A stretch of 36,563 nucleotides of DNA, taken from positions 1-36,563 of the forward strand of contig JAJFUG010000055.1 in NCBI GenBank assembly GCA_021372515.1. Reading direction: 5' to 3'. A program made the translations under genes and the position numbers. This DNA is from a bacterium. Lineage in GTDB: Bacteria; Gemmatimonadota; Glassbacteria; GWA2-58-10. The notes below the pieces were generated by a model, which saw nothing but the letters and a program-made list of their open reading frames with translations, had not been told where the DNA came from and did no database searches. Shown piece by piece: positions 1 to 36,563 of the stretch (within the stretch, counting starts at the first letter, position 1; every line of letters starts with the position of its first letter).

Positions 1-670
1 ACACGAACGGCGCCAGCTTCTTGGTCCGGGCGGCCCAGGCCTCCCATTCGGCCCCGAACTGCTCGTGCAGAAGCTGGTCCTCGTCCCGGATGCGCCAGAG
101 CAGCACCAGGGCCATCCCACCCACCAGCGCCAGCCCGAGCCAGGAACGGAAAGTCAGCGCCACCCCGGCCATGTAGAGAATGATCCCGCTGTAGCGCGGA
201 TGGCGCAGCCAGCGGTACGGCCCGCCGGTTACGAGTGTATGCCCCTCCTGGATCGTCACCTCCACGCTGAACTGACGGCCCAGCGTGGCCTCGGCCCAGT
301 GGGTGATCCAGATACCCAGACAGTATGCGTTCAGACCCACCCAGCGCAGAGTCTCACCGCCGCCCAGCACCAGCACGCCCCGGCGGTCGCACCAGGGGGC
401 CAGCGGCATCAGGGCCAGCGAAAGGAGCATCAGAAGGAATATCGCCAGCCGCTGACGGCTCACGGTGCGCTCGCCTCGGGTCCAGCGTCCGGAATCCGGC
501 AGCCGGATAACGATCAGGGTGTGCAGCACCACCGTGAACACAACATACCACAGACGGGCCGGCTCACGGAGAAAAGCGCCCATGTCGCCGCCCCAGACCA
601 GCAGCGGCAGACCGATAAAAGTCACCAGACCGATCACCAGTTTGGACACCGCTTTGCCTGTCGAAGCCAT
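1..670 (-). CDS. Isoprenylcysteine carboxyl methyltransferase-like membrane methyltransferase (3' end cut off by window edge)
   Basis: The frame reads leftward from ATG at 668-670 to the window edge without a stop, about 223 codons. The start follows an AGGTGGGGG purine tract. The protein has about five hydrophobic segments (near residues 11-27, 40-55, 76-93, 110-125 and 163-192). Near the C-terminus is GGPYRWLRHPRYSG (residues 149-162), the arginine-histidine-proline signature of the ICMT/PEMT/NnrU-type membrane methyltransferases, followed by a conserved E..L...FG.E..AW segment (about 197-212). These enzymes use S-adenosylmethionine to methylate lipid or prenyl-like acceptors at the membrane; the substrate here cannot be told. 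Family members end shortly after this point, so only a few residues should be missing. It lies 122 bases downstream of the glycosylase gene and may be co-transcribed with it. Confidence 0.85.
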   Translation of the reverse strand, partial: MASTGKAVSKLVIGLVTFIGLPLLVWGGDMGAFLREPARLWYVVFTVVLHTLIVIRLPDSGRWTRGERTVSRQRLAIFLLMLLSLALMPLAPWCDRRGVLVLGGGETLRWVGLNAYCLGIWITHWAEATLGRQFSVEVTIQEGHTLVTGGPYRWLRHPRYSGIILYMAGVALTFRSWLGLALVGGMALVLLWRIRDEDQLLHEQFGAEWEAWAARTKKLAPFV

Positions 671-792
671 TTCCCCCACCTCGTCATTACCGTTCAGGCT
701 TTGGGTGCGCCCCGGCCAGAGCGTTGGGCGCGTAATCGGGACATAGGCACTTAAGACAGCAGAGGGGGGTGAACCATGATTCGGTCTTACAC

Positions 793-1647
793 TCACTCTT
801 TTTTCGGCGGGCGGAACACCTCCCCGCTGGAGGGCCGTCCGCCCAGACGGTCGTACTCGGTGCGGGCCAGGAGCATGTCCTCCCAGGTGTCGCGCTTGTA
901 CTCCGGGTTGCGCAACAGGGCCGCCGGGTGATAGGTGCTCACCACGCTGATCCCGTTATAGCTGACCACCCGGCTGCGCAGCGCACGCATCGAGTCCTGG
1001 CGGCCGTGGAAAAAATAGGCGCTGTGACGGCCCAGGGTCACGATCACCTTGGGACGGATCAGCTCGATCTGCCGCAGCAGATAGGGGTTGCAGGCGGCGA
1101 TCTCGGTCTCCAGCGGGTCACGGTTGCCGGGTGGGCGGCACTTGACCATGTTGGCGATATACACCTCCTCGCGCCGGAAACCGACCGAGGCGATGATCTT
1201 AGTCAGGAGCTGGCCGCTCGCGCCCACGAAAGGCAGGCCCTGACGGTCCTCCTCGGCGCCCGGGCCCTCGCCCACGAACATCAGGTCGGCCTGCGGGTCG
1301 CCCGCGCCGAACACGAAATTGGTCCGCCCCTTGTGCAGCTCGCAGAGCTTGCAGCCCGAAATCCGTTTCCCAAACGCCTCCAGGGACTCCTCTGGCGTTG
1401 ACGCGGCCTGCGGCTGCGTATCCGGAGAGGCTATGGGCTGTTTCACTTCAGACGGTTCGACTGTCCGTGCCGCCTCGTCCGCGGGACCGGCCTGCGCAGC
1501 CTCGACTGCCGGGTTTGCCTGTGTCGGCTGCGGGGCTGTGGCCGGGGTCTTTCCGGCCTCGGGCAGGAACACGAAAGTCTCGCCCGCGGCCTGGACCTGC
1601 TTGAGCCAGGCCAGGGCCAGATCACGGATGTCCGTATCCCCGCTCAC
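793..1647 (-). CDS. Family 4 uracil-DNA glycosylase (Fe-S type)
   Basis: This 284-residue protein removes uracil from DNA, starting base-excision repair of deaminated cytosine. The catalytic domain starts near residue 96. It shows the family 4/5 motif GEGPGAEEDRQGLPF (126-140) and the C-terminal motif HPAALLRNP with His240. Four cysteines at 99, 102, 170 and 186 are spaced as the 4Fe-4S ligands of the family. The first 95 residues are unusual: a short helical piece followed by a proline/alanine/glutamate-rich linker with no recognisable fold. Related proteins in some bacteria carry a similar extension, and phage SPO1 polymerase was once annotated with the same domain, but this gene has only the glycosylase domain. 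The start codon overlaps the coaBC stop by four bases (ATGA), so translation is probably coupled. Confidence 0.93.
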   Translation of the reverse strand: MSGDTDIRDLALAWLKQVQAAGETFVFLPEAGKTPATAPQPTQANPAVEAAQAGPADEAARTVEPSEVKQPIASPDTQPQAASTPEESLEAFGKRISGCKLCELHKGRTNFVFGAGDPQADLMFVGEGPGAEEDRQGLPFVGASGQLLTKIIASVGFRREEVYIANMVKCRPPGNRDPLETEIAACNPYLLRQIELIRPKVIVTLGRHSAYFFHGRQDSMRALRSRVVSYNGISVVSTYHPAALLRNPEYKRDTWEDMLLARTEYDRLGGRPSSGEVFRPPKKE

Positions 1648-2873
1648 GGCTTGCCTTTCCCGGCGTGCCGCGCTGCCGCCAGCTCCAGCACCCGCGCGGC
1701 CACCTCATCTTTGTCCAGCAGGGGCAATTCGGTCCGCGCGCCGGCAGAGTCCAGCACTGTCACCCGGTTGGTCTGTACGGCGAAACCCGCGCCCATCTCG
1801 AGCGGATTGTTGACCACGATCAGGTCGATCCCCTTGCGGCGCAGCTTGTCCAGGGCGTTGCGCTCCTCATCCGCGGTCTCCACGGCAAAGCCCACCACTG
1901 TGGCGCCGCTCTTGCGGTGCTGCGCGGCCCAGGCCAGGCTGTCCGGGCTCTGGCGCAGGCGCAGCGTGAGTTCCGCGTCCGGGGAGGATTTCTTGATTTT
2001 ATGCGCCTGCGGCCCCTCCGGAGTCCAGTCGCCCACCGCGGCCGCCATCACGACAATATCCGCCTGCGGGGCGCGGGCCTGGACCGCGGCGAAAAGCTGC
2101 TCCGCGCTCACTATGTCCATGCGCTCCACTCCCAGCGGGGTGTCCAGGCTTACCGGGCCAGTGATCAACTCCACCCGCGCGGCCCCCAGGCGCACCGCGG
2201 CGCGGGCCAGGGCGAAACCCATCCGGCCGCTGGAGGGGTTGCTGATATAGCGCACCGGGTCGAGCGCCTCACGGGTCGGACCCGCGGTGACCAGTACAAT
2301 GAGGCCCTCCAGGGTCTCGGCCGCGCCCAGCACCTGGGCGATTTTCTCCATGATCCGCTCGCGGTCCGGCAGCCGCCCGGTGCCTTCCGTGCCGCAGGCC
2401 AGGTAGCCGCTCTCGGGATGCAGAAGGTGCACGCCGCGGCGCTTAAGAAGCTCCAGGTTGGCGCGTGTGGCCGGGTGCTCGTACATACGGGTGTTCATCG
2501 CCACCACGGCCAGGGTCGGGCAGTCGCACGAGATGTAGGTGGTGGAGAGCAGGTCATCCGCGATCCCGTGGGCCATCTTGGCCAGGATATTGGCCGTGGC
2601 CGGGATTACGACCAGCAGCTCGGCGAAATCGGCCAGCCGCACGTGGTCGATCCCGCCCGGGTCGGCCGGGGCGAAAGTGCCCGTGTAGACCGGGTGGCCG
2701 GACAGGGCCTGCAACGTGAGCGGGGCCACGAACTCGCAGGCGTTGCGGGTCATCAGAACCCGCACCTCGGCTCCGGCCTGGACCAGACGGCTGACCAGGT
2801 CGCAGCTCTTGTAGCAGGCGATCCCGCCGCTCAGACCCACCAGGATACGCCGTCCGGCGAACTGTTTATACAT
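1644..2873 (-). CDS. coaBC: Bifunctional phosphopantothenoylcysteine decarboxylase / phosphopantothenate-cysteine ligase
   Basis: The protein carries out two consecutive steps of coenzyme A synthesis: ligation of cysteine to 4'-phosphopantothenate, then decarboxylation to 4'-phosphopantetheine. The N-terminal FMN-dependent CoaC half shows GLSGGIACYK (13-22), His77, PATAN (91-95), the AMN motif with Asn127, and Cys160 in ACGTEGTGRLPD. The CoaB half begins near 190 with VTAGPTREALDPVRYISN and continues through a Rossmann-like nucleotide-binding region with HKIKKS. I chose ATG at 2871-2873 because GGAGGT sits six bases upstream and the protein then begins exactly where family members do (MYKQFAGRRILVG). 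An in-frame ATG at 2927 would add 18 residues with no homologous look. Length with this start is 409 residues, usual for the family. The gene is followed by the overlapping glycosylase gene. Confidence 0.96.
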   Translation of the reverse strand: MYKQFAGRRILVGLSGGIACYKSCDLVSRLVQAGAEVRVLMTRNACEFVAPLTLQALSGHPVYTGTFAPADPGGIDHVRLADFAELLVVIPATANILAKMAHGIADDLLSTTYISCDCPTLAVVAMNTRMYEHPATRANLELLKRRGVHLLHPESGYLACGTEGTGRLPDRERIMEKIAQVLGAAETLEGLIVLVTAGPTREALDPVRYISNPSSGRMGFALARAAVRLGAARVELITGPVSLDTPLGVERMDIVSAEQLFAAVQARAPQADIVVMAAAVGDWTPEGPQAHKIKKSSPDAELTLRLRQSPDSLAWAAQHRKSGATVVGFAVETADEERNALDKLRRKGIDLIVVNNPLEMGAGFAVQTNRVTVLDSAGARTELPLLDKDEVAARVLELAAARHAGKGKP

Positions 2874-2954
2874 GTATGCACCTCCCGCCGTAAAACAAGA
2901 CGGCTGGTCTGGTTTCACTTCAGTCATTCATTGGTTTTTCTTTACACACCCCGT

Positions 2955-3061
2955 CCCCCGCTGAAGCGGGGGCCACCCCTCTTTTAAGAGGGGATTAAAA
3001 CCGATGCCGCACGCACCCGCGGGTGCGTCCCAAAATCTGTCGGGCACGGCATGCCGTGCCC
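2955..3061. repeat. Cluster of four consecutive palindromes between gmk and coaBC
   Basis: Four separate inverted repeats follow one another: CCCCCGCT-GA-AGCGGGGG (2955-2972), CCCCTCTT-TT-AAGAGGGG (2976-2993), the perfect palindrome ACGCACCCGCGGGTGCGT (3011-3028) and the perfect palindrome GGGCACGGCATGCCGTGCCC (3042-3061). The last has a close relative at 12110-12129. They resemble the short REP-type palindromes that accumulate in intergenic DNA of many bacteria. In a leftward transcript from gmk they would form successive hairpins, so they may also separate gmk from coaBC expression. No T-rich tract typical of an intrinsic terminator follows any of them. Confidence 0.8.
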
Positions 3062-3104
3062 CTATATCACGGCGAGGGCTTTAAGCAAACCCCACGGCCC
3101 CGGC

Positions 3105-3788
3105 TCATTTCTCGTACAGTAGACTTCGCACCACGGCGTAGGGGTCGGCCAGGCGTTTCACGCGGTGCTCCTCGGCCTCGATTATGGCCCGCACCGCGGC
3201 CACGCTTCGCTCCAAGTCATCATTGAGCACCAGGTAGTCGAAATACGGCAGGCGGCGGATCTCCTCGCGGGCGTTGGCCAGACGGCGCTCCAGGGTGGCC
3301 GGGTCCTCAGTGCCGCGGGAGCGCAGGCGTCGCTCCAACTCCTCCATGCTGGGCGGGGCCAGGTAGATGAACACCCCGGCGCGGCAGGTGTGGCGCAACT
3401 GCTCCGCCCCCTGCACATCCACGTCCATCACCACGTGCCTGCCCGCGGACAGGTTCTGCTCGATCTGGCTTTTCAGGGTGCCGTAGAGATGATCGTGCAC
3501 CACGGCCCACTCGGCGAACTCGCCCGCCTCCAGCCGCTGACGGAACTCACCCTCAGCCAGGAAAAAGTAATCCTTCCCCTCCACCTCTCTGTCGCGCCGC
3601 GGCCGGGTGGTGGCCGAGACCGAGTAGTGCAGCCGGCTGTCGGACTCCAACAGGCGGCGGATCACCGTGGTCTTGCCCGCCCCGCTGGGCGCGGTTATCA
3701 CTATCACCAGACGGATCTCCTCCGGCCGCGCCCGGCCTGTATCCAAACCCGGACAAGTCTGTTCGGTCACCGTTTCCCTTTCAGGCAT
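3105..3788 (-). CDS. gmk: Guanylate kinase
   Basis: Phosphorylates GMP to GDP with ATP, an essential nucleotide salvage and synthesis step in the cytoplasm. The P-loop TAPSGAGKTT is at residues 32-41, followed by the GMP-binding region with SVSATTRPRR and KDYFF, then AVVHDHLYGTLKSQIEQ, VVMDVDVQGAEQLR and a lid with RLRSRGTED, all as in Gmk. The 227-residue length is slightly above the usual 200-210 because of an acidic N-terminal extension of about 20 residues. The ATG at 3788 has GAGG six bases upstream. The gene follows an unknown membrane-protein gene by eight bases and yicC before that, the common yicC-gmk neighbourhood. Confidence 0.96.
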   Translation of the reverse strand: MPERETVTEQTCPGLDTGRARPEEIRLVIVITAPSGAGKTTVIRRLLESDSRLHYSVSATTRPRRDREVEGKDYFFLAEGEFRQRLEAGEFAEWAVVHDHLYGTLKSQIEQNLSAGRHVVMDVDVQGAEQLRHTCRAGVFIYLAPPSMEELERRLRSRGTEDPATLERRLANAREEIRRLPYFDYLVLNDDLERSVAAVRAIIEAEEHRVKRLADPYAVVRSLLYEK

Positions 3789-3796
3789 GCTTGCCT

Positions 3797-4387
3797 CTAT
3801 CGAATCCGCTCCGTGTGTCGCAGCTCGTTATCCGTGTCTTTTTGGAACAAGGCTCCAGCGTTGATCTTGCCTGGCAGAAGCGCGCCGGGCCAAAGCCCCG
3901 GTGTGTGCAGCACCGCCACCGGCTCGCCCAGGACCCACGCTTTCTCGAAATACTCCACGCTGGCGTGGTCCACCACGTCATACAATGTGCACCCGCTGCC
4001 CGGCCCCCCCGGGCCGAGCTTCACCCAGACCACGAACAGCCGGCGGTAATTGCCCTCTTTCATCTGGATTTTCTGCATCCCGGACACATAGCCCTCGGCC
4101 AACCGTCCCCGGGCCAGGATAGTGCGGGTGTGCAGCAGCGAAAACAGCGCCCAGACGAGGGGCAGAAAGAACGGCGCGCACTCCTGCCAACGCATGGGGG
4201 AACCCATATATTTCGCGACCGCGGCCAGAGCGCCGAAAATTGTCATGACCAGGAGCACGATCAGCGCCAGCGGGTTGACCAGACGTTTCCACATCCCGGC
4301 CGGAACTTCACGCGGCGCGGGACGGTTGAAAAATTCGAGCAGAGACGCCTTGCCGCCGCCTGCCAGCCTGAACCCGCCCAGCTCCAT
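3797..4387 (-). CDS. Unknown protein with two membrane helices, between yicC and gmk
   Basis: I do not recognise a family. The start at 4387 is set by AGGAGG seven bases upstream, giving 196 residues; an upstream in-frame ATG at 4417 lacks such a site. The sequence has a short N-terminal cytoplasm-like stretch and two hydrophobic segments (about 37-59 and 71-86) with a short loop between them. A soluble C-terminal part of about 110 residues follows, containing KIQMKEGNYRRLFVVWVKL and a glycine/proline-rich turn GPGGPGSG. The C-terminal part looks beta-rich and mentions no obvious catalytic residues. It is sandwiched tightly between yicC (43 bases) and gmk (8 bases), so it is surely co-transcribed with them. 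This position is often occupied by remA/DUF370 or nothing in other bacteria. Confidence 0.85.
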   Translation of the reverse strand: MELGGFRLAGGGKASLLEFFNRPAPREVPAGMWKRLVNPLALIVLLVMTIFGALAAVAKYMGSPMRWQECAPFFLPLVWALFSLLHTRTILARGRLAEGYVSGMQKIQMKEGNYRRLFVVWVKLGPGGPGSGCTLYDVVDHASVEYFEKAWVLGEPVAVLHTPGLWPGALLPGKINAGALFQKDTDNELRHTERIR

Positions 4388-4430
4388 CCCGAAGCCTCCT
4401 GTTGCAGTGAAAGTCAAGGGCCCGCAGCGG

Positions 4431-5309
4431 CTACTCCATGTTCTCCACTTGCTCGCGGATACGCTCCAGCTCTTCTTTCAGCCCCACCACCAACTGTGCG
4501 ATGGAGGCGTCGTTGGCTTTGGAGCCCACTGTATTGACCTCGCGGTTCAGCTCCTGGATCAGGAAATTCAGACGCCGTCCCACCGCGCCGCCCTGGGACA
4601 GGGCCTGGCGCAGGGCCTCCAGGTGGCTGCGGAAACGCACCTGCTCCTCGCTGATGTCCCACTTGTCGGCATAGATCGTGATCTCCTGGACGAGGCGGGC
4701 CGGGTCCGGCTCGGCCACGCCCTCCAGGGCGGCGGTGACTTTCTCGCGCAGACGGGCGGTCAGGCGCTCCAGGCGCTGCGGCCCCTGCACGGCGATCTCG
4801 TCCATCACCGCGGACATGCTCCCCAGGCGGGCCAGGATGTCGGCGGCCAGGTTGTCCCCCTCGCGGCCGCGCATCTCGACCAGACGGTCGAGGGCCTCGT
4901 TCAAAGCGGCCTCGAGCACGGGACGGGCGGCCTGCTCATCCACCTCGCGCGCCTGCAGGCTGAAAATCTCGGGCAGACGGCAGAGCGTGTCGAGGTTCGG
5001 CTCGCCCTCCACCCCCAGCTGGCTCATCCGCTGCAGAATCTGACGGTAGCGCAGCAGCAGGGGCTCGTTGAGCGTGGGCAGACGGTCGCTGTCCTCGGCG
5101 CGCTCCCAGTTCACGTTCACGCTTACCGAGCCGCGCTGCACGCGGGCCTTGATTGTCTCGCGCACCAGGGACTCCAGGTTGTTCAGCGCGCGCGGCAGGC
5201 GGATCGAAATGTCGGTGAAGCGGTGGTTGACGCTTCGCACCTCGACCGTGAATGTCCCGCCCTCGAAAGTGGTGTCGGCCCGTCCGAACCCGGTCATGCT
5301 TAGTATCAT
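4431..5309 (-). CDS. yicC: YicC family endoribonuclease
   Basis: The protein begins MILSMTGFGRADTTFEGG and continues with EVRSVNHRFTDISIRLPR, both hallmarks of the YicC N-terminal domain. It ends with the conserved acidic/helical C-terminal domain (DUF1732) containing LNFLIQELNREVNTVGSKAND and a final EQVENME. Length is 292 residues, normal for the family. Members are metal-dependent endoribonucleases; E. coli YicC targets small RNA. The gene sits upstream of gmk as in many genomes. It starts 42 bases after the lipoprotein gene. Confidence 0.95.
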   Translation of the reverse strand: MILSMTGFGRADTTFEGGTFTVEVRSVNHRFTDISIRLPRALNNLESLVRETIKARVQRGSVSVNVNWERAEDSDRLPTLNEPLLLRYRQILQRMSQLGVEGEPNLDTLCRLPEIFSLQAREVDEQAARPVLEAALNEALDRLVEMRGREGDNLAADILARLGSMSAVMDEIAVQGPQRLERLTARLREKVTAALEGVAEPDPARLVQEITIYADKWDISEEQVRFRSHLEALRQALSQGGAVGRRLNFLIQELNREVNTVGSKANDASIAQLVVGLKEELERIREQVENME

Positions 5310-5351
5310 CGGAGAAATCGCCTTTCAGAAGAATTGGCCTGTATCGGTATT

Positions 5352-6128
5352 TCAGCGTCCGGTCCCGGCCGGCGGCGCGGGCACTGCGGAGCCACGGTCG
5401 TAACGGGGCAGGAAAAAAGCGCACAGCGCCGTCCCGGCCCCGCTTTCACTGCGCACGCTGAACTTATAGCTGTGGACGCCGGGCAAGGTCTTGACCACGA
5501 AAACCCCCGGGTACGAGACCCGCACCCCGGCCTGGCCGTAGATGCCGTTCTGGTTGTTGGGCAGGGTCTCGAAACGCACCTCGCCCAGATTGCTCTCGTC
5601 CTCACGCACCAGCACGGTGTAGGTGGCCTTTTCCAGGGGCGAGGCAGGCCCGGCCGGAAAACAGACCATACTGATCACGATCAGCTCGACCGGCCCGTCC
5701 AGCTGCACCTCCAGCGGGCGCTCGACCGGCGCCCGGTAGAACAGCTCGCCCTCCCAGCGCGAGTCTGGGCTCGCGATCACCACCCGTTCGGTCTGGCCGA
5801 GGGCCGGGACGAACTGGAGCGCGGTAAGAGTATCCAGCATCTGGTCCGGCAGGCGCTCGAGCACATCCGGCGGCACCTGGCGCTCGCCCAGGCCGAGAAA
5901 GTCGAGCGTGGCCTGGGTGCCATCCACCGTGCGGTCACCGGTCCAGGTGACAGCCTTGCGGCTGCCCTTGTAGGTGCCCTTGCCCAGCAGCGCTCCGGTC
6001 CGCGCCGTTTGCAGGGCGGCGATCCTGGCCCCGTAGGCCACTGCGCCCGCCCCGGCATCCCGGCCGCTGCGCAGGACCGAGCAACCGGCCAGCGCCAGCA
6101 GGATCAATGTAAACAGTCCCCCGATCAT
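5352..6128 (-). CDS. Unknown lipoprotein
   Basis: Begins with a short basic-free N-terminus, a hydrophobic stretch and the lipobox LAGC, so the mature protein should be lipidated at Cys16 (counting from ATG 6128). About 240 residues follow, with alternating hydrophobic patterns suggesting a beta-rich fold, and an internal segment GTYKGSRKAVTWTGDRTVDGTQ soon after the lipidated N-terminus. No family is recognised. ATG at 6128 has a GGGGGG tract six bases upstream; ATG at 6146 would add MTGGNK and has GGAGG at ten bases, so either start is possible. The tail SAVPAPPAGTGR is a disordered end. It lies in the leftward run between the thioesterase and yicC. Confidence 0.85.
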   Translation of the reverse strand: MIGGLFTLILLALAGCSVLRSGRDAGAGAVAYGARIAALQTARTGALLGKGTYKGSRKAVTWTGDRTVDGTQATLDFLGLGERQVPPDVLERLPDQMLDTLTALQFVPALGQTERVVIASPDSRWEGELFYRAPVERPLEVQLDGPVELIVISMVCFPAGPASPLEKATYTVLVREDESNLGEVRFETLPNNQNGIYGQAGVRVSYPGVFVVKTLPGVHSYKFSVRSESGAGTALCAFFLPRYDRGSAVPAPPAGTGR

Positions 6129-6183
6129 TTTATTCCCCCCTGTCATTTAGATAAGCCCTCCAGGGCATCCGGGGGTGCGACTG

Positions 6184-6636
6184 CTAATGGCCGGTCCTTT
6201 CCAGGCTGCCGGCTGTCAACTTCTCATCCGTGCGATCCAGTGCACGGTCCAGCGCTTCGTACAGATCGGGTGGCAGCTTGCGCACTTTCATCAGTCTGTC
6301 CGTGCAGATATGCTCGGTCACTCCAGTGACCATCAGTTCCTCGGCCTTGAGCACGCGGTACCCGAACACCACCTTGCGGCTCTGAAGGCGGGTCAGGCGG
6401 GTGACAACGGTCAGACGGTCCTCGTAACGGCAGGGGCCGAGCAGCCGCATCGAGGTCTCACACAGGGGGAACAGCACCCCGCTCTCCTCCAGCTCCCCGT
6501 AAGGGAAACCCAGCTCGGCCAGGAAATCGGTCCGGCCCACCTCCATCCAGACCAGATAGTTGGCGTGGTAAACAACACCCATGCGGTCGGTCTCGGCGTA
6601 GCGCACCGTTATTTGCGAGCTTGTCTCGAACGGCAC
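6184..6636 (-). CDS. Acyl-CoA thioesterase, hotdog fold (YbgC/4HBT family)
   Basis: A 150-residue single-domain hotdog protein. It carries VRYAETDRMGVVYHANYLVW (11-30), in which Asp17 and the YHANY segment form the 4-hydroxybenzoyl-CoA thioesterase / YbgC active site. Such enzymes hydrolyse acyl-CoA thioesters in the cytoplasm; YbgC is linked to phospholipid metabolism and the Tol-Pal system in proteobacteria, but no tol or pal gene is adjacent here. The start is GTG at 6636 with GGAGG five bases upstream. It follows the LytM peptidase gene by 13 bases, so the two are almost certainly co-transcribed. Confidence 0.9.
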   Translation of the reverse strand: MPFETSSQITVRYAETDRMGVVYHANYLVWMEVGRTDFLAELGFPYGELEESGVLFPLCETSMRLLGPCRYEDRLTVVTRLTRLQSRKVVFGYRVLKAEELMVTGVTEHICTDRLMKVRKLPPDLYEALDRALDRTDEKLTAGSLERTGH

Positions 6637-6649
6637 AGTCCCTCCCGGT

Positions 6650-7495
6650 TCATTCCAGTCTCAGATCGAGCAGGCTCTTCGGGTTGATCCGGGCGTTGCG
6701 GTAGCGTATCCCCCAGTGGAGGTGCGCTCCGTTGACCCGCCCCGTGGCCCCAACCGCACCGATCACCTGGCCCTGCCCAACCGTATCTCCCTGCGCCACA
6801 TCCACCCGGCTGAGGTGGAAATACATGCTGATCAGACCGAAACCGTGGTCGATATAGACACTGTTGCCGCTGAAAAAGAAATCCCCGGTCGCGATCACCC
6901 GCCCGGCGGCGGTGGCTTTCACCGGTGTGCCGGACTCGGCAGTGATATCCACCCCGGTGTGCGGGCTGCGCGGTGCACCGTTGAGTATCCTGCGGTTGCC
7001 GAAGCGGTTCATCTGTCCATCGATGGGCGCGATGAACCGGTCGCTCCAGTAGCGCCGGTTCTCCCAGCGCGACCAGCAACTGTCCCGGTAGGCATCCTCC
7101 CGTTTTATCCGGGCCTGGGCCGCCGTGTCCGGGAACACTTTTTCGGGTGGGAGGGTGACCCTCTGCACCGGGAATTTACCGTCCACCACCCGCACCCAGC
7201 GCCGCACGGTTTTCGCCTCGGGCCCCTGCCCCAAGCGGACCTGGACCGGACGCCGTCCGGGACGCGCCTCCATGTCCACTCCCAGCAGAGCGTAACACCG
7301 GTCGCCCTCGCGGACCACCGGCGCCGGGGCGCCGTCGAAGCTCACCGCAACCGTATCGGTCTGCCCGCTGCCTCGCACCTCCAGGCAGAAGATCCCACCC
7401 TGGGGGACCAGGCTGTCGGAAAGACTCACGCTCACCGGGACTGCGCCAGCCACGGCCGAAACAAGAATCGGGGCCAGTGCTGTCAAAAAGCTCAA
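6650..7495 (-). CDS. Secreted M23 (LytM-type) metallopeptidase with intact zinc site
   Basis: Predicted periplasmic peptidoglycan endopeptidase. The C-terminal LytM domain keeps the zinc and catalytic motifs: HTGVD (His179, Asp183) and HLHWG (His258, His260). The N-terminal part has a hydrophobic signal-like stretch and a beta-rich region (about 25-110) resembling the immunoglobulin-like domain found in front of some M23 peptidases. The likely start is TTG at 7495, preceded by AGGAG at six bases; it places the signal peptide at the very N-terminus (SFLTALAPILVSAVAGAVP). An in-frame ATG at 7558 would add 21 polar residues and has no ribosome-binding site. It heads the leftward group ending at gmk. 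Confidence 0.9.
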   Translation of the reverse strand: MSFLTALAPILVSAVAGAVPVSVSLSDSLVPQGGIFCLEVRGSGQTDTVAVSFDGAPAPVVREGDRCYALLGVDMEARPGRRPVQVRLGQGPEAKTVRRWVRVVDGKFPVQRVTLPPEKVFPDTAAQARIKREDAYRDSCWSRWENRRYWSDRFIAPIDGQMNRFGNRRILNGAPRSPHTGVDITAESGTPVKATAAGRVIATGDFFFSGNSVYIDHGFGLISMYFHLSRVDVAQGDTVGQGQVIGAVGATGRVNGAHLHWGIRYRNARINPKSLLDLRLE

Positions 7496-7696
7496 AACAC
7501 TCTCCTGTGGTCCAGCCCGCTCACGCGCGGACAGGTGGGAATTTTCAGTCCTCGGCATACATAATATAAAAACCCGGCGCGCTTTATTAAAGGTTAATCC
7601 CGCGAGTCAATCCATGCTTCGGCCAAATCAGTTGCCCGTGGCGGGGGAAAGCGCTAAGTTTTGAGGAGCTCAAACACCGATTACGACGGAGGATGG

Positions 7697-8500
7697 ATGC
7701 CTGCGGGCAGCAAAATAACTTTTCCGCCCTGCCTGGAACTGGAACTGGGTGAAAAGGAGCGCGTGCTGTTTTTCAGCGACGCCCACCTGGACAGCGAAGC
7801 AACCCCCGAGGCGCGCGAACGCAGCGCCCGCGTGCTCGAATTCCTGGACTGGGCCGGGGACAATTGCGAGACCCTGGTGATCCTGGGCGACCTGTTCGAT
7901 TTCTATTTCGAGTACAGGAGCGTTTTCCCCTCGCGCTACCTTCGCGTGCTTTCCGCCCTGGACCGTCTGTCGGCCGGAGGCGTGCGCTGCCTGTATGTGG
8001 GGGGAAACCACGATTTCTGGCTGGGCGAGCTTTTCAGTCGCACGCTGGGCGTGACCCTGGTGCGGGACGGGCTCCTTCTGGAGCGGAAAGCCCCCACGCC
8101 GCAGCGTGTCCTGGCCACGCATGGGGATGGCCTCGGGCCTGGGGACACGGGCTATAAAATCCTGAAGAAACTCCTGCGCAACCCGTTCCTTATCTTCCTT
8201 TTCCGCCTGATCCACCCGGACTGGGGCTACGCCCTGGCCCGCCTGACCAGCCGCACCAGCCGCAAGTACACCAACCACCGTCAGCCCGCCCGCGTGGAGG
8301 CCTCGGCCCGCACCGGCCAGGCCCTGCTGGACTCCGGCCGCAACCTGAGCGCCGTGGTGCTGGCCCACACCCACCAGCCCGACTGCCGTCAGTTCGAAAA
8401 CGGCCTGTATTTCAACAGCGGGGACTGGTGCACGCATTTCAGCTACGTACGCTGGGATGAGCGGGGCCTGAGCCTGGAGAGTTTCACGGGCACGCGGTGA
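7697..8500 (+). CDS. LpxH-like UDP-2,3-diacylglucosamine pyrophosphatase family metallophosphoesterase
   Basis: Calcineurin-type metallophosphoesterase with the full set of metal motifs: SDAHLD (Asp28, His30), GDLFDF (Asp65), GGNHDFW (Asn104, His105), THGDG, and VLAHTHQP near the C-terminus. The segment after THGDG (GDTGYKILKKLLRNP, then FRLIHPDWG) matches the LpxH group, which cleaves UDP-2,3-diacylglucosamine to lipid X in lipid A synthesis at the inner-membrane surface. This is one reason to call the organism an outer-membrane bacterium. ATG at 7697 with GGAGG four bases upstream gives 267 residues; a TTG at 7661 would add 12. Other lipid A genes are not nearby, so a different phosphoesterase substrate cannot be excluded. 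Confidence 0.88.
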   Translation: MPAGSKITFPPCLELELGEKERVLFFSDAHLDSEATPEARERSARVLEFLDWAGDNCETLVILGDLFDFYFEYRSVFPSRYLRVLSALDRLSAGGVRCLYVGGNHDFWLGELFSRTLGVTLVRDGLLLERKAPTPQRVLATHGDGLGPGDTGYKILKKLLRNPFLIFLFRLIHPDWGYALARLTSRTSRKYTNHRQPARVEASARTGQALLDSGRNLSAVVLAHTHQPDCRQFENGLYFNSGDWCTHFSYVRWDERGLSLESFTGTR

Positions 8501-8684
8501 GGCCGGTCGGCCTGCCGGGGGGCCGGCGCCGCGTAAACGCGGGGCCGGCCGCGCGGGAAGGCCCGGGCGACGTGGCAAAGCCCGGCGCTCCAGCCGAACC
8601 CGACCTTTCCCGCAAACCTCAGTTCCCCCGCGCGGCCCGCCGGGCGCCTTGCGCCCCGCCGGCCCCCCGGCGGTCCTACCGGCC
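8501..8684. terminator. Stop-to-stop nested inverted repeat between convergent genes, likely bidirectional terminator
   Basis: The outer arms are 8501-8527 and 8658-8684, 27 bases each, pairing at 24 of 27 positions. The left arm starts on the base after the lpxH-like stop codon, and the right arm overlaps the stop codon of the DUF4091 gene. Inside lie a hairpin CCGCG-TAAA-CGCGG (8529-8542), an inner perfect 11-base stem (8547-8557 with 8627-8637), a hairpin GGGCGC-CTT-GCGCCC (8642-8656), and a small stem within the inner loop (8563-8568 with 8580-8585). Either transcript could fold it into a branched structure. There is no T tract, so a classic intrinsic terminator it is not; the role as transcription stop is inferred from position. 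Confidence 0.65.
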
Positions 8685-10943
8685 GAGAGCCCTCTGCATG
8701 GCCATGATCCCCTGCAGCAGCTCCTGACGCCACGCCTCGGCCAGGTACGGGTCCGGGCTGACCCGCAGCTGACGCATCACCCCGTCCCCATCCGGCGCGA
8801 TCTGGCTCATTATCCGTTCGAGACTCTGCACGGCTGAATCCGCAGCCTGCACAGCGGTCGGGTTCTGGCCGGCACGGCAGGCTGCGGCCAAGCTGCGAGC
8901 CAGGAGGACCAGGTGCAGGTCCTCGATACCCCGGCGGATGCCCTGGTACTCGGGCGAGGGGCAGAGTTCCTCGGCCTCCTGGCCCGGGTAGGCGGCGCAC
9001 CAGTCGCGCTGGGCGCCGTCCAGTTCATCGTACGGGTCACCGGTCACTGCCTGGTAGGCGAAATAGTAGATACCGCACGCGCCGGTCCGGGGAAGGAACC
9101 AGCCGGGGATCACCCGGTGGCAGACCGCATCCGCGCCCATGTCCGAGGAGCCGAAACAGGGCAGGTAAAAATACGGGGCGGCCTTGTTCTGGCGCACGAA
9201 ATCCAGGGTCTGTGGGCTCACGCTGCTGATCTGCATCACCACGGCATCCAGGTACTGTGACAGCTCCTGGATGGAGGAGGGCGAGTTGAGGTCGCAGAGG
9301 GTGCGGACACCGTTCATGCCGCGCAGGATGCCCAGGGTCAGCCGGGCCAGGGCCATACGTTCGGGTTCGTTGGACGGCTCGTCCACCGGGAAGAACAGAA
9401 GTTGCGGCCAGCCCCAGTTATGCGCCGTGTCGTCCATCATGCGCACCGCCCGGGCATAGAGGAGCTTGTCCTGCTCGCTCCATTTCCCGGCGCTCTCGGG
9501 GAGGTTCAGGCGCTTGGGAAGGTCGGCCACGTAGAACGGGGTAGGATGGTCGAACCCGCAGCGGCGCATCAGCATGAACAGCGTGTGAAGTTGGCGCACG
9601 CGGGCCAGGTCCAGGGCCAGGTAGTACTCGCCGGTGCGGGTCACGAACGCGCCGCCCAGGGATAGGGAGGTGAACCCGTGGGCCGCCATGTCGCGCAACT
9701 GGAGTTCCATCTGCTGGGGGTTGTCCAGCGGCGGGTAGTAGTAGAAACCGACCTTGGGAAGGGAATCCGGCCAGAGCGCGGGGACAGTGACCGGCAGCAC
9801 CTCGATCCGCAGCGGGACGCTCAGCGCGGCATGGCCGGGGGCCTTGAGCAGCACCGCGCTTTCGTAGACACCGGGGGCGGCGTTCTCCGGCACCGGGACA
9901 TCGATCCAGAAAAAGCGGGCCTCCCCCGCGGGCAGTGGTTTGAGACGCGGGCGCTCCAGGAGCCGGGCGCGCGGGCCGAACTCGCGGCTCCAGCTCCCCT
10001 CCAGGCGGGTGGCGGCGAAACGGGCCTGGTAGAGCCTGGGCCGGGTGTGGAGCTCGCCGTGCTCGCCGCTGAACGGACGGCCCAGGCTGATCTCCACCGA
10101 GGACAGGTCCTCCAAGGCCCGGACCCCGAAGGCGAACGGCGCCGTTGTGGCCCGCGGGACAGTTTCCTGGAACGCCGGACGGATGTCGTCCGGGCGGGGC
10201 AGCGAATAGGGCCAGGCATCCACCAGGCCCTTGCGCTCGAATACGATAAGCCCGGTTCCGCTCTCCACGGCGGACGGCTGGGGCGCGCCCTGCGGCTCGA
10301 TGTAACGCCCGGCGGTGAAACCATAGCGCTCGGCGGGGTTCCGGCCGAGCCAGCTCGAAAAGGTGGCCGCCTCACCCAGCCAGCCCTCGCCCTCGAGGAA
10401 CGCGGTCCGGCCCAGGCGGACAACACCCTGCGACGGCGCGCTGGTCAGCCGCAGGCGGGCTTTAGCTGCGCCAGCCGGGACTTTCAGGGAGCGGGTGTAC
10501 TCGGTCCAGCGGCGGCTGAGGCCCGCGCCGGGTTCTCTCTCCCGGGTGAGCGAGCTGAACAGTAGACTGTCGGCCAGAAGGCTGTCACTCTGATCGTACA
10601 GCTCAAGACGGGCCTCGAACATCTGCCCGCCAGCCCCGTCCCGCTCCAGGGCGAAACTGAACGCCACACTCGCCCCGGCCGAAACAGGCAGCGCCGGGCT
10701 GGAAAGGTTCAGCCGCGCGCCGCTGTCGGCGTAGAGCGCCAGACAGGGCTTTTCCACCCCCTGGTCCAGGTAGTTCTCCTCCAGGAGGCCGGAGGTGTCC
10801 AGGGTGTCCCAGAGCGCGTCACCCGCGCCGGTCCGCAGGCACCAGTGCGGGCCGGGCGCCTCCTCACCGCAACCGGAGGCGAGGCTGAGGAGAAAGATAA
10901 GGACTGAGGCAAAGGCTGGGCGCTGGAGCTGGGGTCGGATCAT
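8676..10943 (-). CDS. DUF4091 domain lipoprotein, putative glycan-active enzyme
   Basis: A 755-residue protein with a signal peptide ending in LASGC, so probably lipidated at Cys25. An N-terminal beta-sandwich region (about 35-200) is followed by further beta-rich domains and a TIM-barrel-like part beginning near LPKVGFYYYPPLDNPQ. The C-terminal region (IPGWFLPRTGACGIYYFAY, then PSPEYQGIRRGIEDLHLVLL) matches the DUF4091 pattern: a strand ending in the barrel, then a tryptophan/tyrosine-rich segment and the Gly-Ile-Glu-Asp helix. DUF4091 proteins are related to GH123-like glycoside hydrolases and occur in polysaccharide-use loci. A pair of acidic residues in FFPVDEPSNEPER could be catalytic; this is a guess. 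The substrate is unknown. Confidence 0.85.
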   Translation of the reverse strand: MIRPQLQRPAFASVLIFLLSLASGCGEEAPGPHWCLRTGAGDALWDTLDTSGLLEENYLDQGVEKPCLALYADSGARLNLSSPALPVSAGASVAFSFALERDGAGGQMFEARLELYDQSDSLLADSLLFSSLTREREPGAGLSRRWTEYTRSLKVPAGAAKARLRLTSAPSQGVVRLGRTAFLEGEGWLGEAATFSSWLGRNPAERYGFTAGRYIEPQGAPQPSAVESGTGLIVFERKGLVDAWPYSLPRPDDIRPAFQETVPRATTAPFAFGVRALEDLSSVEISLGRPFSGEHGELHTRPRLYQARFAATRLEGSWSREFGPRARLLERPRLKPLPAGEARFFWIDVPVPENAAPGVYESAVLLKAPGHAALSVPLRIEVLPVTVPALWPDSLPKVGFYYYPPLDNPQQMELQLRDMAAHGFTSLSLGGAFVTRTGEYYLALDLARVRQLHTLFMLMRRCGFDHPTPFYVADLPKRLNLPESAGKWSEQDKLLYARAVRMMDDTAHNWGWPQLLFFPVDEPSNEPERMALARLTLGILRGMNGVRTLCDLNSPSSIQELSQYLDAVVMQISSVSPQTLDFVRQNKAAPYFYLPCFGSSDMGADAVCHRVIPGWFLPRTGACGIYYFAYQAVTGDPYDELDGAQRDWCAAYPGQEAEELCPSPEYQGIRRGIEDLHLVLLARSLAAACRAGQNPTAVQAADSAVQSLERIMSQIAPDGDGVMRQLRVSPDPYLAEAWRQELLQGIMAMQRALGR

Positions 10944-11011
10944 CAGGGCTGCCTCGCTGGGGTGGGTGGGCGGGTTCGCTTACCGGAACGCTGGGCTGCC
11001 GGCCTGTCGCA

Positions 11012-11040
11012 AGCTTACACGAGGCGCTGTTTTTTTTCAA
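11012..11040 (-). promoter_or_regulatory. Possible sigma-70 promoter of the DUF4091 gene
   Basis: On the minus strand TTGAAA (11035-11040) and TAAGCT (11012-11017) are separated by 17 bases. Transcription would start about 60 bases upstream of the ATG at 10943. The -35 box is good, the -10 box only fair. Confidence 0.4.
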
Positions 11041-11052
11041 GTGTTTATGGCG

Positions 11053-11091
11053 TATAAAAATCAAGGCGCAACCGGGTCAGGGTCGCGCCTT
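11053..11091 (-). terminator. Intrinsic terminator of the hsp20 gene
   Basis: Downstream of the hsp20 stop, the minus strand reads AAGGCGC, a 15-base loop that can pair further, GCGCCTT, then GATTTTTAT. The stem arms are 11085-11091 and 11063-11069 and the T tract is at 11056-11060. Geometry fits a rho-independent terminator. Confidence 0.75.
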
Positions 11092-11119
11092 GGTGGAAAT
11101 TTTAGCTCTGCGTGAAAGG

Positions 11120-11533
11120 TTATTTGATTTTTATCTCGACCTGGCGCGGCTTCTGGCTCTCGTGCTTGGGCAGCGAAAGGCTCAGCACGCCGTCGGCAAA
11201 CGAGGCCTCCACCCGCGCCTCATCCACCAGGCCGTTCAGCTCGAACGAGCGGCTGAAACTTCCATAGCGGCGCTCGGAGCGCAAGGCCGCGGCTTTCGAC
11301 TCCGCCAAGGGGTCCTTCTTCTCGCCGCTCAAGTTCAGGCGGCCTTTCTCCAGCGAGACTTTCAGGTCCTCGGGCCGCACACCGGGAAGCTCGGCGCTCA
11401 GCACATAGCGGTTCTCCTCCTCCAGAAGGTCCACCCTCACACTCAGCTCACGCTCTGTCTGCGGCATGCTGCGGCAGGTTTCGAGTTCGGGCCAGAAGAC
11501 CCGGGCCGCGGGTGTGTAGCTCAACAGCGTCAT
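11120..11533 (-). CDS. Small heat-shock protein (Hsp20/alpha-crystallin family)
   Basis: ATP-independent holdase chaperone that binds unfolding proteins in the cytoplasm. The alpha-crystallin domain runs from about residue 32 (VRVDLLEEENRYVLSAELPG) to the end, with the typical A.LPGV...DL.V and L.L.GEKK patterns and the conserved C-terminal strand GVLSLSLPKHE. The C-terminal tail QVEIKIK carries the I-x-I motif used in oligomer assembly. I chose ATG at 11533 because GGAGGAG lies just upstream; an in-frame upstream start at 11581 would add 16 residues. With 137 residues it is a usual size. A sigma-54-type promoter lies about 85-100 bases upstream and a terminator follows, so it is monocistronic. 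Confidence 0.95.
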   Translation of the reverse strand: MTLLSYTPAARVFWPELETCRSMPQTERELSVRVDLLEEENRYVLSAELPGVRPEDLKVSLEKGRLNLSGEKKDPLAESKAAALRSERRYGSFSRSFELNGLVDEARVEASFADGVLSLSLPKHESQKPRQVEIKIK

Positions 11534-11616
11534 ACTCTCCTCCAGGTTTATCCGGACTTGTCGCTCCGGCGGTTTAAGCAATCATCCGTTCGGCTGACTG
11601 GAACACTCCTGGAAAA

Positions 11617-11632
11617 AGCAACCCGCGTGCCA
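11617..11632 (-). promoter_or_regulatory. Sigma-54 (RpoN) promoter of hsp20
   Basis: The minus strand carries TGGCACG (11632-11626), four bases, then TTGCT (11621-11617). This matches the -24/-12 consensus TGGCACG-N4-TTGCW exactly, with ten bases between the GG and GC dinucleotides. The start of transcription would be near 11606, about 73 bases before the ATG. Sigma-54 promoters need an enhancer-binding activator; the inverted repeat at 11663-11676 is a candidate site. No activator gene is in the window. Confidence 0.75.
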
Positions 11633-11865
11633 CAAAATTTTTCGTTGTCTAATTGATTATTCTGCAAGACATTGCACAGATAAACAACCCGACAGACCGG
11701 CACACCGGGGAAAGAGCATCATGCGCGCACTGCCAATGCGACAGCAAAAGCCTGACAGCGGATTCAGACACGCCGGAATGGCAGCTCAAGGCCTATACAA
11801 AATTTGAGGCGTTTTGTTTTTCGGCATTCAGGACATTGGCACGATACAGCGCCGGGGGTTTTGTC

Positions 11866-12098
11866 TTTGGGGGCCGCGCATGTTTGAGCCTCCCGCCAAG
11901 GCAGCGTGCAAGAGCGAGCGAAACGGCCCTGCCCGCAGCTGAGCCGTGGCTGGGCGGCGATTCGCGGCAGCGACGCCGCTGCGACTCAGCAGCGGAATCG
12001 TAGTGCCGTAAGCACCCGAGGCGGAAACGGAGGCGCGGCTGGGACGAGTTCGCGGCCCCCTTGGCTTCTGGTTCTCTTGGCCGTAACCAAGAGAACAA
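11866..12098 (+). repeat. Dispersed repeat of about 230 bases, copy A
   Basis: This stretch is a diverged copy of the reverse complement of 28393-28625. Shared blocks include TTTGGGGGCCGC, GCATGT/ACATGT then TGAGCCT, GAAACGGCCC, the 20-base core GGCGGCGATTCGCGGCAGCG (11954-11973), GCAGCGGAATC, and GGACGAGTT followed by GCGGCC. Each copy ends in a hairpin with a six-base loop; here the arms are GTTCTCTTGG (12071-12080) and CCAAGAGAAC (12087-12096). The hairpin end faces the 3' end of psp1, about 160 bases away. It contains no plausible gene. Confidence 0.85.
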
Positions 12099-12109
12099 CA
12101 CAGTCATTT

Positions 12110-12129
12110 GGCCACGGCGCGCCGTGCCC
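12110..12129. repeat. REP-like palindrome related to that at 3042-3061
   Basis: GGCCACGGCGCGCCGTGCCC is symmetric at 18 of 20 positions and differs from the perfect palindrome GGGCACGGCATGCCGTGCCC at 3042-3061 only in the central dinucleotide and one outer base. It lies between copy A of the dispersed repeat and the psp1 terminator. Confidence 0.65.
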
Positions 12130-12195
12130 GATTTCGGTTACAGGAGGAAGTGCCGCAGGGGCGGCCGGCGCCCCCCCCGGAGCGTCCTGGAATGG

Positions 12196-12224
12196 AAACA
12201 AAAAGGACACGCCTCGGCGTGTCC
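12196..12224 (-). terminator. Intrinsic terminator at the end of the surA-psp1 operon
   Basis: The minus strand reads GGACACGCC-GA-GGCGTGTCC (stem at 12205-12224) followed at once by TTTTTGTTT. This is a textbook rho-independent terminator, 32 bases past the psp1 stop codon. Confidence 0.93.
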
Positions 12225-12255
12225 TCCAGTCATTCACCGCGAAACAGGAACCGGT

Positions 12256-13164
12256 TCACTCCGGACGGTCCAGGTTCTCCTCCGCTTCCTCGCCCTCCTC
12301 CTTCGGCTGGCACGGGCGGCAGAACGTGCCGCTGCCCGGACGGCAGCCGCACTCCTGGTAGGAGCGGTTGAACTCCGAGAGCGGGATCTTGCGCCGCACA
12401 CCCTCGGCGTTGCGCACCTCGACCGTCTCGTTGAAAATATCCACCCCCGAGACCCGCTCGCGCGCCCCGCGGCAGTTCTCGTAGTCCTTGCCCTCGCGCG
12501 GGAATTTCTTCGACTGGCTCTTGTAGAAATCGCGCTCGAACATCAGGCAGCACATCAGGCGGCCGCAGATGCCGCTGATCTGGGCCGGGTTGAGCGGCAG
12601 TCGCTGTTCCTTGGCCGCACGCAGGGTCACCGGCTCGAAATCACCCAGGAACGTGGTGCAGCACAGACGGTAGCCGCAACGGCCGCAGCCGCCCAGACGG
12701 CGGGCCTCGTCGCGCACCCCGATCTGCTTCAGCTCGATGCGGGTCTTGAAAATGGAGGCCAGGTCCTTGACCAGCTGACGGAAATCCACGCGTTTCTCGG
12801 CGGTGAAATAGAAGCTCACCTTATTCCCGTCGAACTGCCACTCGGCATCCACCAGCTTCATGTTCAGGCCGTGCTCCTCCACCTTGTGGTGGCAGATCTG
12901 CAGGGCCTCCATCTCGCGGTAGGTGATCGACTCCAAGCGGTTGATCTCGTCCTGGGAGGCGCGGCGGCGCACTTCGCCGAAATCGCTTTTCCGGTTCTCG
13001 GTCTTCTTCCGGTCCGGGGTGACATCCCGCTGCACGGCACGGCCCATGTCCTCGCCCCGGTCGACCTCCACGATCAGGTAGTCGCCCAGCTCGAACTGCA
13101 CGTTGGCCCGGTTGATAAAATATTCCCGGCGCTCGCCCTTGAACTGCACCTCAATCATCTCCAT
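12256..13164 (-). CDS. PSP1 domain protein, RicT/YaaT-like
   Basis: The protein of 302 residues contains a PSP1 domain (about 15-230) with the cysteine-rich segments GGCGRCGYRLCC and GICGRLMCCLMFE that mark the YaaT/RicT group. A third cysteine group lies in the tail (CGCRPGSGTFCRPC). In Bacillus, RicT is part of the RicAFT complex, which binds 4Fe-4S clusters and affects RNase Y-dependent mRNA processing and development; in this lineage only the family membership is safe. The start overlaps the end of holB by 14 bases, and the holB-psp1 pairing is common across bacteria. It is the last gene of the operon before the terminator. The acidic tail (KEEGEEAEENLD) is probably disordered. Confidence 0.92.
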   Translation of the reverse strand: MEMIEVQFKGERREYFINRANVQFELGDYLIVEVDRGEDMGRAVQRDVTPDRKKTENRKSDFGEVRRRASQDEINRLESITYREMEALQICHHKVEEHGLNMKLVDAEWQFDGNKVSFYFTAEKRVDFRQLVKDLASIFKTRIELKQIGVRDEARRLGGCGRCGYRLCCTTFLGDFEPVTLRAAKEQRLPLNPAQISGICGRLMCCLMFERDFYKSQSKKFPREGKDYENCRGARERVSGVDIFNETVEVRNAEGVRRKIPLSEFNRSYQECGCRPGSGTFCRPCQPKEEGEEAEENLDRPE

Positions 13165-14296
13165 GCTCGATCCCCACGGCCTTTCTCATATCGGCGATAA
13201 TCGACCAGCCCAGAAGCCTCAGGTTCACGTTCCGCCCGAGGTCATCTCCCAGGCCCGCCATCCGTCCCAGAAGCCCGGTGAGGGAGGCGGCGTCGACCGT
13301 TCTTTCGGAAAAGTCACATAGAGCCCGGTTCGCTGCCGCGGGTTGCGGCCCGCCCAGGCGCATCACAAGAGCGTCCCGCAGCCCCTGGGTCAGTCCGGCC
13401 GCGAAACGCTCGAAATCGCCACGGTTATAAAACGGCCCGCTGCGGTCCTCCAGCAGGCTGAACGACGGTTCCATGCCCCGCGCCAGCACGGCCTCGAACA
13501 CCGCGCCGATCCACTCGCGCTGACGGTCCAGGGATTCCTGGTCCAGCAGGCGGAACGCCAGGCTCAGGTTACTGTCCGCCAGGGCCAGCAGTTCGGCCGC
13601 GGTGGACTCCTCCTGCCCGAAGCGCCCGCACAGCACCCCGAGCGCCGCCGCCCGCCCAGGGCGCCGCACCCGCAGACGCTGGCAGCGGCTGAGGATCGTG
13701 GGCAACAGGCCCGAAGGGCGCTCGGTGCAGAGGATCAGCCACACTCCGGCGCGCGGCTCCTCGAGCAATTTCAGCAGCGCGTTGGCCGCCTCCAGGCGCA
13801 GTTTTTCCGCACCGGTCATTATAAATACTTTATTGCGGCCCTCATAGCAACTTTTTTCCGCTTCCGCGCGGACCCGCGCCACCGCGCCGAGATGATGCTC
13901 GCTCTTTTCTGGGAAGCGCAAATCCAGCCAGGGGGCCTGCCGCCTCTGCTCGTAGACCTCGGCCAGGCGCTCCTCGTCCAGGCGGCCGTTCTTGTAGAAC
14001 GAGCCCGGCACGGGCGGGATCCAGATCACATCCGGGTGCGCCAGACGCTCCACCTTGCGGCAGGAGTCGCAGACCCCGCAGGGCGCTCCGCGGCCCCCGC
14101 TCTCGCGGCAGTTGAGCGCCGCGGCCAGGTAGAAAGCCAGGCTGCTCTTACCCGCGCCGTCCGGCCCGTGGAACAGAAGCGTCCCGCCCAGCCGTCCCCC
14201 GGCCAGGGCGCCCAGCAGACGGCCGCTTTCGGGCCCCTTGTCCAGCAGCTCGGTCAGCCCCGGACCCCGGAGCGCCTCTTTCGCTTTTCCGGCCAA
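13151..14296 (-). CDS. holB: DNA polymerase III delta prime subunit (clamp loader)
   Basis: AAA+-type protein of 381 residues. It shows a P-loop-like GPDGAGKSS near residue 44, a zinc module CRESGGRGAPCGVCDSC, and the sensor/SRC region LLKLLEEPRAG...LPTILSRCQRLRVRR, which together define DnaX/delta prime proteins. Unlike gamma/tau it lacks the extra domains of DnaX, and the family neighbour psp1 supports holB. Delta prime is the stator of the clamp loader that places the beta clamp on DNA. The P-loop here is well preserved, whereas in E. coli delta prime it is degenerate, so ATP binding is possible. The gene lies 12 bases after the envC-like gene. Confidence 0.9.
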   Translation of the reverse strand: MAGKAKEALRGPGLTELLDKGPESGRLLGALAGGRLGGTLLFHGPDGAGKSSLAFYLAAALNCRESGGRGAPCGVCDSCRKVERLAHPDVIWIPPVPGSFYKNGRLDEERLAEVYEQRRQAPWLDLRFPEKSEHHLGAVARVRAEAEKSCYEGRNKVFIMTGAEKLRLEAANALLKLLEEPRAGVWLILCTERPSGLLPTILSRCQRLRVRRPGRAAALGVLCGRFGQEESTAAELLALADSNLSLAFRLLDQESLDRQREWIGAVFEAVLARGMEPSFSLLEDRSGPFYNRGDFERFAAGLTQGLRDALVMRLGGPQPAAANRALCDFSERTVDAASLTGLLGRMAGLGDDLGRNVNLRLLGWSIIADMRKAVGIEHGDD

Positions 14297-14308
14297 ACCC
14301 TCTTCCCC

Positions 14309-15547
14309 CTACATGCCGCGCTTGAGCCAGGTGCGCGGGTCCACCGCACGCGCGCCCTCGCGTATCTCGAAATGCAGCAGCGGCCCCTCTAACGAGCCGG
14401 TGGAGCCCACCTTGGCGATCACCTGGCCCTCGGTCACTGTCGCGCCCTCGGCCACGAACACATCGCTCAGGTGCGTGTACAGGCTGTACACTCCGCCCCC
14501 GTGGTCGATCATCACCATCTTGCCGTAGCTGCGGTACCACTCCACGCGCATCACCACGCCGCCGCCCACGCACTTGACGCTCTCGCCCTCGTTGGCCTGG
14601 ATGTCGATGCCGTTGTTGATCACCCGGGTGCGCGTGATCTGGTCGGTGTAGGGGCCGAACCCGCGCAGGAGTGTGCCCTTGGCCACGGGCCAGCTCAGGC
14701 CGCCCTTGCGCCCGCTCAGGTGCGCCACCTCGGGCGGCAGGGTTTTGCCCTGACGGCGGGCGGCCTCGGCCGCCTCGCGCCGCTTGCGCTCCCACTCGGC
14801 GATCATCTCGCGGAACCGCTCGGCCTCTGCCTTGCGCTCCTCCAGCGACTTGAGCACCTCGGCGCGCTGGGCCTTGACATCCTTGAGCAGCTTCTGGCGC
14901 TCGTTCTCCTGGCTCGCGAGCTGACGGCTCTCGCGCTCCAGCTCGGCGCGGCGGGTCAGGCGCAGGGCCAACTTGCGCTCGCCGGCCAGCTTGTACTGGC
15001 TATAACTCTGGCGCAGCCCGCCCACCTCGCGCACCAGGCGCTTGTCCTGGGTGGCGATCAGGGTGAGGTACTTGAAACGGCGCAGCAGGTCGGTGAAAGA
15101 GTGGCTGCCGAAGATCACGGCCAGGGAATGGAGGCGGCCGCGCTTGTAGATGCCCCGCAGGCGGCGGTTGAGGATGGCTTTCTTCTGGGCGAGCTGACGG
15201 CCGCACTTGTCTAATTGGCGGCTTAGGAAGCTGATCTCGTTGTTCAGCTCGCCGATTTCGCCGTTGAGCGAAGCCAGGGTGCGCTGCGAGCGGTCGATGC
15301 CGCGCTCGATGTCGCGTATCTGGCGCAGCACGCTCTGTTCCTGTTTTTCCAGGCCCTGGGCTTTCTCGTGCCCGGCCTGGATCTCTTTCTCCAGCTTCTG
15401 CAACTGGCTGCGCGAGCTGTTGATCTTGTCCTCGGCCTGCTTGACCGTGCCGGTCTGCGCGCTCAAGCGCAACGGCAGGGCCAGGGCCAGCAGCAGGCAG
15501 GCCCCGGCGGCCAGGCATGCGCCGGCGCTGCTCGGGCGTTTTCTCAT
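14309..15547 (-). CDS. EnvC-like periplasmic coiled-coil protein with degenerate LytM domain
   Basis: Signal peptide (about 1-30), then a long coiled coil (about 35-120 and 165-260), then a C-terminal LytM/M23 domain (about 280-400). Two of the four key residues of an active M23 peptidase are changed. The HxxxD histidine is Asn311 (NNGID, Asp315 kept), and the first histidine of HxH is leucine in LLHFE. That pattern is typical of EnvC/NlpD-type activators of peptidoglycan amidases rather than of active peptidases. The gene directly follows ftsE and ftsX, and in E. coli FtsEX controls EnvC across the membrane. It therefore probably couples FtsEX to septal peptidoglycan splitting. The amidase is not in the window. 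Confidence 0.9.
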   Translation of the reverse strand: MRKRPSSAGACLAAGACLLLALALPLRLSAQTGTVKQAEDKINSSRSQLQKLEKEIQAGHEKAQGLEKQEQSVLRQIRDIERGIDRSQRTLASLNGEIGELNNEISFLSRQLDKCGRQLAQKKAILNRRLRGIYKRGRLHSLAVIFGSHSFTDLLRRFKYLTLIATQDKRLVREVGGLRQSYSQYKLAGERKLALRLTRRAELERESRQLASQENERQKLLKDVKAQRAEVLKSLEERKAEAERFREMIAEWERKRREAAEAARRQGKTLPPEVAHLSGRKGGLSWPVAKGTLLRGFGPYTDQITRTRVINNGIDIQANEGESVKCVGGGVVMRVEWYRSYGKMVMIDHGGGVYSLYTHLSDVFVAEGATVTEGQVIAKVGSTGSLEGPLLHFEIREGARAVDPRTWLKRGM

Positions 15548-15584
15548 CGCGTGCTCCGGCTCTGGTGGCTCGTCGCCCGCACGG

Positions 15585-16442
15585 TCAGACCCGTCTCAGG
15601 TAGCGGCCCAGGGAAATCCAGCTCCCAACCAACCCCATCAGGGCGCCCGCCGTGACCGTGTACAGGAAGTACTCGTCCGGGAACGGGGCCAGGCGGTAGA
15701 CCCGGCGGTTGAACAGTTCGAGGATCACGAAGATCAGGCCCGAGGCCACCAACCCGCCCAGCGCACCCTTGAGGAAACCCTCCAGCAGAAAGGAGCGCCG
15801 GATGTAGCCGTTGGTCGCCCCGACGATCTTCATGATGAATATCTCTTTCTGGCGGCTGAAAATGGCGATCTTGATCGCACTGGCGATCAGAACCACCGCC
15901 ACCAGCGACAGCACGGCGAAGCTGACCATGCCCACCACCGAGGCCACGTGATGGATCACGTCCATCTTGCGCAGCCACTCACGGCCGTAGTCCACCTCCT
16001 CGACAAAGGGGTAGGCCGCGGCCAGGTCGGCCACGTTGCGCACGCTCAGGGTGTCGCGCCGTCCCGGCTGCATCGAGATCGAGAGCGAGGCCGGCACGGG
16101 GTTGCCCTCCAGGTCCTGCAGCAGCTCACTGTCGGCGCCCAGGTCCTCGCGGAACCGCGCCAGGGCCTCGTCCTTGCTGATATACTCCACCTTGGCCACG
16201 CCCGGGGCGCGGCTGAGGTCCTCCACGGCCAGGCCCACTTTGCCCCGGTCCGCGTCATCCCGCAGGTAGACCACCACCTCCACCTTGTCCTCCATGGCCC
16301 GGATGAGCGCGCTCAGGTTGATGAGCACGACTCCCAGGCAGTCCAGCACCAGCAGGCTGAAAGCGGTGGAGACGATGGCGAAGGCGGTCATGACCCTGGC
16401 GCGGGTGAATCCCAGCAGGGCCTCGCGGATCACACGGAGCAT
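15585..16442 (-). CDS. ftsX: Cell division protein FtsX
   Basis: Membrane subunit of the FtsEX complex, 285 residues. It has the FtsX topology: a short cytoplasmic N-terminus, one membrane helix (about 20-42), a periplasmic domain of about 120 residues with VEVVVYLRDDAD and VAKVEYISKDEAL, then three more helices in the C-terminal half, with the cytoplasmic loop SRQKEIFIMKIVGATNGYIR typical of FtsX/MacB permeases. In E. coli the periplasmic domain binds EnvC; here an EnvC-like gene follows after 37 bases. ftsE lies 38 bases upstream. Confidence 0.95.
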   Translation of the reverse strand: MLRVIREALLGFTRARVMTAFAIVSTAFSLLVLDCLGVVLINLSALIRAMEDKVEVVVYLRDDADRGKVGLAVEDLSRAPGVAKVEYISKDEALARFREDLGADSELLQDLEGNPVPASLSISMQPGRRDTLSVRNVADLAAAYPFVEEVDYGREWLRKMDVIHHVASVVGMVSFAVLSLVAVVLIASAIKIAIFSRQKEIFIMKIVGATNGYIRRSFLLEGFLKGALGGLVASGLIFVILELFNRRVYRLAPFPDEYFLYTVTAGALMGLVGSWISLGRYLRRV

Positions 16443-16480
16443 CGGGGGCGGTCCCGGGTGAAAGTGAAAGTCCGTCTATA

Positions 16481-17172
<692 letters not shown>

Positions 17173-17176
<4 letters not shown>

Positions 17177-18222
17177 CCGGCGCTCCGTGCCGCCCGGTTC
17201 CGGCCGAGCAGCGCGGCCAGGCGCAGGGCTTCCTGCATGCTTGAGCTGTCCGCCGTGCCCCGGCCGGCGATATCCAGCGCGGTGCCGTGGTCCGGCGAGG
17301 TGCGGACAAAAGGCAGGCCGAGGGTGATATTCACCCCGCGGCCGAAAGCGTGCATCTTGATCGCGATCATGGCCTGATCGTGGTACATCGCCAGCACGGC
17401 GTCGAACTCCCCCCGGGCGGCGCGCACGAACACGGTGTCGGCCGGGAACGGCCCGGCCACGCCCAGACCCTCGACCCGGGCCGCTTCCGCAGCCGGGATT
17501 GTCACCCGCTGGTCCTCATCCCCGGCCACCCCGCTGTCGCCCAGGTGCGGGTTCAGCCCGCAGACAGCGAGCCTGGGGCTGGCGATGCCGAACAGAAAGC
17601 GCAGGGCGGAATCTATTATCCGGCACTGGGACAGGATCAGATTCTGGGTTATCGCCCCAGGCACGCGCGCCAGGGCGATATGGGTGGTGGCCGGGACAAC
17701 GCGCAGGCCCGCCCCGGCCAGCATCATCGACACCTCGCAGTCGCCCGCCAGGTGGGCCAGCAACTCGGTGTGTCCGGGGTAGTGGTAGCCGCCGGCATTG
17801 AGCGCCGATTTGTCCAGAGGCGCGGTGGCAATGGCCGCGGCAGTTCCATCCAGGGCCAGATGAGCGGCTTTCTCCACGGCCCGCCCGGCCCAGGCGCCGC
17901 TCAGCTCCGGGCGCGCGCGCAGCCAGGCGCGCCACTCGGGGCCGGCAGCCTCCAGGGCGGCCAGCTCAGCCGGGGCGGCCACCTCGAGCGTGGCTCCGAT
18001 CAGCGAGGCCACCGGCTCGGGACAGCCCGCCCCTCCCGGCCACAGCTCCGCCGCAACACGCTCCAGCACCGCGCGGCAGCCCACGGCCAGGGGCCGGAAC
18101 AGGTCCTCGCCGCTGAGGGCCGCGACCGCCTTGAGCAGCACCTCCGGCCCTATCCCGCGGGCATCGCCCGCGCTCAGGGCCAGCACCGGCGATCCGGTTC
18201 CGGAGTTCGCTCCCGGTTCCAC
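17173..18222 (-). CDS. pdxA: 4-hydroxythreonine-4-phosphate dehydrogenase
   Basis: NAD-dependent oxidation of 4-phosphohydroxy-L-threonine in the DXP-dependent route to pyridoxal phosphate. Family motifs are present: GDARGIGPEV near the N-terminus (usually GDPAGIGPE), the metal/substrate histidines in PGHTELLAHL and AMYHDQ, NPHLGDSG, and TSPDHGTALDIAG near the end. Length 349 residues is slightly above the usual 330. The gene starts two bases after the surA stop and ends overlapping ftsE. surA-pdxA adjacency is known from proteobacteria, where SurA, PdxA and KsgA genes are neighbours; ftsE in third place is different. Confidence 0.94.
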
Positions 18223-18224
18223 GC

Positions 18225-19616
18225 TTAGAACCCCTCCTGGGGGTTCCAGTCCTTGAAACGGATTTCCACGTAGGTTTTCTCGCGCAGCTTCTGCAGATAG
18301 GCCTCGATCATTTTCTGCTGCTGGATACGCTCGATCAACTGGTCGCGCAACTCCTCGAACGACACCGGCGCGGCCGGCTTGTACTCCATCTCCAGCACCA
18401 CCAGGTAACCGCTGGGCCGGGCCTCGACCACCTCGGAGATACGCTGGGTGGTGTCCGCGGGCAGGGGGGTCATCGCACCCTTGAGGGCGTTGATCACCGG
18501 CTGCTCGAGCTTGTCCATCTCCAGCAGGGGCGGGTTTTCGGGAAGCTGGCTGGCGTCCTCGCTGTTCTCCTTGGCCAGCTTGTAGAAATTCTCTCCGGCC
18601 AGCACCCTCTGGCGCAGGCTTTCGGCCAGCTCACGGGAGTGGGCCCAGTCCACATCGCGAATCTCGGTCTGGGCCAGGATATGGCGGGCGCGGACCTCTT
18701 TCTGACGGCGGGCCTCGACCCGGATCAGGTGCCAGCCGTACTTGGAGCGCACGATGCGAACCTCGCCCACTTTCATCTCGAAAGCGGCCTCCTCGAACTC
18801 CTTGACCATCTCACCCTTGGAGAAAAATCCCAGGTCGCCGCCTCGCGCGGCGGCGGACGGGTCATCCGAATATTTTTCGGCCAGGTAGGCGAAATCGGCG
18901 CCGCCCTTGTACATGGCGTAGATCGAGTCGATCTTGGCCCGGGCGCTGTCCAGGACCACCTGGCCCGGCTTGGGTGCGATCAGCATGTGCAGGACCTTGA
19001 CCTCTTCCGGGCGCATCGGGCGCTGGGCCTGGGCGTCGAACAGCGCCCTGGCCTCCTCCTCGCTCACCTTGACCCGCGGCATGTCGTGGCTGCGGTCGCG
19101 CAGGAAATTCTGGCCCATCAGTTTATCGCGCATCATTTCGCGGTAGAAATCCTTAAGCTGGACCATGCTCAGCCCCGATTCGGCGATGTTGCGCTGGAAA
19201 GCCTCCTCGCTCGGAAACTGGGCCCGCATGTCCTTGAGCTGGCTCTCCACCATCGGGTTGAGCTCGTCCTCCGCCACCTCGACCTTGGCCTCCTTGGCCT
19301 GGTGGAGCAGCACTTTCTGGGCGATCGCCTCGTCCAGCACCTGGTGGGTGATCTGGTGAATGGCCGCCGTATCGCTGATCGGGATGCGGTTCTGGCGGAG
19401 CGCGGTGATCAACTCCATCTTGATCTCGCTGGCGAGGATTACCTCGTCCCCCACCACAGCGGCGATGTCATCCTGCACGTAGCGCGTGTCCGGACCCGTG
19501 GCTGGCTTGGCGGCGGCGCTGTCGGAAGCGGCGGCAGCCTGGAAAGGGTTCTCCTCCTGTGCGGCCAGGGCGCCGAAAGACAGCGCCAGCAATGCTGCAA
19601 GCATATACCTCTTCAT
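18225..19616 (-). CDS. surA: SurA-like periplasmic peptidyl-prolyl isomerase / outer-membrane protein chaperone
   Basis: Signal peptide (MKRYMLAALLALSFGALAAQ), then a SurA N-terminal region (about 45-195) with DDIAAVVGDEVILASEI, and two parvulin (PpiC) domains (about 205-305 and 310-410). The first is well preserved (VLHMLIAPKP, KYSDDPSAAARGGDLGFF, GWHLIRVEAR); the second is more diverged (RARHILAQTEI). SurA escorts unfolded outer-membrane proteins through the periplasm. Length 463 residues fits. ATG at 19616 has GGAG six bases upstream. It is the first gene of a seven-gene operon with a promoter at 19698-19726. Confidence 0.93.
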   Translation of the reverse strand: MKRYMLAALLALSFGALAAQEENPFQAAAASDSAAAKPATGPDTRYVQDDIAAVVGDEVILASEIKMELITALRQNRIPISDTAAIHQITHQVLDEAIAQKVLLHQAKEAKVEVAEDELNPMVESQLKDMRAQFPSEEAFQRNIAESGLSMVQLKDFYREMMRDKLMGQNFLRDRSHDMPRVKVSEEEARALFDAQAQRPMRPEEVKVLHMLIAPKPGQVVLDSARAKIDSIYAMYKGGADFAYLAEKYSDDPSAAARGGDLGFFSKGEMVKEFEEAAFEMKVGEVRIVRSKYGWHLIRVEARRQKEVRARHILAQTEIRDVDWAHSRELAESLRQRVLAGENFYKLAKENSEDASQLPENPPLLEMDKLEQPVINALKGAMTPLPADTTQRISEVVEARPSGYLVVLEMEYKPAAPVSFEELRDQLIERIQQQKMIEAYLQKLREKTYVEIRFKDWNPQEGF

Positions 19617-19697
19617 CGTTTACTCCATCCGGTTGTGGATTCGCTCACGCCCATTCCGGGCGCGCCCCATCGGCCCGTCCCGTCTTTTCGGAACAGA

Positions 19698-19726
19698 AAT
19701 ATAAGCCCGGCCCCCGCGGGTGTCAA
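19698..19726 (-). promoter_or_regulatory. Sigma-70 promoter of the surA operon
   Basis: The minus strand has TTGACA (19721-19726) and TATATT (19698-19703) separated by exactly 17 bases. The spacer is very GC-rich. Transcription would start near 19690, about 75 bases before the surA ATG. Confidence 0.75.
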
Positions 19727-19916
19727 CCGCCCGCCGGAGTTTATAGAATTAAAAATCAATGGATTATGGCCGGAAAACGGCCGGGTCGATGATTAATACC
19801 CCTGCGCGGAGGAGAGGGTGCGTTATTTCCGGCGAACGCCAGCCGGCTAAAGGCCGGCGGCCGTGGGCAGCAGGCTGTCGGCCGGGACCGCTCCGGACAG
19901 CAGTGCTCCCAACGGA

Positions 19917-19954
19917 AAAGCCCTTCCCGGGAACAATACCCGCAGAAGGGCTTT
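19917..19954 (-). terminator. Terminator of the outer-membrane protein gene
   Basis: On the minus strand AAAGCCCTTC and GAAGGGCTTT (arms 19945-19954 and 19917-19926) form a ten-base stem ending in TTTTCC. The loop holds a smaller CGGG...CCCG pairing. The T tract is short, so efficiency is uncertain. The hairpin is nearly symmetric and could also act on the opposite strand. Confidence 0.6.
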
Positions 19955-19990
19955 CCTTATCAAGTTGACTTTTTCTGGGCTGCGTCAGGC

Positions 19991-20815
19991 TCAGAAAGCG
20001 TACTGCGCGCTCAGGACCAGACCGTCGCCCAGGCCCACCCGGCGGGTGGATTTTTTGTCTCCGGCGTTCACATAGGCCGCCACCAGGGTCAGATGGGGAT
20101 CGGCGAACCAGGCCGCGTGCAGGTCCCAATAGCCGCTGTTGCGGAAAGCGTCGAACTCCGCACCCTGAAGGTACTCGAACCCGAGGGCCAGATTGGGCCG
20201 CGGCAGAAGGTCCACGTTGCCGAAGAAAGTCTGGTCACGCTTGTCGTCGAAACCGAATACGCCGGTCACCCGGTTTTCGGTGGAGAGCAGACCGCCGGAC
20301 AGCAGCAGCGGACGGGGAAGCTGGGTGATAAGCTTGCTCGCCACCAGGTAGAGATCGGCGCTGCTGTTCTCGGTGGGCGCGGCCACGCCGGAGGCCCGTT
20401 TCCAGATCACCCCGGCCGAGACCGCCGGCACCGCCGGGCTGCCCCCGGCATTCTCCGGCACCAGCAGGACTTTGGCCCCCAGCGAGTGCTTGTGGATGTT
20501 ATGCCCCGCGGGGGCCACCACCTCGTAGCCCCAAGACAGCTCCACCCGGCGGAACAGGCCGATCGAGGCGCTCAGGGCGGTCCAGTCCACCTGGACCTCA
20601 TCCAGGCTCACATACCAGAGGCCGAACTGCGGCTTGCTGACCGGGGATTTGGAGTCACCGGCGTTCTGCCCGGCGACGTAGGCCAGCGGGTTGAACGCGA
20701 TGCCGCCCACGCCCTGCAGATTGTTGAGCGGCACACCGGCGCGGGACAGACCGGGCAGGGAAAGAATGGAAAGCAGAAGTAAAAACAGGGTCGGACGACT
20801 TATTCTGGAACTCAT
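19991..20815 (-). CDS. Predicted outer-membrane beta-barrel protein, unknown function
   Basis: A signal peptide (to about LSRAG) is followed by the segment GVPLNNLQGVGGIAFNPLAY and then alternating amphipathic strands with aromatic residues. It ends in LVLSAQYAF, whose terminal phenylalanine is the usual signal for the BAM machine. 274 residues suits a barrel of about 10-14 strands. I suspect I have seen the N-terminal NNLQGVGGIAFNP pattern in uncharacterised outer-membrane proteins but cannot name a family. GGAG stands six bases before the ATG. It is monocistronic: a strong promoter lies 290-320 bases upstream and a terminator follows. Confidence 0.8.
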   Translation of the reverse strand: MSSRISRPTLFLLLLSILSLPGLSRAGVPLNNLQGVGGIAFNPLAYVAGQNAGDSKSPVSKPQFGLWYVSLDEVQVDWTALSASIGLFRRVELSWGYEVVAPAGHNIHKHSLGAKVLLVPENAGGSPAVPAVSAGVIWKRASGVAAPTENSSADLYLVASKLITQLPRPLLLSGGLLSTENRVTGVFGFDDKRDQTFFGNVDLLPRPNLALGFEYLQGAEFDAFRNSGYWDLHAAWFADPHLTLVAAYVNAGDKKSTRRVGLGDGLVLSAQYAF

Positions 20816-21100
20816 CTTGAACTCTCCGTGGCTGAGCTGTCGTTTATTACTGCTGCGATTTTCACTGGGGCTGGTTATTGTCGCCCGGTGGACAGCAATA
20901 TCGCCACGCGTTGAGCGTCTGGATGAGCGCGTTACGCCATGCCACCTCCACCGGGCCGTCTACAGGTTCGTAGGGTCGCCCTCCCGCCCGGAGTGCAGGC
21001 GGGGTGCATCCGGGAGCCCTGTCTTTCCACTGTGGCGGCCATAGAATCAACCCTCTCGAACACGTCCATACTGCCGTGGCTTGAATATATCACTTTATCG
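20816..21100 (-). promoter_or_regulatory. Long, structured 5' leader of the outer-membrane protein gene
   Basis: About 285 bases separate the predicted transcription start from the ATG. The leader can form a perfect ten-base stem GCCCGGTGGA / TCCACCGGGC (20947-20956 with 20883-20892) enclosing a 54-base region with its own ACGCG/CGCGT pairing. Upstream, alternative pairings exist around CTCCCGG, CCCCGCC and GGGCGGGAG (about 20980-21020). This could be a regulatory RNA or just GC-rich folding. A short frame (20862-21050, TTG start, 62 residues, no proper ribosome site) overlaps it; I do not call it a gene. It matches no riboswitch consensus I know. Together with 21136-21312, where I see only a terminator-like hairpin, this covers the 497-base gap. 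Confidence 0.45.
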
Positions 21101-21106
21101 ATTGAG

Positions 21107-21135
21107 ATTATAATATATCGAGGATCGTCTGTCAA
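21107..21135 (-). promoter_or_regulatory. Perfect consensus sigma-70 promoter
   Basis: The minus strand has TTGACA (21130-21135), 17 bases, then TATAAT (21107-21112), identical to the consensus in sequence and spacing, in a locally AT-rich patch of an otherwise GC-rich region. It points at the outer-membrane protein gene 290 bases away. Confidence 0.85.
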
Positions 21136-21268
21136 GAATCTTTGAAGAAATTATGTTGAGGTTCTTGGCCGCAGCCGTCGGCGGGGAACTATCCTGGGCA
21201 AGGAGCGAAGCTGACTGCGGGAAAGGGAAAGAGATGTTTCAGGAGAAAAGCGGGCTTCCCATAAGCAG

Positions 21269-21302
21269 ATCCCGGCCCGGGACTGGATTGCCGGGCCGGG
21301 AT
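21269..21302 (-). terminator. Strong hairpin after the gamma-glutamyltranspeptidase gene
   Basis: ATCCCGGCCCGG (21269-21280) and CCGGGCCGGGAT (21291-21302) form a perfect 12-base stem with a ten-base loop, 11 bases past the ggt stop. No T tract follows on the minus strand, so it is terminator-like by position only. Confidence 0.55.
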
Positions 21303-21312
21303 TCAGAACGGC

Positions 21313-23028
21313 TCAGAAACCGCAGGGGTCCACGGGCGGGCTGTCACCCCAGCCGGCGAACCAGCCCCCGGGCAGCACCACCGCGGCGTGCACGTGGGCC
21401 AGGTTCTCGCGTCCGGTCAAATGATAACCCATCTTTTCCAAGGCCAGGCGGGTCTCCTCCGAAAAGGCGCGCGGCTCGGCCACGATCTCGTCCGGGAAAT
21501 GCTGGTGGTGGAAACGCGGCGCGCTGACCGCCTCGCGCACGTTCATCCCGAACAGGGTCAGGTTGAGCAGCACCTGGGCCACCCCGGTGGTGATCGTGGA
21601 GCCGCCGGAGGCCCCCAAGGCGGCGTAGAGGCTCTCCCGGCCCGCGGAGTCCGGCCGGGTCACGATGGTAGGGGTCATGCTGCTCAGCATGCGCTTGCCC
21701 GGAGCCACGGTGTTGGCCTCGCCCTGGCGCAGCCCGAACTTGTTGGGCTGTCCCGGCGCGGAGGCGAAATCGTCCATTTCGTTGTTCAGCAGGAAACCCG
21801 CCCCCGGCACGACCGCGCCGTTGCCGAACGAGCCGTTGATCGTGGTGGTGACCGAGGCCGCCCCGCCCCAGCGGTCGATCACGCTGAAATGCGTGGTGTG
21901 GGCCGGCTCGGGCAGCCCCGCGCCCACCCGGTCGCTTTGGCCGGCATGTCCGGACGGGATCAGCTTACGCCGCCGGTCGAGGTAGCTTCTGGACAGCAGG
22001 CTGTCCAGCGGCACCCGGACAAAGTCGGGATCGGCCAGAAGGGCGTTGCGGTCGGCATAGGCCAGGCGCTCGGCCTCCACCACCAGGTGCGTGTAGGCGG
22101 CGCTGTTGAACCCGGCGTTCTCCGGATGCAGCGGATCGAGCAGCCCCAGGATCTGGGCCAGCACCACGCCTCCGGAGCTGGGCGGCGGCATGCCGTACAC
22201 TCGGTAGCCGCGGAAATCGAACACAGTGGGCTTGCGCTCCCGGCAGCGGTAAGCCGCCAGGTCCTCCCGGCTGATCAGCCCGCCGCCCTGGGCCATGAAC
22301 GAGGCCAGGCTGTCCGCCACCCAGCCGGCATAGAACCCCTCGCGGCCGTGGAGGGCGATCTCGCGCAGCACGCGCGCCAGGTCGCTCTGGCGCAGGGTGT
22401 CGCCGGCGGCCAGGGCCGGGCCGTGCGGGAAATACTTGGCGCGGCTGGACTGCCAGGGAGCGAACAGGGTGCTGTCCTCGACCAGGCCCCCGTGCAGCCA
22501 GGGCGAGACCTCCATACCCCCCTCGGCCAGGCGCAGCGCCGGCGCGATTATCTGCTCGCGGCTGAATTTGCCCGAGCCGAAACGCTCCAGGGTGGTGAGC
22601 ATACCCTCCACACTGCCAGGTACGCCGGAGGCCAGAAGGCTGCGCTGGCTGAGCTCGGGACGGGCCTTGCCCTGGCTGTCCATGAACATCTCCCGCGTGG
22701 CCTTGGCCGGGGCGGCCTCGCGGTAGTCCAGGGCATGGACCAGCCCGAACGGCTCACGGTACAGGCAGAACCCGCCGCCACCCAGATTGCCCGCGGCCGG
22801 CCAGGTCACTGCCAGGGCGAAACCCACCGCCACCGCGGCATCCGCGGCGTTACCCCCGGCGCGGAGCACCTCGAAACCGGCCGCCGCAGCCTGCGGTTCG
22901 GTGCAGACCACCATGCCCACCTCGCTCATGAAAGGCTGCATACGCTGGGCCTGCAGCGTGGAGGGGGCGATGCAGAGGAGGCAAAGCAGAATCAGGCTGG
23001 TTATTTGCTGATATGTCTTGCTGGTCAT
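21313..23028 (-). CDS. ggt: Gamma-glutamyltranspeptidase
   Basis: N-terminal nucleophile hydrolase made as a precursor that cuts itself before a threonine and then hydrolyses or transfers gamma-glutamyl groups, for example from glutathione. A signal peptide (about 1-28) sends it to the periplasm. The cleavage site is in PAHTTHFSV, with Thr378 the expected nucleophile. Other family marks are EVLRAGGNAADAAVAVGFAL (54-73), LGGGGF, PPPSSGG, INGSFGNGAVVPGAGFLLNN and the ASGGSTI loop near the C-terminus. 571 residues is normal. It follows the DUF2264 gene by 30 bases, so co-transcription is likely. Confidence 0.94.
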   Translation of the reverse strand: MTSKTYQQITSLILLCLLCIAPSTLQAQRMQPFMSEVGMVVCTEPQAAAAGFEVLRAGGNAADAAVAVGFALAVTWPAAGNLGGGGFCLYREPFGLVHALDYREAAPAKATREMFMDSQGKARPELSQRSLLASGVPGSVEGMLTTLERFGSGKFSREQIIAPALRLAEGGMEVSPWLHGGLVEDSTLFAPWQSSRAKYFPHGPALAAGDTLRQSDLARVLREIALHGREGFYAGWVADSLASFMAQGGGLISREDLAAYRCRERKPTVFDFRGYRVYGMPPPSSGGVVLAQILGLLDPLHPENAGFNSAAYTHLVVEAERLAYADRNALLADPDFVRVPLDSLLSRSYLDRRRKLIPSGHAGQSDRVGAGLPEPAHTTHFSVIDRWGGAASVTTTINGSFGNGAVVPGAGFLLNNEMDDFASAPGQPNKFGLRQGEANTVAPGKRMLSSMTPTIVTRPDSAGRESLYAALGASGGSTITTGVAQVLLNLTLFGMNVREAVSAPRFHHQHFPDEIVAEPRAFSEETRLALEKMGYHLTGRENLAHVHAAVVLPGGWFAGWGDSPPVDPCGF

Positions 23029-23058
23029 TATTTCGTTCCTTATGTGTGTTGGACTGTA

Positions 23059-24765
23059 TCATTCCCCGCCGTAGCGGGCCAGAACATCGCGCCAGTCGCC
23101 GGGACGGCCCCGCAGCTCGGCCACGGCCCGCCCGCCCGTTTCCAGGATGGCCCAGGCCGCCGGATAGCTGAACCGTCCGGCCCACAGGTGCACCCCGTCA
23201 TCCCGCTCCACGCCCGTGCGCTCGAAGCCGGAGAGCGCGGACAGAGTCGACTCCCCCTCGGCTCCGGACAGGCCGCTCTCGACAGGCCGCACCACGCCCG
23301 ACACGGCGAAACCGCCCAGGCGAAGGCTCAGCGGCCCGCCGGAGAGCAGGCTGATCTCGATCCGGGTGGAACCCTCGGCCGCGCCGGCCGAGAACCCAAC
23401 CCTCAGCACGGACTGCCCGGCCCGGCCTGTCACCACTGCGCCCGCGGCGGAGCGGCTCTCGGCCCGGAACCCGCTGAACGACCGCCAGCGCCCGTCCTGC
23501 TGCCAGAACAGCGCCGCGGCCCCGCCACCGTAAACCTGGGCGAAACGGCCGCTCAGCAGAAGGTGATAATACTTGCTTTCGGTGTAGGCGTGGTGGTTTA
23601 TCCCCAGGTTCCAGAGCACCACATGACGGCGCGTGCGCTGCGCGGCCAGGGGCAGCGCAGCGCTGAACGGCCTGATCCCGGGTGTCCAGGCCTCGGCCGG
23701 GGCGCGCCAGAACGGGCTTTCCGCCGGCACCTGCGCCAGGTGGCAGACCCGCCCCAGCCAGTAGGTGCTGCCCCGGCAGGAATAGCTGTCCAGCACGTCG
23801 GTCTTGCGGCCGATAAATCCGGGCAGCAACAGGCCTCCGTGGTCGGTCGCGGCCTCCAGGGGCAGCCAGCGCAGTGCTCCGGCCACCGCGCTTCGCCAGG
23901 CGCCGGGGCGCCTCACCGGCAGGCCGCGGCGCAGCGCCATGGCCAGGCCGTCCAGGAAAGTCTGGCGGTACAGGATCGAGCGGCCCCAGACCGGCGCCAC
24001 GCCCTCCTCGTCGAAAAACTCCAACAGCGTGTCCAGGAACTCTACCGCCCGCTCCCGAACTGTCTCCGACAGCTCGGGCACGGCGCCCAGCTCATCCAGC
24101 ATCAGAAGGTAGGGCTGCATCTGGTTGCCGTTGTAGGTGTCGAACGCCTCCTGCTCGCCGTCACGGTACCAGCCGTCCCCGGCATAGAAATCCTGCACCA
24201 CCCGCCGGACATGACTGCGCATCCCGTCCCTGTCCGCTTGGAAGCCCTCGTGCAGGAGGAACGCCTGAGCCAGCGCCGGGAAAAGCCGCCAGTTGGTGTC
24301 ATCCACCCGGCGTCCGTCCACCTGAGCCAGCCAGGCCGCCACCTGTGCCTTCTCACTCGCGGACAGCGGCTCCCACAGCACGGCGCGGGCGTTGTGAAGG
24401 CACCAGGCCAGCGAGCTTGCCTCGCAGATCGGCTGACTGTGGTCGTTCATCCGGCCCCAGTAGCCATCATCTCCGGGGTCGGTGCCGCGCAGGAGTGTCC
24501 GCCGCGCCGCAGCGGCGAATCTTTCGGCCGGCTCGAACGGCTCCACGGCGCGACCACTCAGCCAGGGCGCCGCGGCCAGCAGGGGCCGGGAGAAGGATTC
24601 CAGGCGGTCCGAGAGTTCGCCGTTGTCCGAGGCCGGATCCAGCAGCGGCCCGCAGTCTCCGGCCAGCACCGGGCCGAGAGGAGCGGCCAGCGTGCGCAGC
24701 CAACGGCGGATAAAAGAGCTTTCAAGGGCGGCAGGAGTGTCCGCCGTGTGGGTCAGGCTGTCCAT
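23059..24765 (-). CDS. DUF2264 family protein
   Basis: A 568-residue protein without signal peptide that matches the DUF2264 pattern: an alpha/alpha-barrel-like N-terminal part with RPLLAAAPWL, HSQPICEASSLAW, DDTNWRLFPALAQAF, and GDGWYRDGE...DTYNGNQMQPY. A central motif VWGRSILYRQTFLDGLAMAL follows, and then a beta-rich C-terminal part from about 380. Proteins of this family are thought to act on glycans or unsaturated uronides because of their helical barrel and their gene neighbours, but their reaction is not established. Here it is between a hybrid histidine kinase gene (42 bases) and ggt (30 bases). Confidence 0.85.
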   Translation of the reverse strand: MDSLTHTADTPAALESSFIRRWLRTLAAPLGPVLAGDCGPLLDPASDNGELSDRLESFSRPLLAAAPWLSGRAVEPFEPAERFAAAARRTLLRGTDPGDDGYWGRMNDHSQPICEASSLAWCLHNARAVLWEPLSASEKAQVAAWLAQVDGRRVDDTNWRLFPALAQAFLLHEGFQADRDGMRSHVRRVVQDFYAGDGWYRDGEQEAFDTYNGNQMQPYLLMLDELGAVPELSETVRERAVEFLDTLLEFFDEEGVAPVWGRSILYRQTFLDGLAMALRRGLPVRRPGAWRSAVAGALRWLPLEAATDHGGLLLPGFIGRKTDVLDSYSCRGSTYWLGRVCHLAQVPAESPFWRAPAEAWTPGIRPFSAALPLAAQRTRRHVVLWNLGINHHAYTESKYYHLLLSGRFAQVYGGGAAALFWQQDGRWRSFSGFRAESRSAAGAVVTGRAGQSVLRVGFSAGAAEGSTRIEISLLSGGPLSLRLGGFAVSGVVRPVESGLSGAEGESTLSALSGFERTGVERDDGVHLWAGRFSYPAAWAILETGGRAVAELRGRPGDWRDVLARYGGE

Positions 24766-24807
24766 TCAGGGTTCCTTGCTCCCGTTGACAGGTAGGGCGG
24801 GACCGCC

Positions 24808-27225
24808 TCAGCTATCCAGCACCCGGCGCACCACGTTGGCCAGGTCCTCGGCGGTATAAGGCTTGGAAAGGTAGCCGGCGGCCCGGACAACAAGTCCGTT
24901 GTCCACGCATTCATCGTTGTGACCGGAGGAGATCAGCACGCGGGCTTCCGGCTTGCGGGCGATGATTTTCTGGAACACCGTGGCCCCACTCATCCGGGGC
25001 ATGGTCAGGTCGAGCAGCACCAGGTCGATACCGTCCTCGTTCTTCTCGAACAGCTCCAGCCCGGTCCGTCCGTCCAGCGCCGAGAGCACTTTATAGCCCA
25101 GGTTGCCCAGGCTGAGGCCCACGAATTTCTGCACCACCTCCTCATCGTCGATCACCAGGATGGTCTCGCTGCCGCCGGGCAGCTCGGCGGTCTCGTGCTC
25201 CTCCTCGAGCAGAATGGCCTCCACCGCGGGCAGGAAAATGTGGAAATCGGAGCCGCGTCCGGGCGCGCTCTCGATGTAGACCCGTCCGCCGTACTTGCGC
25301 ACCACGATGTTGTAGACCATCGACAGTCCGAGGCCCTGTCCCTTGCGCGCCTTGGCCTTGGTGGTGAACAGCGGGTCGAACGCGCGCCGCTGCACCTCCA
25401 GGCTCATGCCCACCCCGCTGTCGGAGAATGTCAGGTGCACGTAATCCCCGGGGGCGAGGCCGGAGGGGTCGCCCTGGCCGATCAGGGTCAGCGAGGCGCG
25501 CAGACGGATATGGTCACCCTCGGAGACCCCCTTTTCCTCGATCGCCTGCACGGCGTTGGTGCCCAGGTTCAGGAACACCTGGCTCAGCTCGCCCGGGTTG
25601 GCGTTGACATAGAACCGGCCGGGCTTGAAATCCACGGCTTTCTCGATCAGCCGGTCGGTGGTCTTGTCCAGCAGGCTGAACACCTCGGAGCCGACCTCGT
25701 ACATGTCCACCGAGCGGCGCTCGGCCACGAACCCGCCCGAGAGGGACTGGAACTGGCGGATCAGCTCGCCGGCGCGCTGGCAGGAGCGCTCGGCGTCGCG
25801 CACGCACTGGCTCTGGACCTCGCTCAGCCTCCCGGCCTGCATGGAAAGCATCGAGATGTTGCCCATGATGCCGGTGAGCAGGTTGTTGAAATCGTGGGCG
25901 ATCCCGCCGGCCAGGGTGCCCAGGGAGTCCATGCGCTGGCGCAACTGGAGCTGCTCCTCCAGTTGACGGCGCTCGGAGATGTCTTCCAGGCAGAGCAGGA
26001 CCATCATCTGGCCCCCGATAATCAGGCGCGTCGAGGACAGCAGCAGAGAGACATCCCGCCTCTCACCCAGACGCAGCACGCCGGTCTGCACTTCGTAGCG
26101 GTCGAAGCCCTGCCCGAAATCGAAAGTCTTGCGGATCACGTTGCCCACCGTGCAGTTCTTGCAGACCTGGTCGCAACCGCAGGTCACTTCCCGTTCCACG
26201 TAATTGGCGCAGCCGAAAATCTCGCCCCAGGGACGGTTGATCAGCTCGGGCAGCGGACGGCCCAGGGTGCGGGCGCCCGAGCGGTTGATCTTGCGCAGGC
26301 GGCATTTCTCATCGATCAGGGCCATGAACAGCGGGGCGCTGTCGAAAATCGCCGAAAGCTCGGCCTGGCTGGAGCGAAGCTCCTCCTCCCAGGCCTTGCG
26401 CTCGGTGATGTCCTTGGCCACGCCCTGCGTGCCGGCGAACACCCGCCGCCCCTGCTCGTCCTCCAGGTAATAGCCCTCGGCCGAGACCAGGAAAACACGG
26501 TTGTCCGACCCGCCGATAATGGCCGAGCGCGGTCCGGGCAGGAACCGCACCTCCAGGTAGCGGGTTTTGCGCTGGCCGGTGCGGCGCTCGTCGATCTTGC
26601 GCGCGGCGTGCTCACGGTCATCCGGGTGGATTATCTCCAGCATGCGGTGGCCCAGGAGCAGGTCCCGGTCGTAGCCGTAAAGCTCGAACGCCCCGCTGGC
26701 GAAAACGATGCGTCCCTCGGTGTCCAGACGGTAGATCAGGTCGGGCGCGCCGTGCAGCATGTTGTCCAGGTGGGCCCGGCTTTCTCGCAGCTCCTCCTCC
26801 TCCCGCCGACGCTCGGTCAGGTCGATCAGGATGCAGCGCAGGCGGTCCTGCTCCAGGCTCAGGCAACCAATCAGGCAGATCACGGGCGAACCGTCCGGCC
26901 GGGCGAAATCCATTTCCCGCAGCAGATGGCTCTGCTCGTGGCCACCCTCCGGCGGGCGCTGCTCCGCCCAGTGCAGGGCGAGGTCGGGCAGCCGCGCACC
27001 GACCAGCTCGGTCTCGGTGCGCCCCAGGATCGCGGCCACGGCGTTGTCGGCTTTAAGGATGGTGCAGGTCTGGTCCAGCTCAAGCCAGCCGAACAAGTGT
27101 CCCTGTACGTGGACCTCGGGCGGCGGACCGCAGCTTTCGGTGCTGTACGGTTGCAACGCGGTCAATATTTGGCTCGCAGGAATGTGGGCGTCAGGGCTTT
27201 TCAAGCTGGATTTCCGGTCTTTCAT
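24808..27225 (-). CDS. Hybrid sensor histidine kinase with three PAS domains and a receiver
   Basis: Soluble multidomain signalling protein of 805 residues with no membrane segment. In order: PAS 1 (about 45-140), PAS 2 with PAC (about 160-283), PAS 3 (about 288-418), HisKA with phospho-accepting His444 in AGGIAHDFNNLL, HATPase (about 540-660; DSGVGM and GLGLSMVYNIV), and a C-terminal receiver (about 688-800) with Asp739 in VLLDLTMP. PAS 3 has an insert rich in cysteine: Cys339, 349, 351, 355 and 358. This could hold a metal or Fe-S cluster or act as a redox switch. No DNA-binding partner is adjacent. The ATG at 27225 has a poor ribosome-binding site, but the promoter at 27266-27295 supports it. 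Confidence 0.93.
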   Translation of the reverse strand: MKDRKSSLKSPDAHIPASQILTALQPYSTESCGPPPEVHVQGHLFGWLELDQTCTILKADNAVAAILGRTETELVGARLPDLALHWAEQRPPEGGHEQSHLLREMDFARPDGSPVICLIGCLSLEQDRLRCILIDLTERRREEEELRESRAHLDNMLHGAPDLIYRLDTEGRIVFASGAFELYGYDRDLLLGHRMLEIIHPDDREHAARKIDERRTGQRKTRYLEVRFLPGPRSAIIGGSDNRVFLVSAEGYYLEDEQGRRVFAGTQGVAKDITERKAWEEELRSSQAELSAIFDSAPLFMALIDEKCRLRKINRSGARTLGRPLPELINRPWGEIFGCANYVEREVTCGCDQVCKNCTVGNVIRKTFDFGQGFDRYEVQTGVLRLGERRDVSLLLSSTRLIIGGQMMVLLCLEDISERRQLEEQLQLRQRMDSLGTLAGGIAHDFNNLLTGIMGNISMLSMQAGRLSEVQSQCVRDAERSCQRAGELIRQFQSLSGGFVAERRSVDMYEVGSEVFSLLDKTTDRLIEKAVDFKPGRFYVNANPGELSQVFLNLGTNAVQAIEEKGVSEGDHIRLRASLTLIGQGDPSGLAPGDYVHLTFSDSGVGMSLEVQRRAFDPLFTTKAKARKGQGLGLSMVYNIVVRKYGGRVYIESAPGRGSDFHIFLPAVEAILLEEEHETAELPGGSETILVIDDEEVVQKFVGLSLGNLGYKVLSALDGRTGLELFEKNEDGIDLVLLDLTMPRMSGATVFQKIIARKPEARVLISSGHNDECVDNGLVVRAAGYLSKPYTAEDLANVVRRVLDS

Positions 27226-27265
27226 GGCGGCTTTGTCGGGAACCCGTGGTCAGTGTGCTCTTAGA

Positions 27266-27295
27266 ATATTACCGTGCGCCCACGTTGTCGGTCAA
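27266..27295 (-). promoter_or_regulatory. Probable sigma-70 promoter of the histidine kinase gene
   Basis: The minus strand has TTGACC (27290-27295) and TAATAT (27266-27271) 18 bases apart. Transcription would begin about 35 bases before the ATG at 27225. Confidence 0.55.
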
Positions 27296-27413
27296 GCGAC
27301 GGCACGCATATTACCGAATAAAGGAGTCCCTTGCCGGTATTTTCCACTCATTCGGCAAAAAAGTCAATGAATCCGTGCTTCGCCGTTCGGACTGGACTTT
27401 CGCCGCGGGCTGA

Positions 27414-27449
27414 ATTATCGTTCCTAAATGTATCCCTACATCCGATAAT
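27414..27449. promoter_or_regulatory. Nested palindrome upstream of the FAH-family gene, possible operator
   Basis: Outer arms ATTATCG (27414-27420) and CGATAAT (27443-27449) enclose inner arms ATGTA (27428-27432) and TACAT (27437-27441). It ends 42 bases before the ATG at 27492. AT-rich dyads in this position often bind a repressor, or it may be a leader hairpin. Confidence 0.45.
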
Positions 27450-27491
27450 CATCCGTACGGCCCTGAAACCCGGTCAAGACTGGAGAACGAA

Positions 27492-28343
27492 ATGCGACTG
27501 GCCATGATTGAAACGTCCACCGGCCCGGCGCCGGCGGTGCGCCTTCCGGACGGCCTTTACGCCCCGATTGCCTCGACCGGCCCCTGGGGCGACCTGGATG
27601 AGCTGATCCGCTGCGGCGGGCCGGCGCTGGCGCGGGTGCACTCCGCCCTGGAGCGGGGCGACCTGGCGACCCTGCCCGGGGCGAAACTCCTGCGCCCGCT
27701 CAGCCGTCCCGAAAAGATCATGTGTATCGGCAAAAACTATCGCGACCACTGCGCCGAGATGAAATCACCCCTGCCGGAGCGGCCGGTCCTGTTCGCCAAG
27801 TACCCCAACACCCTGGCCGGGCCGGAGGATGAAATCAGCCTGCCCGCGGTGAGCCGGATGGTGGACTGGGAGGCCGAGCTGGCCGTGGTGATCGGCCGCG
27901 CCTGCCGCAACGTGGGGGTGGAGGAGGCCAGGCAGTGCGTGTTCGGCTACACCTGCGCCAACGACCTGACAATGCGGGACGCCCAGAGCCAGGACGGACA
28001 GTGGGTGCGGGCCAAAAGCCCGGACGGGTTCTGCCCCCTGGGGCCGGAGCTTGTCACCGCCGATGAGGTCGACAACCCGCAGGCACTGGACATTTCCCTG
28101 CGCCTCAACGGTACGGTGATGCAGAGATCGAACACGCGCGAGATGGTGTTCGGCGTGGCCGAGCTGGTGAGCTACCTGTCGCGCACCATGACCCTTCAGC
28201 CCGGGGATGTCCTTCTTACCGGCACCCCACCGGGAGTGGGCGCCGGGCGCGACCCGCAGGTGTTCCTCGCCCCCGGCGACCGGGTGGTGGTGGAAATACA
28301 GGGTATCGGCGCCCTGGCCAACGTGATGCGCGCCGAGGCGTAA
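27492..28343 (+). CDS. Fumarylacetoacetate hydrolase family protein
   Basis: C-terminal FAH domain (about 70-280) with the metal ligands Glu127 and Glu129 in DWEAELAVVIG and Asp158 in CANDLTMRD, plus IGKNYRDHC, KSPDGFCPLGP and GDVLLTGTPPGVG. The family hydrolyses or decarboxylates beta-diketo acids or their relatives; examples are ureidoglycolate lyase, acylpyruvases and 2,4-diketo-3-deoxy-L-fuconate hydrolase. The spacing and CIGKNYRDHC motif fit the last group and acylpyruvases best, so a sugar-acid route is possible, in line with the glycan genes nearby. 283 residues; GGAG stands six bases before the ATG. Confidence 0.9.
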   Translation: MRLAMIETSTGPAPAVRLPDGLYAPIASTGPWGDLDELIRCGGPALARVHSALERGDLATLPGAKLLRPLSRPEKIMCIGKNYRDHCAEMKSPLPERPVLFAKYPNTLAGPEDEISLPAVSRMVDWEAELAVVIGRACRNVGVEEARQCVFGYTCANDLTMRDAQSQDGQWVRAKSPDGFCPLGPELVTADEVDNPQALDISLRLNGTVMQRSNTREMVFGVAELVSYLSRTMTLQPGDVLLTGTPPGVGAGRDPQVFLAPGDRVVVEIQGIGALANVMRAEA

Positions 28344-28392
28344 TTTGCAGTTTGACCACATACGTCTAAGTGGAAAGAGATCCACAAGATGA

Positions 28393-28625
28393 ATGTTCTT
28401 CTTTCGTTTCGGCGAAAGAAGCAAAGCCAGCGGCCGCAAACTCGTCCGCACTACGTCTCTTTTTCGACCGGTAGTGTGCACGAAGCTTTGATTCCGCTGC
28501 CGCGTTGAAGCGGCGGCGCTGCCGCGAATCGCCGCCATGCCGTGCGGCATCTGCAAGCCGGGCCGTTTCATTTTCTTTTATACGCTGCCCGTGCTGCAGG
28601 CTCAGACATGTGCGGCCCCCAAAAG
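28393..28625 (-). repeat. Dispersed repeat of about 230 bases, copy B
   Basis: Reverse-complement relative of 11866-12098; the shared 20-base core lies at 28517-28536. The end hairpin is CTTCTTTCG (28398-28406), a six-base loop and CGAAAGAAG (28413-28421). Its arms differ from those of copy A but the loop size is the same. The hairpin end is nearest the 3' end of the FAH-family gene, 55 bases away, so both copies have the same orientation relative to the gene they follow. Confidence 0.85.
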
Positions 28626-28806
28626 AACCTGCGGCGGCCTGAGGGCCGCAGGTGGAACGAAGAAGAACCGAACCCCCAAAACAGGCAAGAGGGTATTCTT
28701 CCCGGACTTTGAAACCGTATGCAAGGAATCGGATCGGGCCGCTGGACAGCGCGGTACGTAACTTGCGTAGCAAAAAGCCGTCCGTGGCCGAAGCAGCGCA
28801 ACGGCC

Positions 28807-28835
28807 TTGACAATTAACATATTTGCTTGCAATTT
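28807..28835 (+). promoter_or_regulatory. Possible promoter of the flavoprotein-radical SAM pair
   Basis: TTGACA at 28807-28812 is a perfect -35 box. At 17 bases distance only CAATTT (28830-28835) is found, a weak -10 box. The region is AT-rich and 44 bases upstream of the next gene. Confidence 0.3.
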
Positions 28836-28878
28836 TTACCTTTAGCGTAAAACCGTTTCCAAAGACGAACGAGGATCG

Positions 28879-29559
28879 ATGCGGTCGGGACAGCGCGAGG
28901 AAAACCGGGCCGGGAGCCGTTTGCACCGTGTGCAGTCGGTCCGCCATCTGACCGGCCAGGTCTTTGTCCTGCGCGTGGACCGTCTGGGCGTTCCGGCCGT
29001 GGCGGGACAGTGCGCCACCCTGGGCGCCTGGGGCTCGGGCCTCAACCGCGAGTACTCGATGTACGGCGGCCAGGACGAGCCCTGGTTGGATTTCCTGGTG
29101 CGCGAGGTGGAGGACGGCCAGGTCTCGCCGCGGCTCAAGCAGCTCGCCCCCGGCGACCCGGTGGAGATGGACGGCCCCTACGGGCGGTTCGTGATCGAGC
29201 AGCCCGGGGACCGCTCCCGTCGCTACCTGTTCGTGGCCACGGGCGTGGGGATCGCCCCGTTCCACAGCTACCTGGCCAGTTTTCCCTGGCTGGATTACCA
29301 TCTGATCCACGGGGTGCGGCTGGCCGATGAGCGCTACGACCGCGACCACTACGACCCCGAGCGCTACACGGCCTGCCTGTCCCTTGAGGCGGGCGGCGAT
29401 TACCGGGGCCGGGTGACCGATTACCTGCGGGCCCACCCCGCCGACCCGGAGTGCTACTGCTACCTCTGCGGCAACAGCGGGATGGTGGCCGAGGCCAGCG
29501 AGATCCTGCGCGGCCAGGGAGTGAACGGCGACCATCTGTTCACCGAGGCCTTTTTCTGA
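28879..29559 (+). CDS. Ferredoxin/flavodoxin-NADP reductase-like flavoprotein
   Basis: Two-domain FNR-type oxidoreductase of 226 residues. The FAD-binding motif RxYS is NREYSMYGG with Arg57, Tyr59 and Ser60. The pyridine-nucleotide domain has ATGVGIAPF (120-128) and CYLCGNSGMV near the end, and the chain ends FTEAFF like Fpr-type reductases. It would transfer electrons between NAD(P)H and a ferredoxin or flavodoxin. ATG at 28879 has GAGG five bases upstream. The gene is 105 bases before a radical SAM gene that needs one-electron reduction, so a donor-chain role is reasonable but inferred. Confidence 0.88.
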   Translation: MRSGQREENRAGSRLHRVQSVRHLTGQVFVLRVDRLGVPAVAGQCATLGAWGSGLNREYSMYGGQDEPWLDFLVREVEDGQVSPRLKQLAPGDPVEMDGPYGRFVIEQPGDRSRRYLFVATGVGIAPFHSYLASFPWLDYHLIHGVRLADERYDRDHYDPERYTACLSLEAGGDYRGRVTDYLRAHPADPECYCYLCGNSGMVAEASEILRGQGVNGDHLFTEAFF

Positions 29560-29664
29560 AATTCCGGGCCGGGGCGCAAGTCTCCGGCGGCGTGCGGCGG
29601 CAAGCGGATTCCGGTGGTTTCCGGCCCGCCCGCGCGCGGCTCAAATAAATGAGGGAGTTCCCAG

Positions 29665-31227
29665 ATGAAAGTGGCGATTTCATATCCGCCCATAGTCAAC
29701 GCGCGGGGCCAGGTGGCGATGGTCTCGCAGAACCGCAACGTGCAGTTCTTCAAGAAGCCGACCTACCTGTTGCCGGTGATCCACGCCCAGGCCGCCACCT
29801 GGCTGCGCGACCTGGGAGTCGAGGTGCGCTGGGATGACGGGAACTCGCAGGGCAAGAGTTTCGACGAGTGGTACAGCGGGCTGCTGGCCTGGGAGCCAGA
29901 CATCGTGGTGTTCGAAAGCACCACGCCGGTGATGAAATTCTACTGGCGCCTGACCGACCGTCTGAAGTCCGACCGCCCCAAGACAATCGTGATCATGACC
30001 GGGTTCCACTCCATGCGCCGCCCGCAGGAGACCCTGGAGAGAAGCCGCGCGGATGTGGTCCTGCGCAGCAACCATGTGGATTTCGCCCTCAAGCGCCTGG
30101 TGCCCTATATCGCCGAGCACGACAAGTGGCGCCTGACCTGCGATATCGAGGGCCTCTGGATCCGCATGGATGACAACGAATTCCGCAGCACCGGCAATTT
30201 CCGTCAGGTCGAGCCGCTCGAGAACAGCCCGGACGTGGACCGCGACCTGGTCGGGTGGAAAAATTACGCCTTCGAGAACGGCAATTACCTCCAGACCCCC
30301 GGCACCTACGCCACCAGTGTGATCCGCGACTGCATGTTCGGCAAGTGTACGTTCTGCCGGTACAACGGCCCAGACCTCACTTTCAGCATCCGCCCGGTGG
30401 AGCAGAGCCTGAACGAGTACCAGCGCCTGGTCGAGCAGTACAAAGTCCGGGAGATTTTCGACGACTCCGGGGTCTGGTACCGCGGCAAGCAGGCCCGCGA
30501 GTTCGCCCAGGGAGTCATCGACCGCGGGCTGCACAAGAGCGGGGCCTATTTCGGGTTCAACACCCGTTTCGCCTACCTGGACGAGGAGACGATCAAGCTG
30601 CTGGGCAAGGCCAATTTCCGCTTCGTGCTGATCGGGCTGGAGGCGGCCGATGAGGTCACGTTGCGCCGCCTGAACAAGGGCTACCTGCCCAAGCACATCC
30701 TGCCCAATCTGGAATTGTTCACCAAGTACGGCCTGCACCCGCACCTGACAATCATGGTCGGCTACCACTGGCAGACCCGCGAGCAGCTCAAGCAGACTGT
30801 GGACATGACCCGCGAGATCATGTTCAAGGGCCTGGCCCGCACCCTCCAGGTCACGCTCTGCACGCCGCTCGATTTCACCCCCTACCACCAGGAGTGTATC
30901 GACGAGGGGGTGATGCTGACCGAGGACTACGACGATTTCGACATGAGCAAGATCATTGTCAAGACGCCCCTGCCGCACGAGGAATACTACAAGGCCATCC
31001 GCGACATGTACGGCGTGGCCCTCGACCCGCGGTTCCTGGCCCGCCAGATGATGTTCCTGGCCTCGGGCCGCAAGCGCGACTGGCAGTTCCTGTTCAGCTA
31101 CGGCTGGCGGGCGCTGCGGCGGGTGCGTAACCACATTTTCAACCTGACCCAGGCCCACACGGTGATCCCCGGCGCGGGCGGCAACGGCGACGACAGTTGC
31201 AAGCCCACGGCGGTGGGCGCCTGCTGA
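29665..31227 (+). CDS. Radical SAM protein with B12-binding-like N-terminal domain and CX4CX2C cluster motif
   Basis: 520 residues. The N-terminal domain (about 1-155) looks Rossmann-like, as in B12-binding radical SAM proteins, but lacks the DxHxxG motif that holds cobalamin in base-off form. The radical SAM domain starts near 215 and carries Cys223, Cys228 and Cys231, that is CX4CX2C rather than the common CX3CX2C, in DCMFGKCTFCRY. Later elements such as IGLEAADEVTLRRLNKGY are normal for the fold. The tail has two extra cysteines (last residues SCKPTAVGAC). The product is unknown; hopanoid, lipid, RiPP or tetrapyrrole chemistry would all be known for relatives. GAGGGAG stands seven bases before the ATG. 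A terminator follows. Confidence 0.9.
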   Translation: MKVAISYPPIVNARGQVAMVSQNRNVQFFKKPTYLLPVIHAQAATWLRDLGVEVRWDDGNSQGKSFDEWYSGLLAWEPDIVVFESTTPVMKFYWRLTDRLKSDRPKTIVIMTGFHSMRRPQETLERSRADVVLRSNHVDFALKRLVPYIAEHDKWRLTCDIEGLWIRMDDNEFRSTGNFRQVEPLENSPDVDRDLVGWKNYAFENGNYLQTPGTYATSVIRDCMFGKCTFCRYNGPDLTFSIRPVEQSLNEYQRLVEQYKVREIFDDSGVWYRGKQAREFAQGVIDRGLHKSGAYFGFNTRFAYLDEETIKLLGKANFRFVLIGLEAADEVTLRRLNKGYLPKHILPNLELFTKYGLHPHLTIMVGYHWQTREQLKQTVDMTREIMFKGLARTLQVTLCTPLDFTPYHQECIDEGVMLTEDYDDFDMSKIIVKTPLPHEEYYKAIRDMYGVALDPRFLARQMMFLASGRKRDWQFLFSYGWRALRRVRNHIFNLTQAHTVIPGAGGNGDDSCKPTAVGAC

Positions 31228-31257
31228 AAAGTTTTTTCCTAAACGGACAACTCGGAA

Positions 31258-31283
31258 GGCCCGGATTGTATCCGGGCCTTTTT
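31258..31283 (+). terminator. Intrinsic terminator after the radical SAM gene
   Basis: GGCCCGGAT (31258-31266), loop TGT, ATCCGGGCC (31270-31278), then TTTTT: a textbook rho-independent terminator 30 bases past the stop codon. Confidence 0.93.
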
Positions 31284-31581
31284 ATTACATCCGTATTCAT
31301 CGCACCCTCGACGCCATCCTGTCCTAATTATAAGCCTAAAAAACCTTTAGAAGACCGGTTCCGAGCGACTACAGCCGCCGTAAGACTTATTTTTATGCCC
31401 TGCACCGAGTTAAATCACCTGGAAATAACCTTCCACTTTGGACGAATGCCTGTTAATATAGTGCTAAGACACCCTCGGCGACTGTTGCGGAACCAAACCG
31501 GCCGATGTCGGGAAATCTCCGGCGCCGATTTGCATTTTGAATGCATTTTTCCCAAAGCACCGTTTTCTGGCATCGGCCTGC

Positions 31582-31643
31582 GTAGGGGCAGGCCCCTGTG
31601 CCTGCCGTCTTGTATTCGGGCGGCCACAGGGGGCCGCCCCTAC
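31582..31643. repeat. REP-like doublet in inverted orientation
   Basis: The left unit starts GTAGGGGCAGGCCCCTGTG and the right unit, read on the other strand, starts GTAGGGGCGGCCCCCTGTG. Each unit can fold by itself (GGCAGG/CCTGCC on the left, GGGCGGCC/GGCCGCCC on the right), and where the two units differ inside the stem both sides change together. Such paired short palindromes are typical of REP/BIME-like elements. No REP-associated transposase is in the window. Confidence 0.75.
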
Positions 31644-31765
31644 AGGATATTCCTTTACCGGCTTGAACGCAGATAAACCCGAAACTTAGTGCCACTAATC
31701 CGGAGAATTCACCTCGCCAGCCTGTTTCCCCCTAACGCTTACACCAGAAAAGAAGAGGCCCCCAC

Positions 31766-34700
31766 ATGTCCTGTCGCCGTCTGCTTTTCCTGTCCCTGGT
31801 CTCCGTGCTCCTCGCGGCCGGCAGCCTGGCCGCCCAGGAGCGGCTGAACGTGTTCCTCTCCTTCGAGGACAAGGGCGAGATCGACGCGCTCAAAGCCTCG
31901 CCGGGCGTGCAGCTCGCCCAGTCCACCCAGTTCCCCACCTGGCGCCAGAACTCCATGGAGACCGTTTTCCCCGCCGGCGGCGGCCAGCTCACACTGGCCG
32001 GGTTCCCCTCCGACTGGCGCCAGAGCGGCGCGCTGCTCGTTTTCTCGTGGTGCGAGCAGCCCTCCGAGCTGACCCTGGCCCTGGAGGACTCGACCGGGAA
32101 CACTTTCCGCAAGAGTTTCGGCCTGCGCACCGGGGCCAACCATATCCAGCTCGAGCTGGCCAAAACCCGCGGCCTCAATCTCGGGAAAATGCAAACCCTT
32201 CGGCTGGAGTCTCCCGCCGCCGGCAGGATGTATCTGGACTACATCGCCCTCGACCGCTACAACAGTCTGCTGGATGAGCGGGGACGGTTCGATTTCCGCT
32301 ACAAGACAGAGGTCGAGACGCCGCATTTCAAATGGGGCAACCCGTTGCCCGGCGGGCCGCTGAACGTGTACGCCCTGTGCGGTATCATCGACGGCCGCGG
32401 GATTGTGGAGCTGGCCCAGCGCCTGGACCTCAATTTCACCACCACCAGCATGGGCGTGCGGGACGCGATGAACCTGTACGGGTTCGGCGAGTTCTACGAG
32501 GAGCGCGGCGGCGGCGCCTCCACCTCCATGACCTATGTGGCCGATGACATCCTCAACGGGCCGGATTATGACGTGATCCTCTGGCCGGGGCTGCGTCCCT
32601 GGGAGAGCTACCCCCAGGCCGTGCGCGACCGCATCCGCCACCTGGTGGAGGACGAGGGCAAGGGCCTGGTGCTGTTCTCCCCGGTCTCGGAGGCCGCGGA
32701 TGGGGCCGGGCTGTGGGACATCTCGCCGCTGGCCGGGGTCGGCGAGCACGTGAATATCTGGCCCGAGGACAAGGTGACCCTGGATTCGGCCCATGTGGAC
32801 CAGAGCGCCTGGAAAGTGACAAAGGACCATTTCATCACCCGGGGCCTGGCCCTGGACGCTTTCCCGCAGGGCAAGCTTACCGTGATCGCCTCCAGGCCCG
32901 CGGGCGAGGTGCTGATCTCCACCGAACGCGGCACCCCGGTGCTGGCCGTGCGCAAGCTGGGCAAGGGCCGCGTGGTGGCGTTCGGCTACAGCCAGCGCGG
33001 CATGATCCCCGAGGTGCCGCGGGTCTGGGACACCGGGCTGCAGTACGACTACTGGGAGTACATGTGGTCCATGGTGGCCCGGGCCACGCTCTGGGCCGCC
33101 GGGCGCGAGCCGCAGGACGGTCTGGCCGCCCTGGAGCGCAAGGGGCCCAGGGTAAATGTCGCCCTGAAGGCCGCCGCCGGGGCCGCTGACGCTCTTCAGG
33201 GACGCCTGACCGATGACCACGGCCAGGTTGTCACGCAGTACGACATTCCGCTCAAGGCCGGGGCCAAAAACGTGATAGTGGACCTTCCCGCCAACCTTCC
33301 AGGCGGGCGCAGTTTCCTCGACCTCAAGCTGACCCGCGCCGGCCGCTCGATAGACTGGGCCACGCAGATTGTCGAGCGCCAGCCGCAGATCAGGATTGAA
33401 AGCCTGAGCCTCGACACCGACCGCGTGAAGCTGGGCGGCAGCCTGACCGCCACGGTCAAGCTTTCCTCCACCAAGCCCGGCGCCTGCACCCTGGTCGCCG
33501 CCCTTTACGACAACTACGACCGTCTGCTGGCCGAGAAAAAGGAACAGCTCACAGTCTCGGGCACGCTGGAGAAGAAATACGAGTTCAGCAGCGTGGGGGC
33601 GCTCAGCCACCTGGCGCGGGTGCGCTGCCGAGTCGAGGGCGACGGGGCGGTCCAGGACCGCGCCGAGGCCGAGGTGTTCGTGCTCCAGAAACGCCTCTGG
33701 GACGATTTCGACATCGTGATGTACCTGTTCGGGCCCAACTCCATGCCCGGCATCTGGACCGCCATCGACAGCCAGCTCCAGCGCATGCACGTGACCACCC
33801 TGTCCAGCTACCCGGTCAGCCACTGCAAGCACGCCAACTACATGGTGCAGGCCCAGGCACGGGTGAGCGGCCAGGAATCTCCGGATGACGGACCGGACCG
33901 CGTGTACTATGATGAAATGAAGAAGAAATACGTCGAGACCGGCGACAAGATGGGCCTGGTGCGCAAGTACTGCCTGAACGACCCGGCCTACCGCAAGCTG
34001 ATCCACAAGCAGCTTACCGAGCTGGCCTCGCCCTGGGTGCCGTTCTCGCCGCTTTCGTACTACGTGCTGGAGGAGCCCTCGCTCACCTGTTACGGCGACG
34101 CGGTGGATATCTGTTTCGGCGAGCACACCCTGAGCGCCCTGCGCGACTGGCTCCAGACCCGCTACGCCTCGCTCGATGCGCTGAACAAACAGTGGGGCGC
34201 CTCGTTCTCAAGCTGGGACAAGGTGGTCCCGGATGACGCCCGCGAGGCCCAGGCCCGCGGCAATTATTCCTCCTGGGCCGACCACCGCACGTTCATGGAG
34301 CTGACCTACGCGAACAGCTACAAGCTGCTGCTCGACGAGCTGCGCCAGCTCGATCCCAACGCCAGGATGCTCAACTCGGGCACGCAGATATCCGGCTCGC
34401 ACAACGGCTGCGACTACAGCCAGCTCAACCAGTACACCCTGCACCTGAACGCCTACGAGTACGAGATACACCGCAGCATGAACCCGGCGGTGAAAATATC
34501 CGGCGGTGCGGGCTACGGCGTGATGGGCAAGTACGTGCTGCGCAATTTCTACCAGAACCTGTTCAAGGGGGCCAACGGCGGGCTGTACGTGTTCTGGCAG
34601 TACTGCACCGTGGACCCCGACCTGACTCTCAACCAGAGCGCGCTGGACATGCTCCAGGGCTTCGATGAGTTGCGCGGCCAGGGGATCGGCAAGCTGGTGG

Positions 34701-35899
34701 GACTCGCCCTGCCCGACAACAACGGCATCGCGGTGCACTACTCCTACCCCAGCATCCACGGGGCCTGGATCGTGGACGGCAAGGTGGCGGACCATGTCAC
34801 CTACCACACCAGCGACTCGTTCGACCGCTTCCAGGCCAACAACTCCGGCTGGCTCGAGCTTCTGCGCGACTGCGGCCTGCAGTTCGATTTCATCCCCTAC
34901 AGCGCGGTGGAAAAGGGTGGGCTGATCGAGAAAGGCTACAAGACTTTCATCCTGCCCATGAGCTACGCCCTGAGCCAGGCCGAGACGGATGAGATTGTGA
35001 AGTTCGTGGAGGCGGGCGGCACGGTCATCGCGGACGGCCTGCCCGGGGTGATGGACGAGCACTGCGCGTTCCGCGACAACCCGAAACTGCAGAAAGTGTT
35101 CGGGATCAAGACCGGGCTGTCCAGCGCCGCGCAGATCACGGCCGGCCAGGGCGACCTCGCTCTGAAACCCGCCGGGGCCCAGGTGCTGGGCCGCAAGGGC
35201 GGCAAGGCCACGCTGCTGGTCAACCGCTACGGCAAGGGCCAGGCCTGGCTGCTCAACTATTTCCAGGACACCTACAGCCAGGACAAGTTGAACGGCGCCA
35301 ACGGCCCGGCCCTGACCGACCTGCGCAAGGTGCTCTCCGGCAGCGGCGTTGCCCCCAAGGTGCAGATTGCCGGGGCGGACGGCAGCCCGGTGAGCGGCTG
35401 CGAGCGCTACCTGTTCAACAACGGTAGCACACGGTTGCTGGGCCTGGTCCCGGACATGGACCGTCCCGCCGAGGAACGGATCGAGGTGCGGCTGGACGGC
35501 AGCTACGCGATCTACGATGTCCGCCACAAGAGTTTCCTGGGCCGTGGCGACAGGTTCCTGACCCTGATCCAGCCGGGCGTGCCCCAGCTCTTCGCCTTCG
35601 TCGCCGACCGGATCACCGGGATCAGCCTGGAGGGACCTTCCAAAGCCGCCCGCGGCGAGGAGATAGCACTTTCGTTCAAGACCGGCGGCGCCACCGACCT
35701 GCGCTCCGTGGCCGTTGTCACTGTCACCGACCCGGCTGGAAAGGAGCGCCGTATCTACGGCGGCAACCGGGACATCCTGGGCTCGGCCGGCGCGGCCGCG
35801 TTCCGCACCGCGCTCAACGACCCGGCCGGCGACTGGATTGTCGAGGTGACCGAGGCGGCCAGCGGCGAGCGCGACCGCGCCGTGATCCACGTGGAGTGA
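31766..35899 (+). CDS. Large secreted GH42-like glycoside hydrolase with two glutamine-amidotransferase-like domains
   Basis: 1377 residues with a signal peptide (about 1-23). In order: a beta-rich N-terminal region (25-185); a GATase-like Rossmann domain (about 195-440, YDVILWPGLRPW and later GKGRVVAFGY); beta-sandwich segments (about 455-640); a TIM barrel (about 645-975) resembling GH42 by YYVLEEPS (Glu769, Glu770) and YASLDALNKQWGASFSSWD; a second GATase-like domain (about 980-1190, FILPMSYALSQAETDEIVKF) like the trimerisation domain of GH42; and a C-terminal beta region. Possible catalytic acids are Glu769/770 and Glu898 or Glu900; this is not proven. Ordinary GH42 beta-galactosidases have 650-700 residues, so this is roughly double. 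It probably works on a plant or algal polysaccharide outside the inner membrane. Confidence 0.85.
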   Translation: MSCRRLLFLSLVSVLLAAGSLAAQERLNVFLSFEDKGEIDALKASPGVQLAQSTQFPTWRQNSMETVFPAGGGQLTLAGFPSDWRQSGALLVFSWCEQPSELTLALEDSTGNTFRKSFGLRTGANHIQLELAKTRGLNLGKMQTLRLESPAAGRMYLDYIALDRYNSLLDERGRFDFRYKTEVETPHFKWGNPLPGGPLNVYALCGIIDGRGIVELAQRLDLNFTTTSMGVRDAMNLYGFGEFYEERGGGASTSMTYVADDILNGPDYDVILWPGLRPWESYPQAVRDRIRHLVEDEGKGLVLFSPVSEAADGAGLWDISPLAGVGEHVNIWPEDKVTLDSAHVDQSAWKVTKDHFITRGLALDAFPQGKLTVIASRPAGEVLISTERGTPVLAVRKLGKGRVVAFGYSQRGMIPEVPRVWDTGLQYDYWEYMWSMVARATLWAAGREPQDGLAALERKGPRVNVALKAAAGAADALQGRLTDDHGQVVTQYDIPLKAGAKNVIVDLPANLPGGRSFLDLKLTRAGRSIDWATQIVERQPQIRIESLSLDTDRVKLGGSLTATVKLSSTKPGACTLVAALYDNYDRLLAEKKEQLTVSGTLEKKYEFSSVGALSHLARVRCRVEGDGAVQDRAEAEVFVLQKRLWDDFDIVMYLFGPNSMPGIWTAIDSQLQRMHVTTLSSYPVSHCKHANYMVQAQARVSGQESPDDGPDRVYYDEMKKKYVETGDKMGLVRKYCLNDPAYRKLIHKQLTELASPWVPFSPLSYYVLEEPSLTCYGDAVDICFGEHTLSALRDWLQTRYASLDALNKQWGASFSSWDKVVPDDAREAQARGNYSSWADHRTFMELTYANSYKLLLDELRQLDPNARMLNSGTQISGSHNGCDYSQLNQYTLHLNAYEYEIHRSMNPAVKISGGAGYGVMGKYVLRNFYQNLFKGANGGLYVFWQYCTVDPDLTLNQSALDMLQGFDELRGQGIGKLVGLALPDNNGIAVHYSYPSIHGAWIVDGKVADHVTYHTSDSFDRFQANNSGWLELLRDCGLQFDFIPYSAVEKGGLIEKGYKTFILPMSYALSQAETDEIVKFVEAGGTVIADGLPGVMDEHCAFRDNPKLQKVFGIKTGLSSAAQITAGQGDLALKPAGAQVLGRKGGKATLLVNRYGKGQAWLLNYFQDTYSQDKLNGANGPALTDLRKVLSGSGVAPKVQIAGADGSPVSGCERYLFNNGSTRLLGLVPDMDRPAEERIEVRLDGSYAIYDVRHKSFLGRGDRFLTLIQPGVPQLFAFVADRITGISLEGPSKAARGEEIALSFKTGGATDLRSVAVVTVTDPAGKERRIYGGNRDILGSAGAAAFRTALNDPAGDWIVEVTEAASGERDRAVIHVE

Positions 35900-35935
35900 A
35901 CGGCTCCCTCGCCGTCCGATGTTTGGAATTCAGAT

Positions 35936-35964
35936 GTAGGGGAGGGTTTCAAACCCTCCCCTAC
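35936..35964. repeat. REP-like palindrome GTAGGGG...CCCCTAC
   Basis: GTAGGGGAGGGTTT (35936-35949), one base, AAACCCTCCCCTAC (35951-35964): a perfect 14-base inverted repeat. It shares the GTAGGGG/CCCCTAC ends with the doublet at 31582-31643, so the same element type flanks the large GH42-like gene on both sides. It could also form a hairpin in the transcript between the two genes. Confidence 0.75.
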
Positions 35965-36040
35965 GCCGATCCGGCCGCTCGATCCTGCGGCGGGCAACGA
36001 GAAGTGGAGAATCTGAAACGACTGGCCTTGAGGAGATGCG

Positions 36041-36563
36041 ATGCGGAGTTCATTCTGGATGATTGCGTTTCTTCTCTTTATGTGCAGCGGGTTGTGCGCC
36101 GCTGATTTCGAGGTCTATCCGTCCCACCCGCGGCTGTTCTTCCGCGACTCGGCCTGGGGTGAGCGCGGCCTCACCCTGGCGATGGTCAAAGCCCGCGCCG
36201 CCCGTCCCGAGGCGCAGCCGGTGCTGGAGAAGCTCAACCGTTCTCTGCCCGACCTGGCCCTCAGGAGCCTGGTCGCCGGTGACCGCGAGGCCGCCCGCGA
36301 GGCGATCCGACGCCTCCAGCAGCCGGTCGAGCGGGACGGCACCACCACGGACGGCGAGCTGGTGGCCCTGGCCGCCCTGGCCCTGGACTGGCTCTGGAAC
36401 GACCCGGAGTTCAGCGACACGGCCAAGGCCAAAGCCGTGGCGAACCTGGCCGCCGGGGCGGACAGCCTGATCCATGACCTCGGCTCCGGGGCGCACATTT
36501 TCCACACGCGCATGTACGGCTGGGCCACCGGTGTGGGCCTGGCCGGGCTGGCCCTGCACGGCC
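36041..36563 (+). CDS. Secreted heparinase II/III or alginate lyase-like protein (5' part, cut by window edge)
   Basis: The frame runs from ATG 36041 (GGAG five bases upstream) to the edge, 174 codons, without a stop. A signal peptide (MRSSFWMIAFLLFMCSGLCA) is followed by YPSHPRLFFRDSAWG. The HPRL(Y/F)F segment and the following helical repeats (LVALAALALDWLWNDPEFSD) resemble the N-terminal alpha/alpha toroid of heparinase II/III-type lyases and DUF4962 proteins. The lyase domain itself lies beyond the edge. Placed 141 bases after the GH42-like gene on the same strand, it is probably part of the same glycan-degradation locus. Confidence 0.75.
   Translation, partial: MRSSFWMIAFLLFMCSGLCAADFEVYPSHPRLFFRDSAWGERGLTLAMVKARAARPEAQPVLEKLNRSLPDLALRSLVAGDREAAREAIRRLQQPVERDGTTTDGELVALAALALDWLWNDPEFSDTAKAKAVANLAAGADSLIHDLGSGAHIFHTRMYGWATGVGLAGLALHG

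Follow-up and report, generated by a model that had tools for sequence, protein, structure and literature searches.

A REPIN-like family of dispersed palindromes lying behind stop codons in a GWA2-58-10 (Gemmatimonadota) genome and probably spread as a non-autonomous mobile element

The described systems closest to the element reported here are the REPs and REPINs. According to Di Nocera et al. 2013 (PMC3733652), REPs between convergent genes lie at most 20 bp from both 3′ ends and unidirectional ones lie near the end of the upstream gene; REP spacers, 20-100 bp long, may have equal lengths where their sequences differ, and unlike hairpins can be combined as heterodimers. A REPIN study (PLoS Genet 2011, PMC3116915) reports this plan too, together with compensatory changes, and for the spacer it is length and hairpin capacity that matter. 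The element considered here lies in a 36,563-nt stretch of DNA that was analysed whole (the window; contig JAJFUG010000055.1, assembly GCA_021372515.1). We think it likely that this element is one copy of a small, new and lineage-restricted family of dispersed, REPIN-like palindromes that spread as a mobile non-autonomous element.

The gap that holds the element separates two convergent genes. On one side is a metallophosphoesterase gene (Pfam PF00149; 7661-8500, plus strand; stop codon TGA at 8498-8500) that the initial annotation had called lpxH, a name to which a match to NF003743 (E 4e-29) lends support, although the scores stay under the curated NCBIfam cut-offs (101 bits versus 134 for NF003743, and likewise for TIGR01854), and we refer to it as lpxH-like. 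The gene on the other side, a 755-aa open reading frame (8676-10943, minus strand; stop codon at 8676-8678), had been named DUF4091; this could not be confirmed, Pfam giving weak, sub-threshold GH123 N-terminal matches only. The initial annotation also described 27-base outer arms that start after one stop codon and overlap the other, enclosing nested stems and two side hairpins, and the folds bear this out. The left arm (8501-8527) directly follows the TGA codon and pairs at 24 of 27 positions with the right arm (8658-8684), which covers the convergent stop codon, and the resulting single folded unit, seen on both strands, fills the intergenic space. Within it, the core outer stem that is common to the copies is formed by 8517-8528 (GGGGGGCCGGCG) and 8657-8668 (CGCCGGCCCCCC), and the inner stem by 8543-8557 and 8627-8641; the left side hairpin (8529-8542; 5 bp, loop TAAA) and the right side hairpin (8642-8656; 6 bp, loop CTT) stand between these stems, and a centre of 69 nt (8558-8626), whose similarity between copies is weak or nil, lies innermost. 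All of these segments are given without strand.

The capacity of the element to fold as RNA of either gene, and as a cruciform in DNA, was likewise upheld: fold z-scores were -4.9 for the plus strand and -5.0 for the minus strand, with none of 200 dinucleotide shuffles equalling the real sequence in either case, and the DNA fold reached a z of -6.2 (0 of 200 shuffles equal). At 36 nt, 83% and 112 nt apart, the inverted repeat heads the list of 14 found in the window. The element is 82% G+C, and neither its T runs nor its A runs are longer than 3, in agreement with the earlier statement that it lacks a T tract; a hairpin with a T tract, the mark of an intrinsic U-tract terminator, is not present in the window copy, and a search of 7500-9800 gave no terminator-like site. 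The outermost part of the arms (8501-8516, pairing with 8669-8684, the latter overlapping the convergent stop codon) pairs strongly in the window copy only. Outside the core, 4 of 500 shuffles paired as well as the real sequence here, compared with 343, 263, 188 and 129 of 500 for the copies on C73, C111, C72 and C51, and 11 of 120 permutations of the flanks matched the real pairing. Because the extra pairing beats shuffled sequence in the window copy only, among the five copies tested, the long 27-base arms are a local feature of that copy, which could be either an older hairpin with the element in its loop or the product of later growth.

A search of the genome for the arms, as had been suggested, revealed five further copies at unrelated loci. 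The genome is a draft of 4.87 Mb in 222 contigs, in which the window element matched C73:75700-75852, C111:14393-14549 and C72:91345-91447, and another copy used as query matched C51:22356-22517. A sixth and more divergent copy, on C37 (L131:939-1016), was reached from a half-site match with one mismatch; ten such places were fetched and folded, and the other nine were not copies. The family thus has at least six members, and a few more copies may exist in this genome. All six share an outer stem, a left hairpin, an inner stem, a right hairpin and a closing stem, in a core of about 78-163 nt whose aligned ends read GGGGG(G)CCGGCG or GGGGGGCCGCGCCG. The stems are nearly all G-C, and there is no conserved single-stranded motif. 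When the first four copies were aligned, every one of the 66 invariant columns fell in the arms, and four of the six pairs of centres were at shuffle level, the remaining two standing at 19 and 23 of 1000; the centres are without clear homology, so that copying of the unit as a whole is at most indirectly supported.

Pairing is retained where the sequence has changed. The left hairpin is paired in all copies, with altered sequence on C51 and C37: on C51 it has 9 bp made of other bases, and the right hairpin is altered too and still paired, and the C37 copy has other bases, again paired, in both hairpins and in the inner portion of its outer stem. In the inner stem of C72, a C-G pair replaces a G-C pair. 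For the first five copies, fold z-scores ranged from -3.7 to -7.6 over 200 shuffles each, the real fold being equalled by one shuffle of 200 for C111 and by none of 200 for the remaining four. The structure was also found by a scan blind to sequence, which required a multi-branched fold of 70-215 nt whose closing stem had 9 or more perfect pairs and was run on 1,161,843 bases of the same genome, chosen so that every contig with a copy was included. Exactly the six copies took the top six places, with values from -0.92 to -0.67 kcal/mol/nt; real sequence next scored -0.605, and a cut-off of -0.65 kcal/mol/nt left 6 real matches and no shuffled one (best shuffled -0.649); at a looser cut-off of -0.55 there were 12 real and 4 shuffled matches. 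The other contigs of this sample yielded no additional copy. Because the six copies take the top ranks of the scan, with shuffled sequence below them, they constitute a structural class of their own.

Every copy lies behind at least one stop codon. The window and C111 copies are placed between convergent genes and the other four (C73, C72, C51 and C37) between genes of the same direction; none of the six is between divergent genes, a count that with n = 6 is not significant by itself. In five cases (the window, C73, C111, C51 and C37) a distance of about 6-36 nt separates the stop codon from the start of the core, and on C72 it is about 100 nt, with a hairpin and T tract in between. The C51 copy (L070 1642-2210) divides two small cysteine-containing ORFs whose similarity, judged by eye, suggests a tandem duplicate.

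Two of these junctions could be compared with relatives, which lack the element there. In four relatives of the same family, tblastn places lpxH-like orthologues (59-61% identical) side by side with orthologues of the convergent gene (48-54% identical), and the element is absent from all four, the gap measuring 11, 39, 60 and 185 nt, as against 175 nt here; a fifth family relative, G002, gave no lpxH match. The 185-nt gap, in G005 (L074), holds a different long hairpin, A+T-rich and flanked by A and T tracts, that looks like an ordinary bidirectional terminator. At the GH3-OsmC junction the element is again absent from four of four relatives, with gaps of 104, 120, 124 and 147 nt versus 237 here, and the fetched locus of G001 showed no OsmC match. 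These comparisons cover two of the six junctions (lpxH/convergent and GH3-OsmC); the LysE gene at the C111 site and the gene at the C72 site were each matched in one of five family relatives only. The direction of change, gain here as opposed to loss in the relatives, rests on the four of four relatives, without an outgroup tree.

Two readings had been put forward in the initial annotation: a mobile palindrome that settled at this site and a purpose-built convergent transcription block; a repeat-free junction in relatives was named there as one refuting outcome. The presence of the family elsewhere in the genome, together with the junctions that lack the element in relatives, argues for an inserted dispersed repeat rather than a structure specific to this junction. 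A junction-specific convergent block was rejected, since the same gene pair occurs without the repeat in all four relatives and convergent genes flank only two of the six copies, and it is the mobile palindrome that gains support from both lines of evidence.

Several other explanations share part of this evidence. The element might be a MITE derived from an ordinary DDE transposon, in which case GGGGGGCCGGC would serve as terminal inverted repeat and the side hairpins would be incidental; its strongly conserved ends, its variable interior and the relatives' junctions that lack it would allow this. We regard this as unlikely: no target duplication was apparent by eye in the flanks of five copies, BLAST of the copies against their own genome returned no longer element with these ends, and the side hairpins stay paired despite changes in sequence, something a plain inverted repeat would not require. 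Unlikely, too, is a T-less bidirectional terminator or stabiliser of transcript ends with arms that selection maintains site by site. Such a role would fit the position directly behind stop codons at most sites, the two copies between convergent genes, the high stability on both strands and the lack of a U-tract terminator at the lpxH junction, but all four relatives do without the element there, three of them with gaps of 11-60 nt; a separate hairpin and T-tract terminator stands between gene and element on C72; and a terminator would need no conserved arm sequence across unrelated genes.

That the copies are independent structured non-coding cloverleaf RNAs with promoters of their own is very unlikely. 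A four-way junction kept in six copies with paired changes is what such RNAs would display, but the centre is unconserved, the nearly all-G-C stems come with no conserved single-stranded motif, no promoter-like site was found near the element, and Rfam 15 covariance models gave no match in 8300-8900 up to E 1. As for chance, G+C-rich stretches generally fold well and this one is rich in G+C, yet no dinucleotide shuffle of the window copy equalled its fold and near-identical arms recur at unrelated loci; the existence of the other copies refutes a chance origin, to which we assign a negligible probability.

Each copy consists of two unlike half-sites in inverted orientation, whose computed fold is a four-way (cloverleaf) junction enclosing a spacer that varies in sequence, and we propose that the family spread as a non-autonomous, REPIN/MITE-like element. 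The folded single-stranded form is probably recognised by a transposase acting in trans, possibly one of the two Y1 transposases of the genome, and insertions just behind stop codons would be tolerated. In RNA of either strand the hairpins could then form a barrier at the 3′ end that protects against decay, perhaps accompanied by attenuation of a Rho-assisted or pausing type. Able to fold on either strand, the element would mark the transcript ends of both genes, and because it has no T tract, a decay barrier or weak attenuator is likelier than a terminator; this possible effect on transcript ends, which we infer from the fold, would be secondary. The family also cautions against taking gene-end structures of this kind for dedicated terminators. 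That the copies are few and their arms near-identical could reflect selection for function after an ancient spread. More tentatively, the family may represent a class of tagless mobile palindromes in which the four-way junction, rather than a GTAG or CGTC tag, is what the mobilising enzyme recognises, a possibility to which we give limited credence; were it true, the spacer would be free to change completely, and both side hairpins and the stems would be kept by recognition.

Searches for other hosts were consistent with a restricted distribution. BLAST of one copy against 60 relatives returned short matches (31-61 nt) in 6, and around these, where parts of the stretches were folded, the two halves of the element were never found together. 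One of the pieces, in another family of the phylum (G050:C33, L080 about 300-350), resembles the right half (GCCGGCCGGGCGCTTG...GCGCCCCCGCCGGCCCCC), with the left half absent. The exact right-half pattern had no match in genome_contigs (GTDB-based, 84,980 species), nor did the pattern shortened by one base in viral_contigs; of the six copies, four conform to this pattern, and copies like those on C51 or C37 would escape it. The compact C72 copy matched nothing among plasmids and phages. A covariance model, R1, was blank in the other 297 of 298 genomes of the phylum, which is weak evidence of absence because the model, a poor one, misses known copies in its own genome, where it recovered four of the five then known at E up to 10 and two at a stricter setting. 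A full-text search of open-licence papers gave no published description of the palindrome family, and the present set, matched by no described family in that search, adds a family of dispersed palindromes from the GWA2-58-10 lineage.

The genome has GTAG REPINs of its own. With up to 2 mismatches, the GTAG half-site has 126 matches (65 + 61), compared with 1 (0 + 1) for the control, and one REPIN of this type (GTAGGGGCAGGCCCCTGTG ... CACAGGGGGCCGCCCCTAC) lies in the window at 31582-31643. Only two matches to Y1 transposases were obtained, on C159 and C18. At G000:C159 (L100 1330-2180) a RAYT-like Y1 transposase gene is followed by a GTAG REPIN-like pair, and another such pair lies in frame within its coding sequence; the name RAYT for this gene is based on its Y1_Tnp match, its REPINs and the general features of the RAYT family. 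At G000:C18 (L099 1456-1896) there is an IS200-like TnpA (146 aa); the two hairpins close to it do not resemble the element. Neither locus has element-like ends. The idea that the element is a GTAG REPIN of the resident RAYT was rejected, the element being tagless and having other ends, and the element and the genome's GTAG REPINs with their RAYT are separate sets.

Compared with known systems, the element resembles MITEs in being short, non-coding, dispersed and lineage-restricted with terminal inverted repeats, and differs in that neither a target-site duplication nor a parent insertion sequence was found: no direct repeat of common length was apparent by eye in the flanks of five copies, whose boundaries are uncertain within G and C runs, and nucleotide searches of the draft genome gave short elements only, with no autonomous parent bearing the same ends. 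The TIR families of TIRYT transposases, as described in PMC3733652, likewise have partly self-complementary terminal repeats, some with initial G runs, that occur alone or as dimers, but the common motif published there, GGGGWSAS, is absent from the element. The CGTC-tagged REPs of the same paper are, like the present family, dispersed extragenic palindromes, often heterodimers, with no dedicated transposase known; no CGTC or GACG tag is present at the ends of the hairpin units in the six aligned copies.

REPINs (REP dimers of the GTAG superfamily) match the element in anatomy and placement. Both consist of two inverted, self-complementary half-sites around a spacer, form one large fold with heterodimers of unlike hairpins and compensatory changes, have conserved ends and a spacer that varies in sequence and often not in length, and lie within about 20 bp of the 3′ ends of ORFs, of unidirectional or convergent genes. 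Against this, each side hairpin of the element is bordered left and right by complementary stretches that are much longer than in REPINs, and there are six copies in place of tens to hundreds; none of the six aligned copies has an unpaired GTAG tag at the palindrome ends, and no RAYT flanked by the element's palindromes was found in its own genome. In this one genome a tagless set of six copies exists beside a large set of GTAG REPINs and its RAYT-like gene, and comparison of the two could separate the role of the tag from that of the folded junction.
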